From Geothrix sp. (GTDB taxonomy: Bacteria > Acidobacteriota > Holophagae > Holophagales > Holophagaceae), in NCBI GenBank assembly GCA_019449415.1, contig JAGRPP010000031.1:1-64000 (forward strand): a stretch of 64,000 nucleotides of DNA, given 5' to 3'. Shown piece by piece: positions 1 to 64,000 of the stretch. The position numbers were made by a program, and so were the translations under genes. How positions within the stretch are numbered: position 1 is the stretch's first letter; the number at the start of each line of letters is the position of its first letter. The notes under the pieces are model-generated. The model did not search any database. It had not been told where the DNA came from and worked only from the letters and a program-made list of their open reading frames with translations.

Positions 1-303
1 GACCAGGTGCACCTTCGAGCCCGCCGGCAGCTTGGTCTGCAGGTTGGCGTAGCCCGCGGACAGGACCGGGCAGATGGTCGTGCAGGTGCCGAAGATGAAA
101 TCCACGATGACGGGCTCGCCGGATTCCAGCATGGCCTTGAGGTTCACCTTGGCCCCCTCCTGGTTCACCAGCGTCACCTCGGGCACCGCGTAGCCCTCGA
201 GGGTCCGCGTATAGGGCGGAGGGGCCTGGGCCCGCAGGTGCCCCAGCGAGGTCACCCCCAAACCGAGGATCAATCCGGCGGCGCGCCAAGAAATTCCACT
301 CAT
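1..303 (-). CDS. SCO1/SenC-family copper/thioredoxin-like protein (3' part outside window)
   Basis: This is the first 101 codons of a minus-strand gene that runs off the left edge. The ATG lies at 303-301 behind a G-rich stretch. Residues about 8-26 form a signal peptide ending near RAQA. A short linker follows and then a thioredoxin-like segment, VIVDFIFGTCTTICP. The CxxxCP motif in that context is the copper-binding signature of SCO1/SenC/PrrC proteins, which deliver copper to or reduce the CuA site of cytochrome oxidase in the periplasm. The conserved downstream His would lie outside the window and cannot be checked. A thiol peroxidase or TlpA-like protein is less likely because those use CxxC. 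No oxidase genes are visible next to it. Confidence 0.8.
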   Translation of the reverse strand, partial: MSGISWRAAGLILGLGVTSLGHLRAQAPPPYTRTLEGYAVPEVTLVNQEGAKVNLKAMLESGEPVIVDFIFGTCTTICPVLSAGYANLQTKLPAGSKVHLV

Positions 304-373
304 GTCTTGCCCCCCCTTGAGATCGCGTACGAACAGACCCACTGACTGACTTGGCGCTAGATGTTGGATTGAT

Positions 374-402
374 TTTTTACATCAGCCTTTGAATCTGTGC
401 AA
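374..402 (-). promoter_or_regulatory. Possible sigma70 promoter for the SCO1/SenC gene
   Basis: On the minus strand TTGCAC (402-397) and TAAAAA (379-374) are separated by 17 nt in the only AT-rich patch of this intergenic region. They lie about 70 nt upstream of the SCO1/SenC start. Each box matches 4 of 6 consensus positions. This is pattern matching only. Confidence 0.3.
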
Positions 403-660
403 ACAAATGAAAGGCGACCAGCAACGCCACAACGGCGGCAGCCGTGCCTCATGAGCAGTGAACTTCCCGTTCCTGGGCCGCCTGGCGCCAGCGTCCGCAC
501 GACCCGAAGGAACCTCGAACCCTCCCGGGAGGTCGCTTCCCGCCTGCCGCTGCCATGCCGCCCTTCTTCTACGCCACCTCAGAAAGGTCAGGGGAACTCC
601 GCGTCATTGGCGGAGAATGCGAAGTAGGCTTGGTTCGCTCAGCCTCAATTGGACATCCAC
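403..660. other. Intergenic stretch without a supported gene
   Basis: Together with 304-402 this makes a gap of about 350 bases between the SCO1/SenC start and the next plus-strand gene. The open frames here overlap one another in several registers and give arginine/proline-rich translations typical of GC-rich non-coding DNA. Apart from the possible promoter I see nothing in it. Confidence 0.5.
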
Positions 661-960
661 ATGGCCTACGCATTCAAACCAGGCGACCGGGTACGCCTCA
701 CCCGCACGGGCGTGACCTTTTATGGAGGCGCCTGGCCGCACTTCGTCCCGCAGGCCCAAGGCGGAGGAACCCCCGGTACCGTGTTGGCCGCTGAGGACCG
801 CCCCCACAGGCCCGGTGCCGCCCCCAGGCCGTACTACATTCGCTGGGACAATGGCGTGGAGAACAGCTACCGGATCGAAGACATCGAGGCCGCCCTGCCC
901 TCGGCAGAACCGGATGGCGAGTCTGCCGGCAATGTCGTGCCCTTCAGGCGCAACTCCTGA
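661..960 (+). CDS. Small hypothetical protein, SH3/KOW-like
   Basis: A 99-residue protein from ATG 661; an in-frame TTG at 649 is an alternative start, and neither has a clear Shine-Dalgarno. The N-terminus, FKPGDRVRLTRTGV, and a central YYIRWDNGVENSYRIEDI segment suggest a small beta-barrel of the SH3/KOW or Tudor kind, in which a charged GDRV turn is common. There is no signal peptide, membrane segment or cysteine motif. It stands alone between non-coding stretches on both sides, so context gives no clue to its job. The regular protein-like composition, unlike the other frames here, is the reason for calling it a gene. I do not recognise the family. Confidence 0.55.
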   Translation: MAYAFKPGDRVRLTRTGVTFYGGAWPHFVPQAQGGGTPGTVLAAEDRPHRPGAAPRPYYIRWDNGVENSYRIEDIEAALPSAEPDGESAGNVVPFRRNS

Positions 961-1350
961 CCCGTCCGTGATCGCAGGCCCTGCGCCTGGCAAGTCGGAC
1001 AGTGCCCCCGGCAGATCCAGGAACAGACAGGGCGCGACATCTGAGCCACAGCATCCCAAGGCATGTTCCTAAGATACGCCGAACCGCGCGCCACCATTCT
1101 CCATTGCCTTCGCATCAGCCGAACAATCGAGGCATAAAGCCATCCCACGACATTTGAACTGCGCCTGGCTTCGGCGGTCAGAGAGGGAGCGTCTACCCAC
1201 TCGGGCGGGATTCGAACTGCGCCTGGCTTTGCCAGTCGCCGGTCCCGCTTCGGCGTGCCATCTAGGCACGCCTCGGGCGGTCCCACTCGACCCTAGATCC
1301 TCGCGACGCATGCGTCGCGAGGGCAGGTTCGAATCCCGAAGGGATTCATT
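961..1350. other. Non-coding, palindrome-rich stretch with tRNA-like T-arm fragments
   Basis: No convincing gene is visible. A 16-nt direct repeat (GAACTGCGCCTGGCTT) occurs at 1156-1171 and 1214-1229. On the minus strand both copies read as T-loop-like GCAGTTCRAAT. Stem-loops lie at 1223-1235 (CTGGC/GCCAG), 1252-1272 (GGCGTGCC/GGCACGCC) and 1299-1322, the last a perfect 24-bp palindrome. At 1323-1336 the plus strand carries GCAGGTTCGAATCC, identical to the T-arm of the neighbouring tRNA-Thr on the other strand. The stretch looks like decayed tRNA or integration-site material rather than a promoter region. Confidence 0.5.
1299..1322. repeat. Perfect 24-bp palindrome
   Basis: CCTCGCGACGCA is followed directly by its exact reverse complement, with no loop. 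Such a sequence could be a cruciform, a protein-binding site or a remnant of a mobile element. Nothing nearby assigns a role. Confidence 0.7.
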
Positions 1351-1390
1351 CCAATGAAAAGGCCCCCGCGTGCGGGGGCCTTTTCATTGG
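1351..1390. terminator. Bidirectional terminator hairpin next to tRNA-Thr
   Basis: A 19-bp inverted repeat with a 2-nt centre. The core AAAAGGCCCCCGC pairs with GCGGGGGCCTTTT. The minus strand has the GC stem plus T-run expected just after the tRNA-Thr 3' end. The outer part includes the tRNA CCA sequence (1388-1390) and a mirrored CCA at 1351-1353. The structure would therefore also terminate a transcript coming from the plus side. Confidence 0.85.
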
Positions 1391-1463
1391 AGCCAACTAC
1401 AGGATTCGAACCTGCGACCTGCTGATTACGAATCAGCTGCTCTACCAGCTGAGCTAAGTTGGC
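1388..1463 (-). tRNA. tRNA-Thr (anticodon CGU)
   Basis: A complete 76-nt tRNA on the minus strand. The 7-bp acceptor stem pairs GCCAACT with AGTTGGC. The D-arm is GCTCAGCTGGTAGAGC. The anticodon stem GCTGA/TCAGC encloses loop TTCGTAA, giving anticodon CGT for ACG codons. The T-arm is GCAGG-TTCGAAT-CCTGT. CCA is encoded at 1390-1388. The discriminator base reads U. A rho-independent terminator follows immediately. Confidence 0.95.
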
Positions 1464-1503
1464 GCTGGCCTCTCAGTTTGCCCTGGGAGGCCGTGGGAAT
1501 CAA

Positions 1504-3660
1504 CTACCGGCCGAAGCTGGCGGGCAGCTTCATGCCCAGGTTCTTGACGAGGAAGGCCCACTGGTCGGCGCGTTCGGCGATCTGCTTGGCGGTGGGCTTG
1601 CCGGCACCATGACCCGCATTGGTCTCGATGCGGGTGAGCACGGGGGCGGAACCTGCCTGGTCGGCCTGCAGGGTGGCGATGAACTTGTGGCTGTGAGCGG
1701 GCACCACGCGGTCGTCGTGGTCGCCCGTGGTGACGAGCGTCGGGGGGTACTTCACGCCGGGCTTCAGGTTATGAAGCGGGGAGTATTTGATGAGGTTGGC
1801 GAAGCCCTCGGGGGTGTCGCTGGACATGTAGTCGCTCTTCCACATCCACCCGATGGTGAAGGTGTGGTACCGCAGCATGTCCATGACGCCCACGGCCGGC
1901 AACGCTGCGCCGAAGAGGTCCGGTCGCTGAGTCATGCAGGCGCCCACCAGCAGGCCGCCATTGGAGCCGCCGTGGATGGCGAGCTTGGGGGTGCTGGTGT
2001 ATTTCTCCTTGATGAGCCACTCGCCCGCGGCGATGAAGTCGTCGAAGACATTCTGTTTCGTCTCCCGCCGGCCCGCTTCCCACCAGGTCTTCCCGTACTC
2101 GCTGCCGCCCCGCAGGCAGGCCACGGCGTAGACGCCGCCCATCTCCATCCAGACCTGGGCCACGGGGGAGTAGTTGGGGGACTGGGCGATGTTGAAGCCG
2201 CCGTAGGCGTAGAGCAGCGTGGGGTTGGTGCCGTCCAGCTTCAGCCCCTTCTTGTAGGCCAGGAACATCGGCACTTTCGTCCCGTCCTTGCTGGGGTAGA
2301 AGACCTCCTTGACCTCGAAGTCCGTGGGCTTGATGTCCACCTTGGGCTGACGGAACACGCTGCTCGTCCCCGTCTTCAGGTCGTAGCGGTAGAGGGTGGG
2401 CGGCTGATTGTACGAGGTGAAGGTGTAGAAGGTCTCGGTGTCCTGGCGGCGACCGTTGAAGCCGCTGAGGTTGCCCAGGCCCCCGGCCTTGATCTCCTTG
2501 AGGAAGCGGCCCTTCAGGTCATAGAGCTTCACGATGTTGAGGGCATCGATCTTCCAGGTGATGGCGAAGGTGTTGCCGAAGAGATCCGCCGCCGCCAGGA
2601 CATCCCGCCCCTTCCCTTCGGGGATGAGGTCCTTCCAGGCCTTCGGCTGCGGATCCTTGAGGTCCACGGCCACGATCCGATGGCGCGGCGCACCGGCATC
2701 GGTGTGCACATAGAAGGTGTCGCCGTCGTTGCCCAGGATGGCGTAGGCGCCATCGTACTGGTTGAACAGGGGAACGACAGGGCTGCCGGCCTTCCGGAGG
2801 TCCTTCAGGAAGACGCGGTTCTTCCGCTCGGTGCCCTGGCGCTGGGAGATCACCAGCCAGTGACCGTCATCGGTCACGGCGGCGCCGAACCCCCAGTCCG
2901 GCTGATCGGGGCGCTCATAGATCACGGCGTCCTTCTCGACGGGATCACCCAGCTTGTGGAAGAACAGCTTCTGGTTCTTGTAGACGGCAGTGAGGGCTTT
3001 GCCGGCCTCCACCTTCGGATAGTCGGTGTAGTAGAAGCCACTGCCATCCTTCGCCCAGGCATTCACGCCCAGACGCCCGGCCGGGAAGGCATCCGGCAGG
3101 TCCTCCCCCGTGGCTACCTTGCGCACCTTCCAGGTGCTCACATCGGACCCGCCCTTGGACAGGCTGTAGGCCACGAACGCACCATCCTCGCTGAAGCGCA
3201 TGCCCCCGAGGGAGACGGTGCCGTCCTTGCTCAAGGCATTGGGATCGAAGAACACCCGGCCCTTCTCCTCCAGGCGTTCCGTGAGGTAGACCGCGGCCTG
3301 GTTCTGGAGCCCCGAGTTGTAGGAATAGATGTAGTACTTTCCGTGCTTGCTGGGCGCGCCGTACTTCTCGTAGTTCCAGAGGTGCGTCATCCGCGTCTCG
3401 ATGGCCTTCCGCTCCGGAATCTGCGCGAGGTAGGCCTGGGTCACCTTGTTCTGGGCCTCCACCCAGGCGGCGGTCTCGGCAGAGTGGTCATCCTCCAGCC
3501 AGCGGTAGGGGTCGGCCACTTTGGTGCCGTGGTAGTCGTCCACCACATCGCCCTTGCGGGTGGTGGGATAGGTCAACGGCGCCTGAGACGGGGGCATCTG
3601 GCCCATCAGGGCCGTGGCGGCGAGGGCCAGCAGGCAAGTTCGGGGCAGGGAAAGCGGCAT
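1504..3660 (-). CDS. Prolyl oligopeptidase, S9A family, secreted (copy 1)
   Basis: A 718-residue serine peptidase that cleaves short peptides after proline. Residues 1-27 form a signal peptide (basic start, LLALAATALMG core), so it is probably periplasmic. The N-terminal part (about 30-430) is the seven-bladed propeller that limits substrate size; the C-terminal part is the alpha/beta hydrolase. The triad is visible as Ser566 in GGSNGG, Asp650 in DHDDRVVP and His684 in NAGHGAGKP, close to the spacing of classical prolyl oligopeptidase. The start has a good AGGAGG 8 nt upstream. It lies 69 nt downstream of a close paralogue in the same direction, and the shared architecture suggests tandem duplication. 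Activity on actual substrates is inferred. Confidence 0.95.
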   Translation of the reverse strand: MPLSLPRTCLLALAATALMGQMPPSQAPLTYPTTRKGDVVDDYHGTKVADPYRWLEDDHSAETAAWVEAQNKVTQAYLAQIPERKAIETRMTHLWNYEKYGAPSKHGKYYIYSYNSGLQNQAAVYLTERLEEKGRVFFDPNALSKDGTVSLGGMRFSEDGAFVAYSLSKGGSDVSTWKVRKVATGEDLPDAFPAGRLGVNAWAKDGSGFYYTDYPKVEAGKALTAVYKNQKLFFHKLGDPVEKDAVIYERPDQPDWGFGAAVTDDGHWLVISQRQGTERKNRVFLKDLRKAGSPVVPLFNQYDGAYAILGNDGDTFYVHTDAGAPRHRIVAVDLKDPQPKAWKDLIPEGKGRDVLAAADLFGNTFAITWKIDALNIVKLYDLKGRFLKEIKAGGLGNLSGFNGRRQDTETFYTFTSYNQPPTLYRYDLKTGTSSVFRQPKVDIKPTDFEVKEVFYPSKDGTKVPMFLAYKKGLKLDGTNPTLLYAYGGFNIAQSPNYSPVAQVWMEMGGVYAVACLRGGSEYGKTWWEAGRRETKQNVFDDFIAAGEWLIKEKYTSTPKLAIHGGSNGGLLVGACMTQRPDLFGAALPAVGVMDMLRYHTFTIGWMWKSDYMSSDTPEGFANLIKYSPLHNLKPGVKYPPTLVTTGDHDDRVVPAHSHKFIATLQADQAGSAPVLTRIETNAGHGAGKPTAKQIAERADQWAFLVKNLGMKLPASFGR

Positions 3661-3729
3661 GAAAGGGCCTCCTGAAGGACATGGGGGATGCCCCTCAGGA
3701 TACCTCGTATCACAAGGTTGAAATAGCCC

Positions 3730-5841
3730 TCAGGGCTTCATGCCCAGGTTCTTCACGAGGAAGGCATAGACATCGGCCCGCTCGGCGATGGCCTTGGCGG
3801 TGGGCTTGCCAGCCCCGTGCCCCGCGCTCGTTTCGATGCGGGTGAGGATGGGGGCCGGACCGGCCTGGGCCGCCTGGAGGGTGGCCGTGAACTTGTGGCT
3901 GTGGGCGGGCACCACCCGGTCATCGTGATCGCCGGTGGTCACCAGCGTCGGCGGATACTTCACGCCGGGCTTGATGGTGTGCAGGGGCGAATACTTCATG
4001 AGGGTCTCGAAGCCCTCCTTGGTCTCCGCGCTGCCGTAGTCGCTCTTCCAGCCCCAGCCCAGGGTGAATTTGTGGAAGCGCAGCATGTCCATGACGCCCA
4101 CCTCGGGCACGGCGGCGCCGAAGAGGTCGGGGCGCTGGGTGAGGCAGGCACCCACCAGCAGGCCGCCGTTGCTCCCGCCGTTGATGGCCAGCTTCGGCGT
4201 GGAAGTGACTTTGTGGGCGATGAGCCACTCGGCGGCCGCGATGAAGTCGTCGAAGACATTCTGCTTCTTGTCCTTCCGTCCGGCGTCGTACCACTCCAGG
4301 CCGTACTCGCCGCCGCCGCGCAGGTTGGGCATGGCAAAGACCCCGCCCATCTCCAGCCAGACCATGCGGGACACGGAGAAGGCCGGGGTCAGCGAGATGT
4401 TGAAGCCACCGTAGCCGTAGAGCAGGGTCGGGTTCTGGCCATCGAGCTTCAGGCCCTTCTTGTGCACCAGGAACATGGGGATCTTCGTGCCGTCCTTGCT
4501 GGGGTAGAAGACCTGCTCCACCTCATAGTCCGCGGGCTTGAAGGCCACCTTCGGCGTGCGGAAGATGGCGCTCTTTCCTGTCTTCAGGTCCAAGCGATAG
4601 ATGGTTCCGGGATAGGCGAAGCTGCCGAAGGTGTAGAAGGTCTCCGTGTCCTCGCGGCGTCCGCCGAAGCCGCCCGCCGTGCCCAGCGCCGGCAGGGCCA
4701 GGGTGCCCGTCTTCTTGCCCTTGAGGTCGTAGAACTCCACGGCGGAGTGGGCATCCCGCATCCAGGTGGCCACGAAGCGGCCCCCCACCAGCGACACGGA
4801 TTCCAGCACATCCTTGCCCTTGGCCTGGGGGATGATCTCGGTCCACTGGGAGGGATCGGCCTGGCCCTTCCGGATGGCCACCAGGCGGTTGCGCGGCGCG
4901 CCCTGGTTGGTGGTCACGAAAAAGCGGTCGCCCTCGTTGTCCACCACCCCGTAGGACGCGTCCATGCGGTCCAGGAAAGGCTCCACGGGGCTGCCGGGCC
5001 GGGTCAGATCCTTGAGGAACACGCTGGTCTCGGGGTTCGTCCCCTTGCTGCCGTAGATGACCAGCCAGCGGCCATCCTCCGTCACGGACCCGCCCAGGTA
5101 CCACTCGGGCTGGTCGGGGCGCTGGTAGATGAGGACATCCTCCGTCTGGGGCGTGCCCAGCTTGTGGAAACAGAGCATGTGGTTGTTGTTCACGCCGGTG
5201 AGCGCCCCGCCTTCTTTGGGCGCCTCGTAGCGGCTGTAGAAGAAGCCGCTGCCATCCTTCAGCCAAGAGGCCCCGCTGGCCTTGGACCAGCGGATGTCGT
5301 CGGCCAGGTCCTGGCCCGTGGCCACATCGCGGACCTTCCAGGTCTGCCAGTCGGAGCCGGCCACGGAGATGGAATACGCCATGAGGCGGCCATCCTCGGT
5401 GAAGCTCGCGCCGCTGAGGGCCACGGTGCCGTCCTTGCTCAGGGCGTTGGGATCGAGCAGCACCCGGCCCTTGGCCTTGGGATCCTCAGTGACGAACAGG
5501 ACGGACTGGTTCTGGAGCCCCGTGTTGTAGGAGTAGAAGTACCGCTTGCCGCGCTTGAAGGGCGCGCTGAACTTCTCGAAGTCCCAGAGGCGGGTGATGC
5601 GCTCCTGGATCTTCGCCCGCGCGGGGATCTGCTCCAGGTAGCCAAAGGTCACCTTGTTCTGGGCCTCCACCCAGGCTTTGGTTTCCGCGCTGTTGTCATC
5701 CTCAAGCCAGCGGTAGGGATCGGCCACCTTCGTGCCGAAGAAATCCTCCACGACTTCGGCCTTCCGGGTGGCCGGATAGGTCAGGGGGGTCTGGGCGGAC
5801 AGGGCGGTGGTGATGGCGAGGGCCATGGGAAGAATCCTCAT
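3730..5841 (-). CDS. Prolyl oligopeptidase, S9A family, secreted (copy 2)
   Basis: A 703-residue paralogue of the downstream peptidase. The open frame extends upstream to 6021, but I place the start at ATG 5841: it begins a clean signal peptide ([17 protein letters not shown]) and has CGGAGG 7 nt upstream. The longer version would overlap phoH. Ser557 (GGSNGG), Asp641 (DHDDRVVP) and His675 (SAGHGAGKP) form the triad. The propeller occupies roughly residues 25-420. The enzyme should cleave prolyl bonds in oligopeptides in the periplasm. With copy 1 and a DPP IV-like peptidase at the far end of the window it points to growth on peptides. Confidence 0.95.
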
Positions 5842-5950
5842 GCGACGAGCCTCCGAGCGGGCTGCCATTTTCACACCAATCCGAACTCGAATCCCAGCCG
5901 TGCAAGCCCGGTCGCTTGGTGGTAGGGTGCGTGCAGCCCTGGAGGTCTCT

Positions 5951-7282
5951 TTGGTCCCGCCATCCAGCAAGAAAGTCTTCGTACTGGATACGAATGTCCT
6001 CCTGCACGATCCGAACTCCATCCTTCACTTCCAAGAACACGATGTGGTGCTGCCCATCGTCGTCATCGAGGAGGTGGATCACTTCAAGAAGGATCAGACC
6101 GAGGTTGGCCGCAACGCCCGCACGGTCTCGCGCATGCTGGACAAGCTCCGGGCCAGCGGCAGCCTCAGCCTCGGCGTAGCCCTCGAGGGGGGCGGCTCCC
6201 TCAAGGTGGATGTCGAGAATCACCCCTTGGACATCGGCATCCTTCGCGAGGATAAGCATAAGGCTGACAACCAGATCCTGGCCTGCGCCAAGCAGTACCT
6301 CGCCACCCGCAAGGAGAAGGTGGTCCTGGTCACCAAGGACACGAACCTGCGCATCAAGGCGGATGCCATCGGGGTTCAGGCGGAGGACTACACCACCGAT
6401 CGCGTGGAGATGGACGAGCTCTACACGGGCCACAAGTCCTGGGAGGTCGAGCCAGCCAAGATCGACCTGCTGTACGACGGGGGCCTCCAGCCGGATCCCG
6501 ACCTGCACCTGGAACCCAACCAGTTCCTCACCCTCGTGGATCAGACCAATCCCAGCCACACGGCCCTGGGCCGGCTCATGGCCGGCGAGGGGCTCCTGCG
6601 CCCCCTGAAGCGCATGGAGGCCTGGCCCTGGGGCATCAAGCCCAGGAACCGCGAACAGCAGTTCGCCATGGAGTTGCTCCTGGATCCCAATGTCCAGGTG
6701 GTCACCCTCCTGGGCAAGGCGGGCACCGGCAAGACCCTGCTGGCCATCGCCGCGGGCCTCCAGCAGGTGGTGGACGACGAGGCCTACGACAAGATCCTCG
6801 TGAGCCGGCCCGTCATGCCCATGGGGCGCGACCTGGGCTACCTGCCGGGCGACATCAGCGAAAAGCTGCGGCCCTACATGCAGCCCATCTATGACAACCT
6901 CGAGTTCATCGTGGGCGCCAACAGCGAGGCCCGGAAGCGCACCACCATGACGGCGGGCCAGCTGGAGGAGGCGGGCTACCTCAGCGTGGAACCCCTCACC
7001 TACATCCGGGGCCGCAGCATCCCCAAGCAGTACCTGGTGGTGGACGAGGCCCAGAACCTCACGCCCCACGAGGTCAAGACCATCCTCACCCGGGCCGGCG
7101 AAGGCACCAAAGTGATCTTCACGGGCGATCCGCACCAGATCGACAACCCCTATGTGGATGCCAGCACCAACGGCCTGAGCTTCCTGGCGGAACACTTCAA
7201 GCACCTCGACATTTCCGGCCATGTCACCCTCATGAAGGGTGAGCGCAGCAAGCTGGCCGAACTCGCGAGCAATCTGCTGTAG
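5951..7282 (+). CDS. phoH: PhoH-family ATPase with N-terminal PIN domain
   Basis: A 443-residue protein with a PIN nuclease domain at the N-terminus (VLDTNVLLHDP near residues 11-21, with its acidic metal ligand) and a PhoH P-loop ATPase domain at the C-terminus. Walker A is GKAGTGKT at 255-262 and Walker B is VDEAQ around Asp365-Glu366. The frame stays open upstream to 5807, but GGAGG at 5941-5945 lies 5 nt before TTG 5951. That site fixes an unusual TTG start and removes an implausible arginine-rich N-terminus. PIN-PhoH proteins (PhoH2, YlaK) are thought to be RNA helicase/nucleases. The following small membrane gene has its own ribosome site overlapping the phoH stop, so the two are probably co-transcribed. 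Confidence 0.92.
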   Translation: MVPPSSKKVFVLDTNVLLHDPNSILHFQEHDVVLPIVVIEEVDHFKKDQTEVGRNARTVSRMLDKLRASGSLSLGVALEGGGSLKVDVENHPLDIGILREDKHKADNQILACAKQYLATRKEKVVLVTKDTNLRIKADAIGVQAEDYTTDRVEMDELYTGHKSWEVEPAKIDLLYDGGLQPDPDLHLEPNQFLTLVDQTNPSHTALGRLMAGEGLLRPLKRMEAWPWGIKPRNREQQFAMELLLDPNVQVVTLLGKAGTGKTLLAIAAGLQQVVDDEAYDKILVSRPVMPMGRDLGYLPGDISEKLRPYMQPIYDNLEFIVGANSEARKRTTMTAGQLEEAGYLSVEPLTYIRGRSIPKQYLVVDEAQNLTPHEVKTILTRAGEGTKVIFTGDPHQIDNPYVDASTNGLSFLAEHFKHLDISGHVTLMKGERSKLAELASNLL

Positions 7283-7291
7283 GAGGCCGCC

Positions 7292-7843
7292 ATGGCTGAC
7301 TCTTCCTGGGACAACGGCGGCCACGGCGTTCCGCTCAAGACGGGCCTGCCTCTCTGGGGCAAGATCGCCCTGGGCTGCGGCATCGCCTTCCTCGTCGCCC
7401 TGGTGACCTGCGTGGGCGGGGTGGCGTTCATCGCCAACAAGGTCAAGAAGGACCCTGAAGGCTTCAAGCAGAAGGCCATGAACCTCGTGGCCGACAAGGT
7501 GCGCCCGGACTGGGAGGACTTCCGCGCCGTGGTGGAACAGCTGCGCACCCCCGAGGGTTGCCGTGCCCTCTACGCCGCCAACCCGGGACTGGCGAAGACC
7601 TGGCCGACGGAATCCGATTTCCTGCAGGCTTCCTCCAAGTGGCAGAAGAACCTGGCTCCCGTTCCCGATCTGACCCCGGAGTTGATGGATCACCAGGGGC
7701 TCCGCATCAACCATGATTTCGGCGGCAAGGTGGAGGTGGGCTGGAGCCCGAAGTCGGGCCCGGCCGTCTATGTCACCTTTGAAGGGGCCCGGAAAGCCGG
7801 GGACACCGGTCCGCGACGCGTCACGGGACTCGAAGTCCGCTGA
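7292..7843 (+). CDS. Hypothetical protein with one membrane segment
   Basis: A 183-residue protein I do not recognise. A short soluble N-terminus precedes one hydrophobic helix at about residues 25-52 ([25 protein letters not shown]). The remaining 130 residues are soluble and mixed charged, with a conserved-looking end ([29 protein letters not shown]). It is probably anchored in the inner membrane with its C-terminal domain outside. TAGGAGG, overlapping the phoH stop, supplies the ribosome site. Its place between phoH and tyrS gives no clear functional clue. Confidence 0.7.
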
Positions 7844-7932
7844 AGGCGACCTTCGAGGATTTGGGGCAGGATCCGCGCCGATCCAGGCCGATCCGCATTG
7901 AGCCCGCGGGCTTTTTCCGCCAAGATTCAAGC

Positions 7933-9132
7933 ATGACCGCAGCTTCCGGATCCGTATCTGACGCCCTCGCCCTGCTCATGAAGGGCACCGTGACCTGCCA
8001 CAAGGTGGAACAGCTGGAGGCGAAGCTGAAGGAAGGCAGGCCCTTGCGGATCAAGGCGGGCTTCGATCCCACGGCGCCGGATCTCCATCTGGGTCACGGC
8101 GTGCTCATCCGCAAGATGGCCCAGTTCCAGAAGCTGGGGCACGAGGTCACCTTCCTCATCGGCGATTTCACGGGCCTCATCGGCGACCCCACAGGCAAGA
8201 AGGCGACGCGGCCACCCCTGTCCCGAGAAGAAGTGCTGGCCAACGCCGAGACCTACAAGGCCCAGGTCTTCAAGATCCTGGATCCCGAGAAGACCAAGGT
8301 CCGCTTCAACAGCGAGTGGCTGGAGCCGCTCCACGGCGAGCAGTGGATCCGCCTGGCCTCCCGGTTCACCGTGGCCCAGATGCTTGAGCGCAATGATTTC
8401 GCCAAGCGCATGGAGGCCCGCGAACCCATCTCCCTCCACGAACTGCTCTACCCTCTGACCCAGGCCTATGATTCTGTGGCCCTCCAGGCCGATGTGGAGC
8501 TGGGCGGCAACGATCAACTGTTCAACCTCATGCAGGGCCGCATCCTCCAGGAGGCGTCCGGCCAGAAGCCCCAGGTGGTGCTCACCGTCCCCCTGCTGCT
8601 GGGCCTGGATGGCGTCGAGAAGATGTCCAAGTCCCTGGGCAACTACATCGGCTTCATGGAGGACGCCGACACCCAGTTCGGCAAGGCCATGAGCGCCAGC
8701 GACGCCCTCATGTGGGACTGGTACCTGCTGCTGACGGACAAGCTGCCCGCAGAGATCGAGGCCCTCAAGCAGGGCCACCCCATGGACGCCAAGAAGGCCC
8801 TGGCCCGGCAGATCGTGGCGGATTTCCACGGCGCCGCCGCCGGCCGCGAGGCTGAGGATCGCTGGGTGCGCCGCTTCTCCGAGCGCAGCCAGGAGGAGGC
8901 CCCCGAGGTCATCGTGGCCCCTACGGACGGCGAGGTCCCCCTCAGCCGCCTGCTGGTGGACCGGGGCCTGGCCGCCAGCCGCAAGGAGGCCGAGCGCCTT
9001 CTCGGCCAGGGCGCGGTGAGCCTGGATGGCCAGAAGGTCGGGGATGCCACCCTCCGGCTGGCGCTGCAGTCCGGCCAGTCCCTGCTGGTGAAGGTGGGCA
9101 AACTCAAGCTCGAGCGATGGGTGGTCACATGA
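7933..9132 (+). CDS. tyrS: Tyrosyl-tRNA synthetase
   Basis: A 399-residue class I aminoacyl-tRNA synthetase that charges tRNA-Tyr. The HIGH-type motif HLGHG is at residues 52-56 and the KMSKS loop starts at Lys230. The specificity segment [11 protein letters not shown] lies between them. An S4-like RNA-binding domain closes the protein ([27 protein letters not shown]). The upstream frame is open to 7861, but ATG 7933 gives the normal family N-terminus and length. Its stop overlaps the ATG of the next gene (ATGA), which suggests coupled translation with an unrelated protein. The exact KMSKS form fits the TyrZ-like branch more than the E. coli type. Confidence 0.97.
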
Positions 9133-10760
9133 GCCTTCCGGCCCTCAAGGATCTCTTCGCCCGGCATCGTGGCCGGGCCACGGGCCTGTGGCGCCTGGGC
9201 CAGGAGCCCCAGCGCACGGTATTCATCGAATCGGGCGATGTGGTCTTCGCCGTCAGCACCCACCCCCTGGATCGCCTGACCCACCTGCTGGTCGAGCGGG
9301 GGAAGATCACCCAGGCCCAGCTCGACTACGCCATGGCCAACCTCAACCCGGCCATGTCCATCGGCAAGAACCTCATCGAAATGGGCTTCATCACCCAGCG
9401 CGACTTGCTGGATGTGGCCCGGGCTCAGGTAGAGCGGGTGGTCTGGGCCGGTATGGCCGAAGGCACTGAAACTCCCGCCTTTGAAGCCAAAGAGCTGGAG
9501 ACCAACACCGTTCGGCTGCCTTTCGACACCCCGGCCATGCTGCTGGCGGGGGTGCTGAACCTGCGCGACCGGGAGCGCCTCCTCGAGGAGCTGGGCCCCC
9601 TGAATCAGGTGGTGGTGCTCGAGGGCCGGCGCCACCAGGAGCTTACGCTGCCCCCCGACCTCGTCCGCATCCCTGGCCTCCTGGACGGCAGCCGGACCCT
9701 CATGGAACTCAGCCGCGAATCCGGGGTGGAGCCCTTCCGACTCGGTGCCTTCGTGCTGTTCCTCCGGGAGATGGGATGGGCCCGGCTCCACGAGCTGCCC
9801 CCCCTCGATCGCCGGGCGCTGGAGATGGCCCTGGACCCTCCCGAGGCGGCCATGACCCCGGCCCTGCCGGAATCCACCCCGACACCCCCTTCCCTGTTCG
9901 CGGAAATCCACGCCAGCCAGCGGCCCACGACCAACCTGGAGCACCTGTCCGAAGCGCTGGACCAGTTGGGCCCCGAGGATGAGGTCGAGGATCCCTTCCC
10001 CCCCGACCCCGAACCTGAACCCCGTCCGGTGCTGGCCGTCCCCATTCACCACGAGGCCGAGGGCAGCACGGAAAGCTATGCGCCGCCGGAACTTGAAGCA
10101 ACCGCTCCTGCCCGGCGCCCCCTGGTGCTCCTGCTGCTTCTGGTGGCGGCCCTGGGGCTCTGGGGCGGTCTGCGCTGGTATAAGCATAGATCCATCGCTC
10201 GTGGGGCAACTCCGCCCAGCAGCCCCCTCAAACCCGGAGCACCAACCGAGAAGGTGATCCCGCCCGCCCCGAACCCGGCCCCCAAGACCGATGCCGGAGC
10301 GCCCCCGGCCATCGAGAGCAAGGCTGAACCCAAGGCTGAGGCCAAGACCGAACCCAAGCTTCCGGCCAAGGCTGAACCGAAGGCCGAGCCCAAGCCGGGG
10401 GCACCTCCTTCCAAGGCAGACCGCCTCCAGGCCATTCTGGACGGGAACTGGAAGCTGGCCCTCGCCCAAGGTGCCGGCCAACGGAAGGCAATCCAGGGGA
10501 AATGGTCCCTCCGCCTGGAGATCGCCTGTCAGGGCAGCACCGTGCAGCATGCGGCCAGCCTGCTGAAGGGTCTGGATCCGGACCTCTTCCTGGTGCCCAT
10601 GGCCATGCGGGACGGACGCACCTGCTACCAGGTGTTCCTGGGGGCTTACGGCTCCGAGGCCGCCGCCAAGGACGCCGCGCGACGCTTGCCCGCCCCCTTC
10701 CTGGCCGAAGGCAACCGTCCCAAGCCCTTCCGGGTGAGCCAGATCCCCGATCGGCAGTAG
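9129..10760 (+). CDS. DUF4388-type protein with membrane segment and C-terminal SPOR-like domain
   Basis: A 543-residue protein whose ATG overlaps the tyrS stop. Residues about 1-230 match the DUF4388/PATAN pattern ([23 protein letters not shown], then [16 protein letters not shown] and [16 protein letters not shown]). That domain is common in gliding and predatory bacteria and is linked to signalling. A proline-rich linker leads to one membrane helix near 330-350 ([17 protein letters not shown]). A low-complexity KAEPKAE repeat follows, then a C-terminal domain ending [24 protein letters not shown], which resembles SPOR peptidoglycan-binding repeats. The order implies a cytoplasmic N-terminus and a periplasmic end on denuded peptidoglycan. 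The SPOR call is by pattern only. The RlpA-like SPOR protein downstream supports an envelope role. Confidence 0.7.
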
Positions 10761-10809
10761 TCATAAATCGTGCGACCGCTGTATATATACCAACTGTTAT
10801 TTCAGATCC

Positions 10810-10838
10810 TTTACAAACGGCCTAGCGCCGACTATACT
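10810..10838 (+). promoter_or_regulatory. Strong sigma70-type promoter upstream of the RlpA-like gene
   Basis: TTTACA (10810-10815) and TATACT (10833-10838) are separated by exactly 17 nt inside an AT-rich island that contrasts with the surrounding GC-rich DNA. Each box matches 5 of 6 consensus bases. Transcription would start near 10845 and leave a leader of about 170 nt before the chosen rlpA start. Confidence 0.7.
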
Positions 10839-10851
10839 TTATATGTATATG

Positions 10852-10877
10852 AGGGGGTTCATTAATTCTGGCCCCCT
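10852..10877 (+). promoter_or_regulatory. Hairpin in the leader of the RlpA-like gene
   Basis: AGGGGG (10852-10857) pairs with CCCCCT (10872-10877) across a 14-nt loop, right at the predicted transcript 5' end. It could protect or regulate the mRNA. No T-run follows, so it is not a standard terminator. Confidence 0.35.
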
Positions 10878-11017
10878 GTTCTTTGTGGAGCCCGATGCTG
10901 TCGCCCTTCCCCCCCACCAACTGGAGCAAGGCCTGCGCGCTCTGGATCCACGAGATCCATGTCGCCTTCGATCCTCCAGTCCCCGTGGTGCCCGGAAAGG
11001 GTGGCCTCCTGCGGCTC

Positions 11018-11740
11018 ATGCGCTGGAGCACGCCCCGGGTGGCGGTTCTGGTCGCCCTGAGCTTCACCCTCCACTGCACCCGCCCGCCGGCCTACCTTCC
11101 TTCTCCGACCGCCGGTCCTCTGGGGGGCGGCTCGTCGGCCGACGGCCAGGCTTATGTGGAAGAAGGCGTGGCCAGCTGGTACGGCGGCGATGGGGATGGA
11201 TTCGCTGGCAGGCCAACGGCCAGTGGAGAAATTTTCGACCCCGAACAGTACACCTGCGCCCACCGCACCCTGCCCCTAGGCAGCTTCGTGGAGGTGGAGA
11301 ACCTCGACAACCGCAAGCGGGCGGTCCTCCGGGTGAACGACCGCGGCCCCTTCGTCAAGGGCCGGGTGCTGGATCTGTCCAAGCGGGGCGCTCAGGACCT
11401 GGGTTTCGCCGGACAGGGCACCACCCGCGTCCGGATCCGGTCCGTGAATGCCATGGGTCTTCCCACGGCCCTCGACCCGGCCGTGGACCGCATCGATCCT
11501 TTCGTCGTGCAGGTCGCCGCCCTTTCGGATCCCAAGAACATCGACTCACTTACGCGTGAACTTGAAAACACCTTCGGACCCGTCAGCCTCCAGGACACCG
11601 TCACCCGCGGCGGCCTGTCGGTGAAGCGCGTCCGGGTGGGAAGCTACACCAGCCGCCAGGAAGCCGAGCAGGCCGCCGAAGAAATCACCAAGCACCTGAA
11701 GGATCGCGGTGTCGAACCCTTCATCACCCGCCAGCGCTGA
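11018..11740 (+). CDS. rlpA: RlpA-like lipoprotein (septal lytic transglycosylase family) with SPOR domain
   Basis: About 240 residues. The signal sequence MRWSTPRVAVLVALSFTLHC ends in a plausible, though non-classical, lipobox. The double-psi beta-barrel of RlpA follows: ASWYGGDGDGFAGRPTASGE, then AHRTLPLGSFVEVENL and VNDRGPFVKGRVLDLSKRGA. These hold the conserved sugar-cleaving residues that act on glycan strands lacking stem peptides. A SPOR domain ends the protein (FVVQVAALSDPKN to VRVGSYTSRQEAEQAAEEI). The frame is open from 10883, but the earlier residues are not signal-like; the ribosome site before ATG 11018 is weak, so the start is uncertain. It overlaps ispD by 32 nt. A lytic role at the septum is known for some family members and inferred here. 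Confidence 0.88.
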   Translation: MRWSTPRVAVLVALSFTLHCTRPPAYLPSPTAGPLGGGSSADGQAYVEEGVASWYGGDGDGFAGRPTASGEIFDPEQYTCAHRTLPLGSFVEVENLDNRKRAVLRVNDRGPFVKGRVLDLSKRGAQDLGFAGQGTTRVRIRSVNAMGLPTALDPAVDRIDPFVVQVAALSDPKNIDSLTRELENTFGPVSLQDTVTRGGLSVKRVRVGSYTSRQEAEQAAEEITKHLKDRGVEPFITRQR

Positions 11741-12413
11741 TCCCCCGCGCCCCTATCTGGTCATCCCGGCGGGAGGCCGGGGGCTTCGCATGGGTGGGGG
11801 CCTGCCCAAGCAGTTCCGCGACTGGGGCGGGCGGCCCCTGCTGCAGGCGACCGTCGAGGCTTTCCTGGCCCCAGGCATGCCCCCTCTGGACGGTATCGCT
11901 CTGGCCGTGCCCGAGTCCCACCTGGATGAGGTCCGCAGCTGGTCGTTCCCCGTTCCCTGCTGGGTGGTCATCGGGGGCGGCACCCGGCAGGAGTCCGTCT
12001 GGGCGGCGCTGTCCGCCCTGCCCGAGGAGCCTCTGGCCCCGGTGATGATCCACGACGCCGTGCGCCCCTTCCCCCCCTCAGCCCCCCTCTGGGAGGCTCT
12101 GGAAGCCCTGAACCGTTTTGATGGGGTGCTGCTGGGCGAGCCATCCACGGACACCCTGAAACGAGTGGACGCCCAGGGACGCGTGCTGGGCACGGAACCC
12201 CGGGAGGCCTTCTTCCGCGCCCAGACCCCCCAGATCGCCCGGCTGGGCACCTGGCTTCGGGCCTTCCAGGCCGCGGACGAGGCCGGGTTCACCGCCACGG
12301 ACGATGTGGCCCTCCTGGAGTGGCTGGGCCTTGCCGTGAAGCTGGTCACCAGCCCCGGCACCAACCTGAAGCTCACCACGCCCGCAGATTGGGACCGGAC
12401 CCGCCCCCACTGA
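11709..12413 (+). CDS. ispD: 2-C-methyl-D-erythritol 4-phosphate cytidylyltransferase
   Basis: A 234-residue enzyme of the non-mevalonate isoprenoid pathway that joins CTP and methylerythritol phosphate. The N-terminal nucleotide loop is present as IPAGGRGLRMGGGLPKQF, including the PKQ triplet. GGGTRQESVWAAL and MIHDAVRPFPP follow, and the C-terminal TDDVALLEWLG and LKLTTPADW segments are typical. The GTG start at 11709 lies inside the end of the RlpA-like gene, so the two are read in overlapping frames. No ispF is adjacent, although ispD is often paired with it. Confidence 0.93.
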   Translation: MSNPSSPASADPPRPYLVIPAGGRGLRMGGGLPKQFRDWGGRPLLQATVEAFLAPGMPPLDGIALAVPESHLDEVRSWSFPVPCWVVIGGGTRQESVWAALSALPEEPLAPVMIHDAVRPFPPSAPLWEALEALNRFDGVLLGEPSTDTLKRVDAQGRVLGTEPREAFFRAQTPQIARLGTWLRAFQAADEAGFTATDDVALLEWLGLAVKLVTSPGTNLKLTTPADWDRTRPH

Positions 12414-12470
12414 CCCCCTGACCACGGTGTGTGGTGGATGAACCCACATCCACTCCTTCCTCACCACCAA

Positions 12471-12496
12471 TTAAATCATGAAATAATTTGATTTAA
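12471..12496. promoter_or_regulatory. AT-rich inverted repeat upstream of lpxC
   Basis: TTAAATCA (12471-12478) and TGATTTAA (12489-12496) form an 8-bp perfect inverted repeat with a 10-nt spacer in an AT island of about 40 nt between ispD and lpxC. This has the shape of a dimeric regulator site or a promoter region. No regulator is identified. Confidence 0.4.
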
Positions 12497-12538
12497 AAAA
12501 CGGCACAAATCTGGCTTTCCAATCTGCGAGGACGAACC

Positions 12539-13447
12539 ATGCCCCGCAGCACCACACCCCAGACCCTGAGCCGCGAGATCACCATCTCGGGCCATGGGCT
12601 GCATGGGAACCGCCCCTGTTCGGTGCGGCTGGTGCCGGTGGACACGCCCACAGGCCTGGTGTTCATCCACACCCCCACGGGCACCGAGATTCCCGCTAAG
12701 GCCAGCCTGGCGGGTGACTTGGTGCTGTCCACCACCCTCTTGAAGGATGGCGTGCGCCTCCAGACCATCGAACACCTCCTGTCGGCCCTGTCCGGCCTGG
12801 AGGTCGAGCACCTCCGCATCGAGGTGGACGCCGAGGAGCTCCCCATCCTCGATGGCAGCGCCGCCCCCTGGGTGGACGCCATCCTGCAGGTCGGCACGAA
12901 GAGCCTCCAGGGCCGTCGCCGTTTCCTCAAGATCACCCAGCCCGTGGAAGTTCGGAACGGGGATCGCTGGATTCGCGCCCTGCCTTTCGACGGCCTCCGC
13001 CTGCGCTATGTCATCGATTTCCCCATCCCCTCCCTGGGACGGCAGAGCCGTGAGCTCAGCCTCACCCCTGAGAAATACCGCCGTGAGCTGGGTGCCGCCC
13101 GCACCTTCTGCCTGGCCCAAGAGATCGACATGATGCGCTCCCGGGGCCTCGCGCTCGGGGGCAGCCTGGACAACGCCGTGGTCTTCGGCGCCGATGGGCC
13201 CCTCAACGACTCCCTGCGCTTCGAAGACGAGGCCGTGCGCCACAAGATGCTCGACCTGGTGGGCGATCTGGCCCTCCTCGGCGCGCCCCTGCTGGGCCTC
13301 GTGGAAGCCCACGCCGCCGGCCATGCCCTGCATGTCGCCCTGGTCCAGGCCATCCTCGCGAGCCCCAACTGCTGGGAGTGGACCGAGAACGCCGAGCCCG
13401 CCAATGTGCAGTTCTTCTTCCATCCCCTCGTGGCCCAGCCCGCCTGA
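12539..13447 (+). CDS. lpxC: UDP-3-O-acyl-N-acetylglucosamine deacetylase
   Basis: A 302-residue zinc amidase that makes the committed step of lipid A synthesis. The catalytic Glu78 and zinc ligand His79 lie in TIEHLLSAL. His235 and Asp239 are in RHKMLDLVGDL, and the His262 region is AHAAGHALH. The spacing matches E. coli LpxC (79, 238, 242, 265) closely. A GAGG 7 nt upstream of the ATG serves as ribosome site. It shows that the organism makes lipid A; lpxA and fabZ are in the window but in a separate operon. A short intergenic gap follows before hisD, so read-through into the histidine genes is possible. Confidence 0.97.
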   Translation: MPRSTTPQTLSREITISGHGLHGNRPCSVRLVPVDTPTGLVFIHTPTGTEIPAKASLAGDLVLSTTLLKDGVRLQTIEHLLSALSGLEVEHLRIEVDAEELPILDGSAAPWVDAILQVGTKSLQGRRRFLKITQPVEVRNGDRWIRALPFDGLRLRYVIDFPIPSLGRQSRELSLTPEKYRRELGAARTFCLAQEIDMMRSRGLALGGSLDNAVVFGADGPLNDSLRFEDEAVRHKMLDLVGDLALLGAPLLGLVEAHAAGHALHVALVQAILASPNCWEWTENAEPANVQFFFHPLVAQPA

Positions 13448-13515
13448 GGGCCCGGCTAGGAATCGGACGGCCCGGCGGGATTTCCAGTTGCCGTTCCCCA
13501 TCCCGTGCTGCCAGG

Positions 13516-14895
13516 ATGGATCCTTCACCCAACGAGGTGCATAGGTGTTACTTCATCTCCATCAGTGACCTGACGAACCGGGCGGATGTGCCCGGGTGGG
13601 TGGCCGCGCTGGCCAGAAGTGGGGAGCTGGAAGAGGACACCAGGGAGGCCGTGGCGGCCATCCTGGGCGATGTGTGCCGAAACGGGCTGTCCGCCGTGGT
13701 GGCCTGGACTGCCCGCCTGGACGGTGTGCGGCTGGACCCTGAGGCCCTCGGCGTCCCGGCTTCCGCGCTCGAGGCGGCCCGTGTGGACCTGGACCGGAAC
13801 CAGCCGGACCTCATGGCCGCCCTGCGGGAGATGGTCGCGAATGTGCGCCGCTTCGCCGAGGGTCAGCGCGACTGCCTGCGCGACCTGGAACGGCCCCTCC
13901 CCGGGGGCGGCACCGTCGGCGAGCGCTGGTGCCCCCTGAAGACGGCGGGAGTCTACATCCCCGGCGGTCGGGCCTTCTATCCCTCCACCCTCGCCATGAC
14001 GGTCATCCCCGCCCAGGTGGCTGGCGTGGCGCGCATCGTGGGCGTCACCCCCCCGAAGCCCGAACCCACCCTGCCGGGGGCCTGGGGGATCGATCCGCTG
14101 GTGCTGGCCTGTGCCGCGGAACTGGGCCTGACCGAGCTCTATCCCTTCGGCGGGGCCCAGGCCCTGGGCTGGCTGGCCTACGGTGAACCCGCGGTGGATC
14201 TCGTCGCCGGGCCCGGAAATCGCTTTGTGGCCGAGGCCAAGCGGCAACTGATCGGTACCTGCGGCATCGATGCCCTGGCCGGGCCCACAGAGCTGCTGGT
14301 GATCGCAGACGGCAGCGCGGATCCCGCCTGGGTGGCCGAGGACCTGCTGGCCCAGGCCGAGCACGATCCCGATGCCGCCGCCGTGCTGGTGAGCGCCGAC
14401 CGGGCCCTGCTGCAGGCAGTGGCCGCGGAGCTTCAAGCGCGAGTGGGCGCCTCGCCCCGGCGGGCCGTCCTCGAACAGAGCCTGGGCATCCACGGACGCC
14501 TGGTCTGCGCGGAGCGCGAGCTGGCCATCGCCCTGGCCCAAACCTGGGCCCCGGAACACCTCGAGCTCTGCGTCTCCGACCCCGAAGCCTGGCTGCCCGC
14601 GCTCACCGCAGCAGGTGCCCTGTTCATCGGCAGCGCCAGCGCCGAGGCCTTCGGCGACTACGGCGCAGGACCGAACCATGTGCTGCCCACCAACCGCAGC
14701 GCCCGCTACACCAGCCCCTTGGGCGTGGCCACCTTCCTCAAGCGCCAGAGCCTGCTGCGGCTCGCTCCCGCCGATGCGGCGGCCATGGCCCCCTGGGTGG
14801 AGCGGCTCGCGGAAGCGGAAGGCCTCGTGCACCACGGCCGCAGCGCGGCGCTCCGCGCGGCCGGCACCGGCCTCCGCGCCCATCATCGCCCCTAG
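13516..14895 (+). CDS. hisD: Histidinol dehydrogenase
   Basis: A 459-residue NAD-dependent enzyme for the last two oxidations to histidine. Typical segments are GVYIPGGRAFYPS, GPGNRFVAEAKRQL, DALAGPTELLVIAD, AEHDPDAAAVLVS, APEHLELC and GAGPNHVLPT, which supply the zinc and substrate ligands. The frame is open from 13378 inside lpxC. I chose ATG 13516, the first ATG after lpxC, but it lacks a clear ribosome site, and an in-frame GTG eight codons later is possible. It is the first gene of the histidine operon; hisC follows after 81 nt and the rest are overlapped. Confidence 0.95.
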   Translation: MDPSPNEVHRCYFISISDLTNRADVPGWVAALARSGELEEDTREAVAAILGDVCRNGLSAVVAWTARLDGVRLDPEALGVPASALEAARVDLDRNQPDLMAALREMVANVRRFAEGQRDCLRDLERPLPGGGTVGERWCPLKTAGVYIPGGRAFYPSTLAMTVIPAQVAGVARIVGVTPPKPEPTLPGAWGIDPLVLACAAELGLTELYPFGGAQALGWLAYGEPAVDLVAGPGNRFVAEAKRQLIGTCGIDALAGPTELLVIADGSADPAWVAEDLLAQAEHDPDAAAVLVSADRALLQAVAAELQARVGASPRRAVLEQSLGIHGRLVCAERELAIALAQTWAPEHLELCVSDPEAWLPALTAAGALFIGSASAEAFGDYGAGPNHVLPTNRSARYTSPLGVATFLKRQSLLRLAPADAAAMAPWVERLAEAEGLVHHGRSAALRAAGTGLRAHHRP

Positions 14896-14976
14896 GGAGC
14901 GCCTCTCCGCCGAGCGCTCCGCATCGCTTCTTCACCCGGAAGCCTGGTTTTCTCCTACCCTCATCCCGAGTTCCCC

Positions 14977-16761
14977 ATGTCCCTGCTCCGACCCGACCTG
15001 TCCGACCTGCCCGCCTACCGGCGGCCTCCCGAGCCCCCCACTGGCCTGCGCCTGCACATGAACGAGGCGGCCTCGGACTGGCCCGAGGCCGCGCGGGAGG
15101 CCCTGCTGGCGCGGCTCAGGGATCTGCCCTTCCACCTCTATCCCGAGCGGCAGGACGAACTCACGGAGCGGCTGCGGAAGCGCGTGGGCGCACCGGAGAA
15201 CGGCCTGCTGCTGGGCCCCTCCAGCGGCGCCCTGCTGGACCTGGTGGCCACGGCGGGCCTGAGCGCCGGCGATGCCGTGGCCATCCCCGACCCCGGCTTC
15301 AGCCTCTACCGCATGCTGGTGCGGCGGAACGGCGGCCAGGTGCGGGCCATCCCCCAGGGCACCGGCTTTCCGCTGGAGCCCTGGTTCAGCGCCCTCGACT
15401 GCCGCCAGATCTGGCTCACCCTGCCGAACAACCCCACCGGCGCCTGGATCTCCCCGGCCGCACTGGAGCCGCTGCTGGAAGCCGCCGCGGCCCGGCCCGA
15501 GCCGCCCCTAGTGGTGCTCGACGAGGCCTACGCGGAGTTCGCCCCCGCCACGCACCGCCTGGCGGTGGACCGCTACCCGAACCTGGTGCTGCTCCGCACC
15601 TTCAGCAAGGCCCTGGCCTCCGCCGCCTGGCGCATCGGCTATCTGCTGGGCGATCCCGCCCTGGTCGCGAAGCTCGCCGCGCTGCAGCTGCCCTACTCCC
15701 TGACCGCCGCCAGCCTGGAGGCGCTGGATGTGGCCCTCGATTGCGCCGCCGAGTTCGAGCCCGCCGTGCGGGCCCTGCCCGACCGCCGCGACCGCCTCTC
15801 CGCGGCGCTGCCCGCTCACCGGGCGGCCCCCAGCGCCGCCAACTTCCTGCACCTGTCCCCGGATCCCTCGCCCCTCCTGGAAGCCGCGGGGATGAAGGTG
15901 CGCCGCCTGCCCGGCACCGACGCGGCCCGGGTCACCCTCGGCACGGAGGCGGACACGCTGCGCGTCGCCTCGGCGCTCGGCGGCTCGCTGCCCGCCCCTG
16001 CCCCCCGGCCCCGCCGACGCCTGCTGGTCCTGGACATCGACGGCGTCCTCATCGATGCCGACCGCAGCTTCCTGGAGGCGGTGGGCCGCGCCCTGGCCGA
16101 CCTGCGCCCAGCCCTGCCCTGGTCCGACGGGGCCTATCGGGCCTTCAAGCGCCTGGGGGGCTTCAACAACGATTTCCGCCTCGCGGCGGGCGCCCTGGCC
16201 CTGGCGGAAGCCTTCGGGGATCGGGACCTTCAGACCTTGGCCGAAGGTGCCGCCGGTCAAGGTTTCCCGCAGCTCGAAGCCCGCATCCAGGCGCTCGAAC
16301 CGGCCGCCCAGGCCGCCGTCCAGAAGCACTACGCCGACACCATCCAGCTGGAGCGACCACTGGCCTCGCTGGAGGACCTCCAGGCCACGGGCTGGGATCT
16401 GGCCGTGCTGACCGGGCGTCCGCCGGAGGAACTGGAGCTGGCCTGGCGCGTGCTCGGCTTCCAGCTGCCGGCGGTCTGCGATGCCGCCCCCCACCTTCGC
16501 AAGCCCGAGCCCGCCGGTCTGCTGCAGCTGGCAGACGCCTTCCGCGCCGAGGAGATCCTCTTCGTGGGGGACACCATCGACGATGCCACCTGCCTGCGGG
16601 CAGCCGCGGCGGCGCGCCCCGAGCTCACCTGGCGGTTCGCGGCCCTGGGCCCGGACCGAGCCCGCTTCGCCACCCCCCGGGATGTGCAGTCCGCGAGCCT
16701 GCGCGACCTTCTGCCGATGCTGAATCAGACCCCGTTTTCCAATTGCCAGGAGCTGCCATGA
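14977..16761 (+). CDS. hisC: Histidinol-phosphate aminotransferase fused to HAD-family phosphatase
   Basis: A single 594-residue frame with two enzymes. Residues 1-340 are a PLP aminotransferase of the HisC type: LPNNPTGAW, VVLDEAYAEF, and the PLP lysine Lys211 in RTFSKALASAAWRIGY. A proline/arginine linker leads at about 347 to a HAD subfamily IA domain with all four motifs: DIDGV (Asp353, Asp355), LTGR (Thr479), Lys509 in RKPEP, and GDTIDD (531-536). HAD phosphatases use the first Asp as nucleophile. Since no other histidinol-phosphatase is present in the operon, the second domain probably removes phosphate from the product of a later step (inference). The hisB ATG overlaps its stop. Confidence 0.92.
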   Translation: MSLLRPDLSDLPAYRRPPEPPTGLRLHMNEAASDWPEAAREALLARLRDLPFHLYPERQDELTERLRKRVGAPENGLLLGPSSGALLDLVATAGLSAGDAVAIPDPGFSLYRMLVRRNGGQVRAIPQGTGFPLEPWFSALDCRQIWLTLPNNPTGAWISPAALEPLLEAAAARPEPPLVVLDEAYAEFAPATHRLAVDRYPNLVLLRTFSKALASAAWRIGYLLGDPALVAKLAALQLPYSLTAASLEALDVALDCAAEFEPAVRALPDRRDRLSAALPAHRAAPSAANFLHLSPDPSPLLEAAGMKVRRLPGTDAARVTLGTEADTLRVASALGGSLPAPAPRPRRRLLVLDIDGVLIDADRSFLEAVGRALADLRPALPWSDGAYRAFKRLGGFNNDFRLAAGALALAEAFGDRDLQTLAEGAAGQGFPQLEARIQALEPAAQAAVQKHYADTIQLERPLASLEDLQATGWDLAVLTGRPPEELELAWRVLGFQLPAVCDAAPHLRKPEPAGLLQLADAFRAEEILFVGDTIDDATCLRAAAAARPELTWRFAALGPDRARFATPRDVQSASLRDLLPMLNQTPFSNCQELP

Positions 16762-17342
16762 GGACCGCCACCCTGCACCGCGCCACCGCCGAGACGGATG
16801 TGAAGGTCACCCTCGGCCTCGAAGGCGGCGAGGCCCGCATCTGCACCGGCCTTGGCTACTTCGACCACATGCTGATGCAGCTGGCCAAGCACGGCGGCTT
16901 CGGCCTGGAGGTCGAGGCCCGGGGAGACCTGCCCGTGGACAGCCACCACCTGGTGGAGGATGTGGGCCTCTGCCTGGGTGACGCGCTGAAGGAGGCGCTC
17001 GGCGACCGCGCCGGCATCGCTCGTTTCGCCCACGCCTATGTGCCCCTGGATGAAGCGCTGGCCCGGGTGGTGGTGGATCTCTCGGGCCGCCCCTGGTGTG
17101 AATTCCACGCGGACCTTCCCCCCATCGTCCTCGGCGACGGGTTCCAGGTGGAGATGGTCCGCGAGTTCTTCATCGCTCTGGCCGTGCGCGGCGGGTTGGC
17201 CATCCACGCGGACCTTCTGCGGGGCGTGAACACCCACCACAAGGTCGAGGCCCTCTTCAAGGCCCTGGCCCGCGCCTTGCGCCAGGCCACGCGGACCGAG
17301 GGCCTCAGCGTGCCTTCCACCAAGGGGACCCTGTCCGCATGA
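16758..17342 (+). CDS. hisB: Imidazoleglycerol-phosphate dehydratase
   Basis: A 194-residue monofunctional dehydratase that forms imidazole-acetol phosphate. The metal-binding His motifs are FDHMLMQLAKHG, DSHHLVEDVGL and GVNTHHKVEALFKAL, in the usual order. The length equals the single-domain form, with no phosphatase part as in the bifunctional E. coli HisB; the HAD domain is on hisC instead. The ATG overlaps the hisC stop (ATGA), with CAGGAG in the end of hisC as ribosome site. Translational coupling is therefore likely. Confidence 0.97.
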   Translation: MRTATLHRATAETDVKVTLGLEGGEARICTGLGYFDHMLMQLAKHGGFGLEVEARGDLPVDSHHLVEDVGLCLGDALKEALGDRAGIARFAHAYVPLDEALARVVVDLSGRPWCEFHADLPPIVLGDGFQVEMVREFFIALAVRGGLAIHADLLRGVNTHHKVEALFKALARALRQATRTEGLSVPSTKGTLSA

Positions 17343-17974
17343 GCACCATCACCCTCATCGACTACGACGCGGGGAACCTCGCCTCCCTCGAGGGCGCCCT
17401 GGAGCGCCTGAACCTGCCCTTCGTGCGGGCGGCGTCGCCGGATCAGGCCGCCGAAGCGGGCCCCATCGTGCTCCCCGGCGTGGGCCACTTCGAGGCGGCC
17501 CAGAGATCCCTGCGCGAGCGCGGCTGGTGGCGCGTGCTTCCAGGTCTGGTGGCCGAGGGCCGCCCCCTGCTGGGCATCTGCCTGGGCCTGCAGCTGCTGG
17601 CCGAGGGAAGCGAAGAGGCGCCCCGTGCCTCGGGTCTCGCCTTGATCCCGGGCATTGTGCGGCGGCTGGGCCCCGGCGTGAAGGTGCCCCACATGGGCTG
17701 GAGCCAGGTGCGCCAGAACTACCCCCACCCGGGCCTGCCGGATCCCAAGGACACCTGGCTCTATTTCGTCCACAGCTATGCCCTGGAGCCCACTGTGGAG
17801 ACGGTCTACACCGCAGACCACGGCCGGCCCTTCGCGGCTATCGAAGCCCGGGGCCATGTCATGGGCTTCCAGCCCCACCCCGAGAAATCCGGCGCCGCGG
17901 GGCTGATGCTGCTCCAGGCGGCCCTGGCCTGGATGGGTGCCACCGCTCCCGCACCGGAGGTGCCATGCAACTGA
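17339..17974 (+). CDS. hisH: Imidazole glycerol phosphate synthase, glutaminase subunit
   Basis: A 211-residue class I glutamine amidotransferase. The nucleophile Cys81 sits in GICLGLQLL, and the C-terminal GFQPHPEKSGAAG carries the catalytic His and Glu. It produces ammonia from glutamine for HisF, encoded two genes downstream. The oxyanion strand region LPGVGHFEAA is normal for HisH. Its ATG overlaps the hisB stop and its end overlaps the hisA start by 10 nt. Confidence 0.97.
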   Translation: MSTITLIDYDAGNLASLEGALERLNLPFVRAASPDQAAEAGPIVLPGVGHFEAAQRSLRERGWWRVLPGLVAEGRPLLGICLGLQLLAEGSEEAPRASGLALIPGIVRRLGPGVKVPHMGWSQVRQNYPHPGLPDPKDTWLYFVHSYALEPTVETVYTADHGRPFAAIEARGHVMGFQPHPEKSGAAGLMLLQAALAWMGATAPAPEVPCN

Positions 17975-18678
17975 TCCCGAGCATGGACCTCTTGCAGGGC
18001 CGCCTGGTGCGGCTGCGCCACGGTGATCCTCAACAGGCCACCTTCTACGACCTGACGCCGGAGGCCTGGGTGGTGCGGCTGATTGCTGCCGGGGCCCGGC
18101 GCATCCACCTGGTGGATCTGGACGGCGCCTTCGGCGGAGCGCGTCAGGGGGCCTTCACCCAGTTCCCGGAACGGTTCCCCGAAGTCCGCTTCCAGCTGGG
18201 CGGCGGCCTCCGGGACCGTCAGGCCATCGAGGAGGTCCTCGACTTCGGATTCGACGCCGTGGTGGGCACCTTGGCCGTGGAGCAGCCCGCGGCCCTCCGG
18301 GGGTTGCCCGGGGATCGCATCGTCGCGGCCCTCGACCTCAAGGGCGACCGCATCGTCACCCGCGGCTGGCAGTCTTCCAGCGCCTGCGCCACCACCGATG
18401 TCTTCGAGGCCCTGCTCACCCTCGGCTTCGACCGTGCCCTGGTCACCGATGTGAGCCGCGACGGGACCCTGGAAGGCCCCGGTGTGGAAGCGGCAGCCTG
18501 GGTGGCGGGCGAGGGGTTCCGGGTCCAGGCCTCCGGTGGGGTCAAGGATCTATCCGATCTCGCCCCCCTGATGGAGATCCCCGGCGTAGTGGGCGCCATC
18601 AGTGGCAAGGCCCTCATGGAAGGCTTCATCTCTCTGGATGCCCCATCCACCCGGGTCGCGCTGGAAGGAGGCGCCTGA
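17965..18678 (+). CDS. hisA: Phosphoribosylformimino-AICAR isomerase
   Basis: A 237-residue TIM-barrel isomerase. The N-terminal catalytic Asp lies in IPSMDLLQGRLVRL, and the second half carries the matching VTDVSRDGTLEGPG. The two phosphate-binding glycine loops (QLGGGLRD and QASGGVKD) mirror each other, as expected from the half-barrel duplication of HisA and HisF. GGAGG 5 nt upstream of ATG 17965 supports the start; longer versions in this frame overlap hisH. The isoleucine usually found in IPAID is replaced by methionine, a minor change. hisF starts on its stop codon (TGATG). Confidence 0.97.
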   Translation: MQLIPSMDLLQGRLVRLRHGDPQQATFYDLTPEAWVVRLIAAGARRIHLVDLDGAFGGARQGAFTQFPERFPEVRFQLGGGLRDRQAIEEVLDFGFDAVVGTLAVEQPAALRGLPGDRIVAALDLKGDRIVTRGWQSSSACATTDVFEALLTLGFDRALVTDVSRDGTLEGPGVEAAAWVAGEGFRVQASGGVKDLSDLAPLMEIPGVVGAISGKALMEGFISLDAPSTRVALEGGA

Positions 18679-19442
18679 TGCCCGCCAAGCGCATCATCCC
18701 CTGCCTGGATGTGAAGCAGGGCCGCGTCGTGAAGGGCGTCCAGTTCAAGGATCTCCGCGACCTGGGCCACCCGGTGGACCTGGCCCGCCGCTACGACGCC
18801 GAAGGCGCCGACGAACTGGTCTTCCTCGACATCGCGGCCTCCCTGGAACAGCGCGGCACTCGCCAAGCATGGGTTCGGGCGGTGGCCCACGAGCTGAGCA
18901 TCCCCTTCACCGTGGGCGGGGGCGTCTCGAGCGTGGACGATGCCCGCACCCTGCTGCGCGCGGGCGCGGACAAGGTGGCCGTCAACACCGCCGCCGCCCT
19001 CCGCCCGGCCCTGGTCTCCGAACTGGCCGACGCCTTCGGGCGGCAATGCGTGGTCGCCGCCGTGGATGTGAAGCGCGATGCGGATCTGGGGTGGCGGGTG
19101 GTTTTGAAGGGCGGCACCGAACCCACGGACCGGTCCGCCCTGGAGTGGCTGCAGGAGCTCAATGACCTGGGGGCCGGCGAGATCCTGCTGACCTCCATGG
19201 ATCGCGACGGCACCGGCGATGGATTTGATCTGCCGCTGCTCGAGCAGGCCGCCGAGCTGCCCATCCCGCTCATCGCCTCCGGCGGCGCGGGCCTCGAAAT
19301 CCATTTCCTGGAGGCCCTGGAGCACGGCGCGGACGCCGTGCTGGCCGCCACGCTCTTCCACGAAGGCATCCTGCCCATTGCCAGGCTCAAAGCCTACCTT
19401 GCCCAGAACGACATCTCCGTACGGATCTCCCATGACCTTTGA
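18678..19442 (+). CDS. hisF: Imidazole glycerol phosphate synthase, cyclase subunit
   Basis: A 254-residue TIM-barrel cyclase that uses ammonia from HisH. Both catalytic aspartates are present in IPCLDVKQGRVVKGVQF and LLTSMDRDGTGDGFDL. The phosphate loops TVGGGVSSVDDA and IASGGAG are intact. In HisF the start Met-Pro-Ala-Lys-Arg-Ile is the family norm, which supports ATG 18678 on the hisA stop. Its end overlaps hisI by 11 nt. Confidence 0.97.
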   Translation: MPAKRIIPCLDVKQGRVVKGVQFKDLRDLGHPVDLARRYDAEGADELVFLDIAASLEQRGTRQAWVRAVAHELSIPFTVGGGVSSVDDARTLLRAGADKVAVNTAAALRPALVSELADAFGRQCVVAAVDVKRDADLGWRVVLKGGTEPTDRSALEWLQELNDLGAGEILLTSMDRDGTGDGFDLPLLEQAAELPIPLIASGGAGLEIHFLEALEHGADAVLAATLFHEGILPIARLKAYLAQNDISVRISHDL

Positions 19443-20055
19443 TTCCCTCCGATTCGACGCCGACGGCCTCATCCCCGGCCTCGTCCAGAGCCGCACCGGC
19501 GAGCTCCGCATGATGGCCTGGCTCAACCGTGAGGCCCTCCGGCTCACCCTCGACACCGGCTTCGTCACTTTCTGGAGCCGCTCCCGGCAGGCGCTGTGGG
19601 TGAAGGGCGAAAGCAGCGGCAACCGCCTGAAGCTCGTCCAGATCCGCCCCGACTGCGATGCGGATGCCCTGCTCATCGTGGCCGATCCCGAGGGGCCCAG
19701 CTGCCACCGGGGAACGGAGAGCTGCTTTGACGGGGAGCCCTGGCCCGCCACCCTGCCCTGGCTGGGCCGGCTGGAAGCCCTGCTGAAGTCGCGGAAGGCC
19801 TCGGCGGACCTCAACGGCAGCTACACCCAGAAGCTCTTCGCCCAGGGCGTGGACCGCATCGCCAAGAAGGTCGTGGAGGAGGCGGGTGAGGTGATCCTCG
19901 CGGCCAAAAACGACGATCAGGAGGCCTTTCTCGGCGAGGCGGCGGATCTCCTGTTCCACCTGGATCTCCTGCTCCTGGAGCGTGGCGCGAGCCTGCTCGA
20001 GGTCGTGGAGGTGCTCCACCACCGGCATGCGGACCGTTCCGGAGGGCCCGCCTGA
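19432..20055 (+). CDS. hisIE: Bifunctional phosphoribosyl-AMP cyclohydrolase / phosphoribosyl-ATP pyrophosphatase
   Basis: A 207-residue fusion of HisI and HisE. The cyclohydrolase part (residues 1-105) shows MMAWLNREAL, TFWSRSRQALWVKGESSGN and the zinc cysteines in RPDCDADALL and GPSCHRGTESCF. The pyrophosphatase part (about 120-200) has the MazG-like helix pattern GSYTQKLFAQGVDRIAKKVVEEAGEVILAA with EAADLLFH. The start ATG 19432 lies within the end of hisF. The enzyme performs steps two and three of the pathway in the cytoplasm. hisZ begins on its stop codon. Confidence 0.96.
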   Translation: MTFDSLRFDADGLIPGLVQSRTGELRMMAWLNREALRLTLDTGFVTFWSRSRQALWVKGESSGNRLKLVQIRPDCDADALLIVADPEGPSCHRGTESCFDGEPWPATLPWLGRLEALLKSRKASADLNGSYTQKLFAQGVDRIAKKVVEEAGEVILAAKNDDQEAFLGEAADLLFHLDLLLLERGASLLEVVEVLHHRHADRSGGPA

Positions 20056-21023
20056 TGCCCGTCCGCACCCCCCACTTTCCCGACCTGCTCTTCGGTTCCG
20101 CCGCCCGCCTCCGCCGTTGGGAGGATGCCCTCATGGGACTCCTGCAATCCCACGGCTACCGCGAACTCCATCCCTCGCTCGTGCTGCGGGAAGCTGTCCC
20201 AGAGGGCGCCCTGCGCTTTTTCGACGGCGATGACCTCGTGGCCCTGCGCTGGGATTTCACCGTGGCCCTGGCAGGCCTGCTGGCCCGGGGCTTCCCGGAG
20301 CCCCCGCCCCGGGTGGCCTACGCGGGCGCAATCTTCCGCCGCCCGGTGCAGCCCTGGGAAGCCGTCGAACGCTTCGAGGTGGGTTGCGAGCGCATCCAAC
20401 CCGAGGGCGAAGGCTCGGCCGAGGCCGATGTGGAGTTGGCCCGCCTGCTCATGGCCATCCCCGGCTGTCTCGGCCTGAAGAGCGCCATCCTGCACCTGGG
20501 TAACGCGGCCCTGGTACGACGGCCCCTGGAGGCGGAGGGGCTGTTCGGGGCCCTCTCCGACGCCGTGGTGGCGGCCCTTTCGCGCCGCGCCCCCCACCGG
20601 GTGCGGGAGGTCCTGGATGGCCATCCTTCCGCTGCGCGCCTGGCCGCCCATGCCGAGGCCCTGCTATCCGAGCTCGATGGCCCCGGCACCCTGGATGCCT
20701 TGGAATCGAGCCCCTATGCAGGTCTGCTGGAGGCCGAGCGGGAGCACATGGACCGCGCACTCAAGGCCCTGCTGCCCATCCTCCCCCCCAACCTCGAGCT
20801 GCGGGTGGACCTTGCCGATGTGGCGGGGCTCGGCTTCTACACGGGCCCCACCCTGCGGCTCTGGGCCCCCGGCGCTCAGCAGGAACTGGCCGCGGGCGGG
20901 CGCTACGACCGCCTCTTCCCCGACCTGGGCCGCCCCTGGCAGGCCGCTGGATTCTGCGTGCGGCTCTCCCGCCTGCTTGACCTCGCCGACACCCGCCCCG
21001 ACCTCTTCGAGGAGCCCCGATGA
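20055..21023 (+). CDS. hisZ: ATP phosphoribosyltransferase regulatory subunit
   Basis: A 322-residue HisRS-like protein without aminoacylation function. The HisRS core pattern is visible: ALRWDFTVALAGLLA replaces the motif 2 region, with RVAYAGAIFRR and the GLGFYTGPTLRLW and AAGGRYDRLF loops. The tRNA-binding C-terminal domain of true HisRS is absent. HisZ proteins pair with short HisG to form the active and histidine-inhibited octamer. The next gene is exactly that short HisG, which makes the call firm. The ATG overlaps the hisIE stop and the end overlaps hisG by 4 nt. Confidence 0.95.
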   Translation: MPVRTPHFPDLLFGSAARLRRWEDALMGLLQSHGYRELHPSLVLREAVPEGALRFFDGDDLVALRWDFTVALAGLLARGFPEPPPRVAYAGAIFRRPVQPWEAVERFEVGCERIQPEGEGSAEADVELARLLMAIPGCLGLKSAILHLGNAALVRRPLEAEGLFGALSDAVVAALSRRAPHRVREVLDGHPSAARLAAHAEALLSELDGPGTLDALESSPYAGLLEAEREHMDRALKALLPILPPNLELRVDLADVAGLGFYTGPTLRLWAPGAQQELAAGGRYDRLFPDLGRPWQAAGFCVRLSRLLDLADTRPDLFEEPR

Positions 21024-21661
21024 CGCTCCAGACGCTGCTCATCGCCTTCCCCAAGGGCCGCCTCGGCGACGAGCTGGTGCCGAAGCTCGCCGGCACCCCC
21101 CTGGCCCTGGATGCCCAGGCCCTGAAATCTCGGGTGCTGCGCATTCCCACGGCCACGCCCGGCGTGGCCGCGCTGCTTCTCAAGGGCGCCGACCTGCCCC
21201 GCTATGTGGCGGCCGGCGTGGCGTCCCTCGGCATCGTGGGCTCGGACACCCTGGATGAGCTGGACATGGATCTGCTCGAGCTGGCGGATCTGGGCTTCGG
21301 CGCCTGCCGTCTGTCGCTTTGCACCCAGGCGGGCATCTCGCTGGGCGCCCTGCGCGCCAAGCCTCACCTGCGCCTCGCCACCAAGTTCCCCAAGGCCACC
21401 GAGGCCTGGCTCACCCGGGAAGGCCTCACCGCCGAGCTGGTGCCCCTCAGCAGCAGCGCGGAGCTGGCACCCCTGCTGGGCCTGGCGGATGCCATCGTGG
21501 ACCTGGTGCAGACCGGCGGCACCCTCAAGGCCCACGGCCTGGTGGAGACCGCCGTGCTCGGGCGCTCCTCCGCCCGCCTGGTCGCCGCCCGCGGCGCCTA
21601 CCTCAGCGAACCCGGCCGCATCCGGCCCCTGGCGGATCTGCTGATGGCGGCCCTGCGCTGA
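21020..21661 (+). CDS. hisG: ATP phosphoribosyltransferase, short form (HisG-S)
   Basis: A 213-residue first enzyme of histidine synthesis, joining ATP and PRPP. AFPKGRL starts the protein and the PRPP loop appears as AIVDLVQTGGTLKAHGL. The length is that of the short form, which lacks the C-terminal allosteric domain and depends on HisZ, encoded just upstream with a 4-nt overlap. Finding the committed enzyme last in the operon is unusual, because hisG commonly comes first. The stop is 2 nt from the convergent amidase gene, with no terminator hairpin in between. Confidence 0.96.
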   Translation: MTLQTLLIAFPKGRLGDELVPKLAGTPLALDAQALKSRVLRIPTATPGVAALLLKGADLPRYVAAGVASLGIVGSDTLDELDMDLLELADLGFGACRLSLCTQAGISLGALRAKPHLRLATKFPKATEAWLTREGLTAELVPLSSSAELAPLLGLADAIVDLVQTGGTLKAHGLVETAVLGRSSARLVAARGAYLSEPGRIRPLADLLMAALR

Positions 21662-21663
21662 GT

Positions 21664-23334
21664 CTACTTCCGGTAGTACGCCCGGATCGCATTGACGACC
21701 GCGGCCGCGTAGCGTTCGCGAAACTCAGGATCGCGCAGGTTGGCCGCATCATCCTCGTTCGTGAGGTTGGCCACTTCGATCAGGGCCTTGGTGGCCCCCG
21801 TGCTGTAGCGGATGACGGCGGGGACCCACTTCCCGCCGCCCCGGTAGATGACATTGCGGATGGGACGGTTGGCGTGGACGGGGATGCGGTCCCGGTGCAG
21901 CGCGTTCAAGAGGGCCTCGGAGAACTGCCGGCTGCGGGCCTCCCCCTGCAGTTTCTCCCGCCCGGTGAAGGCCACGCGGGAGGAACGCCTCCCCTCGGCC
22001 ACGCGGGCGGTCTTCGCGCCGCCGAGGGCGAAGGTCGTCGGCACCAGGGCAGCGCCCGGGACATAGATCATCGAGCCCCGGGCCGAGGGATGGAGGCTGT
22101 CAGCGTGGAAGCTCAGGAACAGCGTCTTCTGGGCATCACCCTTGGTCCGGCGGAAGGCCGCGAAGAGATCATTGGCCAGCACCCACCGCAGGTGGACGCT
22201 CACGGCCGAAGGGCTCTCCCCATCCACCGCGAAGGGCGGGCTGGTGAGGATTTCCGCGGTGCGGCTGGGAGTCCGGATCAGCTCACGGCTCTTGAGCCCG
22301 AGGCCGGGATAGAGAATGGTGCTGCTCACCTGGGCCTCGGTCTCCTGTTCGAGAAGGCGGCGGACGCGCATGGCGATGTCGTAGACGAAATCAGACTCCC
22401 ATAGGCCATTGGCCCGGGCGCCGGGGTCCACACCGCCATGGCCGGCATCCAGCACGATCCGCACACCCTTGAGCTTGGGACCGGCTTCCACGCGCACGGT
22501 GCGGCGGACCTCGGCGCGGATCTCGCGATCCTCAGCCAGCCCCGAGCTGCCTTCGGACTGGAACGGGTCGGCCAGGAAGGCGACGGGGATCTTGATGAGC
22601 TGGCCGGGCTGGATGCCGCGCACATCGGCGATGCCGCTGCGCTTGGCGATGCGGTCCGCCAGTTCATTCACGCCCTTGGGATCCACCCGGTCGGTGTAGC
22701 GGATGACCACGCTCGAGTACAGCGCTTCGCCCTTGCGCATGCGGTAGGCGGCGTACTTGCCCTGCGCGTCCTCACCGAACGCGAGCAGCCCGCGGTAGGC
22801 CGCCACGCGGGCCTCGTCATCCAGGTCGTCCTCGGGCTGGGAGCGGTCCGGCCCCCGCCCGGTGCCGCCCAGATCCACGGACAGCAGGCTGCGCGGAATG
22901 CGCCAGGTGTCCCCTTCCCGCAGCTTCTCCGGCAGGTCCGGGTTCTCGGCCATGAGGCGGTCGTAATTCTGGCCATGGCCCGTGAACAGGGCCGCCAGGG
23001 TCCAGACCGATTCCACTTCGGGGTGGCGGATGATGTGGCGGACTTCGCCCTGGCGCCACTGGTCCTCAGGGAACAGGGCGGCCAAGGCCCAGCGCTTCCC
23101 TTCCGGGCTCAGGCCTTCGAAAGGCACCCACCCGCCCGGATCCACGCCCTTGGCCAGGAAAGCCCTCGGCAGGGCCTTCCCTTCGACGCTCAGGCCCTTC
23201 TTGAACTGGAAGCGGAGGAGGATGGCCCGACCCTCGGGCGTCCTGGCGTGGGCCAGGACGGGCGCGGGCTCCTGCGCCGCCGCGGCGAAGGCCACGGGTA
23301 CGAGCAGAAGGCTCCGGCCGATCAGGCCTCCCAC
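21664..23334 (-). CDS. N-acetylmuramoyl-L-alanine amidase (Amidase_3) with LysM-like regions
   Basis: A 556-residue secreted cell-wall hydrolase. A signal peptide at the start (LLLVPVAFAAAAQ) is followed by an unusual 280-residue front part. That part holds two segments with LysM-like shape, about 110-150 (LAALFTGHGQNYDRLMAENPD, ending in DTWRIP) and 205-260 (GEALYSSVVIRYTDRVD, ending in PGQLIKIP). The zinc amidase domain begins with LDAGHGGVDPGA (His299), then Glu313 in ANGLWESDF and His410 in LSFHADS, and ends with the catalytic Glu in IEVANLTNEDD. It should cut peptide stems from murein. The start codon is GTG at 23334 and is uncertain. It overlaps the upstream gene by 13 nt and closes a four-gene unit. 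Confidence 0.9.
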   Translation of the reverse strand: MGGLIGRSLLLVPVAFAAAAQEPAPVLAHARTPEGRAILLRFQFKKGLSVEGKALPRAFLAKGVDPGGWVPFEGLSPEGKRWALAALFPEDQWRQGEVRHIIRHPEVESVWTLAALFTGHGQNYDRLMAENPDLPEKLREGDTWRIPRSLLSVDLGGTGRGPDRSQPEDDLDDEARVAAYRGLLAFGEDAQGKYAAYRMRKGEALYSSVVIRYTDRVDPKGVNELADRIAKRSGIADVRGIQPGQLIKIPVAFLADPFQSEGSSGLAEDREIRAEVRRTVRVEAGPKLKGVRIVLDAGHGGVDPGARANGLWESDFVYDIAMRVRRLLEQETEAQVSSTILYPGLGLKSRELIRTPSRTAEILTSPPFAVDGESPSAVSVHLRWVLANDLFAAFRRTKGDAQKTLFLSFHADSLHPSARGSMIYVPGAALVPTTFALGGAKTARVAEGRRSSRVAFTGREKLQGEARSRQFSEALLNALHRDRIPVHANRPIRNVIYRGGGKWVPAVIRYSTGATKALIEVANLTNEDDAANLRDPEFRERYAAAVVNAIRAYYRK

Positions 23335-23870
23335 GGTGCTTCGCCCGCGGGTAGGGCTTCACCGGATTTGCCGGCGCGAACCCAGGCCCGCAGTGATTCC
23401 TGGAGGCCCTGGGGATCTTCGGCGCGCGCGCGCAGGAACAGCTTCAGGCGGCGTTCCAGATGGCCCGCCCCCTCCTCCAGCAGGAAGAGCCGATCGTGGA
23501 GACGCTCGTGGGGCGCCTTCCCGGTGCTGGGGGGCAACTTGAGCGTGCCCATGTCCAGGGTGGCGGCATTGAGGGTGAAGACCCACTCCAGGTCGCCCGA
23601 GAGCAGGCGCAGCTTCATCTTCGCGGGGCGCATGCCGCGGCTGAGGGCCTCGAAGGCCTCGCGGCTCTCGGCGGGACTGCCCTTGCGGAGGGAGATCTCC
23701 TTCACCTCGCCCCGTTCCGAGGCCAGCTGGATGGCATCATCCACGAAGCAGCCGGAACCGTCGCCGTCCTCGCCGCTGGCGCCGCCCTCCACGGAGCTCC
23801 GCATCCACAACCACAGCAGGAACTCCTCGCCGAGAAAGCGCCCCTGTTCCATGAGTTCAAGAGGCTTCAT
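23322..23870 (-). CDS. RdgC-like protein, C-terminal half (separate ORF)
   Basis: A 182-residue protein that starts one nucleotide after the stop of the preceding RdgC-like ORF (TGA-G-ATG). It opens with PLELMEQGRFLGEEFLLWLWMRS, which resembles the middle of longer RdgC-like proteins, where an FLxWLW segment follows the DNA-binding half. The rest has a beta-rich part (KMKLRLLSGDLEWVFTLNAATLDMGTLKLP) and a C-terminal charged helix (LHDRLFLLEEGAGHLERRLKLFLRAR). I take it as the second half of a divided RdgC-like protein, but it may be an independent partner. It is transcribed with the upstream half and the PP2C gene. RdgC binds DNA and limits RecA in E. coli. Confidence 0.55.
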   Translation of the reverse strand: MKPLELMEQGRFLGEEFLLWLWMRSSVEGGASGEDGDGSGCFVDDAIQLASERGEVKEISLRKGSPAESREAFEALSRGMRPAKMKLRLLSGDLEWVFTLNAATLDMGTLKLPPSTGKAPHERLHDRLFLLEEGAGHLERRLKLFLRARAEDPQGLQESLRAWVRAGKSGEALPAGEAPWEA

Positions 23871-23871
23871 C

Positions 23872-24483
23872 TCAGGCTTCCTCGAGTTCGAGATCCAGCG
23901 GATCCAAGGCCATCAGGGCTTCCACGGGCAGCTCAGGGCAGAGCCGCCCCGACAGCACCAGGGGCGCCAGGGGATGGATCTCGCAACCGAACGATTTGAT
24001 GAAGAGGGTCGTCAACGCACCCTGGGCTTTGCTGGATGAAGCCGTCGTCCAGAGAATGCCGCCCTTCAGATCCCACGCCACTTCCACCACCTTGGGCGTG
24101 GGCAGGACTTTGCGCAGCAGTTCCTCCTTCACTTCATCCTGCAGGCTGATCCGGGCCTCCTTGCCGATGAAGGCCAGGTCCTTCTCCTTCTGGAGGGTCT
24201 GGAGGCGCAGATCCACATGGGCCTTCAGCAGGGCCGGCGGGACCCGGCGCGTATCAATGCGCAGGCCCAGGACGGCGAAGCGCTCCTGGCTGACCCAGTC
24301 GGGGTCGGGCGGCGTGATCAGCGGGTTCCGCCAATCGCACCAGCCCATGCGCTCTTCCTCCACCCCATCCTGGAAAGGACGGAACTGATCCTGTTCGAGC
24401 CCGGCCTGAAGGTCCTTGGGGTCCGGGACGGGTCCCAGGACCAGGAAGCGTTTGAGGGACACGGTCCCCTGGAGCATGCTCAT
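23872..24483 (-). CDS. rdgC: RdgC-like recombination-associated protein, N-terminal half
   Basis: A 203-residue protein from ATG 24483, which overlaps the PP2C stop (ATGA). It shows RdgC traits: an early beta-rich part with GVEEERMGWCDWRNPL, the VDLRLQTLQKEKDLAFIGKEARISLQDEVKEELLRKVLPTP helix pair, then VEVAWDLKGGILWTTASSSKAQGALTTLFIKSFG. The LPxP, W-D and S-K residues in this order are the family signature. E. coli RdgC is about 300 residues, so this ORF alone is short; the next ORF appears to continue it. A sequencing indel is possible, but the stop and start are adjacent in a way typical of coupled genes. Confidence 0.65.
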   Translation of the reverse strand: MSMLQGTVSLKRFLVLGPVPDPKDLQAGLEQDQFRPFQDGVEEERMGWCDWRNPLITPPDPDWVSQERFAVLGLRIDTRRVPPALLKAHVDLRLQTLQKEKDLAFIGKEARISLQDEVKEELLRKVLPTPKVVEVAWDLKGGILWTTASSSKAQGALTTLFIKSFGCEIHPLAPLVLSGRLCPELPVEALMALDPLDLELEEA

Positions 24484-25400
24484 GAGGCACCCCCTCCGAA
24501 AAGCCCGCGAAGGCGGTCCCAAAATCCGCGACCTGCGGTCTGGGCCTGGGGATGCGCCAGATCGAGGGGTTCACCCGGCCCGGGAAGGGGCAGACCGGGA
24601 TCATTGAGAACGAGGACGACGCCGGTGACATTGTCCCGGGCGCCGTGGGCGATGGCCTCCTCGAGGAGCCGCTCGAGGCCCTGCCGGGGGCTGGTGTCCT
24701 GACCCAGCACCTCGCCGATGCGCGCATCGGTCACCTCGCCGTGAAGGCCATCCGAGCAGCAGAGCAGGCGGTCGCCCCGGCGAAGGACGAGGCGGGACAG
24801 GGCCACCCGCAGGGGCTGGGGCGAGCCCAGGGCCTGGGTGATCATGTTCCGCTGTGGATGGGTCCTGGCCTGTTCGCGGGTGAGGGTGCCCTGGGCCACC
24901 AGATCGTTCACCAATGTCTGATCCTCGGTGATCTGGTGCAGCACGCCCTGCCGCAGCAGGTAGGCCCGGGAATCGCCGATCTGCGCCATGTAGGCGCAGC
25001 CATTCCAGAGCACGGCGGCGGTCAGCGTGGAGCCCATGCCCCGGGCCGTGCGGTCATCGTCGGAGTAGCGAAGCACGGCGTCGCTGGCCCTTTCCACGGC
25101 GGATTCCAGGGCTTTGAGCAGGTCCGCCTCCCGACCCTTGCCGGGCGCCAGGCGACCCCAATGGCCGAAGAGATGCAGCGCCACCGCGGCCAGCCCTTCC
25201 CGGCTGGCGACCTCGCCGGCCGCCGCGCCGCCCATGCCGTCCGCCACGGCCACGAGCAGACCGGGCTCGCCCACCTTCAGGGGTTGGGCCGGGCCGTTGA
25301 TGATGGGCTCCTCGCCGTCCAACGCGCTGAGGAGGTAGGCATCTTCGTTGTTCCTCCGGACCTTGCCCGGATGGGTGATGGCGGCGTAATCGATCAGCAT
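24480..25400 (-). CDS. PP2C-family serine/threonine phosphatase (copy 1)
   Basis: A 306-residue metal-dependent phosphatase. PP2C motifs appear in order: THPGKVRRNNEDAYL, VAVADGMGGAAAGEVAS, ARGMGSTLTAAVLWNG, AQIGDSRAYLLRQG, TEDQTLVNDLVAQGTLTREQA, LLCCSDGLHGEVTD and ARDNVTGVVLVL. All aspartates that bind the two metals are present. The last 40 residues are a glycine/proline tail of no clear function (FWDRLRGLFGG). Proteins of this kind (PrpC, Stp) reverse Ser/Thr kinase signalling; no kinase gene is adjacent. It heads a unit with the RdgC-like ORFs and the amidase. Confidence 0.93.
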   Translation of the reverse strand: MLIDYAAITHPGKVRRNNEDAYLLSALDGEEPIINGPAQPLKVGEPGLLVAVADGMGGAAAGEVASREGLAAVALHLFGHWGRLAPGKGREADLLKALESAVERASDAVLRYSDDDRTARGMGSTLTAAVLWNGCAYMAQIGDSRAYLLRQGVLHQITEDQTLVNDLVAQGTLTREQARTHPQRNMITQALGSPQPLRVALSRLVLRRGDRLLCCSDGLHGEVTDARIGEVLGQDTSPRQGLERLLEEAIAHGARDNVTGVVLVLNDPGLPLPGPGEPLDLAHPQAQTAGRGFWDRLRGLFGGGAS

Positions 25401-25488
25401 GAGGGGAAGACGGCCCTGACGGGAGGCGGAGTGCGGTGAGGTACGGGAAGCCCTTTCCGTTCATCATAGCGGGTGGAGGGAGGAATCC

Positions 25489-26511
25489 ATGGACGAAGGA
25501 CCTGCGGACGCGGATCTTCTGGACCTGCTCATCGTGGGGGCGGGGCCTGCGGGGATCGCCACCGCCGTGGAGGCCCGACAGGTCGGCATCCAGCGCATCC
25601 TGTTGCTGGAGAAGGGACCGAGCCACAGCTTCTCCATCGAGAAGCTCTATACGCCCGGCAAGCGGGTGGACAAGGTCTACCTGGGCCAGGAAGTCGATTG
25701 CGAAGGCGCCGTGTGCATCGTGGATGGCACCCGCGAGACCGTCCTGGAGACCCTGGATGGGTTCGTGCGGCAGTACGGGCTGGAGGTCCGGAGCGGCACC
25801 GAAGTCGCGAGCATCACCCCCCTGGAAGGCGGCGGATTCGAGGTGCTGGATGCCCGCAACACCCGGTACCGGACCCGGACGGTGGTCATCGCCATCGGCG
25901 TCTACGGACGCCCCAACAAGCCTGATCACCCCATCCCGTCCAGCTTGAAAGGCCTGGTCCACTTCGACCTCGCCGAGGAGATCCCTCCCGGGGAGAGCGT
26001 CCTGGTGGTGGGGGGTGGGAACACCGCCCTGGAGTATCTGGAATATCTCTATGCGGAGCACCCGGTGACCCTGGCCTACCGGGGGGCCGAATTCACCAAG
26101 GCCAATGGCGTGAATCAGCGGATCCTCCAGAACCTGGAGGCCGCAGGCCAGGCTGTGGTCTGGCGGAACGCCGGTATCGCCACGCTGCGGGATGTCGGTG
26201 AGGCGCCCCGCATCGAAGCCACCTTCAAGGACGGCAGGATCGCCCGGTTCCACCATGTCCTGTTCGCGTTGGGGGGCACCACGCCCGAGGGGTTCCTCCG
26301 GCAGGCGGGAGTGGAACTGGATGGCAAACACCCTCGGGTAGATCACCGCTTCCACACCACCGTGCCCGGGCTCTATCTGGCCGGGGACTTGGTGGCCGGC
26401 GGCAAGGGCTCCATCGTGAAGGCCTTCAACACCGGCCGTGCCGTGGTGTGGGAGGGGCTCTGCCAGGACCACCTGGAATGCCGCATCCCCGGCACCGGGG
26501 AAAGGCCTTGA
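25489..26511 (+). CDS. YpdA/TrxB-like FAD-dependent pyridine nucleotide reductase
   Basis: A 340-residue flavoprotein with two nucleotide-binding folds. VGAGPAGIATAVEA (near residues 15-28) binds FAD, and VLVVGGGNTALEYLEYL (near 170) binds NAD(P)H. The GDLVAGGKGSIVKAFNTG segment near the end closes the FAD site. The redox CxxC of thioredoxin reductase is absent, so I compare it with YpdA (bacillithiol disulfide reductase) and related reductases. Whether this organism makes bacillithiol cannot be seen here. The ribosome site (GGAGGAATCC) is very good. The next gene starts on its stop codon, so both are translated together. Confidence 0.82.
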   Translation: MDEGPADADLLDLLIVGAGPAGIATAVEARQVGIQRILLLEKGPSHSFSIEKLYTPGKRVDKVYLGQEVDCEGAVCIVDGTRETVLETLDGFVRQYGLEVRSGTEVASITPLEGGGFEVLDARNTRYRTRTVVIAIGVYGRPNKPDHPIPSSLKGLVHFDLAEEIPPGESVLVVGGGNTALEYLEYLYAEHPVTLAYRGAEFTKANGVNQRILQNLEAAGQAVVWRNAGIATLRDVGEAPRIEATFKDGRIARFHHVLFALGGTTPEGFLRQAGVELDGKHPRVDHRFHTTVPGLYLAGDLVAGGKGSIVKAFNTGRAVVWEGLCQDHLECRIPGTGERP

Positions 26512-27377
26512 CGGGCCCCCTGGCCATCCTCGGCCCCGGCGGCCTCGGCCTTTCCGCCACCCAGTGGGCCGCCGAATGCGGGGTGGAGGTGCGCCTGCTC
26601 GGCCGGGATTCCGACCATGCCCAGCGCGGCCTGTGCAAAGTCGAAGACCGATGGGTCGCCGCCATCCGGAAAGGGCTCCTGACGCCTGCCGAGGTCGACC
26701 GGGCCCGGGGCCGGATCCGAGCCGGGGCCTTCGGCCCCCAGGCCCTGGACGGGGTCTCCACGCTGCTGGAGGCCCTCCCCGAGGCCATGGACGGCAAAGC
26801 TGCGGCCCTAGCCTCGGCGGGGGCCTGGGGAGCCCCGGACCTGCTGCTGCTCTCCGGCACCTCCGCCCTGCCTATCTCGGACCTGGCCGGGGCCGCCGGG
26901 CTCCAGGGCCGGTTGCTAGGCTTCCATCTCTTCGTCCCGGTCCCCCGGATGGGCGTGGTGGAGATCGCGGTCCCTCCCGGAATGCCGGAAGCGCTGATCC
27001 TCCGGGCCCAGGCCCTTGGCCAGTCCCTCCGCAAGCGCGTGGTGACCGTGAAGGACCAGCCCGGCTTTGCCGCCGCCCGCATGGCCTTGGCCCAGGGCCT
27101 GGAGGCCATGCGGCTCCTGGAAGCCGGCGTGGCGACGGCTCAGGATCTGGATGCCCTGATGACCCTCGGATATGGCCACCCGGTGGGGCCCCTCGAGCTT
27201 TCGGATCGCGTCGGTCTCGACCTGCGCCTCCACATCGCCGAGGGCCTGTTCCAGGCTTCCGGGGATCCGCGCTTCGCCCCGCCGGAGCTTCTGCGGGAGA
27301 AGGTGGCCCAGGGCGAAACCGGACGCGCTGCCGGGCAGGGATTCTTCCCATGGGATGCGCAAGGGAGGCGCCTGTGA
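26508..27377 (+). CDS. 3-hydroxyacyl-CoA dehydrogenase-like protein
   Basis: A 289-residue protein of the Hbd/PaaH family. I place the start at TTG 26508, overlapping the upstream TGA and preceded by GGGGAAAGG; this gives the family length. The Rossmann loop is altered to GPGGLGLSAT, where GxGxMG is usual. SGTSALPISDLA, GFHLFVPVPRMGVVEIA (with the catalytic His and Glu) and GYGHPVGPLELSDRVGLD are well kept. In the normally GFVVNR segment the Asn is replaced (GFAAARM), which may affect activity. It probably oxidises 3-hydroxyacyl-CoA with NAD in fatty acid or butyrate metabolism. An orphan reductase of unknown substrate is the alternative. Confidence 0.8.
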   Translation: MTGPLAILGPGGLGLSATQWAAECGVEVRLLGRDSDHAQRGLCKVEDRWVAAIRKGLLTPAEVDRARGRIRAGAFGPQALDGVSTLLEALPEAMDGKAAALASAGAWGAPDLLLLSGTSALPISDLAGAAGLQGRLLGFHLFVPVPRMGVVEIAVPPGMPEALILRAQALGQSLRKRVVTVKDQPGFAAARMALAQGLEAMRLLEAGVATAQDLDALMTLGYGHPVGPLELSDRVGLDLRLHIAEGLFQASGDPRFAPPELLREKVAQGETGRAAGQGFFPWDAQGRRL

Positions 27378-27526
27378 ACACCCCCGTCCTCATCGTCTGC
27401 GGGCTGGTCCTCCTGTTCGTGATCTATGTCGCATATCGGATCGGCAAGGTGCTGCTGCGGGTCTTCGTGGGCCTGGCCGCGCTGGCTCTGGTAAGCTGGG
27501 GGCTCTGGAACCTCTTCCATTCCTGA
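27374..27526 (+). CDS. Small hydrophobic membrane protein (50 aa)
   Basis: A 50-residue protein starting at GTG 27374, which overlaps the upstream stop (GTGA) and has GGGAGG 5 nt before it. It is almost entirely two hydrophobic helices (VLIVCGLVLLFVIYVAYRIG and LLRVFVGLAALALVSWGLWNLF) joined by KV. The good ribosome site and coupling argue for a real gene. Its function is unknown; small two-helix proteins often modulate larger membrane complexes. Confidence 0.6.
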   Translation: MNTPVLIVCGLVLLFVIYVAYRIGKVLLRVFVGLAALALVSWGLWNLFHS

Positions 27527-27550
27527 ATTCCCAGCATTCGAGGAGCAAGC

Positions 27551-27751
27551 ATGGCCGCCATCTCCTGCACCCACTGCGGCGCCGATCTGACCGCCCCCCA
27601 GAGCGTGCGCATTGCCGAGTACCAGTTCGGTCGCCTGGAGAAGGTCGCCGAAGATCCCGGATTCAAATACCACTTCGAGCAGGCGGACAACTACACCATC
27701 CTCTGCAATAGCTGCAAGCGCCTCGTCCGCACCCTCCCCATCGCCAAGTAA
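27551..27751 (+). CDS. Small zinc-ribbon protein (66 aa)
   Basis: A 66-residue protein with two CxxC pairs, CTHCG near the N-terminus and CNSCK near the C-terminus, about 43 residues apart. Such pairs normally bind one zinc as a ribbon. The middle (EYQFGRLEKVAEDPGFKYHFEQADNY) is charged and has no known signature. GAGGAGC lies just before the ATG. A strong terminator follows 14 nt after the stop. The partner, nucleic acid or protein, is unknown. Confidence 0.72.
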   Translation: MAAISCTHCGADLTAPQSVRIAEYQFGRLEKVAEDPGFKYHFEQADNYTILCNSCKRLVRTLPIAK

Positions 27752-27764
27752 ATCTTCTTCGTTC

Positions 27765-27806
27765 CACCTAAAGCAACGGCCCCGAATGGGGCCGTTGCTT
27801 TAGGTG
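27765..27806. terminator. Bidirectional terminator between the zinc-ribbon gene and pilQ
   Basis: CACCTAAAGCAACGGCCCC (27765-27783) pairs perfectly with 27788-27806 across a GAAT loop, a 19-bp stem. It serves the plus-strand genes ending at 27751 and the minus-strand pil operon ending at 27816. It lacks a long T-run, but the stem is exceptionally stable. Confidence 0.85.
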
Positions 27807-27815
27807 CGGAAGGGC

Positions 27816-29873
27816 CTATTGGCGGAGCACCCGCGGCGTGATGAAGATCAGAAGTTCGCTGTTCTTCTCGGCCTTGGTGTCCTTACGGAAGAGGAACCCG
27901 AGGAGGGGGATCTTGGACAGGAAGGGAACACCCGCCTGACCCTGCGTGGAGTTGGTCACATACACACCGCCCAACACCGCCGTGCCGCCATCCCGCACCA
28001 GCATCTGGGTTTCCAGGGCCTTGCGGAGGATGGTGGGGGTGCCATTCACCGTGCGGCTGAAGTCGGCTTCCGCCTTCTCCAGCTTGATGTCCATGATGAT
28101 GGTGCCCTCGTTGGTGATCTGGGGCGTGACATCCAGCTGCAGGTTGGCATCCACGAAGGCCACAGTGATCGCGCCGCCCTGGGCGCCGCCCTGCTGAGTG
28201 GGATAGGGGATCTTCTCGCCACTGAGGATGGTGGCCTTCTTGTTGTTCTGGGTCACCACCTTCGGGGACGACACGATTTTCACGGTGCCGTTGGATTCGA
28301 GGGCCTGCAGCACCGCGTTGATGCTGAAGCGGTTGCTGAGGAAGGACAGCCAGATCTCGCCGGCGGGGGCCGCCAGGGAGGTCACGCCATCCTTGCCGGG
28401 GGCCCAGGCTACGGATGCGTTCTGCCCCGACGCGGGCCGGTTGAACCCCTGGACGCCGTTCCAGAAGGGGGACTGGGTGCCGACCCAGGGAGTGCCCGTC
28501 GAGCCCGCCCCGCCGGTGATTGCGGCAGAACCGCTATTGGCCTGAGGCCACTTGACGCCGAATTCGCGCTGCCAGTCCTTGTTGGCCTCGACAACGCGGG
28601 CTTCGATCTGAACCTGCTGGATCTGCACATCGAGGGTCTGGAGGAGGTCGTCGATCAGGGCGATGTTGCGCGGCAGGTCGGTGATGATGAGGGTGTTGGT
28701 GCGGTCGTCCAGGATGGCGGAGCCGCGCTTGGTGAGCATCTCCTTGAGGATCTTCTGGACTTCCCCGACCTTCGCATAGGAAAGGGGGCGGGTGATGGTC
28801 TGAAGCTCGCCGGACAGGGCCTTCGTCTCCTCGAGTTTCTTGCGCTCTTCTTCTTCCTTCTGAAGCTTGTCCATCTTGGCGACGCGCATCACGCCGTTCT
28901 GGATTTCCTTGCCGAGGCCCGCGTTCTTCAGGACCACATCCAGCACCTGGTCCCAGGGAGTGTCCGTGAACTTGATCCCGAGATTGCCCTGCACATCAGG
29001 GTCCATCACGAGGTTCAGCTTCCCGGTATCAGCGAGGATCCGCAGGAAGTCGCGGATCTCGGTGTTCTGGAGGTCGATGGTGATCTTGGCCCCCGTATAG
29101 CGGGTGGTGGCCTCGCCCAGGGTCCGCCCAGCCCGGGACTGGGAGGGTGCTGCGGCATGCGGTTTCTCGGCCTCGGGCACCTGGACTGCTTCCGGGCTCG
29201 CCACTGGCAGGGCCGTCGAGGCCGCCAACTGGGGGAGGATCTGGAAGCCGCCGCCAAAGGCGGGCAGGCTGGCCAGGGCCTTGACGGGAGACGGAGCAGA
29301 GGCTGAGGCGGCAGGCACCATCACCGGGGAAACGGTGACCGGAGCGGAAGCGACGAGCGTCTCGGCAGGGATCGGCAGCAGCCGTGCGGGTGCCGCAGGA
29401 ACGAAGGAGCCTTCGAGGCGGGCCTGCACTCGACCCTCACCGGGGGTCAGCACCAGTTGGACGCCATTGGGGCTCGAACCGACGACCACCTGCGTCCCGG
29501 GGGCGACTTCGAGCACCAGGCGCGTCACCGGCTTGGGCGAGGTCGCGAACTGGGCCAAGCGGGCCTTTTGGATCAGGGGGTGGGACAGGAGAAGCAGGTC
29601 CTTCTTGGTGACAGCGGAGCCGCGATCGACGCCAGGCAGATCCAGAACCACGCGGAGCGGGTTGGAAAAGACCTGGACGCCCGGCTGAGCGGACATCCCG
29701 GGGATGCCGAGCGACACCTTGGCGCCGGGGCCGGCGGACTCGAGGATCGCCGAGACCAAGGTGGCCTTCGCGATCGAGGTTTCAGCGGCCGGCGAAGCAA
29801 GGAGGGATCCCGTGTGGATCCCCGCCAGGACCACGCCCCCTGCAACCAGCAAGGAACTCAGGCGAGCATTCAT
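27816..29873 (-). CDS. pilQ: Type IV pilus secretin
   Basis: A 685-residue outer-membrane secretin through which pili pass. A signal peptide at residues 1-27 is followed by an AMIN-like region (about 35-150), a proline/alanine linker, and the STN/N0 segment ITIDLQNTEIRDFLRILADTGKLNLVMDPDVQGNLGI. An N1 domain (YAKVGEVQKILKEML to DRTNTLIITDLPRNI) and the secretin core follow, ending in MLVRDGGTAVLGGVYV and VPFLSKIPLLGFLFR. The start overlaps the pilP stop (ATGA). It closes the pilMNOPQ operon. The pilin and motor ATPases are not in the window. Confidence 0.96.
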   Translation of the reverse strand: MNARLSSLLVAGGVVLAGIHTGSLLASPAAETSIAKATLVSAILESAGPGAKVSLGIPGMSAQPGVQVFSNPLRVVLDLPGVDRGSAVTKKDLLLLSHPLIQKARLAQFATSPKPVTRLVLEVAPGTQVVVGSSPNGVQLVLTPGEGRVQARLEGSFVPAAPARLLPIPAETLVASAPVTVSPVMVPAASASAPSPVKALASLPAFGGGFQILPQLAASTALPVASPEAVQVPEAEKPHAAAPSQSRAGRTLGEATTRYTGAKITIDLQNTEIRDFLRILADTGKLNLVMDPDVQGNLGIKFTDTPWDQVLDVVLKNAGLGKEIQNGVMRVAKMDKLQKEEEERKKLEETKALSGELQTITRPLSYAKVGEVQKILKEMLTKRGSAILDDRTNTLIITDLPRNIALIDDLLQTLDVQIQQVQIEARVVEANKDWQREFGVKWPQANSGSAAITGGAGSTGTPWVGTQSPFWNGVQGFNRPASGQNASVAWAPGKDGVTSLAAPAGEIWLSFLSNRFSINAVLQALESNGTVKIVSSPKVVTQNNKKATILSGEKIPYPTQQGGAQGGAITVAFVDANLQLDVTPQITNEGTIIMDIKLEKAEADFSRTVNGTPTILRKALETQMLVRDGGTAVLGGVYVTNSTQGQAGVPFLSKIPLLGFLFRKDTKAEKNSELLIFITPRVLRQ

Positions 29874-30316
29874 CGTTTACCCTCCTCACGCTTGAATGTC
29901 TTCGTGATGGTGCGGAATACAGAACGGTTGGTGGTGTTCAATTCCCATTGGTGGAAAGTCACCGATTTATCGGAAATGCTGGTGATTTCCCCATCCTTGA
30001 ATCGATGGCCGACGGGAAGCCATCGGACATTGCCGCGGCTGTCCGAAACAATGGCGAAATTCTTGCCATCTTTCCGGATCATCCCCTTGACCGCGATGTC
30101 TTCGATGACATCGAGCGCATCGACCGGGCGCTCATCGCTGGGGGCGGAGAAGGGATCCCGGAGGATGGAGGGCTTGTAGGGGGTGATCTTGACGATCGCC
30201 ACATCCTGGGGGGCCGGTTCGGCACCCGGGGATTCGGCCTGCTTGGCGGCAGGGCCAGCCTGGGCACTCAGGAGGGCGCCAGTGAGAAGGGGGAGGTACA
30301 GGAGTCTCTGGATCAT
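29870..30316 (-). CDS. pilP: Type IV pilus inner-membrane lipoprotein-like protein PilP
   Basis: A 148-residue protein with a signal peptide (LLYLPLLTGALLSAQA) and no lipobox Cys, unlike many PilP proteins. The folded part begins at YKPSILRDPFSAP, the typical PilP entry, and continues with a small beta domain (VDALDVIEDIAVKGMIRKDGKNFAIVSD, then GNVRWLPVGHRFKDGEITSISDKSVTF). PilP joins the PilNO subcomplex to the secretin PilQ, whose gene follows with a 4-nt overlap. Confidence 0.92.
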   Translation of the reverse strand: MIQRLLYLPLLTGALLSAQAGPAAKQAESPGAEPAPQDVAIVKITPYKPSILRDPFSAPSDERPVDALDVIEDIAVKGMIRKDGKNFAIVSDSRGNVRWLPVGHRFKDGEITSISDKSVTFHQWELNTTNRSVFRTITKTFKREEGKR

Positions 30317-30325
30317 GGCTGTTCC

Positions 30326-30937
30326 TCAATCCTCCTTGGCGCCGCCCTTGGGAGCCGGAGCCGGGGTGGGCTTCTTGACGGGCTCGGCCGGGGGAGGTTC
30401 GGGGTTGTAGACGAAGGCACTGATCGTGCACTTCACCGCGGCTGGATAGACGCTGCGGTTGTCAGTCTTGCGGGTGAACTCAATGTTGGAGATGTTGATG
30501 ATCTTGTCGTAGCCCGAGATCAGCGAGGCGAACTGGCCGAAGGAGTGGTACCCCACCCGGAATTCGAATTCCACCGGCTTCTCGGTGTAGTAGGTGTCCT
30601 TCCGCTCCGGCTTGAGGGCGAACGAGACCTGATCGATGCCGGCATCATCGGCGATCTTCTTGATGCGGTACGGGATCTCTCCGTAATCCGCTTCTGAAGG
30701 CATGATCTTGATGAGTTCGTCGATGCGCTTGTCCTGCTTGGCCACTTCCTCGCGGAGCTTTTCGTAGTTGGCCTTCAGGAGCTTGCCCTTGTCCACCTCG
30801 GCCTGGAGGGTGTTCACATCGGCCCGAATGGTCTCCAGTTCGCCCCGTTTCCCACCGAGCAGGAAGTAGACCAGCCCGGCCAGGACGATGCCGGCCACTG
30901 CGCCCACGCCAATCTGTTTCTGAAGCTGGGGATTCAT
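30326..30937 (-). CDS. pilO: Type IV pilus assembly protein PilO
   Basis: A 203-residue inner-membrane protein. One membrane helix at about 11-28 (VAGIVLAGLVYFLLGG) is followed by a coiled coil (about 30-75) and a ferredoxin-like periplasmic domain (KIADDAGIDQVSFALKPE to VGYHSFGQFASLISGYDKIINISNIEF). A proline-rich tail ends the protein. It forms a heterodimer with PilN, encoded 8 nt upstream, and links cytoplasmic PilM to PilP and PilQ. Confidence 0.93.
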   Translation of the reverse strand: MNPQLQKQIGVGAVAGIVLAGLVYFLLGGKRGELETIRADVNTLQAEVDKGKLLKANYEKLREEVAKQDKRIDELIKIMPSEADYGEIPYRIKKIADDAGIDQVSFALKPERKDTYYTEKPVEFEFRVGYHSFGQFASLISGYDKIINISNIEFTRKTDNRSVYPAAVKCTISAFVYNPEPPPAEPVKKPTPAPAPKGGAKED

Positions 30938-30945
30938 GGCCTACC

Positions 30946-31545
30946 TCAGACAGCGTTCTGGAGTTCGAAGGAGATCGTGAAGTCGAAGGAGCCGGTGCTC
31001 CCCCGTTTCGCGCCAGGGTAGTTGATCTTCTTGAACCAGCGGGTGCGGGACTGGAGGTTACCGTAGAAGGAGTTGATGGACTCGAAGTTCCTGCCCTCGC
31101 CCTCGATGGTGATGACGGCCCCCTTCTGGGAGACCTTCTTGAACCACACATCGTCCGGCAAGCTGCTCGCGAGCTCTTCGAGGAAGTGCACCGGCAGCGA
31201 CTGCTGGCGCTTGAGGGCGGTCATCACCTCTTCCTTCTTCTGAAGAGCGGCCTTCTTGTCCCGGAAGGTCTTCTCCAGCGCGATGTAGGGTTCGTACAGC
31301 TTCTTGTCGCGTTCCAGCTCGGCCTTGTGCTTCTCGGCCTTGGTGAACTCGCTGTTCAGCCAGATGTAATAGATGCCGCCGAAGGCAGCGAACACGAGGC
31401 CGACCACCACGCCCGCGATGGGCAGACTGGAGCGGCTTCCGCCCTCGCCCGTATAGATCTGGACCGGCTCGGCCGCAGCCTTGTCCGCTCCCTTTTTGGC
31501 TCCGCCCTGAGCCAGCGCGTCACCCAGCAGGTTGATCTTGATCAT
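30946..31545 (-). CDS. pilN: Type IV pilus assembly protein PilN
   Basis: A 199-residue protein that begins with MIKINLLGDA, the short cytoplasmic motif that binds PilM. A membrane helix lies at about 41-62 (LPIAGVVVGLVFAAFGGIYYI), then a coiled coil and a ferredoxin-like domain (FLEELASSLPDDVWFKKVSQKGAVITIEGEG). The extended stretch between the INLL motif and the helix (about 25 residues, alanine-rich) is longer than usual. The ATG overlaps the pilM stop. Confidence 0.94.
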   Translation of the reverse strand: MIKINLLGDALAQGGAKKGADKAAAEPVQIYTGEGGSRSSLPIAGVVVGLVFAAFGGIYYIWLNSEFTKAEKHKAELERDKKLYEPYIALEKTFRDKKAALQKKEEVMTALKRQQSLPVHFLEELASSLPDDVWFKKVSQKGAVITIEGEGRNFESINSFYGNLQSRTRWFKKINYPGAKRGSTGSFDFTISFELQNAV

Positions 31546-32624
31546 CGGTCCCCCACTTGGCGCAAGGCCAGCCCGACGACGACGGCAGCGCCGCCGCCGA
31601 TCTCCCGGACCGTGACGGGATCCTCGGTCCGACCGTCGATTTCGATGAGCTGGAAGGGATTGAAGCGATCCACCGACACCCGGAGCCGATCGCTCAGCAC
31701 ATCCATCAATCCGTGGATCATGGAGCCGCCGCCGCTGACCAGCACGCGGTCGAGGCGGTCAACCTTGAAGCTGCTCTTGAAGAAGTCGAGCGTGCGGCTG
31801 AGTTCATCGGCGAAGGCATCCGACACCGCATTGATCGAAGGCTGGATCTCCTCCGGCTCTCGCCCCTCGGAGGCCTGGTTCCGCTTCAGCCGCTCGGCGG
31901 CTTCGCGGCTCACGCCCCAATCCTCCATGAGCTTTTCGGAGTAGCGGCCGCTGCCCCACGCCATGTCGCGCCAGAACACAGACTTCCCGCCGACCATCAT
32001 GGTGAGGTTGGTAAAGGTGGCGCCCATGTTGACCAGGGCGACGACCTCTTCCCGACCCATGCCCGAAGTGTTGGCTTCGTAGGCGTTCTGGACCGCGAAC
32101 ACATCGACATCCACCACCTTGGGGCTGCAGCCGGCCTGAGCCACACAGCTGACATAGGCTTCGAGCTTGTCCTTCCGGCAGGCCACCAGGACGACATCCA
32201 TGTTGCCGTCCGCCGCCCGCTCCTCGATGAGGTAGTAGTCCAGCGCGTAGGAGTCCAGTCCCTGTCCGGCGGGGAAGAAGCTCTCTGCTTCCCAGCGGAC
32301 GGATTCGGCCAGCTCGGCCTGACTCATCAGGGGAAATGTCACTTTTTTGACCATCACCTGCTGGCCTGACACGGAGATGGCCACATCCTTGGCCTTGATT
32401 TTCTGTTCTGCCAGAACCTGACGGATAGCCGACGACACAGCGTTGCTATCCATGATGTCGCCATCCACGATGGCGTCGGCCGGGAGGGACACCTGCCCGA
32501 GTTTCTGCAGGCGGTAACGGATATTGCTACCCTTCCCGATCTGCTGAAGTTCGCAGACTTTCACCGAGCTGGATCCGATATCCAAGCCGACCAGACTTTT
32601 GGTTTTGCTTCCGAAAAGACCCAC
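31542..32624 (-). CDS. pilM: Type IV pilus assembly ATPase-like protein PilM
   Basis: About 360 residues, an actin-like cytoplasmic protein. The ATP-binding phosphate 1 loop reads VGLDIGSSSVKVCEL, and later MVGGKSVFWRDMAWG and LVSGGGSMIHGLMDVL form the rest of the nucleotide site. The frame begins at GTG 32636, but GAGG lies 6 nt ahead of GTG 32624, giving the family-typical start MGLFGSKTKSLVGLD, so I use 32624. It recruits PilN through its INLL tail. The 79-nt gap to the upstream PP2C gene probably holds the operon promoter, though I could not fix its boxes. Confidence 0.95.
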   Translation of the reverse strand: MGLFGSKTKSLVGLDIGSSSVKVCELQQIGKGSNIRYRLQKLGQVSLPADAIVDGDIMDSNAVSSAIRQVLAEQKIKAKDVAISVSGQQVMVKKVTFPLMSQAELAESVRWEAESFFPAGQGLDSYALDYYLIEERAADGNMDVVLVACRKDKLEAYVSCVAQAGCSPKVVDVDVFAVQNAYEANTSGMGREEVVALVNMGATFTNLTMMVGGKSVFWRDMAWGSGRYSEKLMEDWGVSREAAERLKRNQASEGREPEEIQPSINAVSDAFADELSRTLDFFKSSFKVDRLDRVLVSGGGSMIHGLMDVLSDRLRVSVDRFNPFQLIEIDGRTEDPVTVREIGGGAAVVVGLALRQVGDR

Positions 32625-32703
32625 CGGACGCCTCACTTGGAGAATTTAGGTAGTTGGAAGGGTACCGCCGGAATGGATTAGGTCAAGGTTAACTGCGCTT
32701 GCA

Positions 32704-33471
32704 TCAAGAATCCTCCGACTCCAAACCGACCAGAATGGCGGTAATGTTGTCTTCGCCGCCGTGCTCCCGTGCGATGAAAACAAGTGATTCCACAGCAGTT
32801 TGGAGATCCTTTGACTGCTCTACGATGTCCCAGATCTGTTTATCACCGATCATTCCTGACAGGCCATCGGAGCAAAGCAAGAGTCGATCCGTTTTGCCCA
32901 GTTCCAAATCCTGGATCTCAATATCCAGTTCGCCCCCGTTCCCCAGGGCCTGGGTGATGACATTCCGGAAGGGGTGGACCCGGGCCTCGGAGGGGGTGAG
33001 GATCCCGTTGGCCACCTGCTCCGCCACCCAGCTGTGGTCCCGGGTGACCTGATGGATGCCCTCGGCATTCAAGAGGTAGGCCCGGCTGTCCCCCACATGG
33101 GCCAGGGTCACCTTGGCGCCATGGAACAGGCCCGCCACCACGGTGGAGCCCATGGTCTCCCGCTCCGGATTCCGCCGGATGTCCTCCGCGATGGCCTGAT
33201 CCGAAAGCATCAGGGCCACCCGCAACCGGTTCCCGTCATAAGAAAGGGAGGGGTTGTACTCGAGGGGCCAGGTGCGGTCCTTCTCCAGCGTCTCGCCCAC
33301 GAAGCGGGCGATGGTTTCCACCACGATCTGGCTGGCGACTTCACCGGCCGCATGGCCGCCCAGTCCATCCGCCACCACGAAAAGCCCCAAACCCTCGTCC
33401 GCCAGGAAGCTGTCCTCGTTGTGTTTGCGAACACAACCGACATCCGTCTTGCCAGCGGCTTGGATCCTCAT
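32704..33471 (-). CDS. PP2C-family serine/threonine phosphatase (copy 2)
   Basis: A 255-residue single-domain phosphatase close to Stp1/PrpC in length. Motifs in order: DVGCVRKHNEDSFLAD, FVVADGLGGHAAGEVAS, METMGSTVVAGLF-like residues, AHVGDSRAYLLNAEG, DHSWVAEQVANGILTPSEA, LLLCSDGLSGMIGD and GEDNITAILVGLES. All metal aspartates are intact. ATG 33471 with AAGGG 6 nt before it is preferred over an earlier TTG. It starts 2 nt after the J-domain gene, so they are likely co-transcribed. It lies directly upstream of pilMNOPQ, which may hint that Ser/Thr phosphorylation affects motility (inference). No kinase is nearby. Confidence 0.94.
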   Translation of the reverse strand: MRIQAAGKTDVGCVRKHNEDSFLADEGLGLFVVADGLGGHAAGEVASQIVVETIARFVGETLEKDRTWPLEYNPSLSYDGNRLRVALMLSDQAIAEDIRRNPERETMGSTVVAGLFHGAKVTLAHVGDSRAYLLNAEGIHQVTRDHSWVAEQVANGILTPSEARVHPFRNVITQALGNGGELDIEIQDLELGKTDRLLLCSDGLSGMIGDKQIWDIVEQSKDLQTAVESLVFIAREHGGEDNITAILVGLESEDS

Positions 33472-33473
33472 GA

Positions 33474-34202
33474 TCAACCCTTTCCCGTCAGTCGGCCCCA
33501 GAGGTCCTTTAGCTGATCCATGAGACTCGGCGCAGCCGCAGCAGCTTTGCCTTTCGGGCCCTGCCCGGCTCCTGCCTTGGCGCCCTGCCCGCCCTTGGGG
33601 GCGGAGTGCCGCAGCTTGGGGTGGTTGGGCGAAATCTCCCGGGCCTTCTGAAGGTGCCGCTGGGCCCGCGCCGTCATTCCAAGCGTTTGGAAGTGGCCCG
33701 CCAGCCGGATGTGGCTCTCCACATCCAGGGGGGCGAGGCGGACGGCCGCCTCGAGGGCCTTCACCACGGCCCGGAGGTCGCTGCCTTCCCGTTCGAGGAT
33801 GGCGGCGAGAAGCGCGTGGTACTGAGGTTTCTTTTCATCCAACCGGATGGCGTAATGGATGAGGGCCCGGGCCTGATCCACCCGTCCCTCCTCCAGGGCC
33901 GCCTTGGCCATGGCCGCCCAGTCCTCGGGTGTCCGTTCCTGCGCGGATTCGGGCTCCCGTTCCTTCTCTTTGGCTGGTGCCGCTGCGGCGCGCGGTGCCT
34001 GCTGCAGGGCCGTCAGCCGCTTGCCGGGATCCTTCAGGATGCTGAAGGCCTCGGCCAGCTCACGAAACCTCGCCTCCGCCTCGGCCTTCTCAAGTCCGGT
34101 GAACCGATCGGGATGCCACCGTTTGGCGAGCCGGTGATACGCCGTCTTGATGTCCTCGGGTGAGGCATCCGGCGGGATTTCCAGCACATCGAATGGATTC
34201 AT
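33474..34202 (-). CDS. J-domain protein with TPR-like repeats
   Basis: A 242-residue protein. The J domain occupies residues 1-65 with the HPD tripeptide in LAKRWHPDRFTG, so it should stimulate an Hsp70 (DnaK). It lacks the Gly/Phe and zinc-finger parts of DnaJ. After an alanine/glutamate linker come two or three TPR-like helix pairs (about 95-200: AKAALEEGRVDQARALIHYAIRLD, LLAAILEREGSDLRAVVKALEAAVRLAP, RLAGHFQTLGMTARAQRHLQKAREISP). The tail is lysine/alanine-rich and ends in an amphipathic helix. It is probably a client-specific co-chaperone; the client is unknown. Confidence 0.85.
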   Translation of the reverse strand: MNPFDVLEIPPDASPEDIKTAYHRLAKRWHPDRFTGLEKAEAEARFRELAEAFSILKDPGKRLTALQQAPRAAAAPAKEKEREPESAQERTPEDWAAMAKAALEEGRVDQARALIHYAIRLDEKKPQYHALLAAILEREGSDLRAVVKALEAAVRLAPLDVESHIRLAGHFQTLGMTARAQRHLQKAREISPNHPKLRHSAPKGGQGAKAGAGQGPKGKAAAAAPSLMDQLKDLWGRLTGKG

Positions 34203-34415
34203 GGGATTCCGCGGTACCTATCGGGTCGGTGCAGCGCATGCGAGTGGAAGAACAGGGCTTGAGCAGAGGATGGTAGCCTATTTCCGATCCGAATGCAGGT
34301 CCAGAGCTATCGTGCTCGCTGGATTCCTCCGGGGAGATGCTGTCTCCACCCCGGTGGCCGAGGCTGGAAGAGACCCCCTCGTGATGGCAAAGTAGAAGGT
34401 TCCAGAGGAGCGGGC

Positions 34416-35876
34416 ATGGAGTTGGGCACGGCGATGGACTGGCGCGAGGGCCTGGATGCCGGCGACCTGTCCTCCGAGGCCCTGGTCCGCGCCGCCTTCG
34501 ACCGGATCGGAGCCCTCGACGGAAACCTCCACGCCCTGCTCGCCAAGGATGAGCCCGGGAGCCTGGCCCTGGCTCGCGCCGCCGACGCCCGCCTGCGCGC
34601 CGGGGAGCGGACTCCGGTCCTGGGGCTGCCCATCGTGCTCAAGGACAACCTCCACTGGTCGGGCCTGCCCATGACCTGCGGTTCCCGCGTGCTCGACGGC
34701 TATGTGGCCCCCTACGACGCCACGGTGGTGCGCCGGTTGCTCGCGGCTGGCGCGGTCCCCATCGCCAAAGCCAACCTCGACGAGTTCGCCATGGGTTCCA
34801 GCGGCGAGTACAGCGCCTTCGGCCCCACCCGCAACCCCTGGGATTCCTCGCGGGTGCCCGGCGGCAGCAGCAGTGGGTCCGTGGTGTCCGTGGCCGCCGG
34901 CTATGCCCCCCTGGCCCTGGGCAGCGACACCGGCGGTTCCGTCCGCCTGCCCGCCAGCTTCTGCAATGTGACGGCGCTCCGCCCCACCTACGGCGTCCTC
35001 AGCCGCTACGGGCTCACCGCCATGGCCTCGAGCCTGGATCAGGTGGGCCCCATCGCCGCCACCGCCGCGGATCTGGCCCTGGCCTTCCAGGTCATGGCCG
35101 GCATCGACCCCCAGGACAGCACCTCGGTAGATCTGCCGGAAGCCGAGCGGCTGGCCCCGCTCCAGGCCGCCGACCTCAAAGGCCTTCGCATCGGCCTTCC
35201 GAAGGAATACTTCGCCGAGGGGCTGGAACCCGCGGTCCGGGCCGTCCTCGACGAGGCCCTCCGGGAATTCGAGCGCCTCGGCGCGCGGCTGGTGGAGGTG
35301 AGCCTGCCCCACACCCGCTGCGCCATCGACACCTACTACCTGCTCTGCACCAGCGAAGTCTCCAGCAACCTCAGCCGCTTCGATGGCGTGAGGTTCGGCC
35401 TCCGCGTCCGCCCTGCCGAGGGCGGATTGCCGGAGATGATCGCCGAGACCCGGGACCAGGGCCTGGGATCGGAGGCCAAGCGCCGCATCCTCCTCGGGAC
35501 CTTCTGCCTGTCCAAGGGCTACTACGACGCCTTCTACCTGAAGGCCCTGAAGGCCCGCACCCTCATCACCGGGGATTTCCACGCCGCCTTCGCCCAGGCC
35601 GACATCCTGGCCTCCCCCGTCAGCCCCGGCACGGCCTTTCCGTTCGGCGCCAAGACGGAGGATCCCCTGGCCATGTATCTCGCCGATGCCTTCACTGTTC
35701 CCGCCTCCCTGGCCGGGCTTCCCTGCCTTTCCATGCCCGCGGGCTTCACCGGTGGCCTGCCCGTCGGCATCCAACTCATCGGACCCGCCTTGTCAGATGT
35801 CCGTCTGCTCGAGACGGCCCACGCCTTCCAGTCCGCTACCCGCCACCACCTCAAAACCCCGACCCTGTCCGCATAG
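34416..35876 (+). CDS. gatA: Amidase, GatA (Asp/Glu-tRNA amidotransferase subunit A) type
   Basis: A 486-residue amidase-signature enzyme. Lys76 (GLPIVLKDNLHW), Ser151 (VPGGSSSGS) and nucleophile Ser175 (SDTGGSVRLPAS) make the Ser-cisSer-Lys triad at GatA spacing. NLDEFAMGSSGEYSAFGPTRNPWD is the GatA-specific region that marks it as the tRNA amidotransferase rather than a general amidase. In the complex it releases ammonia from glutamine to convert Glu-tRNA-Gln or Asp-tRNA-Asn. gatB and gatC are not next to it. The start ATG 34416 follows AGAGGAGC; the open frame continues upstream to 34293 but is not protein-like there. The E2 gene begins 9 nt after its stop. Confidence 0.93.
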   Translation: MELGTAMDWREGLDAGDLSSEALVRAAFDRIGALDGNLHALLAKDEPGSLALARAADARLRAGERTPVLGLPIVLKDNLHWSGLPMTCGSRVLDGYVAPYDATVVRRLLAAGAVPIAKANLDEFAMGSSGEYSAFGPTRNPWDSSRVPGGSSSGSVVSVAAGYAPLALGSDTGGSVRLPASFCNVTALRPTYGVLSRYGLTAMASSLDQVGPIAATAADLALAFQVMAGIDPQDSTSVDLPEAERLAPLQAADLKGLRIGLPKEYFAEGLEPAVRAVLDEALREFERLGARLVEVSLPHTRCAIDTYYLLCTSEVSSNLSRFDGVRFGLRVRPAEGGLPEMIAETRDQGLGSEAKRRILLGTFCLSKGYYDAFYLKALKARTLITGDFHAAFAQADILASPVSPGTAFPFGAKTEDPLAMYLADAFTVPASLAGLPCLSMPAGFTGGLPVGIQLIGPALSDVRLLETAHAFQSATRHHLKTPTLSA

Positions 35877-35885
35877 GAGCGAACC

Positions 35886-37223
35886 ATGGCCTTTGATGTC
35901 GTCATGCCCCAGATGGGCGAGAGCATTGCGGAAGCCACCGTATTGAAGTGGCACAAGAAGGCCGGTGATGTGATCGCCAAGGACGAGACGCTCTACGAGA
36001 TCAGCACCGACAAGGTAGACGCGGAGATCCCGGCCCCCGCCGCCGGCACCCTGCTGGAGATCCTCGTGGAAGTCAACGCCACGGTCCCCGTGGGCACCGT
36101 GGTGGCTCGCATCGGCGCGGCCTCCGAGAAGCCCGCGGGTGCCGCCACCGCTCCGGTTGCTTCCGCGCCCGTGGCCGCCCCGGTCTCCGCCGCCACGGCG
36201 CCCCTGGCCGACGAGGACGACAACAGCCTCGAGGGCCGCCTCCGGACCAAGAGCAGCCCCCTCGTCCGCGAGATGGCCAAGCAGCACGGCGTGGACCTCG
36301 CCCGGATCCAGGGCACGGGCCAGGCTGGGCGCGTCACCAAGGAGGACATGGAAGCGCATCTGGCCAAGGGCCCCTCGGCATCCTCCGCTGCTCCCGCCCC
36401 AGCGGCCATCGCGCCGGTCCTGCCCGCGGTTCATGATCCTTCCGCGCCCACGCTGGGCATCAGCCCTGCCCTCTCGGTGGCCCCCGCCCCCGCCATGCCG
36501 GCCTTCGCCGCGGGCGAGCGGGTGAAGGTCGAGCCCATGAGCCGCATGCGCAAGATCATCGCCGACAACATGGTGGCCAGCCGGCGCACCTCGGCCCACG
36601 CCTACACGATCTTCGAGATCGACATGACCCATGTGGCCCAGCTGCGCAACAAGCACAAGAAGGCCTTCGAGGCCCAGTTCGGCACGAAGCTCAGCTTCAT
36701 GCCGTTCGTGATGATGGCCGCCTGCAAAGCGCTGCGCGCCTATCCCATCGCCAACGCCTCCGTGGACGGCGACAACATCGTCTACAAGCAGGACATCAAC
36801 CTCGGCATCGCCGTGAGCCTGGATTGGGGCCTCATCGTCCCGGTGGTGAAGAACGCCGACATGATGAACCTGGGCGGCCTGGCCCGCAGCCTCAACGACC
36901 TGGCCGAGCGCGCGCGCACCAAGCAGCTCAAGCCCGACGAGATCGGCGGTGGCACCTTCACCATCACCAACCCCGGCGTCTACGGCGACACCTTCGGCCT
37001 GCCCATCATCAACCAGCCCCAGGCCGCCATCCAGGGCGTGGGCGCCATCGTGAAGCGGCCCGTGGTCATCACCGGCCCTGACGGCACCGACTTCATCGCC
37101 ATCCGCCAGATGATGTTCAGCAGCCTCGGCTTCGACCACCGGATCGTCGACGGGGCCACCGCCGACCTGTTCATGGCCTTCGCCAAGAAGGAGCTGGAGA
37201 CTTCCACCTTCGGGTTGGAATAG
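35886..37223 (+). CDS. Dihydrolipoamide acyltransferase (E2) of a 2-oxoacid dehydrogenase complex
   Basis: A 445-residue E2. One lipoyl domain spans residues 1-77, with Lys43 in STDKVDAEIP as the lipoylation site. An alanine/proline linker follows, then the small E1/E3-binding domain at about 113-150 (SSPLVREMAKQHGVDLARIQGTGQAGRVTKEDMEAHL). The catalytic domain begins near 210, with His418 and Asp422 in FDHRIVDGA. The substrate (2-oxoglutarate, pyruvate or branched-chain acids) cannot be told; no E1 or E3 gene is adjacent. Oddly, the last 12 codons and stop (37185-37223) recur downstream at 37300-37338. Confidence 0.93.
   Translation: MAFDVVMPQMGESIAEATVLKWHKKAGDVIAKDETLYEISTDKVDAEIPAPAAGTLLEILVEVNATVPVGTVVARIGAASEKPAGAATAPVASAPVAAPVSAATAPLADEDDNSLEGRLRTKSSPLVREMAKQHGVDLARIQGTGQAGRVTKEDMEAHLAKGPSASSAAPAPAAIAPVLPAVHDPSAPTLGISPALSVAPAPAMPAFAAGERVKVEPMSRMRKIIADNMVASRRTSAHAYTIFEIDMTHVAQLRNKHKKAFEAQFGTKLSFMPFVMMAACKALRAYPIANASVDGDNIVYKQDINLGIAVSLDWGLIVPVVKNADMMNLGGLARSLNDLAERARTKQLKPDEIGGGTFTITNPGVYGDTFGLPIINQPQAAIQGVGAIVKRPVVITGPDGTDFIAIRQMMFSSLGFDHRIVDGATADLFMAFAKKELETSTFGLE
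37185..37223 (+). repeat. Tail repeat A, copy 1 (end of the E2 gene)
   Basis: The 39 nt that encode KKELETSTFGLE and the TAG stop. They recur at 37300-37338 with two differences, GAG to GAA and ACT to ACC, both synonymous. This copy is the working 3' end of the gene. Confidence 0.9.
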
Positions 37224-37266
37224 CGGCCGCGCGATCCACCCATTAGGACCAGGAGAGAAGCCTCGC

Positions 37267-37295
37267 GTATCGCCCCTCGCTTTTGGGGGCGATAC
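37267..37295. repeat. Stem-loop between the two tail copies of the E2 gene
   Basis: GTATCGCCCC (37267-37276) pairs perfectly with GGGGCGATAC (37286-37295) over a 9-nt loop. It sits just in front of tail copy 2. There is no T-run directly after it, so simple terminator function is doubtful. Confidence 0.75.
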
Positions 37296-37299
37296 CGAG

Positions 37300-37338
37300 A
37301 AGAAGGAACTGGAGACCTCCACCTTCGGGTTGGAATAG
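37300..37338 (+). repeat. Tail repeat A, copy 2 (displaced end of an E2 gene)
   Basis: This copy matches 37 of 39 nt of the E2 gene end, including the stop, but lies in a different frame relative to the gene and has no start of its own. The differences are only synonymous, so it reads as the end of another allele of the same gene. Confidence 0.88.
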
Positions 37339-37354
37339 ACCACCTTCTGAGCCC

Positions 37355-37389
37355 TGCGAAAAAGCGGTCAAAAAGGCCGCTTTTTCGCA
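37355..37389. terminator. Bidirectional terminator between the E2 gene and dnaB
   Basis: TGCGAAAAAGCGG (37355-37367) pairs with CCGCTTTTTCGCA (37377-37389), a 13-bp stem with A- and T-rich arms that works in both directions. It ends the plus-strand gatA-E2 transcript and the minus-strand dnaB transcript. Confidence 0.82.
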
Positions 37390-37417
37390 TAAGAGAAGCC
37401 CAGGAAGGCCTCCGTTT

Positions 37418-38791
37418 TCATGCGTAGGAGGAAGTCTCCCTGACCATCTCCCGGTACATCGCGTACTCGCCCTGGAAATGCAGCTGGATGATGGCGGTGG
37501 GGCCGTTGCGGTGCTTGGCGACGATCAGCTCGGCGGAGGGATCCGGCTCCTCGTTGGCCGAAGGGATCATCTTCCGGTGGATGAAGGCCACCATGTCCGC
37601 ATCCTGCTCGATGGCACCTGAATCGCGGAGGTCGCTGAGCTGGGGGCGGCCGCCGGTGCGATGCTCCACCTCGCGGTTCAGCTGGGAGAGCACCACCACG
37701 GGAATCCCGAAATCCTTGGCCATGAGCTTGAGTCCTCGGCTGATCTCGCCGATGCGGACGGCCTCGTTCTGCTTGGCACCGCGGCTGCCCTCGGGGCTGC
37801 TGAGCAGCTGCAGGTAGTCGATGATGGCGAACTCCACGCGGCGGTTGCTCTGGCTGCCCTGCTTCACGATCATGTTCTGGATCTGCGGCACCGTGATGGA
37901 GGCCTGGTCGCAGATGAACAGGGGCATCTGGACCAGCTCGTCGCGGGCCTGCAGCACATGATCGATCTTCCCGGCTGCCCGACCCGCCTGGAGATCCTTC
38001 ATATTGGTCTGGCTCTTGGCGGCCAGGAGGCGCATGAAGACCTCCTCGTGGCTCATTTCCAGGCTGAAGAAGGCTCCGCAGTGCCCCGGACGGCCATCGC
38101 GTTCCTGCGCTGCCCGCAGGATCCAGTTCAGGGCCAGGGCGGTCTTGCCGATGCCCGGACGGGCGGCCAGCACGATGAGGTTGCCGGGCTGGAATCCCTG
38201 GGTCAGCTCGTCGAAGCGGGTGAATCCCACCCGGACGCCGGGTGAGAGGCGCCCTTCCAGTCGTTCGTGCAGGCGCTCCATGGCGTCATCCGCCACGGCC
38301 TGGATGGACAGCAGCCCCCGCGCCTTGGCATCCCCCTGGGCCAGGTGGAAGAGGCTCTGGGCCGTCTGGTCCACCAGCACTTCGGGCGGTTCGTCCTCTT
38401 CGGCCGCCTGCCGTACCAGCTGGGCGCCGAGGTGCACCAGGCGCCGCAGCTTGGCCTTGCGGCGGATGACATCGGCCAGCACTTGCGGCCGTTCCACATC
38501 CTCCCCGGCCAGCAGCTCCACCAGGCCCGGGTAGCCCCCCACCTTGTTCAGGCTGTCGTCCTGGTCCAGGGCGTCCTTCAGTGTGAGGGAGTTGACCTCG
38601 ACCTGGGCCTCGATGAGGACCCGCAACGCCCGGAACACGGCCCGGTGGGCGGGGTGGACGAAGTCCTCCTCGGCCAGGGTGAACACGGCCTCGCTGGCGG
38701 CGAAGCCCGCCCCCGGCGAGCAGCAGGTCGCCAGGAACGACCGCTCCGCATCAATATCCTCCGGAAGCCGTTCCGGAAGCCAGTCTGCCAT
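37418..38791 (-). CDS. dnaB: Replicative DNA helicase
   Basis: A 457-residue ring helicase that unwinds DNA at the replication fork. The N-terminal DnaB domain (LPEDIDAERSFLATCC to VHPAHRAVFRALRVLIEAQVEVNSLTLKDAL) is followed by a linker and the RecA-like motor with Walker A LAARPGIGKTALALN, the EMS segment SLEMSHEEVFMRLLA, Walker B in VEFAIIDYLQLL, and the arginine finger region near SQLNREVEHRTGGRPQLSDLRDSGAIEQDADMV. No intein or insertion is present. ATG 38791 with GGAG 5 nt ahead sets the start; the open frame further upstream is a shadow of the next gene. Confidence 0.97.
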   Translation of the reverse strand: MADWLPERLPEDIDAERSFLATCCSPGAGFAASEAVFTLAEEDFVHPAHRAVFRALRVLIEAQVEVNSLTLKDALDQDDSLNKVGGYPGLVELLAGEDVERPQVLADVIRRKAKLRRLVHLGAQLVRQAAEEDEPPEVLVDQTAQSLFHLAQGDAKARGLLSIQAVADDAMERLHERLEGRLSPGVRVGFTRFDELTQGFQPGNLIVLAARPGIGKTALALNWILRAAQERDGRPGHCGAFFSLEMSHEEVFMRLLAAKSQTNMKDLQAGRAAGKIDHVLQARDELVQMPLFICDQASITVPQIQNMIVKQGSQSNRRVEFAIIDYLQLLSSPEGSRGAKQNEAVRIGEISRGLKLMAKDFGIPVVVLSQLNREVEHRTGGRPQLSDLRDSGAIEQDADMVAFIHRKMIPSANEEPDPSAELIVAKHRNGPTAIIQLHFQGEYAMYREMVRETSSYA

Positions 38792-38808
38792 CGCCGCTCC
38801 TGCCGATT

Positions 38809-41800
38809 CTAGAGTCCCGGAGGAGTGTACCCGCCGCCGTTCACATCCACAAAGATGGGGTTGCTGACCGCCACTGGGTAGATGCCTCTCATGATCCGAT
38901 TCCAGGGCGTACCGGCCCGGTAGACGCCGCTGGTCGCCAGGGGAACGCCGGCCTCTACCACCACCCAGGCATCCTTGCCCGCGGGCATGGCCAGGCCCGA
39001 TACCGTGGCGGTGCGGAGGCGGAAGTCCGTGGTGGAGGGCGTGAAACTGCTCATGGGAATGACCTGCGCCACCCCGTTCACCACCACGCGGACCTCGTCC
39101 ACCGGAACCCAGTCCGGGGCGTAGAGCGAGATGGAGAGGTTGACCGTGGCCGTCGGGCCGGACACCAGACCGCCAGGCCCGGTACCGTTGATCGTCACAT
39201 CGAGCATGGGCCCCGTGGAAGCGACCGCCGCGCCGCTGCGCAGGGCCTCCACCAAAGGTGTGAGGGCGTTCTGGTCGAGGCTGCCACCCAACTTGAGGTA
39301 GGTGCGGGCCAGGCCCACGGGGGTGTCGAAGCTGAACCGCGAGGAGGAGAGTCCGAGCCCCTTGGTGAAGGCGCCGGGTCCCTGCTGCTTCAGCAGTGAG
39401 AACCAATCGGCCCGCACGGCCTTGAACTCGGCGAACCAGGCGCTGGGATCGGCGGGATCGCAGCCCTCAGCCCGGATCAGCTCCAGCGCATCGAAATCGC
39501 CCTGGCGCTTGCCGAGGGACACAGGGCCCGTCTGGGCCCACCAGGCATTGGCGCCGCTGCCGAGCGCCACGGCGGGATCAAAGCCACGCACCGTGAACAG
39601 CCCCTGGGGACCCCGCGGACGGTGGACCACCGTGAAGCCACCTTCGGCCTGGGTGATGAAATCCGCCAGGGTCCAGCCCTTGGAGGGCCGGGCTCCGCCG
39701 TTGCGATCTCCCGTGGGGGACGGCGTGAAGAGGGCCGTGGCGAAGCCGTCCGAAAGCCGTGAGCTGCGGCCGCCCACCACGAAGGGATCATGGCCGATGG
39801 GGGCGCGCTGGGCGTCAGTGACGGCCAGGCTCTCGATTTCCGCGCGGAATTCGGATCTCAGCGCCGCCGGATCCGTGAGCACATCCTCTTCGGTGCGGGT
39901 CACCACCTGCACCCCTTCGGCCAGGGCCGAGCTGAGCATCTCGCCAGGATTGAGGCCACCCGTGGTCGCCTGGGTGGGGCCTGGGATGTCGAAGCTGGTC
40001 CAGCCCGTGGGCAGAGGGGAAGGCAGGGCCACGAATCCGTGGGAGATGTCCTGCTGCCCGTCGAATGACTTCACCGGCAGCACATCCAGATAGGACAGCG
40101 GTCCCCGGGTGCCATAGGCGAGATAGTCGCCCGCGGGGAAATAGGCCGCTGCGGCTCCGGAGGGATAGCTGAAGGCCGACCCGAAGACCTCATTCCCGGC
40201 GGTGTACTGGTAGGCGGCAATGTTGGCGCTCAGGAGCACCTTGCCCTTGTAGATCTGGTCGTAGTAGCTGGCCATGCGCCGGATGCGCTGCATGTGGGGA
40301 TCGGGGACGCCGCCCAGACCGGCGAAGGTGATCCGGAGCGGATTGAGGCCCGCGAACTCCAGGGTTCCCGCCTGGCGAACGGAGAACCCGTGGACCATCT
40401 GCTTCTGCTTGGTCACATTGCCCGAGGCGTCCACGATCTCGCCCCGCTCGGGCGTCAGGCTTTCCGCCAAGTGCCAGCCCTGGCTCTTGGAGGGCGTGAT
40501 GGGCGTGGCCAGGTAGGGCCGGTTGGCATCCAGGATGTTGGTGCCGAGGTAGAGCGTGTGGCTCTGCAAGGCGTTGGTGGCCTTGATCCGGTAGGGCTGG
40601 TTCTGTCCCGCCACCCGGACATCCGGCACCGCCGGCAGCAGGATCGCGAGCGGCGGACTGCTGACGGGGATATCACTGGGTTCCCGCCACTCCACCCGCT
40701 CCAGCACCCAATGGGAGGGATCTGCATCCGTGGCCGGATCCACGGCGGGGTTCGTGCCGGTGTAGCGCTCGAACCGGAATTCCGTCTGGAGGGGGCCGCC
40801 GCGCTGGGCGGTGCCGAAGGTGTCGAAGGCCAGGATCCCGAAATCCCCGCCACGGAGCCCACTCCGGGCCTGGGCCATCTCATTGAAGACCACGGTGCCC
40901 TGGCTGGGATAGAAGGGATGGGGGGCCAAGCCCTGGCTGGTGAGGACCACATCGGGCCCACCCAGCGCATAGAGGCGCCGCCGGTAGGTCAGCGTCTGGC
41001 CCGCGGGCAGGCTCGCCGCCGCGGGACTGCCCACGACCAGGCGGCCCGGGAACACAGGGCGAAGTTCGGTCAGGGCGTGCTGGGGATCCGAAGCCACCAG
41101 GACCTGGTCCACATCCAGGGGCAGGATGCCCAGGGAGGCATGGGAATCCAGGGTGCTGCCGGCCGATTCGGCGCCCACGAGGGCCACCATCGGCGCGACG
41201 ACGCTGCTGGTCAGCGGGGCCGTGAAGTCGGATCCGGGAATTTCCGTGCCCCAACTGCTGAGCGGCGCTCCGCTGAAGGTGGACACGGCCGGCACCACGA
41301 GGCGGAAGCCGCCGCCGCGCTGGGAGAGGAAATCCCCAAGGCTGCGGATCGGGAGGGCCGAGGTGCCGTTGTTGCTGAGGGTAGTCTCCAGGGTGAAGAA
41401 GGTCTCGCCCTGGTTGAGGCGGATGCGATGGAGAACGGTCACGCCCGACACGCGGCCCTGGCCGTCCGTGGCCACGCCGAGTTTGCCCTTGGGATCCAGC
41501 AGGTAGCCCTGCATCTCGAGGTTCACCGAGTTCACGCCGGTGCCGGGGGAGTACCGATCGAAGACCAGCGGCAGATCAGGGTCCTGGTTGACCACCGGGC
41601 CGAGGCGCTCGACCAGGTCCGTGGGCATGGACACCCGCTTGTAGCTCTGGTCGAGGGAGATGGTCCCCACATCGAGGATGGCCCCGCCCGAAGCAGCACC
41701 GAACTGGCCTTCGCGGTCCCCGAAAGCCGCCCCATCCACCGCGAGCTGGACGGCGTCGTTGCCCAGGTAGAAGTCCCCGGGCCCCGAGGTGGCCTTCAGT

Positions 41801-42018
41801 CCCTGGATGCGGTCGCCGCCGGAAGCGGGGATCTCCTCCACGGCCACCGTGGGACGGGACACGCCGGTCGCCCGGAAACAACCCGTCGCACCCGCGGCCA
41901 GGATCAGGGCCAGCGGCGCCAGGATCAGGGGCGCGCGGCGGGGGGTCCGGCGGGACGGGAAGACAACGGGGGCAAGGCTCATGTTCATCAAGGCGTCTCG
42001 TTCGGGCGGGAGGTCCAT
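38809..42018 (-). CDS. Very large lipoprotein with CehA/McbA-like (PHP-related) C-terminal half
   Basis: A protein of up to 1069 residues. An arginine-rich start leads to the hydrophobic stretch LILAPLALILAAGATGC, a lipoprotein signal with its Cys near residue 47. The first half is beta-rich and unrecognised (FYLGNDAVQLAVDGAAF, then LVFDRYSPGTGVNSVNLEMQGY). The last 400 residues follow the layout of CehA/McbA metallohydrolases: IGHDPFVVGGRSS, WTLADFITQAEGGFTVVHRPRGPQGLF, FDALELIRAEG, and the closing VEALRSGAAVASTGPMLDVTINGTGPG, VDEVRVVVNGV. I do not find the HxH metal pair expected at the start of a PHP domain, so catalysis is doubtful. The start may be ATG 41988 instead. It probably sits on the outer membrane or periplasmic face. 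Confidence 0.72.
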   Translation of the reverse strand: MDLPPERDALMNMSLAPVVFPSRRTPRRAPLILAPLALILAAGATGCFRATGVSRPTVAVEEIPASGGDRIQGLKATSGPGDFYLGNDAVQLAVDGAAFGDREGQFGAASGGAILDVGTISLDQSYKRVSMPTDLVERLGPVVNQDPDLPLVFDRYSPGTGVNSVNLEMQGYLLDPKGKLGVATDGQGRVSGVTVLHRIRLNQGETFFTLETTLSNNGTSALPIRSLGDFLSQRGGGFRLVVPAVSTFSGAPLSSWGTEIPGSDFTAPLTSSVVAPMVALVGAESAGSTLDSHASLGILPLDVDQVLVASDPQHALTELRPVFPGRLVVGSPAAASLPAGQTLTYRRRLYALGGPDVVLTSQGLAPHPFYPSQGTVVFNEMAQARSGLRGGDFGILAFDTFGTAQRGGPLQTEFRFERYTGTNPAVDPATDADPSHWVLERVEWREPSDIPVSSPPLAILLPAVPDVRVAGQNQPYRIKATNALQSHTLYLGTNILDANRPYLATPITPSKSQGWHLAESLTPERGEIVDASGNVTKQKQMVHGFSVRQAGTLEFAGLNPLRITFAGLGGVPDPHMQRIRRMASYYDQIYKGKVLLSANIAAYQYTAGNEVFGSAFSYPSGAAAAYFPAGDYLAYGTRGPLSYLDVLPVKSFDGQQDISHGFVALPSPLPTGWTSFDIPGPTQATTGGLNPGEMLSSALAEGVQVVTRTEEDVLTDPAALRSEFRAEIESLAVTDAQRAPIGHDPFVVGGRSSRLSDGFATALFTPSPTGDRNGGARPSKGWTLADFITQAEGGFTVVHRPRGPQGLFTVRGFDPAVALGSGANAWWAQTGPVSLGKRQGDFDALELIRAEGCDPADPSAWFAEFKAVRADWFSLLKQQGPGAFTKGLGLSSSRFSFDTPVGLARTYLKLGGSLDQNALTPLVEALRSGAAVASTGPMLDVTINGTGPGGLVSGPTATVNLSISLYAPDWVPVDEVRVVVNGVAQVIPMSSFTPSTTDFRLRTATVSGLAMPAGKDAWVVVEAGVPLATSGVYRAGTPWNRIMRGIYPVAVSNPIFVDVNGGGYTPPGL

Positions 42019-42055
42019 GGGTCTAAGGCGGACGAAAGGTCTATGCTAACTCACG

Positions 42056-42739
42056 ATGCCGATCTCCGCCTTCCTTCATCGCTGCTGGCTGCACCGATGG
42101 GCCCTGCTGCTGGCCCTGGCGCTCCCTCTCCTGGGAGACTTGCTCTGGACCCTCGGAAGGTTCCCGGCCATGCATCACCAGCAGATCTACCGGGCCGAGG
42201 CCCTTCCGCCCGTGGGGGGGCCCGTCCTGGTGCTGGGGGCCGGCGTGTACGGAGACGGCGAACCCACCTCCATCCTGGAGGGCCGGCTCCGCACGGCCCT
42301 GGAACTCTACCGCTCCGGCAAGATCCGCTGGTTCCTGGTCTCCGGCGACAACCGCCACCCCTCCTACAACGAACCCCAGGCCATGCGCCGCTGGCTCGTG
42401 AAGCAGGGCGTCCCCCCGACCCGCATCGTCAGCGACTACGCCGGGCTCCGGACCTGGGACAGCCTGAGGCGCGCCCAGGTGGTCTTCGGGCAGCCGCAGG
42501 TGGTCATCGTCACCTCGGACTTCCACCTGCCCCGGGCGCTCTACCTGGCGGATCGCATGGGTCTCCAGGCCTGGGGGGTGCCCGCCTCCACGGAGGATCG
42601 CCCCGTCGGGAACCGCCTTCGTTACTGGATCCGGGAGTACATCGCCCGGCACCGGGCGCTCTGGGATGCCTGGTTCCCTCCCGACGCCCGGCTGGGCCCC
42701 CGGGAACCGACGCCCGATGATTGGGATCCGCCCAAGTGA
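42056..42739 (+). CDS. DUF218 (SanA/YdcF-like) membrane-anchored protein
   Basis: A 227-residue protein. One N-terminal membrane helix (about 15-32, ALLLALALPLLGDLLWTLG) precedes a DUF218 domain: VLVLGAGVYGDGEPTSILEGRLRTALELYRSGKIRWFLVSGDN, then EPQAMRRWLVKQGVPPTRI and VVIVTSDFHLPRALYLADRMGLQAW. This is the SanA type, linked in enteric bacteria to envelope integrity and vancomycin tolerance; the reaction is not known. It is divergent from the large lipoprotein, with only 37 nt between starts. The thiolase gene begins on its stop (GTGA). Confidence 0.86.
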   Translation: MPISAFLHRCWLHRWALLLALALPLLGDLLWTLGRFPAMHHQQIYRAEALPPVGGPVLVLGAGVYGDGEPTSILEGRLRTALELYRSGKIRWFLVSGDNRHPSYNEPQAMRRWLVKQGVPPTRIVSDYAGLRTWDSLRRAQVVFGQPQVVIVTSDFHLPRALYLADRMGLQAWGVPASTEDRPVGNRLRYWIREYIARHRALWDAWFPPDARLGPREPTPDDWDPPK

Positions 42740-43878
42740 GGGCACCCCATGACCTTCTGATCCTCGCTGCGGGTCGACTGCCCCAGGGGCGCTACGGTGG
42801 CAGCCTGGCGGGCCTGGGCGCCGTGGGCCTCGGCCTGACAATCCTGGAGGGCCTGCTGGCCCAGGGATCCCTGCCCCGGCCCGGAAACCTGATCTGGGGC
42901 ATGGCCCGCAGCCACACCCAGGGCATGAACCCTGCCCGCACCCTGGCCCTGAAGGGGGGTCTGCCCCACGACACACCGGCCTTCACGATCAACATGGCCT
43001 GCGGCTCCAGCCTCCAGGCCCTCATTCTCGCCGCCCAGCGCCTGAAGGACGGGGCCGGAGCCCCCATCCTCGCCGGAGGAAGCGAAGCCATGTCCGACAC
43101 GCCGCACCTCGTGCCGGGTCTGCGCTGGGGGTTTCGCATGGGCCACCGCCAGCTGCCCGATGTCATGCATCAAGATGGCCTGCGTTGCCCCGTCACCGGC
43201 TTGCTCATGGGCGAAACCATCGAGCGGCTGGCCGCAAAGCGCGGCGTCTCCAGACTCGAGGCCGATGCCTGGGCCGCCAACAGCCACCACCGTGCGGCGG
43301 TCGCGGACACCCGCGCGGAGCTCCTGCCCCATCCGGCCCTGGATCACGACGAATCCATCCGACCGGACATCTCGATCGAAACCCTGGCGCGGCTCGCGCC
43401 GGTCTTCGCCCCCCAGGGCCAGGTCACCGCCGGGAACGCCTCCGCCCTTTCGGACGGCGCCGCGGCCCTGCTCGTGGCCCGGCGGGATCAGGCGGATGGA
43501 GCCCTGCCCCTTGCGCGGATCCTGGGCTGGAGCGAGGCCGGAGTGGATCCCCTCGACATGGGTGAAGCCCCCGTCCCGGCCGTCCAGCGGCTGCTCGCGG
43601 CCCAGGGGCTGGCCGTCTCCGACATCGACCTCTGGGAGCTGAACGAGGCCTTCTCCGCCCAACTCCTGGTCTGCCAGCGGCAGCTCGGCATCTCCCCGGA
43701 GCGCCTGAATGTGGCCGGCGGCGGCGTGGCCCTGGGGCACCCCATCGGCGCCACCGGGGCCCGCATCGTCGTCACCCTGATCCACCAGCTGAAAGCCCGC
43801 GGCGGCGGCCTGGGTGTGGCCACGCTGGGCATTGGCGGCGGGCTGGGCCTGGCGTTCTTGATCGAAGTGGAACCCTAG
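42736..43878 (+). CDS. Thiolase (acetyl-CoA acetyltransferase-like) with altered active site
   Basis: A 380-residue thiolase from GTG 42736, which overlaps the upstream stop. The nucleophile Cys89 is in NMACGSSLQALILA, and GNASALSDGAAALLVA, NEAFSAQLL and GGGVALGHPIGATGARI (His335) match the family. The second active-site Cys, usually in TLCIGGGxG, is Gly365 here (TLGIGGGLG; codon GGC instead of TGC). That Cys activates the acetyl acceptor in biosynthetic and degradative thiolases. Reduced activity, a different reaction, or a single-base error are all possible. The 3' end meets the convergent acyltransferase/ligase gene with a 4-nt overlap. Confidence 0.9.
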   Translation: MRAPHDLLILAAGRLPQGRYGGSLAGLGAVGLGLTILEGLLAQGSLPRPGNLIWGMARSHTQGMNPARTLALKGGLPHDTPAFTINMACGSSLQALILAAQRLKDGAGAPILAGGSEAMSDTPHLVPGLRWGFRMGHRQLPDVMHQDGLRCPVTGLLMGETIERLAAKRGVSRLEADAWAANSHHRAAVADTRAELLPHPALDHDESIRPDISIETLARLAPVFAPQGQVTAGNASALSDGAAALLVARRDQADGALPLARILGWSEAGVDPLDMGEAPVPAVQRLLAAQGLAVSDIDLWELNEAFSAQLLVCQRQLGISPERLNVAGGGVALGHPIGATGARIVVTLIHQLKARGGGLGVATLGIGGGLGLAFLIEVEP

Positions 43879-46505
43879 ACTTCAGCCTCGGCCAGCAGCG
43901 CCTTCAGGGCCCGGTAATCGGTCTTGCCGGTACCCAGGGTCGGGATCTGGTCGATCTGGCGGACAGCACGGATGTTGTGCAGCGACGAGAGGCCCGCGGC
44001 CCGGATGGCCGCGTTGGCTTCGTCGCGGGCGATCCCGGAGACCGAGAAGAGGACCAGGTCGGGATTGAGCTCCTCCACGCCGGCTTCCACCGCGAGGAGC
44101 GGCTCGGTTTCATCCTCGCCCAGGAAGCGCTGCGAAAGAGCCTCTTCAATGGCCGGCAGGGAGACCATCTCGCCGCCGAGCTTCACGAAGCGCTTGAGGC
44201 GCCCCGCGAAGACCAGAACGCCGCGGTCCTGGCGGACCAGATCCCCCGTCCGGTACCAGTCGCGGCCCTCGAAGCTTTCAAATGGTGACTCCACATCGGG
44301 GTTCAGGTACCCGGAGAAGATGCTGGGGCCGCGGACCAGCAGCATGCCCGGTTGCCCGGGTTCGGCCCGGCGACCCGTCTCCAGGTCCACGATGGCCCAC
44401 TCGACGGAGACCAGCGGCTTGCCGATGCTTCCGTTCCTCGGATCGTCCTCCCGGTTCACCGACACCACGGGCGAGCATTCCGTGATGCCGTAGCCCTCCA
44501 GGACCGTGGTCCTCGGCCAGCGGCGCGCCAGGGTCGCGTAGATCTGCTCGGAGCATTTCTCGGCCCCGGAGACCACGATCCGCAGGGATTCCAGGTGCCT
44601 GTCCTCCGCCACGCGGATGATGCCCCCGAGAAAGGTGGGCGTCCCCACCAGCAGGGTGGCGTGGTAGGCCTCGATGATGCGGGCCAGCATCCGCCCCTCG
44701 GTGGGGTTGGGATGGTAGACCACGCGCAGGCCCAGCAGCAGCGGAAGGATGGTGGTGGTCGTGAGCCCGAAGGCGTGGAAGGGCGGCAGGCAACCCATCA
44801 CCCGTTCGTCCTGACGGAAATGGAGGGCCTGCGCGGCATCCCGAATGTTCGCCAGGATGTTCCCGTGGGTGAGCGGCACGGCCTTGGGGTGGCTTTCGCT
44901 GCCACTGGTGAACAGCACGGCGGCGGTTTCCGGAGGCTTGGCTCCCTGCAGGGAAGTCCAGTTGAAGCGGGCGCGAAAGGCCGCGGCCAGCTTCGTGACC
45001 AGGGAGATCTTCTTCCCGGCCTCGTCGAGCAGCAGCAGCCGGTGCTTCACCGCCGAGAGATCCACGCCCTGGGCATCCAGGCGGCTGACCAGCGTGGAGA
45101 CGGTGACCACCTGCTTGACTCCCACGAGATCCAGGCCGTACCCCATGCTCCGGGCCCCGGCCGTCCAGTTCACCAGCACGGGCGTCTTGCCCGCGAACAG
45201 CAAGGCCAGATAGAGGATGCTGGCGCCCCCGGAGGCCGGCAGCATCAGACCCACATGGCTGCCCTCCAGCCCCTCGAAGATGGGCTTGAGGACCATGATG
45301 GCCGTGAGGACATCCCGGTAGGTCTTCACGCCGCCCAGCTGATCCGCCAGCGCCACGCGGCCGGGATTGCGGCGAGCCTGCTTCAGGAACACCTCGGTGA
45401 TGGTGTCGCCATCCGGCATGTCGATGGGAAGGTCCGTGGGGGAGTGGAACCAGGCGTGGGGCACGGCCTTGAGCTCGCCCTGGCGCAGTGACACCGCGGC
45501 CCCGGTGGCGGCGAGCAGGAGGTCGCCCACGGTCTGGAGGGAGGCGGGATCGCTGCAGGGATAGCCGTAGGCCCGCTGGAGCCACAGTTCCAGCTCCCGG
45601 TGGCCCAGGGCGTCGAGGCCCAGGTCCCGCACCAGGTGCTGGGCGTCCTGAATGTCCGTCTGACCCGTGACGGCCTGGAGGTGGCGACGCACGGCATCGC
45701 GCACCTGGGGAGGCACAGCGCGGGGATTCCCCTCCACCCGGGGCCGAGGGGGCTCGGGGAGGATGCGGGGTTCGTGGTTCTTCCACACAAGGTAGGGCAC
45801 GAAGAGCCGCGGTGCGGCCTCGGCATTCAGCCGGGCCTCCAGTGCGCGATTGACGGCCTGCCTTCCTTCGGCCAGCGGCAGGTCGCGGACCTCCTCGAAG
45901 GTCACCTGGACATCGCGCTTGGGCATGAAGAACAGTGCGTTGGCCGCGAGGTACCCCAACCCCTTCAGCAGTTCCAATCCGATGGAGGGGCGTCGGCCCG
46001 AGGCGGCACTGAACCGGCTGCCCCAGAGCCCCCGCAAGCGGATCACCACCACCCGGGCCCCCGGAGCCTGGCGGAGAATCGAGGCCACCGTGCTGTTGTC
46101 GGAGAGGTCCTCCACCTTCTGGCGGGCCAGACGGGCCCCAGGGAACAGGATGAGGTTGCCGCCCGAGGTCAGGTGCCCGGCCAGGGTGGTCAGTTCCTGC
46201 TCCAGGATCTGGCGGGTCCTGTCCCCGTGATCCGCAGGATCCGGCAGGGGGCGGAAACCTAGCAACCGGGCCAGCCAGCGCAGGGGAGCCGAGGCCGCGT
46301 GGTCGCGGCCGGCCACCAGGATCGGCGCGAAGCGGCCATGAAGGGCCGTCACCAGCAGAAAGGGATCCACCAGGGTCGGGTGGGAGGCCAGGAACAGAAC
46401 GCCCGGTTTCCCGGGGGCGGGAAGAGACTCCGCCCCTTCGAACTGGATTCGATAGCGCAGCCGCAACAGCGGCCGACCCAGGGCTCGGATCAAGGGGGCG
46501 ATCAT
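43875..46505 (-). CDS. Acyltransferase - ACP-like - AMP-dependent acyl ligase fusion
   Basis: An 876-residue fusion comparable in layout to Aas (acyl-ACP synthetase / acyl-glycerophospholipid acyltransferase). Residues 1-230 form a PlsC-type acyltransferase with HX4D as His42-Asp47 (SHPTLVDPF) and FPGAR in place of the usual FPEGxR. Residues 265-320 resemble an acyl carrier protein (DLGLDALGHRELELWLQRAYG), but the phosphopantetheine Ser is Ala299. From about 365 a full adenylating ligase follows: LFTSGSESHPKAVPLTHGN, GYGITECSPVVSVN, YRTGDLVRQD, GRLKRFVKLGGEM and the catalytic Lys in LGTGKTDYRAL. It should activate a fatty acid and re-acylate lysophospholipid at the membrane. No LplT-like transporter is seen. 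Confidence 0.86.
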   Translation of the reverse strand: MIAPLIRALGRPLLRLRYRIQFEGAESLPAPGKPGVLFLASHPTLVDPFLLVTALHGRFAPILVAGRDHAASAPLRWLARLLGFRPLPDPADHGDRTRQILEQELTTLAGHLTSGGNLILFPGARLARQKVEDLSDNSTVASILRQAPGARVVVIRLRGLWGSRFSAASGRRPSIGLELLKGLGYLAANALFFMPKRDVQVTFEEVRDLPLAEGRQAVNRALEARLNAEAAPRLFVPYLVWKNHEPRILPEPPRPRVEGNPRAVPPQVRDAVRRHLQAVTGQTDIQDAQHLVRDLGLDALGHRELELWLQRAYGYPCSDPASLQTVGDLLLAATGAAVSLRQGELKAVPHAWFHSPTDLPIDMPDGDTITEVFLKQARRNPGRVALADQLGGVKTYRDVLTAIMVLKPIFEGLEGSHVGLMLPASGGASILYLALLFAGKTPVLVNWTAGARSMGYGLDLVGVKQVVTVSTLVSRLDAQGVDLSAVKHRLLLLDEAGKKISLVTKLAAAFRARFNWTSLQGAKPPETAAVLFTSGSESHPKAVPLTHGNILANIRDAAQALHFRQDERVMGCLPPFHAFGLTTTTILPLLLGLRVVYHPNPTEGRMLARIIEAYHATLLVGTPTFLGGIIRVAEDRHLESLRIVVSGAEKCSEQIYATLARRWPRTTVLEGYGITECSPVVSVNREDDPRNGSIGKPLVSVEWAIVDLETGRRAEPGQPGMLLVRGPSIFSGYLNPDVESPFESFEGRDWYRTGDLVRQDRGVLVFAGRLKRFVKLGGEMVSLPAIEEALSQRFLGEDETEPLLAVEAGVEELNPDLVLFSVSGIARDEANAAIRAAGLSSLHNIRAVRQIDQIPTLGTGKTDYRALKALLAEAEV

Positions 46506-46635
46506 CGTGAATGGAACCTACATGCTAAATGCGGACAAGTTCTGGATTGTAGCGGGAATCCCAACGGGACCCTAAACCCCTCCGGGGACATCTGCGAAGA
46601 TAACCCAGGGCCGTCAGCGGCCCTTCGAGGATCCC

Positions 46636-47367
46636 ATGACCGATGCTCCCCTGATCCGGCTCACCGACATCACCAAGGTCTACCAGATGGGAGACATGGA
46701 AGTGCGCGCCCTGGATGGCGTCTCCATGGAGATCCACCGCGGCGAGTATGTGGCCATCATGGGACCCTCCGGTTCCGGCAAGTCCACCATGATGAATGTC
46801 ATCGGCTGCCTGGACACACCCACCACCGGCACCTACGAACTGAACGGCAAGCTGGCCTCGGCCATGACGGACGACAACCTGGCCCAGATCCGCAACGAGG
46901 AGATCGGCTTCGTCTTTCAGACCTTCAACCTGCTGGCCCGCACCACCTCTCTGCAGAATGTGGAACTCCCCCTGATCTACGCGGGCAAGACGCCCGTCGA
47001 GCGGCACCAGATGGCCCTGAAGGCCCTGGAGAATGTCGGCCTAGGGACCCGCAGCGACCACATGCCCAACCAGCTCTCCGGCGGCCAGCGGCAGCGCGTG
47101 GCCATCGCCCGGGCCCTGGTGAACAATCCCTCCATCCTCCTGGCCGACGAGCCGACGGGTGCCCTCGATTCCAAGACCAGCATCGAGATCATGGCCCTCT
47201 TCGAGGATCTGTACCAGAAGGGCAACACCATCATCCTCGTCACCCACGAGGAGGACATTGCCCGGCACGCCCACCGGATCGTGAAGCTGCGTGACGGCAA
47301 GATCATCCATGACGAGCCGAACACCCCCATCACCTCCGAAGAGCACATGGCCCACTTGAGCCTCTGA
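46636..47367 (+). CDS. ABC transporter ATP-binding protein, MacB/LolD type
   Basis: A 243-residue ATPase. Walker [10 protein letters not shown], the Q-loop in [26 protein letters not shown], the signature [15 protein letters not shown], Walker [13 protein letters not shown] and the H-loop [13 protein letters not shown] are all present. Family features around the Q-loop point to the MacB/LolD group that drives transmembrane proteins with large periplasmic loops. No permease or membrane-fusion gene is adjacent, so it must work with subunits encoded elsewhere. GAGG before the ATG supports the start. Confidence 0.9.
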
Positions 47368-47392
47368 GCCTGACCTCCGGTAGAATGGTCGG

Positions 47393-48061
47393 ATGCAGAA
47401 ACTCGTCCAAGGCATCCACCAGTTCCAGACCCAGATCTTCAGTTCCCACAAAGAGCTTTTCGAGCGGCTGGACAAGGACCAGGCGCCCGAGACGCTCTTC
47501 ATCACCTGCTCGGACTCGCGCATCAGCCCGAACCTGATCACGCAGACCCAGCCAGGCGAGCTGTTCATCCTGCGCAATGTGGGCAACCTCGTGCCCCCGT
47601 ACGAACACATGGGCGGCATGAGCGCGGGCATCGAATTCGCCGTCACCGTGCTCCAGGTGAAGGACATCATCGTCTGCGGGCACTCCAACTGCGGCGCCAT
47701 GAAGGCCCTGCTGGAGCCGAACCAGCTGGGCGAGCTGCCGGCCACCAAGGCCTGGCTGGCCCACGCCCGGAAGACTGAACAGATCATGTGGCAGAGCTAC
47801 GGCCACCTCGAGGGGAACCAGCTCCTCCACGCCACCGTCGAGGAGAACGCACTCGTCCAGCTGGAGAACCTCCGTACGCACCCCTCCGTGGCCAAGGCCA
47901 TGGGCAGCGGCATGCTGCATCTCCACGCATGGGTCTACAAGATCGAGACGGGCGAAGTCTTCGCCTTCGACCCGGAACGGGGCCAATACACCTCCGTCAC
48001 GGGCACCGCGGGCCTGGAGCCCCTGGCCCCGGAACACCGCGCCACGGACCTGTCGATCTAG
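47393..48061 (+). CDS. can: Beta-class carbonic anhydrase
   Basis: A 222-residue zinc enzyme that interconverts CO2 and bicarbonate. Cys39 and Asp41 in TCSDSRISP and His97/Cys100 in CGHSNCGAM are the zinc ligands and dyad partner. SAGIEFAVTVLQVKDIIVCGH is the classic surround. It lies 25 nt downstream of the ABC ATPase. Its TAG stop overlaps that of era on the opposite strand inside the palindrome CGATCTAGATCG. Confidence 0.96.
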   Translation: MQKLVQGIHQFQTQIFSSHKELFERLDKDQAPETLFITCSDSRISPNLITQTQPGELFILRNVGNLVPPYEHMGGMSAGIEFAVTVLQVKDIIVCGHSNCGAMKALLEPNQLGELPATKAWLAHARKTEQIMWQSYGHLEGNQLLHATVEENALVQLENLRTHPSVAKAMGSGMLHLHAWVYKIETGEVFAFDPERGQYTSVTGTAGLEPLAPEHRATDLSI

Positions 48062-48990
48062 ATCGAGAGTCGGTCCAGCCGTTCAGGCCGGTCCCGCCAG
48101 CCCTCATCGACCTTGACGAAGAGCTCCAGCCGCACGGGGCGCTGGAGCAGCTTCTTCAACTCACGCTGGGCGCTCTGGCGGATGTCCTTGATCATCTCGC
48201 CGCCGCTGCCCAGGAGGATCTTGCGGTGCCCATCGCGGTCCACCAGGATGCGCGCGGCGATGAAGACGCCCTCGGGACCCAGGTCCTCGGGGTAGTCCTC
48301 CTGGCCCGCCTCCAGCCACTGCTCGATGAGCACGGCCACACCATGGGGCACTTCCTCGCGGGTCTTGCGCAGCACCTTCTCCCGGATGAACTCCGAGGCC
48401 AGGGACCGCTCGGTCTGGTCCGTGAAGACCTCTTCGCCATAGGGCCAGCCGGGCTGGGTCGCATCCCGCTCCAGGATTGTCCAGAGGGGATCGAGGTTCA
48501 GGCCCATCTTGGCGCCGATGGGGACGATCTCCTTGAAGGGCAGCAGGTCCTTGTAGGTGGCGATCTTCTCCAGCAGGCGGCCCTTGGACAGCAGGTCGAT
48601 CTTGTTCAGCAGCAGGTAGGTCGGCCGGCCCAGCTTGCGCAGGCGCTTGGCCAGGGCGTGCTCCCCCGTGCCGAGGTAGTCGTCCGCATCCACCACCCAG
48701 AGGAGCATGTCGGCTTCCTCGAGGGCCTGGTCCACATGGGCCATCATGCGTTCGTTGAGGGCGTGCTTGGGCAGGTGGATGCCCGGCGTGTCGAGGAAGG
48801 CCAGCTGCACCTCACCGCGGTCCATGACCCCCAGCACCTTGGTGCGGGTGGTCTGGGGAATCTGGCTGGTGGCTGCCAGCTTCTGGCCCAGCAGGGCGTT
48901 CAGCAGGGTGGACTTGCCGGCGTTGGGCAGGCCGATGATGGCGAGGGTCGCGTGGCGCCGGTTCGGGCCCGGGCCGGAATGATCAGCCAC
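48058..48990 (-). CDS. era: GTPase Era
   Basis: A 310-residue GTPase needed for 16S rRNA maturation and 30S assembly. G1 is IIGLPNAGKSTLLNALLGQ, the switch I region has SQIPQTTRTKVLG, G3 is DTPG (FLDTPGIHLP) and G4 is LLNKIDLL. The C-terminal KH domain contains AARILVDRDGHRKILLGSGGEMIKDI with the GSGG turn. GTG 48990 starts within lpxA (8-nt overlap) and gives the usual length. It is third in fabZ-lpxA-era. Confidence 0.96.
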   Translation of the reverse strand: MADHSGPGPNRRHATLAIIGLPNAGKSTLLNALLGQKLAATSQIPQTTRTKVLGVMDRGEVQLAFLDTPGIHLPKHALNERMMAHVDQALEEADMLLWVVDADDYLGTGEHALAKRLRKLGRPTYLLLNKIDLLSKGRLLEKIATYKDLLPFKEIVPIGAKMGLNLDPLWTILERDATQPGWPYGEEVFTDQTERSLASEFIREKVLRKTREEVPHGVAVLIEQWLEAGQEDYPEDLGPEGVFIAARILVDRDGHRKILLGSGGEMIKDIRQSAQRELKKLLQRPVRLELFVKVDEGWRDRPERLDRLSI

Positions 48991-49768
48991 GATGCACGCC
49001 CCGCTTGGCCTCGCGAATGAACCTGAGGAGATAGGCCACCTCGGCGATGTGGCCCACTTCCCGCTCCGTCTGGGCCATGGCCTCCTCCCGGAGCAGGCCG
49101 GCATGGAACAGCAGCCGGTGGGCCTTCTTCAGGCCCTCCACCACCTCGAGGGAGAATCCCTTCCGCTGCAGGCCGATGGTGTTCACGCCGTAGCTCTTGG
49201 TGTCGCGGGCGCCCGCCGTCTTCATGAAGGGCAGCACATCCTGGGTGGCCACGGTGAAGCCCCCCATGAAGGCGTGATCGCCCACGCGGCAGAACTGGTG
49301 GACGGCGGAGAAGGCGCCGATGTTGCAGCCGTCGCCCACCTCGACATGACCCGCCAGGGTCGCGGAGTTGGCGAAGATGTTTTTGCTGCCCACGTGGCAG
49401 TCGTGGGCGATGTGCGCGCCGGTCATCAGGAAGTTGTCATCGGCCAGGGTGGTCAGGCCGCCGCCGCCCTCGGTACCGCGGTGCAGGGTGCAGCCCTCGC
49501 GGATCACATTCCGGTGACCCACCTGCAGGCGCGTGGGGGCGCCCTTGAACTTCAGGTCCTGGGGGCCCATGCCCAGCGTGGCATGGGGATAGATGTCGTT
49601 GTCCTCGCCAATCTCGGTGTGCGGGCCGATGACCACATGGCTGCGGAGCTGGGTCCGCGCACCGATGACGGCGTTGCCTTCGATGACGCAGAAGGGGCCC
49701 ACGACCACGCCCTCGCCCAGCCGGGCCTCCGGGCTCACCACGCTGCTCGGATGGATCTGAGCGCTCAT
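48983..49768 (-). CDS. lpxA: Acyl-[ACP]-UDP-N-acetylglucosamine O-acyltransferase
   Basis: A 261-residue left-handed beta-helix enzyme for the first step of lipid A synthesis. Hexapeptide repeats run through residues 1-190 (IHPSSVVSPEARLGEGVVVGPFCVIEGNAVIG), and the catalytic His lies in TGAHIAHDCHVG (His122/125). The C-terminal helical part (GLQRKGFSLEVVEGLKKAHRLLF) is typical. It begins on the fabZ stop (ATGA). Its product is used by LpxC, encoded at 12539. Confidence 0.97.
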   Translation of the reverse strand: MSAQIHPSSVVSPEARLGEGVVVGPFCVIEGNAVIGARTQLRSHVVIGPHTEIGEDNDIYPHATLGMGPQDLKFKGAPTRLQVGHRNVIREGCTLHRGTEGGGGLTTLADDNFLMTGAHIAHDCHVGSKNIFANSATLAGHVEVGDGCNIGAFSAVHQFCRVGDHAFMGGFTVATQDVLPFMKTAGARDTKSYGVNTIGLQRKGFSLEVVEGLKKAHRLLFHAGLLREEAMAQTEREVGHIAEVAYLLRFIREAKRGVHRG

Positions 49769-50241
49769 TTACCTTCCCCTTCAGCCAGGTCCATCAGCAT
49801 GGACATGAATTCAGCCTCGGCCACCTTCTGGCCATCCACGAAGGCCTCGCCCCGCATTTTGCAGATGCGGCCCTTGAACTGGATCACCTTCACTTCCATG
49901 ACCATCTGGTCGCCGGGGAGCACCGGCTTGCGGAACTTCACGGCATCGATGCCCATGAAATAGATCACCTTCCGGGCCCGGTCCTCGAACTCCCGCATGA
50001 GCAGGCAGCCGCCGGTCTGGGCCATGGCCTCCACGATGTAGACGCCCGGATAGACCGGCCGGCTGGGGAAGTGGCCCTGGAGGACCCCCTCGTTGAAGCT
50101 GATGTTCTTCAGGCCCTTGATCCACTGCTTGGGCTCGAAGTCGAGAATCCGGTCCACCAGCAGCATCGGGTAGCGGTGGGGCAGCAGGTCCATGATCCCC
50201 TGCAGATCGATGGTGCGCGGTTCGTGTTCGGGCATGGGCAC
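49765..50241 (-). CDS. fabZ: (3R)-hydroxyacyl-[ACP] dehydratase
   Basis: A 158-residue hot-dog dehydratase of fatty acid elongation. His57 in QGHFPSRPVYPG and Glu71 in YIVEAMAQTGG form the catalytic pair; LLPHRYPMLLVDRI is the N-terminal signature. An ATG six nucleotides in (MPEHEP) is an equally possible start. FabZ and LpxA compete for the same hydroxyacyl-ACP, and their pairing in one operon is common in Gram-negative bacteria. Confidence 0.96.
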   Translation of the reverse strand: MPMPEHEPRTIDLQGIMDLLPHRYPMLLVDRILDFEPKQWIKGLKNISFNEGVLQGHFPSRPVYPGVYIVEAMAQTGGCLLMREFEDRARKVIYFMGIDAVKFRKPVLPGDQMVMEVKVIQFKGRICKMRGEAFVDGQKVAEAEFMSMLMDLAEGEGK

Positions 50242-50284
50242 TCCAATCTTCTAGCCTACCGCCTCCAGGCCCGGGCCTCCAGCC

Positions 50285-52006
50285 TCAGGCTTTCCGAGCC
50301 GTCCGCTCGAAGATCCGGGCCTCGATGAAGAGGTCCAGGAGGCCGCGGTCCAGGGCCCCGTCCCGGGCCTCGTCGTCCAGGATCGCCAGACTGCGTTCCA
50401 GGGGCACGGCGCCCTTGTAGGGCCGGTCCTGGGCCGTGAGGGCATCGAAGACATCGGCGATGGCCATGGCCCGGCTCTGGACCGGGATGTCCGGTTCCGT
50501 CAGCTTCCGGGGATAACCCCGGCCGGTCAGCCGCTCATGGTGGGCATAGGCGATGTCAGGGATGCCCGCCAGGTCGCGGGTCCAGGGGATGCGCTCCAGG
50601 AAGCGGAAGGTGTGGGTGACATGGCTTTCGATCTCGAGCCGTTCCGCCTCGGACAGGCTGCCCTTGCGGATGCGGAGGCTGGCCACATCCGCCGGGGCCA
50701 CCACCGTGCGGGACTCACCGCTCCAGTGGGTGAAGGTGAGGCTCTCCAGCAAGCCCAGCCCTTCGGCCACCTCCTGGCTCAGCACCGTGGGCTCGTTGCT
50801 CTGGCGCACCAGATGGATGAGCCGCTCGGACTCGGCCTGGCGGTCCTGGAGGGTCCGCTCCCACAGGTCGAAGCTCCCCCCGCCCTTCCAGGCCTTGGCC
50901 AGGGTCTCGAGCGCCGCTTCCAGTTCCCGCTGGCGCAGCCGCTGGAGGATGATCTCCAGCTGGCTCGGATCAAGCTTCTTGGCCTTCACCAGGACCTGTT
51001 CGCGGACGCCCACCTTCCCGAAATCGTGCAGGAGGCTCGCATAGCGCAGCTCCCGCAGCTGCCGATCCGAGAACGACAGGCTCCCGAAGGGCCCGTTGGG
51101 CGTGGCATTGACCGCTTCCGCGAGCCCCACGGTGAGGTCCGCCACCCGGCCCGAATGGCCGCTGGTGACGGGATCCCGGGCCTCGATGGCGGTCACGGAA
51201 GCGGCCACGAACCCTTCAAAGAGCCGCTCGATCTCCTCCCGAAGCTGGGCGTTCTTCACGGCCACCGCCGCCTGCCCCGCCAGGCTCTGGGCCAGCCTCT
51301 GATCCGACATGGAGAAGGCGACCGTCCTTCCATCTTCATCCAGGCGGTTGAGGAGCTGCAGAACCCCCAGCACCTGCCCTTCCGTATCGAGCATGGGCAC
51401 CACCAAAGCGGAGGTGGTGTGATACCCCGCCTGGCGGTCGAAACTGTCGTTGAAGCGGTAGGGGGCCTCGACCGGAATCCGATAGACATCCGGGAGGTTC
51501 AGGCTCTCCCTGCTGAGGGCCACGAACCCGGCCAGGGTGCCCCGCGAGATGGGCATGGCCACCCGGTGGAAGGGCAGGCTGACCCGGGCGTTCTGGGTGT
51601 GGGCAAACAGCAGCTCCGGGTCATCCTCCGCGCCGGTGAGCAGGTAGATGGAGCCGGCCTCGGCCATCAGCAGTTCCCGGGCCTTGGTCAGGATCAGGTC
51701 CAGCAGGCGATCCAGGTTCTGCTCCGAGGCCAGGGCCCGACCCACCTCGTGGAGCCGCTCCATGTCGCGCCGGTCCTGCAGGCGGGCCCAGGCCGCCCGG
51801 ACCAGGGCCTCCGCCGCCTCCAGGCCGGGCCAGGCCTCGCAGTCCGCGAAAGTCCCGTCGCCCGGTACGCCAAGGACCACATCGGCGGGGCCGGCATCCT
51901 GGAAGGCCAGCGCACGGCGCATCTCCCCGCCAGTGCGGTCCAGGAGGGTGTTACGGTGCTCAGGGGGGACGGCCACCGTGAATCGCAAGGCGGAATCAAG
52001 CTCCAA
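50285..52006 (-). CDS. GAF / HD-GYP signalling protein (possible cyclic-di-GMP phosphodiesterase)
   Basis: A protein of about 573 residues. Following a short N-terminal region, a GAF domain (about 80-260: LHEVGRALASEQNLDRLLDLILTKARELLMAEAGSIYLL to VLQLLNRLDEDG) leads to an HD-GYP domain. HD appears as ASLLHDFGKVGVREQVL and the GYP loop as AYAHHERLTGRGYPRKL, with metal-binding ARDPVTSGHSGRVADL. An insertion of about 120 residues separates the HD and GYP parts (ALETLAKAWKGGGSFDLWERTLQDRQ), longer than usual. The start is uncertain: TTG 52006 gives a plausible MELDSALRFTVAVP, while ATG 51922 is later; neither has a good ribosome site. Activity on cyclic-di-GMP is inferred from the family. Confidence 0.84.
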   Translation of the reverse strand: MELDSALRFTVAVPPEHRNTLLDRTGGEMRRALAFQDAGPADVVLGVPGDGTFADCEAWPGLEAAEALVRAAWARLQDRRDMERLHEVGRALASEQNLDRLLDLILTKARELLMAEAGSIYLLTGAEDDPELLFAHTQNARVSLPFHRVAMPISRGTLAGFVALSRESLNLPDVYRIPVEAPYRFNDSFDRQAGYHTTSALVVPMLDTEGQVLGVLQLLNRLDEDGRTVAFSMSDQRLAQSLAGQAAVAVKNAQLREEIERLFEGFVAASVTAIEARDPVTSGHSGRVADLTVGLAEAVNATPNGPFGSLSFSDRQLRELRYASLLHDFGKVGVREQVLVKAKKLDPSQLEIILQRLRQRELEAALETLAKAWKGGGSFDLWERTLQDRQAESERLIHLVRQSNEPTVLSQEVAEGLGLLESLTFTHWSGESRTVVAPADVASLRIRKGSLSEAERLEIESHVTHTFRFLERIPWTRDLAGIPDIAYAHHERLTGRGYPRKLTEPDIPVQSRAMAIADVFDALTAQDRPYKGAVPLERSLAILDDEARDGALDRGLLDLFIEARIFERTARKA

Positions 52007-52022
52007 AAAAACGAAGACGAAG

Positions 52023-53249
52023 GTGCCGCCAGCATATCGGAATTCCCCTGCCCCGACCGAAAGCTGGCAAGGCCCCGTCGAACGGCTCGCCTGGGGCGGC
52101 AAAGGCGTGGGCCGCGCGGTGGACGGGCGCCTGTTGCTACTGGAGGCCCCCCTGGCCCTCTTCCCGGGCGAGGTGGTCGAGGCCACCGTCATCTGGAAGG
52201 CCCGCCACGGCGAGGGCCGCGTCACCCGCTGGATCACCCGGGACCCCCGCCGGACCGTGGCGGCCTGCCCGGTCGCCGGAACCTGCGGCGGCTGCGATCT
52301 CTGGGAGGCCGGGCGCCACGCCCCCGATCTCAAGCGGCAGATGGTGGCCGACCTCCTGCGCCGCCAGCTGGGCGAAGGCGTCGCCTGGGACTGGCGTCCC
52401 GCCCCGGAGGAGGCCCGTCGCCACCGCATCCAGCTGCACTGGGACGGCGCAGAGCTCGGCTATTTCCGGCGCCACAGCCACGCGCTCGTGCCGGTGGCCG
52501 CCTGCCCCGCCGCCGCCGAGCCCCTGTCCCTGGCCATTCCACGACTGAAGGAGGCCCTGATCGGGCGCGTCCTCACGACCCGCCCGGGCCGCTGGGAGCT
52601 GTCCACGGGCACTCCTGCCGGGACGATCCTCGCGACGGACGAGCGGGGCCGGTCCTGGTGCCTCGAACCCGATGGCTGGCACCGCAGCGAGGAGCCCCTG
52701 CGGCATCAGCTGCGCGGAATCGCGCTTCGGCACGAGCCCGGGGCCTTCTTCCAGGTGAGTCCCCCCTGGGCAGCCGAGGCCTTCGGCGACCTGCTGGAAG
52801 CCTGGGGTGTGAAAGGTCGCACCCTCTACGATCTCTACGGGGGCGTCGGCCTCTTCTCCGCCCTGCTCGGCAAGCAGTTCGACCGGCGCGTGCTGGTGGA
52901 ATCGGGCGAGGCGGCGGTGGCCTGGGCCCGGCGCAACCTGGAGGCCCTGGGGCTGCCCTCGGACTGCCTGGTGGGCGATGTGGCCGCCTGGGTGCCGGAA
53001 GGGTTGGGCCACCCGGAGGATGTGATCCTGCTCGATCCCCCGCGGGCCGGTCTCGAACCGGAACTCAGCGGCCGCCTCTGCGCCGCCGGAGCCGGCACGC
53101 TGGTGCTGGTGGGCTGCGACGGCGCCGCCTTCTGCCGCGATGTGAAGCGCCTCGGAGAGACCTGGGATCTGGAGAAGGTGGCCGTGCTCGACCTCTTCCC
53201 CCTCACCAGCCATGTGGAGTGCGTGGCGCTGATGACCAAGCGTCCATGA
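52023..53249 (+). CDS. RNA m5U methyltransferase, RlmD/TrmA family
   Basis: About 408 residues. Cys82, Cys88 and Cys91 in ACPVAGTCGGCDLW, with another Cys near ALVPVAACP, form an Fe-S cluster typical of RlmD-like enzymes. The SAM-binding loop is LYDLYGGVGLFSALLG, followed by LLDPPRAGLEPE and the catalytic Cys in LVGCDGAAFCRDV. The end, LFPLTSHVECVALM, is diagnostic. It methylates a uridine in 23S rRNA or tRNA; which one cannot be told. Two starts are possible, GTG 52023 and GTG 51978 (a G-run lies 9 nt before the latter). speD begins on its stop (ATGA). Confidence 0.9.
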   Translation: MPPAYRNSPAPTESWQGPVERLAWGGKGVGRAVDGRLLLLEAPLALFPGEVVEATVIWKARHGEGRVTRWITRDPRRTVAACPVAGTCGGCDLWEAGRHAPDLKRQMVADLLRRQLGEGVAWDWRPAPEEARRHRIQLHWDGAELGYFRRHSHALVPVAACPAAAEPLSLAIPRLKEALIGRVLTTRPGRWELSTGTPAGTILATDERGRSWCLEPDGWHRSEEPLRHQLRGIALRHEPGAFFQVSPPWAAEAFGDLLEAWGVKGRTLYDLYGGVGLFSALLGKQFDRRVLVESGEAAVAWARRNLEALGLPSDCLVGDVAAWVPEGLGHPEDVILLDPPRAGLEPELSGRLCAAGAGTLVLVGCDGAAFCRDVKRLGETWDLEKVAVLDLFPLTSHVECVALMTKRP

Positions 53250-53605
53250 GCGCGCTGGGCCACCACCTGCTCGTGGAATTCACGGGTTGCGAGGCGGCGG
53301 TTCTGGCCGACCTGGATCGGGTCACCGCCGCCATGCTGGAGGCCGCTCGGGTCTCTGGCGCCACCATCGTCACCCACAGCTTCCACCACTTCAGCCCCCA
53401 CGGCGTCAGCGGCGCGGTGATCATCGCGGAAAGCCACCTGGCCATCCACACCTGGCCCGAATACGGCTTCGCCGCCGTGGATTTCTTCAGCTGCGGCGGC
53501 GTGGACATGAATCGCGGCCTGGCTTGCCTGAAGGTGGCCTTCGACGCCCAGGCGGAAACCCGGCTCGAGTTGGAACGGGGCCCCCTTCGGGCGGTCAATC
53601 CCTGA
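53246..53605 (+). CDS. speD: S-adenosylmethionine decarboxylase proenzyme
   Basis: A 119-residue pyruvoyl enzyme precursor of the small bacterial (SpeH) type. It self-cleaves between Glu62 and Ser63 in IIAESHLAIHTWPEYG. His68 and Cys83 (FFSCGGVD) match the numbering of the Thermotoga enzyme exactly. It provides decarboxylated SAM for spermidine synthesis, but no speE is in the window. It is coupled to the RNA methyltransferase, another SAM user. Its 3' end overlaps the convergent ogt gene by 11 nt. Confidence 0.96.
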   Translation: MSALGHHLLVEFTGCEAAVLADLDRVTAAMLEAARVSGATIVTHSFHHFSPHGVSGAVIIAESHLAIHTWPEYGFAAVDFFSCGGVDMNRGLACLKVAFDAQAETRLELERGPLRAVNP

Positions 53606-54098
53606 TCGCCCCCTCCAGGCGCAACAGCCGCTCCTTCATGGGCAGGCCGCCCGCATAGCCGGTCAGCGTGCCACGGGCGCCGATCACACGGTGGCATGGG
53701 ACGAGGATCGACACGGGGTTGGCGCCGTTGGCCCGCCCCACGGCCCGACTGAGGTTGGCATCGCCGAGCTCCGCGGCCAGCTGTCCGTAGCTGCGGGTCT
53801 CGCCGAAGGGGATGCGCTGAAGGGCCGCCCAGACCCGCTGTTCGAAGACGCTGCCGCGGAGGCGGAACGGCACCTCGAAAACCGTCCTCCGCCCGGCGGC
53901 GTAGGCCTCCAGCTGTTCCCGGAGACGGTCCACCGAGTTCGCTTTCGGATGCGCGACCGGTCCCAGGCGCGCGAGCTTCGCCAGCAACGCGGCCCGGAAT
54001 TCGTGCTCGGCGAAACCCAGGTAGAGGACGGCACCCTCCGCGTCGAAGGCCGCCTGCACGGGCCCGAGGGAAGTTTCGATCCGGTGGATTCCGTTCAT
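53595..54098 (-). CDS. ogt: O6-alkylguanine-DNA alkyltransferase (paralogue 1)
   Basis: A 167-residue suicide repair protein that takes alkyl groups from O6-alkylguanine. Cys135 sits in ILVPCHRVIG, with SRAVGRANGANP (recognition helix) just before and GYAGGLPMKERLLRLE after. The N-terminal domain begins SLGPVQAAFDAEG. ATG 54098 overlaps the stop of the Ada/AlkA gene (ATGA), placing it last in an operon of four alkylation-repair genes. Confidence 0.96.
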   Translation of the reverse strand: MNGIHRIETSLGPVQAAFDAEGAVLYLGFAEHEFRAALLAKLARLGPVAHPKANSVDRLREQLEAYAAGRRTVFEVPFRLRGSVFEQRVWAALQRIPFGETRSYGQLAAELGDANLSRAVGRANGANPVSILVPCHRVIGARGTLTGYAGGLPMKERLLRLEGAIRD

Positions 54099-55510
54099 GC
54101 GGGGGTTCCCTTCAGGCTGGACCAGAGGTGGAAGGTGGCGAGGCTGCGGTGGGGGGCGAAGGGCGCCATGAGCCGTTGCGTCCCCGCGGCATCCGGCCGC
54201 GTCTCCAGGTGGAACCAACGCTGGAGGGCCAGGGTGAGCCCTGCATCGCCCACGGGCACACAGTCGCGGAAGCCGAGACCCCGCATCAGCACATACTGGG
54301 CCGTCCAGGGGCCGCAGCCTCGCAGGGCGAGCAGGTCCCTGGAAGCGCCGGTGGCGGTGGCCCGAGCCTCCAGCCGCAACCGACCCGCTGCCACTTCGGC
54401 CGCGGCGTGGAGCAGATACTCGGCCTTGCGCCGGGAGAACCTCAGGGCCAGCAGATCTTCGGGCTGCAGCGTGGAGATCTGCGCGGCATCGGGGTGGGCG
54501 AAGAGCCCTTCCCCCGCAGGGATCCCGGCCCGGCGGATCAGGTCGCGCCGCAGGGCGTAGGCAAAGGCCAGGTTCACCTGCTGGCCCAGGATGGCCCACA
54601 CCAGCGCCTCGAAAGCGTCCAGAGTGAGCAGCGCCCTCAGCCCCTCTCTCCCCCGGGCCAGGTCCGGATGCGCCGCCTCGAAGACCGCAGGTTCCTCCTG
54701 CCATCCCAGCAGCCGGAGCGCGGCACCATGGGCCTGGGCCATGGCCCTGGGCCCCCCGGCCCCCTTGAGCGACACTTCGACGGCGCCCGCGGCGAAGGTC
54801 AGGGCGAGAACGGAGGCCCGGCCTTCACACAGGAAGGCCTTGACGAGGCGTGGACCCTCCACCCGCTCGGACACGCTGGCGGCATCCCGGCCATGGAAGC
54901 GCAGGACATCCTCCACGCGGAGTCCCACGGGCTGCGGCAGCGTGAAGCCGTCGGAACCCAGCATGGTGCGGTAGGCACCTGGGCTGAGGCCCGTCTGCCG
55001 GCGGAAGGCCTCATGGAACCCCGAGGCGCTTTCGTAGCCCGATCCGAAGGCCAGGTCGGCCAGGTCCCCCTCGCCTACCGCGAGCCGGGCACAGGCCGCC
55101 TGGATGCGGATGCGCTGGAGAAAGGCTGCGGGCTGCGCGTGGGCATGCTCCCGGAACAAGGTCTTCAGCTTGGTAAGACCCACGCCGGCGGCCTCGGCCA
55201 GGGCCTCCACCTCGGGAAAGGCTGCGGGATCCGCCGAGGCCTGCGCCATGGCGTCCTCCAGCCGGGCCAGATCTGCGTCTTCGCCCCGGTAGAAGGCATC
55301 GGGCCGGCATCGCTTGCAGGGCCGAAGGCCTGCCGCATGAGCCGCCGCTTCATCCGCGAAGAAGCGCACATTGCGGGCCAGGGGCTTCCGCGCGGGGCAG
55401 GAAGGCAGGCAGTAGATCCCGGTGGTGAGGACACCCGTGAGCACCCGCCCGTCGAAGGAGGCGTCCTTCGCCAGGATCCGTTCGTAGAGGTGCTCATCCG
55501 ACCAGCGCAT
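54095..55510 (-). CDS. Ada zinc/AraC domain - AlkA DNA glycosylase fusion
   Basis: A 471-residue fusion. The Ada-type zinc domain has Cys34, Cys38, Cys65 and Cys68 (GIYCLPSCPARKP, RPCKRCRPD); the first is the methylphosphotriester acceptor in E. coli Ada. An AraC-type helix-turn-helix spans about 85-175 (LAFGSGYESASGFHEAFRRQTGLSPGAYR). Residues 190-460 are an AlkA-like glycosylase, with VWAILGQQVNLAFAYALRRDLI, the helix-hairpin-helix LLALRGCGPWTAQYVLMRGLG and the catalytic Asp in VPVGDAGLTLAL. It lacks the Ogt domain of Ada, but Ogt genes flank it. It probably both senses methylation, switching on the operon, and excises alkylated bases. Confidence 0.94.
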   Translation of the reverse strand: MRWSDEHLYERILAKDASFDGRVLTGVLTTGIYCLPSCPARKPLARNVRFFADEAAAHAAGLRPCKRCRPDAFYRGEDADLARLEDAMAQASADPAAFPEVEALAEAAGVGLTKLKTLFREHAHAQPAAFLQRIRIQAACARLAVGEGDLADLAFGSGYESASGFHEAFRRQTGLSPGAYRTMLGSDGFTLPQPVGLRVEDVLRFHGRDAASVSERVEGPRLVKAFLCEGRASVLALTFAAGAVEVSLKGAGGPRAMAQAHGAALRLLGWQEEPAVFEAAHPDLARGREGLRALLTLDAFEALVWAILGQQVNLAFAYALRRDLIRRAGIPAGEGLFAHPDAAQISTLQPEDLLALRFSRRKAEYLLHAAAEVAAGRLRLEARATATGASRDLLALRGCGPWTAQYVLMRGLGFRDCVPVGDAGLTLALQRWFHLETRPDAAGTQRLMAPFAPHRSLATFHLWSSLKGTPA

Positions 55511-55593
55511 GGCTTCATGCTACGGGCCCCGGAAAGGGAAGTCCTCCGCTGGGCGGCGCCGGAATTTTTCGTTGTGTTCCGCGTTCCCGTTTC

Positions 55594-56106
55594 CTAGTCC
55601 CACTCCAAGGGCAGAGCCGGTTGGGGCGGGGCCTTGGGCAGCACGCCCTCCAGGCGGAGTAGGAATTCTTTCATGTCCAAGCCCCCGGCATAGCCCACCA
55701 GGGATCCATCCGATCCGATCACGCGATGGCAAGGGATGAGGATGGCGATGGGGTTGGCGCCGTTGGCGCGGGCCGCGGCACGGATGCACTTCTCGTCTCC
55801 CAGGCGCCGGGCCAGTTCCAGGTACGAAATGGCCTGGCCGTAGGGGATCTTCTGCAGTTCCTTCCAGACTCGCCGCTGGAAATCCGTGCCTTCGGCCACC
55901 ATGGGGATGTTGAAGTCCCGCAGATTCCCCGAGAAGTAGGCCTCCAGCTGCCGCTTCAGGTAGGGCAGGCTCCTCGGCGCGGGCCCCTCAGGCTGGAGGG
56001 GCGGCCGCCCATGCAGGCGCACCAGGTGGATCAGGCGCCCTTCCCCATCGAAGGCCGCGCCCAGATCTCCCAGGGGTGTGGACAGCGGATGGAAGGACCC
56101 GTTCAT
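55594..56106 (-). CDS. ogt: O6-alkylguanine-DNA alkyltransferase (paralogue 2)
   Basis: A 170-residue alkyltransferase. Cys126 lies in ILIPCHRVIGSDGSLVGYAGG, preceded by IRAAARANGANP. The N-terminal domain starts STPLGDLGAAFDGEG. The C-terminus has a proline-rich extension (PKAPPQPALPLEWD). It is distinct in sequence from paralogue 1, so the two may differ in substrate range. It lies between the PTHR-type paralogue and the Ada/AlkA fusion; the 83-nt gap to the latter could hold a promoter. Confidence 0.94.
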   Translation of the reverse strand: MNGSFHPLSTPLGDLGAAFDGEGRLIHLVRLHGRPPLQPEGPAPRSLPYLKRQLEAYFSGNLRDFNIPMVAEGTDFQRRVWKELQKIPYGQAISYLELARRLGDEKCIRAAARANGANPIAILIPCHRVIGSDGSLVGYAGGLDMKEFLLRLEGVLPKAPPQPALPLEWD

Positions 56107-56166
56107 GGGCACAAGAATGGCAGAATCAGGAGACTTAGGTGCAGATCCCGGGCCATCGGCCCCAGG

Positions 56167-56631
56167 CTAGGGCCGCCGCCACCCCATGCCCGTCTCCAGA
56201 TCCCGCAGCGCCTTGGGCAGGGGGCCCTCCCCCGGCAGCAGCACCCGGTGCGTGGGCACGAGCAGGGCGATGGGATTGGCGGCGCAGGCCATGATGATCA
56301 AGTCCTCCTCCAGGCCCAGCCAGGCCGCCAGATCCGCGGGCTGCCTGGATTGGCCGTAGGGGATCGTCCGGACCGTGTCCCAGACGCGGAGTTCCAGGAC
56401 CGAACCCTGGGGATCGACGGGAATGGTGAAGGTCCGCAGGGTGCCGGCCAGGTAGGCCTCCAGCTGCCGATCCAGGAACCGCTTGGCCTCTCGCTGCTCC
56501 TTGGGCGGAAGAGGGCTGGTCTTGCGGGGATCAAGACCTTCCACCGCCAACTCCCGCAGCCGTCCCCGGCCGTCGAAAGCGGCTCGCATCGGCCCCATCG
56601 GGGTATTCAGCTCGTAATGCCAGAGGACCAT
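56167..56631 (-). CDS. Alkyltransferase-like protein with PTHR in place of PCHR (paralogue 3)
   Basis: A 154-residue relative of the two Ogt proteins in the same operon, with the N-terminal domain (LNTPMGPMRAAFDGRGRL) still present. The active-site motif is LVPTHRVLLP: Thr127 (codon ACG) replaces the alkyl-accepting Cys. The SRAVGRANGANP helix is also changed, to IIMACAANPIA, losing the arginine that usually flips the base. Known alkyltransferase-like proteins bear Trp or Ala there, bind O6-alkylguanine and hand it to nucleotide excision repair. This one may do the same, or regulate, or be decaying. The start is chosen by alignment with the paralogues; an upstream ATG at 56667 overlaps the mqnA start. 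Confidence 0.82.
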   Translation of the reverse strand: MVLWHYELNTPMGPMRAAFDGRGRLRELAVEGLDPRKTSPLPPKEQREAKRFLDRQLEAYLAGTLRTFTIPVDPQGSVLELRVWDTVRTIPYGQSRQPADLAAWLGLEEDLIIMACAANPIALLVPTHRVLLPGEGPLPKALRDLETGMGWRRP

Positions 56632-56665
56632 CAGGGAATCATCGCAGGGTCGGTAGACTGTTTCC

Positions 56666-57475
56666 ATGGTCACCGAACCTTTCCGCCTGTCCATCATCGA
56701 CTACTTGAACGCCGCTCCCCTCAACCACGGATTCAAGCACGGCCTCGGCTGGGAGCACTTCCACCTGAAGTTCCACTATCCCTCGGCCTGCGCCGACCGT
56801 CTGCGGTCCGGTGAGGTGGATGCGGGCATCGTCAGCTCCATTGAGTACCTGCGGATCCCGGACCTCCTCATCGTGCCGGGCCTCTGCATCGCCTCCCCGA
56901 AGCGCGTCCGCAGCGTGGTAATCCTCTCCAAGGTGCCGCCGGAGCAGATCCGCAGCCTGGCCCTGGATACCTCCAGCCGGACCAGCGTGGTGCTGGGACA
57001 ACTCATCCTCCGGGAGCGCTACGGCGTGAGCCCGGAGATCACGGACATGGGCCCCGACCTGCCCGCCATGCTCGAGGCCCACGATGCCGCCCTGATGATT
57101 GGGGACTCCGCCATGCGGGCCCCCCGTCAGGGGCTCTTCGTCCTGGATCTGGCCGAGGAGTGGCATGCCTGGACCGGCCTACCCTTCGTCTTCGCCCTGT
57201 GGCTGGTCCGCAAGAACGCCCCGCAGCTGCCCGTACCCGGCGGCGTGGCCTCCTTCTTCCACCGGAGCTACGAGATCGGCCAGGCCCAGCTGCCCGCCAT
57301 CATCGAAGAGGCCCGCCGCACCATCGGCTGGACCAAAATCGAACTGCACGAATACCTCACGGAAAACATCAGCTACACCCTGGGCGAAGCCGAACGGGAA
57401 AGCCTTGCCCTCTTCTTCGAGAAGGCCGTGCGACACGGCTTTGCGCCCGAGGAGAAGCCGCTGCGGTTTCTCTGA
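56666..57475 (+). CDS. mqnA: Chorismate dehydratase of the futalosine menaquinone pathway
   Basis: A 269-residue periplasmic-binding-fold enzyme that forms 3-enolpyruvylbenzoate, the first committed step of the futalosine route. SIIDYLNAAPLNHGF near the start, RLRSGEVDAGIVSSIEYLRI, LDTSSRTSVVLGQLILRERYG and ALMIGDSAM are MqnA hallmarks. WTGLPFVFALWLVRK is also typical. It implies menaquinone made without MenF-type genes. The start is divergent from the alkyltransferase-like gene. The prolidase gene follows after 62 nt. Confidence 0.93.
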   Translation: MVTEPFRLSIIDYLNAAPLNHGFKHGLGWEHFHLKFHYPSACADRLRSGEVDAGIVSSIEYLRIPDLLIVPGLCIASPKRVRSVVILSKVPPEQIRSLALDTSSRTSVVLGQLILRERYGVSPEITDMGPDLPAMLEAHDAALMIGDSAMRAPRQGLFVLDLAEEWHAWTGLPFVFALWLVRKNAPQLPVPGGVASFFHRSYEIGQAQLPAIIEEARRTIGWTKIELHEYLTENISYTLGEAERESLALFFEKAVRHGFAPEEKPLRFL

Positions 57476-57537
57476 TCGCCAGCCTTTCTGATTCATCGGG
57501 CCGACTGAGCGCCCGATCCCCCACCCCAAGGACTCCC

Positions 57538-58848
57538 ATGACCGACCTCGCCGCTCTCTACCTCACCCACATCGCCGACCGCCAGCGCACTGCCGCCGAG
57601 GCCCTGGCCGAGACGGGCTTCGATGCCCTGATCATCTCCAGCGGGAAGGTCTACACGCACTTCGCCGACGATCAGGACGCCCCCTTCCACCCCGTTCCCC
57701 ACTTCGCCCACTGGTGCCCCATGGCGGGACCGCACCACCTCCTCGTGATCCGTCCCGGCCAGAAGCCGCGGCTCATCCGCTACGCCCCCGAGGATTTCTG
57801 GTACGAGCAGGCCCCCTTGGGGAACCCCTTCTGGGCGTCGGCCTTCGAGCTCGAAGAGGCGGGCACGGTCGACGAGGTCTGGAAGCTCCTGGGAAACCCC
57901 ACCCGGGCGGCCTACATCGGCAACGAGACCGACCGCGCCGGAGCGGCCGGCCTGGAGGTCAATCCAGCCGGACTCACGGCCCATCTGGATTGGTACCGCA
58001 CCACCAAGTCGGCCTACGAGGTTCAGAGCATCGAGGAAGCCACGGTGCTGGCCGCCCGGGGCCACCTGGCCGCCAAGGCCGCCTTCCTCGCCGGCGCCAG
58101 TGAACTCGAGATCCACCACGCCTATGTCCAGGCCGTGGGCATCGTGGATCATGAGCTGCCCTACGGCAGCATCGTGGCCCTCAACGAGAAGGGCGCCACC
58201 CTCCACTACGAGGGCAAGCGCACCCTGAAGAACGGCTTCGTCATGCTCATCGACGCCGGCGCCCAGGTCCGAGGCTATGCCTCCGACATCACCCGCACCG
58301 TGGCCGCGCCCCACTGCGACAGCCGCTTCGCGGCTCTGGTGGACGGCATGGAGAAGCTCGAGCTCCAGCTCTGCGATCTGGTGAAGCCGGGGCTGCCCTA
58401 CGGTGACCTGCATCATCAGGGGCATCTGGCCATCGCGGGTCTGCTGAAGGATCACGGCCTCTTGAACGCAAGCCCCGAGGAGGCCGTGGAGAAGGGCTAT
58501 AGCCGTCCCTTCTTCCCCCACGGCCTGGGTCATCACCTGGGCATCCAGGTGCATGATGTGGCCGGCCGGCAGGGCGGGCCGGACGGCACGGTCGCGCCCC
58601 CGCCGGCCCAGCATCCCACCCTGCGCACCACCCGCACCATCGATGCGGGGCAGGTCTTCACCGTGGAGCCGGGCCTCTACTTCATTCCCATGCTGCTCCG
58701 TCCCTTCCGCACGAACGAGCACAAGACCGCCTTCAACTGGAAGCTCATCGACGAACTCACCCCCTGCGGCGGGATCCGCATCGAGGACAACCTTCTGGTG
58801 ACCGCCAACGGGCATCGCAATCTCACCCGGCCGCATCTCCCCAACTGA
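57538..58848 (+). CDS. pepQ: Xaa-Pro dipeptidase (M24B prolidase, PepQ-like)
   Basis: A 436-residue metallopeptidase that splits dipeptides ending in proline. The pita-bread domain has the dinuclear metal ligands Asp in MLIDAGAQV and GYASDITRTV, His in FFPHGLGHHLGIQVHD, Glu in FTVEPGLYF and Glu in GIRIEDNLLV. No signal peptide is present, so it is cytoplasmic and could finish peptides made by the secreted prolyl peptidases in this window. AAGGA lies 7 nt upstream of ATG 57538. The last 23 codons and stop are repeated at 58935-59005. Confidence 0.93.
   Translation: MTDLAALYLTHIADRQRTAAEALAETGFDALIISSGKVYTHFADDQDAPFHPVPHFAHWCPMAGPHHLLVIRPGQKPRLIRYAPEDFWYEQAPLGNPFWASAFELEEAGTVDEVWKLLGNPTRAAYIGNETDRAGAAGLEVNPAGLTAHLDWYRTTKSAYEVQSIEEATVLAARGHLAAKAAFLAGASELEIHHAYVQAVGIVDHELPYGSIVALNEKGATLHYEGKRTLKNGFVMLIDAGAQVRGYASDITRTVAAPHCDSRFAALVDGMEKLELQLCDLVKPGLPYGDLHHQGHLAIAGLLKDHGLLNASPEEAVEKGYSRPFFPHGLGHHLGIQVHDVAGRQGGPDGTVAPPPAQHPTLRTTRTIDAGQVFTVEPGLYFIPMLLRPFRTNEHKTAFNWKLIDELTPCGGIRIEDNLLVTANGHRNLTRPHLPN
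58778..58848 (+). repeat. Tail repeat B, copy 1 (end of the prolidase gene)
   Basis: The 71 nt that end the gene and encode its last metal ligand Glu. They recur at 58935-59005 with two differences, CTT to CTG and CTC to CTG, both silent leucine changes. Confidence 0.92.
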
Positions 58849-58875
58849 GCTGCGGATCCGGACTACCCCCCGATC

Positions 58876-58896
58876 GCACAGCGCCCCGCGCTGTGC
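58876..58896. repeat. Stem-loop between the two tail copies of the prolidase gene
   Basis: GCACAGCGC pairs perfectly with GCGCTGTGC over a CCC loop, a 9-bp stem. It lies 27 nt after the true stop and 38 nt before tail copy 2. Confidence 0.78.
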
Positions 58897-58934
58897 TCCC
58901 ACTCAGCCTCCGGCTTCGTGGAGGGGGCCCCGTT

Positions 58935-59005
58935 GCATCGAGGACAACCTGCTGGTGACCGCCAACGGGCATCGCAATCTCACCCGGCCGCATCTGCCCA
59001 ACTGA
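58935..59005 (+). repeat. Tail repeat B, copy 2 (displaced end of a prolidase gene)
   Basis: This copy matches 69 of 71 nt of the prolidase 3' end with its stop codon, but has no start codon or body. Since both differences are silent, it reads as the end of another allele. No separate product is expected. Confidence 0.9.
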
Positions 59006-59199
59006 TCGGGAACCTCCACCCACCGACCACCGGGACGGATAAAAACGAGTTCATCTTCGCCAACCGCGCGTCAACAGGGCAGTTCCTGTGGCTTCAATTC
59101 CGCAGTTCTGCCTTGTGGCTCGGCCTGCCTTCGGGTCTGATGGGAAGACTCCGACCCTTCCATTTTCGGCCCCCATCCCCCGTTTCGAGGAGCGTCTTC

Positions 59200-59532
59200 G
59201 TGTCTGCCGAGGCTTTCGATCCCACCCGCGACCACCGCATCAGCCGAGAGGAGGCCGCCGGCCTGGTCTTGGCCTTCCAGGCCGGAGTCGGCCCCGGAAC
59301 CCACCACGCCTCCGCCTTCAATCGCAGCGCCTTTGAGCAGCTCCTCGCCCAGCCCGGGGCCGCCGGCATCCGCATCTACCGAGCCCAGCACGAAGACGGA
59401 TCACCCACGATGGTGATGGTGGCGGTGGACCCGGAGGGTGTGGACCTCGACGCGCCGGCATGCGTCTTTGCCCAGAACTCCCACGACTGCCCACCCGACT
59501 GTGCCGGCTCGCGCCTGTCGAAGTTTCCCTGA
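59200..59532 (+). CDS. Small hypothetical protein with C-terminal DCPPxC motif
   Basis: A 110-residue protein from GTG 59200, with GAGGAGCG ahead. Recognisable blocks are SAFNRSAFEQLLAQPGAAGIRIYRAQ, MVMVAVDPEGVDLD and the end NSHDCPPDC. The GIRIY / VGVD-like / CPPxC arrangement recalls a family of small uncharacterised proteins that I remember from Bacteroidota; the comparison is from memory and untested. The two C-terminal cysteines could bind metal or form a disulfide. There is no signal peptide. It is followed after 9 nt by a multi-pass membrane protein and then a kinase. Confidence 0.65.
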   Translation: MSAEAFDPTRDHRISREEAAGLVLAFQAGVGPGTHHASAFNRSAFEQLLAQPGAAGIRIYRAQHEDGSPTMVMVAVDPEGVDLDAPACVFAQNSHDCPPDCAGSRLSKFP

Positions 59533-59541
59533 TCCCGGCCC

Positions 59542-60216
59542 ATGGATGCCATCACCGTTCATCGATGGATTCTCCACTACATCATCGATCCATCCATCCT
59601 GGCGCCGATGGCCGCCTATGCCTGGAGCCGGTTCCGCGGCGGGTACCAGCGGCCGCCCTGGCTTCGCCCGTTCCTCCGCGTCCAAATCCTTGATCTGATC
59701 CAGGGCGTGATCTTCATTGCCATCGCCATGGCGCACCACAACAACCAGTGGTTCCGTCACATCGTCCAGCCCATCATCTTCACCGGCCTCCTCGGGACGC
59801 TCGCCAGGACAGCCGAGGAAGGCGCCCCGCGCACGCGCCTCTACCTCGTCTGCGTCGGAGTCGGGCTCGCCGCGGCAGTGACGGGCATCTTCGTGAATGG
59901 CCTGCTGTGGCGCAACTCGCTGTTCATGACGACTCAGAGCCTCATCTACATGGGCCTGGGAACCTACGAGCTCCGGCGGCTCTTCAACTCCGAGGACGAC
60001 CGATCCCTGCCGGACCGACCTGAGTTCTGGCTGGCCGCCGCGCTCCTGGTGTACGGATCCTCGACCCTCATCTTCAGCGCCACTTCCAACTATCTCCTCC
60101 GCACCCTCTCGGCCCAGATGGTCCGCGTTCCCTGGATCGTGAACGGGATCGTGATCGTCTGCTACGAGCTCGCCCTGGCCAAGGTGTTCCTATGCAGGAA
60201 GTCCACCTCCTCCTGA
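59542..60216 (+). CDS. Multi-pass (about seven-helix) membrane protein
   Basis: A 224-residue protein, mostly hydrophobic. Likely helices are near residues 14-30, 48-66 (ILDLIQGVIFIAIAMAH), 74-90, 104-124 (VCVGVGLAAAVTGIFVNGLLW), 128-148, 165-185 (FWLAAALLVYGSSTLIFSA) and 200-220. No transport or enzyme motif stands out. The 3' end overlaps the start of the histidine kinase gene by 25 nt, so it is probably the membrane sensor or input partner for that kinase (inference). The family is unknown to me. Confidence 0.65.
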   Translation: MDAITVHRWILHYIIDPSILAPMAAYAWSRFRGGYQRPPWLRPFLRVQILDLIQGVIFIAIAMAHHNNQWFRHIVQPIIFTGLLGTLARTAEEGAPRTRLYLVCVGVGLAAAVTGIFVNGLLWRNSLFMTTQSLIYMGLGTYELRRLFNSEDDRSLPDRPEFWLAAALLVYGSSTLIFSATSNYLLRTLSAQMVRVPWIVNGIVIVCYELALAKVFLCRKSTSS

Positions 60217-61028
60217 TCTTCGGCCTCGCGACGATCGTCGTGATGCTGCTCAGCTGGCTCGCGCTCTTCAGCGTGGTCCAGGGGAAGAACCGCGTGCTCC
60301 AGGAACAGAAGAAGGCCCTCGAAGGGGAGCGACGCCTCCGGCGGGCCCAGGAAGCCTTCACCGACAATGCGCACCATGAGCTGCGCACGCCGGTGCAGAT
60401 CCTCTCCGGCCACCTCCAGATGCTCGGCGACCTGGATCCCACGCCCGGACAGGCGGCCCTTCTCGGTCAGGCCCAGCGGGCCGCCGCCCAGCTGAGCCAT
60501 CTCGTGCAGAGCCTCCTGGATCTCTCCAGCCTGGGCCAGGGAACCCTCGCCATCCATCCGACCCTCACGGACCTCGGAGCCCACCTGGCCGGCTTGGCCC
60601 GCCGTTCCGAGGCGGATGCCCGCACCAAGGGACTGGTGATGCAGGTGGCCCTGGACCCCCTGCCCCATCCCCTCCTCTGCGATGCGGCGCGGCTCACCCA
60701 GGCCCTGGAGGCCCTGTTGGACAACGCCATCTGTTTCTCGGACCGCGGAACCATCAGCTTCCGGATGGCAGCCCGGCCGCAAGGGCACAGCTGGCAGCTG
60801 CGCTTCGAGATTGAGGACCAGGGCCCGGGCTTGCCCCTCGACTGGGAGCGGCTGATGAAACCCTTCGAGCAGGAGGAGCAAAGCCTCCGCCGCCGCCGCG
60901 GCGGACTGGGCATCGGGCTACCCCTGGCCACGGGCCTCATCGAGCGCCTGGGCGGACGCATCGGATTCCAGCCCCTCACCACCGGCACCCTGGCCTGGGT
61001 GGAGATTCTGCTGAAGGAAGAAGCCTAG
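60192..61028 (+). CDS. Sensor histidine kinase
   Basis: A 278-residue kinase with one N-terminal membrane helix (residues 6-29) and no periplasmic domain. The phosphoacceptor His is in [15 protein letters not shown], after a short coiled coil. The HATPase domain has the N-box [14 protein letters not shown], the G1 box [10 protein letters not shown] and the G2 region [20 protein letters not shown]. The lack of its own sensor domain fits use of the upstream membrane protein as input. No response regulator is adjacent, so it is an orphan in this window. Its end overlaps the convergent chemoreceptor gene by 4 nt. Confidence 0.9.
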
Positions 61029-62614
61029 AGTCGGAAGCTGCCTGCCAGGGCCCGGAGACCTTCGGCCACCTGGGCGAGGTCCTCGGAGGTCTTGGCGATC
61101 TCCTTCACGGTGGCCGACAGTTCATGCGTGGCGGTGGCATTCTGGGCGAGGCCGAGACTGGTCTGATCCATCATCCGCGTGACCTCCGCGCTGGTGCCGG
61201 CTTGGCCGCGCGCGAAGGTGCCGATCTGGGAGACGCGACTGGCCACCTCCTGGATGCGTTGCCGAATGGCCTCCAGACTCTGCATGGTGCCCTGCACGCT
61301 CGTGACGCCTCCTGACACGGCCTCCTGGGCACGCTGGATGAGTTCTTCGATCTCCTTGGCGGAGGTGCGGCTCCGCTCGGCCAGTTTCCGCACTTCTTCG
61401 GCCACCACGGCAAAACCTTTGCCCATGGACCCAGCCTTGGCCGCCTCAATGGCGGCGTTCAGCGAAAGCAGATTGGTCTGCCTGGCAATCTCCTGGATGA
61501 CCCGCACCGCCTGGACGATCTGGGCCGTAGCCCCCTGGATCTCCCCCATGCCCTGAACGGCGGCTTCGCCGGTCTCTGCGCTGCGCACCGTTTCCGCCAC
61601 GGCCGCGGCACCCTCTCGGCCGCCCTCTTCGCTGTGCTTCGCGACCAAGCCCGATTCCTCGGCCAGCCCGGCCATGGCCCGGGCCACGCGCTCACCGGCC
61701 AACTTCAACTCTTCGCTGACCTTGGCGATCTCGTCCACGGCACGGGTCATCTCTTCGGAACTGGCGGCCAATTCCGTGCTGCCCGAGGCCACGCGGCTCG
61801 AGAAACCCGAGATCTCCAGCACCCGGCCGCGGAGTTCCGCGTTGTAGGCGTTGAAGGCCTTGGCCGCCTCCCCGATCTCATCGCTGGTATCGATGCGGAT
61901 CTCCCGGGTGAGATCACTGTTCCTCAGGCCTTCGACGAGTTCACCCAAAGGCCGGGACATGCGACGGGCGAGGTTCCGGACCACGAAGAAAAGCACGCCT
62001 GAGAGGGCCAGCAGCCCACCCAGGATGGACCAGGTAAAGCCCCGCACCTGGGCTTGGAGGTCGTCGATGTAGACACCGGTGCCGATGTTCCAGCCCCATG
62101 GCTCGAAGGACTTCACATAGTTCAGCTTCGGATATACCCCTTCCACGCCGGGTTTGCCGAACCAGATCTGCAGGAATCCGCCCTGGGGTTGGCGTCCCAG
62201 TTGGCGCAGTTCCATGTAGATCCGCGTTCCCTGTTTGTCGGTGTAGTCATCCACCAGCTTGCCCTCCATCTCGGGACGGATGGGCACAGTGACGATGCGG
62301 GGCTCCTGGGTGAAGACATAGAAGTAGTTGCCGCCGGCGAAACGAATGGTTTTGATCTGGGCGATGGCCCTACGCTGAGCTTCCTCCCGGGAAATGACGC
62401 CCGCGGCCGCCTCTCCCTCCTGCGCCGCCAGGAGTCCCAGAGCCGTTTCCGTGAGGCTCCGGAGCTCGGCCTTCCGGGCGTCCAGGATGCCCTTCTCCAC
62501 TGCGGGCACCAGCAACAGCCATGAGGCGAAGAACACGATCACGAGCGGGCCCAGACCCACCAGCAGGATCTTTCCGGCCAGCGACTGCGGTTTCATCCGA
62601 TCCAGGAATGCCAT
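61025..62614 (-). CDS. Methyl-accepting chemotaxis protein with single Cache domain
   Basis: A 529-residue chemoreceptor. The membrane helix at about 16-38 is followed by a periplasmic Cache region ([44 protein letters not shown] to [19 protein letters not shown]), typical of sCache_2 sensors for small acids. A second membrane helix (about 192-212) leads to HAMP and a long signalling coiled coil whose tip reads [41 protein letters not shown]. That tip contacts CheA and CheW. The C-terminus has no CheR pentapeptide. With pili in the genome it may control twitching or flagellar motility. Confidence 0.95.
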
Positions 62615-62766
62615 GGATTCACCTCGCCAAATCGACCCAGTCCCATTTCCACCCCTTATCGAAAGGCGGCCACCTCATCTCAAATCCTGATCCCTGCAGG
62701 GATAGCCCACCCGGCCATCCAAAGAGCCTCGCTTTGCGATATACCTAGGGGTCCCCCGGAGCCATC

Positions 62767-64000
62767 ATGCCCGTCCACGCCCTCCTGGCCAGCCTGATCC
62801 TCACCGCGTCCCTCCTGAGCCAGACCCCGGGCCGAATCCCGGGCCAATTCCCGGAAGGGGCCCCCGGCCAGCTCACGCTCGAAGCCATCGCCCACCCCAC
62901 GAAGAAGGTGACCTACGCCGGCATGCCCACCACGCGCCTGGATTGGCTGCCGGATGGGGCTCTCGTGCAGACGCGGCGGGCAGGGGACCAGGTGACCCTC
63001 CTGCGGGTGGACCCAGTCACCTGGGCATCCACGCCTCTGCTCGAGGCGGGCCGCCTCCAGGCCGCCCTGGTCACCGCCGGAGTCGCCGACATCGCCGCAA
63101 AGGCCGCCCTCGGGCGCGGGGGATTCATCTGGAATGAGGAACGGAGCGCCTTCCTGCTCGAGGCCGACGGCGACCTCTTCCTGGTGGAGGTGAAGGCTGC
63201 CAGGGCCAAGCGCATCACGAGCGGGAAGGTGGACGAACCCACCTTCAGCCCCGATGGCCGGCAGGTGGCCTATCTCCGCGGCAATGACCTCTACCGGGCC
63301 GAGGTGTCCACGGGCCGGGAGACCCGGCTCACCACTGGCGGCAGCGAGACGGTATTCAACGGCCGCCTGGACTGGGTGTACCAGGAGGAGGTCTACGGCC
63401 GCGGCAGCTTCCGGGCCTTCTGGTGGGCGCCGGATTCCAGGCGCATCGCCTACCTGCAGCTGGATGAAACGAAGGTGCCGGTCTTCACCCTCATGGACGA
63501 TCGCCACCAGCCCCAGAAAGCCCAGGCCGCCCGCTATCCCAAGGCCGGGGATCCCAATCCCGTCGCCCGCCTGGGTGTGGTGGAGCTGGATGGACGAACC
63601 GCCTGGATGGAGGACCCCTATCCCGGCCAGGAGACGCTCATCGTACAGGTGGGCTGGGATCCCCTGGGGCGCCTGCTCGCCATTCACCAGGACCGCATCC
63701 AGAGTTGGCTCGACCTGCGCCGCTACGAAGCGACCGGCTCGAAACGGCTCCTCCACGAGAACGGCCGCGCCTGGCAGGAGCGGCTGTCGCTGCCCCATTT
63801 CCTGCCGGATGGGGGCTTCCTCTGGGAATCGGGCCGCACCGGCCATCACCATGTCTATCGCTACGGGAAGGACGGCAGCCTGGCCGGTGCCGTCACCGCC
63901 GGGGACTGGGATGTGAAGCGCGTGCACGGCGTGGATGCCAAGGCCGACCACCTCTACTTCGACGCCACGGAGCGCAGCCCCATCGGCCTGGACGCCTATC
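62767..64000 (+). CDS. Dipeptidyl peptidase IV-like S9B peptidase (3' part outside window)
   Basis: The first 411 codons of a gene that continues past the window edge. A signal peptide (residues 1-19) precedes a beta-propeller with repeats such as DEPTFSPDGRQVAYLRGNDLYRAEV. LDWVYQEEVYGRGSFRAFWWAPDSRRIAYLQLDE is the DPP IV signature; the Glu-Glu pair in VYQEEVYG anchors the substrate N-terminus. The catalytic hydrolase domain would lie outside. It removes Xaa-Pro dipeptides from peptide N-termini in the periplasm, complementing the two prolyl oligopeptidases and the prolidase. Confidence 0.93.
   Translation, partial: MPVHALLASLILTASLLSQTPGRIPGQFPEGAPGQLTLEAIAHPTKKVTYAGMPTTRLDWLPDGALVQTRRAGDQVTLLRVDPVTWASTPLLEAGRLQAALVTAGVADIAAKAALGRGGFIWNEERSAFLLEADGDLFLVEVKAARAKRITSGKVDEPTFSPDGRQVAYLRGNDLYRAEVSTGRETRLTTGGSETVFNGRLDWVYQEEVYGRGSFRAFWWAPDSRRIAYLQLDETKVPVFTLMDDRHQPQKAQAARYPKAGDPNPVARLGVVELDGRTAWMEDPYPGQETLIVQVGWDPLGRLLAIHQDRIQSWLDLRRYEATGSKRLLHENGRAWQERLSLPHFLPDGGFLWESGRTGHHHVYRYGKDGSLAGAVTAGDWDVKRVHGVDAKADHLYFDATERSPIGLDAY

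Follow-up and report, generated by a model that had tools for sequence, protein, structure and literature searches.

In bacteria, insertions seldom produce long target duplications. The IS1634-family elements IS1549 and IS1634 insert with unusually long direct repeats of 8–514 bp, for which no mechanism had been proposed as of a 2008 review (PMC2266710). MITE-like elements such as YPAL and RU-2 are non-coding and intergenic, with filled and empty sites and target duplications, which for YPAL measure 3–26 bp (PMC2229807). REP sequences and the GTAG- and CGTC-tagged repeats are short, dispersed extragenic hairpins, and the CGTC palindromic repeats have no dedicated transposase (PMC3733652).

Here we describe a structure in Geothrix that resembles each of these. 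As with IS1549 and IS1634, long direct repeats flank the insertion; however, those elements encode a transposase and have repeats of variable length, whereas the Geothrix structure contains a 31-nt hairpin and has a preferred length near 75 nt. The Geothrix hairpins are short, dispersed and extragenic like REP, but they have neither GTAG nor CGTC as a constant unpaired tag, and they are accompanied by a long flank duplication, a feature not mentioned for REP in the searched passages of PMC3733652. Their duplications, mostly of 73–79 nt, also differ from those of YPAL. With a short, non-coding, dispersed 31-nt palindromic core, empty and filled sites, and target duplication, the structure is MITE-like. 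Neither the open-licence literature nor Rfam contained a description of Geothrix palindromic repeats or of a hairpin combined with a long duplication, and the family is apparently undescribed so far.

The repeated end of the E2 gene

The window, which is the whole 64,000-nt stretch of Geothrix sp. DNA that was analyzed, contains an E2 gene with a repeated 3' end (Table 1), and dnaB lies downstream on the other strand. A preliminary description had noted a 39-nt repeat that includes the stop codon and has two silent differences, a stem-loop between the copies and a terminator after them, and all of these were reproduced. The copies X1 and X2 are identical at 37 of 39 nt, are spaced 115 nt apart and both contain a stop codon; their mismatches, GAG/GAA and ACT/ACC, are silent third-position changes. 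The stem-loop occupies 37267–37295, none being expected in shuffled sequence, and an outer CCTCG/CGAGA stem, in which a single C bulges, lengthens it to 37261–37300. The sole match in an Rfam search of the window was a tRNA.

Table 1. Features of the E2 locus in the window.
Feature	Position	Strand	Remarks
E2 gene, 2-oxoacid dehydrogenase acyltransferase	35886..37223	+	PF00198; 3' end duplicated downstream
X1, gene-joined copy	37185..37223	+	Begins at AAGAAG, an AARANG-type site 76 nt ahead of the hairpin
L, spacer from stop codon to hairpin element	37224..37259	+	
Hairpin element, G-CCTCG-C-GTATCGCCCC...GGGGGCGATAC-CGAGA	37260..37300	+	Loop longer than the usual 3 nt
X2, second gene-end copy	37300..37338	+	First base coincides with the hairpin element's last
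Native terminator-like inverted repeat, 3' of X2	37355..37389	+	Arms 37355-37367/37377-37389

This repeat is one of about 20 similar sites across the genus and is not a chance occurrence. Its placement at a gene 3' end holds for E2, but such repeats are special neither to E2 nor to 3' ends, as the starts of folP and of a manC-like gene are copied at other loci. Relatives without the 115-bp unit, whose existence the preliminary description had considered, were found: at least 18 Geothrix genomes have no second copy at the E2 site, and others have the hairpin together with a copy of their own gene end. At the empty sites, the terminator usually follows directly after the stop codon.

G008, G021, G026 and G067 (L023, L029, L020 and L384) have a distinct GC-rich element of ~126 nt 3' of the E2 stop codon, and a ~78-nt copy of the E2 gene end follows it. 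The core of this element occurs once per genome, at the E2 end only.

A hairpin family with duplicated flanks

The part shared among the loci is a 31-nt hairpin, GTCTCG-Y-GTATCGCC-NNN-GGCGATAC-CGAGA. With up to three mismatches allowed, all 47 Geothrix genomes contained at least one match, and a reversed-pattern control over the same genomes gave none. Among the 154 hairpins with three-base loops, paired stem changes (C-G/T-A at one pair and G-C/C-G at two) surround a pyrimidine that is always unpaired. The 5' flank is constant at position -1 only, where G was found in 172/172 hairpins. A scan of public sequences identified carriers in Geothrix rubra, campi, terrae, oryzisoli, fuzhouensis, fermentans, paludis and limicola, as well as in Holophagaceae or Acidobacteria MAGs and one MAG labelled Deltaproteobacteria; a separate hairpin search gave no match from any other genus. 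No viral contig matched the hairpin, and 14 hairpin loci compared with Rfam gave no match. Many of the genomes are MAGs, and loci were clustered by an automatic procedure.

Hairpins occur in three settings: followed by a duplicated flank, within longer structured elements whose ends are inverted (at least 44), and within ACCACCAAG-type palindromes. Structured elements of ~230–400 nt enclose the hairpin at L034, L037, L043, L045, L048, L055, L059, L060 and L061; their terminal inverted repeats vary among copies and stay complementary, and they have no Rfam match. At L077, L085 and L153–L158 the hairpin forms the center of ACCACCAAG...CTTGGTGGT palindromes, of which G029 has many copies. Six tandem hairpins with periods of 68–71 nt and alternating GAA/AAA loops were seen at L102:1049-1420.

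In the first setting, a two-flank alignment detected a direct repeat beginning within 4 nt of the hairpin at 80 of 172 distinct hairpins, and control junctions shifted within the same loci showed one in 0/647. The copied stretch begins at AARANG in 20 locus representatives, with the composition A(20/20)A(14/20)R(19/20)A(17/20)NG(18/20). The spacing classes rest on these 20 representatives: the distance from this start to the hairpin is 73–78 nt in 14 of them, and the others measure 40, 110, 125, 126, 141 and 186 nt.

Comparison among relatives revealed both empty and filled sites. At rpsT (S20), G016, G024 and G064 hold the hairpin between near-exact duplicates of the last codons, stop codon, spacer and terminator, and G007, G006, G013, G002 and others have a plain gene end. 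At the NFACT-R domain gene, a fresh, complete duplication that includes the terminator was found in G067, nine further genomes of the compared set have an older duplication with its own spacer, and some others are empty. Because the G067 spacer is unlike those of other species while the start codon and spacing are the same, this event looks independent on comparison of the sequences. Taken together, the fresh duplications and the empty sites point to an event in which a hairpin is inserted with a duplication of ~75 nt.

The spacers of the older copies keep their length and vary in sequence. Those at E2 are 34–37 nt long with a median pairwise identity of 41%, and those at NFACT-R are 36–37 nt long with a median of 51%, whereas the sequence after X2 at NFACT-R varies from 12 to 42 nt. 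Either the spacing is under constraint, or the unit has re-formed repeatedly at the same spacing.

Similarity between the two copies

Third positions account for 117 of the 163 differences between X1 and X2 at E2, NFACT-R and two loci with biotinyl domains, and the differences include stop-to-stop changes. Silent and non-silent codons number 24 and 3 at E2, 18 and 3 at NFACT-R, and 11 and 4 at the 141-nt biotinyl locus. A rough neutral model with X1 constrained and X2 free predicts ~47% third positions; the observed excess has p ~1e-10, a value that is optimistic because the rows share ancestry. At these four loci most differences are silent, so a simple neutral decay of copy 2 does not account for them, as had been argued from the E2 repeat.

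In G062, which belongs to the same species, both copies equal copy 2 of the window, so this relative's E2 end fits copy 2 and not copy 1, which places the two silent changes in the gene copy of the window. Between the two genomes, the spacer, hairpin and copy 2 show 0 substitutions, with one base missing in the hairpin. The preliminary description had favored replacement of the E2 gene body by a related allele, and this was not borne out: E2 is 3.5% divergent from G062, mainly at third positions, which is similar to the 3.0% of dnaB and thus gives no sign of a special replacement, and copy 2 generally resembles copy 1 of its own genome. As a separate observation, the terminator stretch at 37339–37416 is 27% divergent between the same-species genomes, next to the substitution-free spacer, hairpin and copy 2.

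Some exchange of sequence is nevertheless indicated. One of the two silent-change bases, the G at 37193, also occurs in G002 and may reflect a small allele exchange. At codon 6 of the repeated E2 end, each genome has one residue shared by its two copies, Thr for G000 and G062 but Asn for G002; this match within genomes, despite alike spacers, indicates that the copies have exchanged sequence. In G025 and G004, X2 of E2, compared over 36 nt only, is nearer to other species' gene ends, suggesting gene-end exchange limited to some relatives such as these two.

Processes that may have formed the unit

A possible sequence of events is as follows. A process would pick an AARANG site beside a gene, and the DNA from this site to the insertion point would be duplicated, usually over 73–79 nt but also over 40, ~126–128 or 141 nt. 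Insertion of the ~31-nt hairpin would then give the product X-L-hairpin-X-L. Purifying selection would hold the gene-joined copy intact while the spacer drifted in sequence, and X2 would be kept similar to X1 by recombination between the copies, by gene-end exchange with related strains, or by both. We infer that the hairpin is the mobile part, that a length is measured off and that conversion takes place. Site-selective insertion of the hairpin with a long, measured target duplication, its copies kept alike by conversion or allele exchange, is the reading that we favor, at about even odds. That an enzyme of unknown kind recognizes AARANG and measures ~75 nt, or another preferred length, which is then copied on both sides of the 31-nt hairpin, is a tentative proposal that we regard as somewhat unlikely.

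Several observations weigh against insertion. Every gene that was assigned, in a curation that was not exhaustive, lies on the 5' side of the hairpin, whereas a symmetric target duplication should also place genes on its other side, and the spacing of ~75 nt is not universal. Since most insertions look old, movement was not viewed directly. The absence of a mobilizing enzyme among three tested families counts against it as well. Y1 (IS200-like) transposase (PF01797) was absent from 13/13 Geothrix genomes and present in other genera of the class. Reverse transcriptase (PF00078) was found in only 15/47 Geothrix genomes and IS1634 transposase above the cut-off in only 5/47, both being absent from G000, G062 and G067. 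None of the three is therefore common to hairpin carriers. Mobilization in the manner of REP by RAYT requires the missing Y1 transposase, IS1634-type insertion lacks its transposase in most of the genomes at the cut-off used, and insertion by target-primed reverse transcription is rejected with carriers mostly without reverse transcriptase. A diversity-generating retroelement with template and variable repeats was rejected because the differences are not restricted to adenines and most carriers have no reverse transcriptase.

The alternative raised in the preliminary description, a small element at the gene end, comes closest to these results. A hairpin element indeed appears to have been inserted, at E2 as at many other genes, but a tRNA-type integrative element does not apply, since there is neither integrase nor cargo and gene starts are also targeted.

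A less probable explanation is that the hairpin came first, with no target duplication, and that a strand under replication later slipped back from the end of the hairpin to an AARANG site upstream, recopied 75 nt and skipped the hairpin on this second passage. X2 often departs from X1 at bases 2 and 3 (AAG to AGG, ATG to AAG) towards the usual post-hairpin sequence, as though a short primer had paired there; wherever it was assigned, the gene body is attached to the 5'-side copy, with the gene pointing towards or away from the hairpin; and the unit forms tandem arrays at L011, L046, L056 and L102. However, simple slippage would give two hairpins, so that a second skip of the hairpin is required, and neither the spacing preference nor the site motif follows from slippage by itself.

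It is improbable that an X1-L-hairpin block travels between lineages, by homologous exchange or as a tiny integrating cassette, and takes the place of the gene end while the resident end stays as X2. The mostly silent differences at E2, NFACT-R and the 141-nt biotinyl locus would fit such transfer, as would the X2 copies of G025 and G004 and the rpsT terminators of two different types in G010 and G015. However, at the biotinyl locus the closest sequence to X2 is, for most genomes, the X1 beside it, and the E2 gene body in the window shows ordinary divergence; block transfer probably adds to the duplication event rather than replacing it. Least probable of all is a selected regulatory structure in which the hairpin, spacing and repeated end serve expression or DNA binding, because although spacer length but not sequence is conserved genus-wide and stem changes are compensatory, the unit is patchy at every locus examined and the orientation of the copied gene, sense or antisense, differs from locus to locus.

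The preferred length and site motif are present in the culturable species G. fermentans, G. rubra and G. campi, which makes the process testable. A hairpin insertion process would account for many of the repeated gene ends that are misread in genomes of Holophagaceae.

Follow-up and report, generated by a model that had tools for sequence, protein, structure and literature searches.

We found that the repeated 3' end of a prolidase gene in Geothrix encloses a copy of a dispersed, structured DNA element that is shared across the family Holophagaceae. We consider it fairly probable that the repeat reflects one insertion of this small, non-autonomous element, which occupies the ends of genes and spreads between strains by homologous recombination. 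The window (the whole 64,000-nt stretch of DNA analysed) is contig C17 of the draft genome G000 (2.15 Mb, 64% complete, 31 contigs). The original prediction, which described the prolidase repeat and the hairpin within it, is partly supported by our results; what it missed is that the sequence between the two gene-end copies is a structured element dispersed through the family, that the left flank of this element is an inverted copy of its target, and that, at resolvable loci, the foreign end is on the gene-fused copy and the native one on the displaced copy.

The repeated prolidase gene end

By its domains (PF00557, E 6e-39; PF21216, E 8e-34), the prolidase belongs to the PepQ type of M24 metallopeptidases, and the last 71 nt of its gene recur at a spacing of 157 nt with 69/71 identities (97%). 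A repeat search and a codon comparison confirmed both the repeat and the claim that its two differences, CTT/CTG and CTC/CTG, are silent (all four codons specify Leu). The second copy runs to a TGA stop and, as had been described, lacks a gene body, and the perfect stem and three-nucleotide loop reported between the copies are present in the sequence (Table 1). The duplicated part includes what we take, from knowledge of the family, to be the last metal-binding Glu (R-I-E-D) of the enzyme. The element core between the copies scores 80.4 bits (E 3.4e-18) against a covariance model, and its fold has a z value of -2.2 as DNA.

Table 1. Features of the prolidase locus, in window coordinates
Feature	Position	Strand	Basis
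Complete host gene for the PepQ-type prolidase (M24 peptidase)	57538..58848	+	ORF and domain matches
Target stretch GGATCCGCA, spanning the start of the duplication; the arm is its reverse complement	58772..58780	+	
Gene-end copy 1, joined to the prolidase gene body	58778..58848	+	Direct-repeat comparison
Arm TGCGGATCC, reverse complement of 58772-58780	58851..58859	+	
74-nt element core with a T-shaped fold made of an outer stem and two hairpins	58860..58933	+	Covariance model
Hairpin P2 within the core, perfect 9-bp stem and 3-nt loop, GCACAGCGC-CCC-GCGCTGTGC	58876..58896	+	Sequence; compensatory changes
Truncated gene-end copy 2; the original flank lies just downstream	58935..59005	+	Direct-repeat comparison, relatives

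Five of about 43 genomes of the genus carry the element at the prolidase gene, and the others inspected are empty there, save for decayed or seemingly arm-only cases. In G010, a complete, one-contig genome of the same species, the locus reads tail-core-tail-core-tail (three tails and two cores), and in G020 (2 contigs, 100% complete) it reads tail-core-tail. The repeated tails in these two genomes dispose of the concern that the second copy might be an assembly artefact. Chance is ruled out as the source of this arrangement, since four more genomes have it at the prolidase gene and almost all other core copies are enclosed likewise. G021 holds a decayed copy of the element, and the prolidase sites of G008, G004 and G012 look, from their sequences, as if they keep the arm. 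The number of units varies from one in G000 to two in G010, and the empty sites of relatives have a single tail, both of which bear out the proposal that recombination between the copies leaves the enzyme intact. Since copy 2 has decayed in G049 and G021, it probably experiences no selection of its own; elsewhere the two copies vary in step, the pattern that expanding and contracting tandem repeats should give.

Further copies of the intervening sequence, for which a genome-wide search had been suggested, are indeed present in G000: one downstream of recR and one at an alpha/beta hydrolase gene (5' end), with the gene end duplicated both times. After recR copy 2, the sequence at L003 1657-1779 is unlike the flank that G010, G020 and G006 have in common and reaches the end of the contig; it is possibly an insertion sequence.

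A structured element at gene ends in the Holophagaceae

A covariance model built from 19 cores detected the element in 62/77 genomes of the Holophagaceae (the Geothrix family), in 9/11 genera and at 1-35 copies each. At typical loci the core is ~74-79 nt long and adopts the conserved T-shaped fold; 13 of the 20 base pairs in the 19-core alignment have changes on both sides, with hardly any G-U pairs, and within a single locus, miaB, 6 of the 9 pairs of the main hairpin have changed on both sides with base pairing retained. An exact core pattern, run over one genome per species for 84,980 species, matched 31 stretches whose titles name Geothrix, Holophagaceae or Acidobacteria, with Geothrix terrae, G. 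paludis, G. limicola, G. fermentans and G. campi among the isolates, and no other family was matched in that set.

Core identity exceeded that of the adjoining gene at 8/9 loci compared, although the prolidase gene value in this comparison is distorted by an array offset, and for that locus a dedicated comparison is to be used. There the cores are 96-100% identical between genomes, while in distant pairs the gene windows are mostly 70-87% identical and the downstream DNA is 44-49% identical. Such high similarity of the core between species, despite diverged genes and downstream DNA, argues for an insertion element, as do the paired base changes that keep the stem and the variable number of units; strong core conservation could also reflect a function for the host. 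Around the prolidase copy, Rfam gave no match at E 1, a tRNA gene was the sole Rfam match on six other loci, and no terminator-like site was found at the element. Copies of the element sit at the ends of G000 contigs (C12:63-126, C31:133-196 and C23:504-572) and are thus a probable cause of breaks in short-read assemblies.

Of the about 125 element copies examined, 110, at 36 separate loci, lie between direct repeats of 22-220 nt of host DNA, and the remaining copies, about 15, have no duplication. Dispersal through most of the family and duplications around most copies favour the reading that this is an insertion element. At duplicated loci the copy joined to the gene body is complete and the other is partial, copy 2 starts at the 3' end of the core (within a few nucleotides at most loci), and n cores are accompanied by n+1 tails. 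By median, the outer end of the duplication lies at most 12 nt from a stop or start codon at 20/21 protein loci, an upper estimate of the precision because the reading frame was picked with the duplication end in view, which favours small distances. Several alignments nevertheless show at first hand that the duplication breaks off sharply at the stop codon.

The host genes include those for prolidase, RecR, MiaB, superoxide dismutase (sod), a thioesterase, YebC, MutL and ETF-alpha, a radical SAM gene like queE and a tyrosine recombinase gene like xerC/D (the names recR, queE and xerC/D are our assignments, from sequence and family knowledge). The 3' end of a tRNA-Thr gene and the 5' end of a tRNA-Arg gene are used too. 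The element occurs at either end of a gene and on either strand, and its core is flipped relative to the gene at some loci (cluster C9). At the 5' end of miaB (L042), inspection by eye suggests that an ORF beginning at the outer start crosses the core, with its stop codon overlapping the real start codon (ATGA).

Proposed insertion and spread, and alternative explanations

Empty sites in relatives are single-copy, with the tail running straight into the flank. The hydrolase gene is empty in G010, G020 and G006, and recR is empty in G010 and G006; recR in G020 has a carrier-type end fused to the native end, which we read as a deletion scar. At both genes, G000 has a copy 1 whose outer part is unlike the native end and a copy 2 that matches it. 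Among four species, the two hydrolase copies within a genome are near-identical close to the gene body; towards the start codon they tend to part, copy 1 resembling the copies 1 of other genomes (G000, G049 and G004 being the clearest cases) and copy 2 resembling native ends. Base differences at L180 reach about 12 nt upstream of the junction. A foreign end on the gene-fused copy and a native end on the outer copy are thus present at two or three loci; prolidase has no close empty relative among the genomes compared, and either of its copies may be the native one. The empty sites, the foreign copy 1 and native copy 2, the scar in G020 and the separation of carrier-type from native ends across four species all argue for insertion, and the simplest reading of these sequences is that the unit moves between strains by homologous recombination, which is possible because both flanks of the unit match the empty allele.

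Directly 5' of the core lies an arm whose reverse complement is the target sequence at the point where the duplication starts, as at prolidase (Table 1) and recR (CCCCATCGGC and GCCGATGGGG). Arm and target share an exact run of at least 7 nt, in similar registers, at 13/29 loci, compared with 2.6% when arms are set against other loci; 16/29 loci lack an arm match of this length. The arm and target of miaB vary together between genera (CTGGGGATGCC with GGCATCCCCAG in g6). We also considered an arm that pairs solely with copy 2 and dropped this idea, as the intact target matches the arm better. Complementarity of this kind, and duplications that end at gene ends, are further reasons to regard the repeat as the product of an inserting element.

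The layout is gene body, gene end (copy 1), inverted-target arm, core, gene end (copy 2) and flank. We infer the following course of events. The host would survive because copy 1 supplies the whole gene end, and copy 2 would be the gene's own former end, displaced outward. Entry at a new locus may involve joining of the core 3' end to the target and copying of a target stretch in inverted orientation, presumably with a helper acting in trans. Once in place, the unit would be inherited at that locus, would multiply or disappear through recombination between direct repeats, and would pass from strain to strain by ordinary homologous recombination. No insertion into a new locus was caught in progress among the genomes compared, and many element loci are old and occur in more than one genus, so present mobility to new sites is at most a possibility. 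The idea of a long target duplication that is retained only if the gene survives does not, by itself, account for a duplication that goes no further than the gene end; that limit could be explained by decay of non-coding DNA after an old insertion, or by a donor with unrelated downstream DNA.

A search for a helper gave no candidate. RAYT (PF01797, Y1_Tnp) is encoded in 13/77 genomes and reverse transcriptase (PF00078) in 23/77, and both are absent from the element carriers G000, G010, G017, G020 and G049; neither co-occurs with the element across the 77 genomes, and both were ruled out as partners. Nor did we find a transposase that tracks the element, a larger version with cargo between the core and a distant copy 2 (six loci of 12-20 kb), or an integrase or kilobase cargo at the loci examined. 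Phages and plasmids gave no match to the element; seven viral contigs matched by a looser pattern fail the covariance model. That no transposase, RAYT or reverse transcriptase follows the element, and that some copies have no duplication, counts against the insertion-element reading.

Alternatively, the repeat could be a replication accident, in which a stable hairpin at a gene end (any repeat would serve) provokes polymerase fold-back and template switching, leaving an inverted arm and, as a by-product, a duplicated end. Such an event would account for the match of the arm to the inverted local target, for paired Watson-Crick changes with hardly any G-U (as in hairpin correction by template switching) and for the same layout around an unrelated hairpin family at some loci but not others, yet the n+1 tails and the tail-to-flank empty sites look like insertion and the core meets copy 2 exactly at independent loci, and we judge it unlikely. 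Arm complementarity could instead mean guided insertion, or homing, in which base pairing of the arm to the target on both sides of the insertion point would guide the joining reaction, together with an enzyme in trans, the element bringing its own version of the gene end. The common register, the joint variation of arm and target at miaB, the use of one junction in different genera and the choice of conserved housekeeping genes as targets all fit; however, no enzyme was found, the arm would need rewriting for each gene, more than half of the loci lack an arm match, and complementarity alone also fits template switching, which together make this explanation doubtful. We are similarly sceptical of a related version, in which a ~75-nt bacterial mobile element acquires, site by site, a new arm matching the target across the insertion point, such that the target programs the insertion and the interrupted gene end is replaced by construction.

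Selection for a regulatory or mRNA-end element of the host, with the gene-end copies as a side effect, would explain why the core is better conserved than adjoining coding DNA, but most relatives lack the element at prolidase, it sits on either strand and at either gene end, and neither a terminator-like site nor an Rfam family was found, making this explanation improbable. The incomplete, fragmented state of the draft and silent differences that resemble strain variation might point to an assembly chimaera of two strains; the same structure in complete and isolate genomes refutes this as the source of the architecture and leaves it a negligible probability.

The insertion-element reading invites comparison with several known systems. 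Integrative elements at the 3' ends of tRNA and other genes insert near the gene end and restore it from element-side sequence, and they carry an integrase and kilobases of cargo; the Holophagaceae element resembles them in gene-end restoration but not in integrase or cargo, neither of which was found. The 178-bp repeats of E. coli tyrT are tandem units of a tRNA gene end and spacer, as in the element, and are not known beyond one locus or to share a dispersed core. Target duplications of MITEs are typically short and of fixed size, unlike the long, variable duplications described here, which end at gene ends. Like the element, MITEs and other small non-autonomous repeats are short, non-coding, dispersed and structured, and are presumably moved in trans (PMC2229807, PMC10969869). 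REP/BIME sequences are small, dispersed, palindromic repeats, mostly beside genes and often in tandem (PMC3733652, PMC2817692), and the element is likewise a short, dispersed, palindromic, multicopy repeat; however, duplicated gene ends do not figure in their definition as given there, and the RAYT-type transposase does not track the element.

Its logic is closest to that of the mobile ORFs of fungal mitochondria, which form hybrid genes in Allomyces (atp6) and Glomus (atp6, atp9, cox2 and nad3): a foreign C-terminal end is fused in phase, the native end is displaced downstream, and phylogeny separates the two (PMC3630166). A foreign end fused to the gene and a displaced native end likewise occur at the hydrolase gene and recR in G000 relative to empty relatives. 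The fungal insert encodes a homing endonuclease and is several hundred nucleotides long (PMC3630166), whereas the element is ~75 nt and has no ORF; lacking an endonuclease, it falls outside that group, and it also differs in residing at many loci of a bacterial chromosome, including 5' ends and tRNA genes. We found no described bacterial case in the open-licence literature. If the insertion-element reading is right, it provides a way for a repeat to settle within housekeeping genes at their edges and leave them functional, phylogenies of gene-end sequence may mislead where native ends have been replaced by foreign ones, and the numerous copies, for which close relatives supply empty sites, offer natural replicates for studying the insertion mechanism.

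A second hairpin family at an E2 gene

The prolidase repeat had been described as the same kind as one at an E2 gene (2-oxoacid dehydrogenase type) in the window. The architecture is indeed equal: at 37185-37338, 39 nt of the gene end are duplicated and both differences are silent. The core between the copies (37262-37299) contains another hairpin, CTCGCGTATCG...CGATACCGAG, which belongs to a different family. This layout is present at the E2 gene in 9/30 genomes of the genus, in tandem in two (L210-L239), and the first core occurs at the same gene in three genomes with a different junction. An exact pattern for the second hairpin matched 58/77 genomes, and its reversed control matched 0; among 20 loci sampled, a repeat of the flanking DNA comes directly after the hairpin at several, while others lack any duplication. 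The second hairpin also lies inside a longer conserved structured repeat, in which roughly 170-430 nt are alike between genomes, without gene-end duplication (L280-L282, L286, L287 and L297). Elsewhere in the window, at 1527-5591, two paralogous stretches 2208 bp apart (74-82% identity) are apparently a tandem gene pair.
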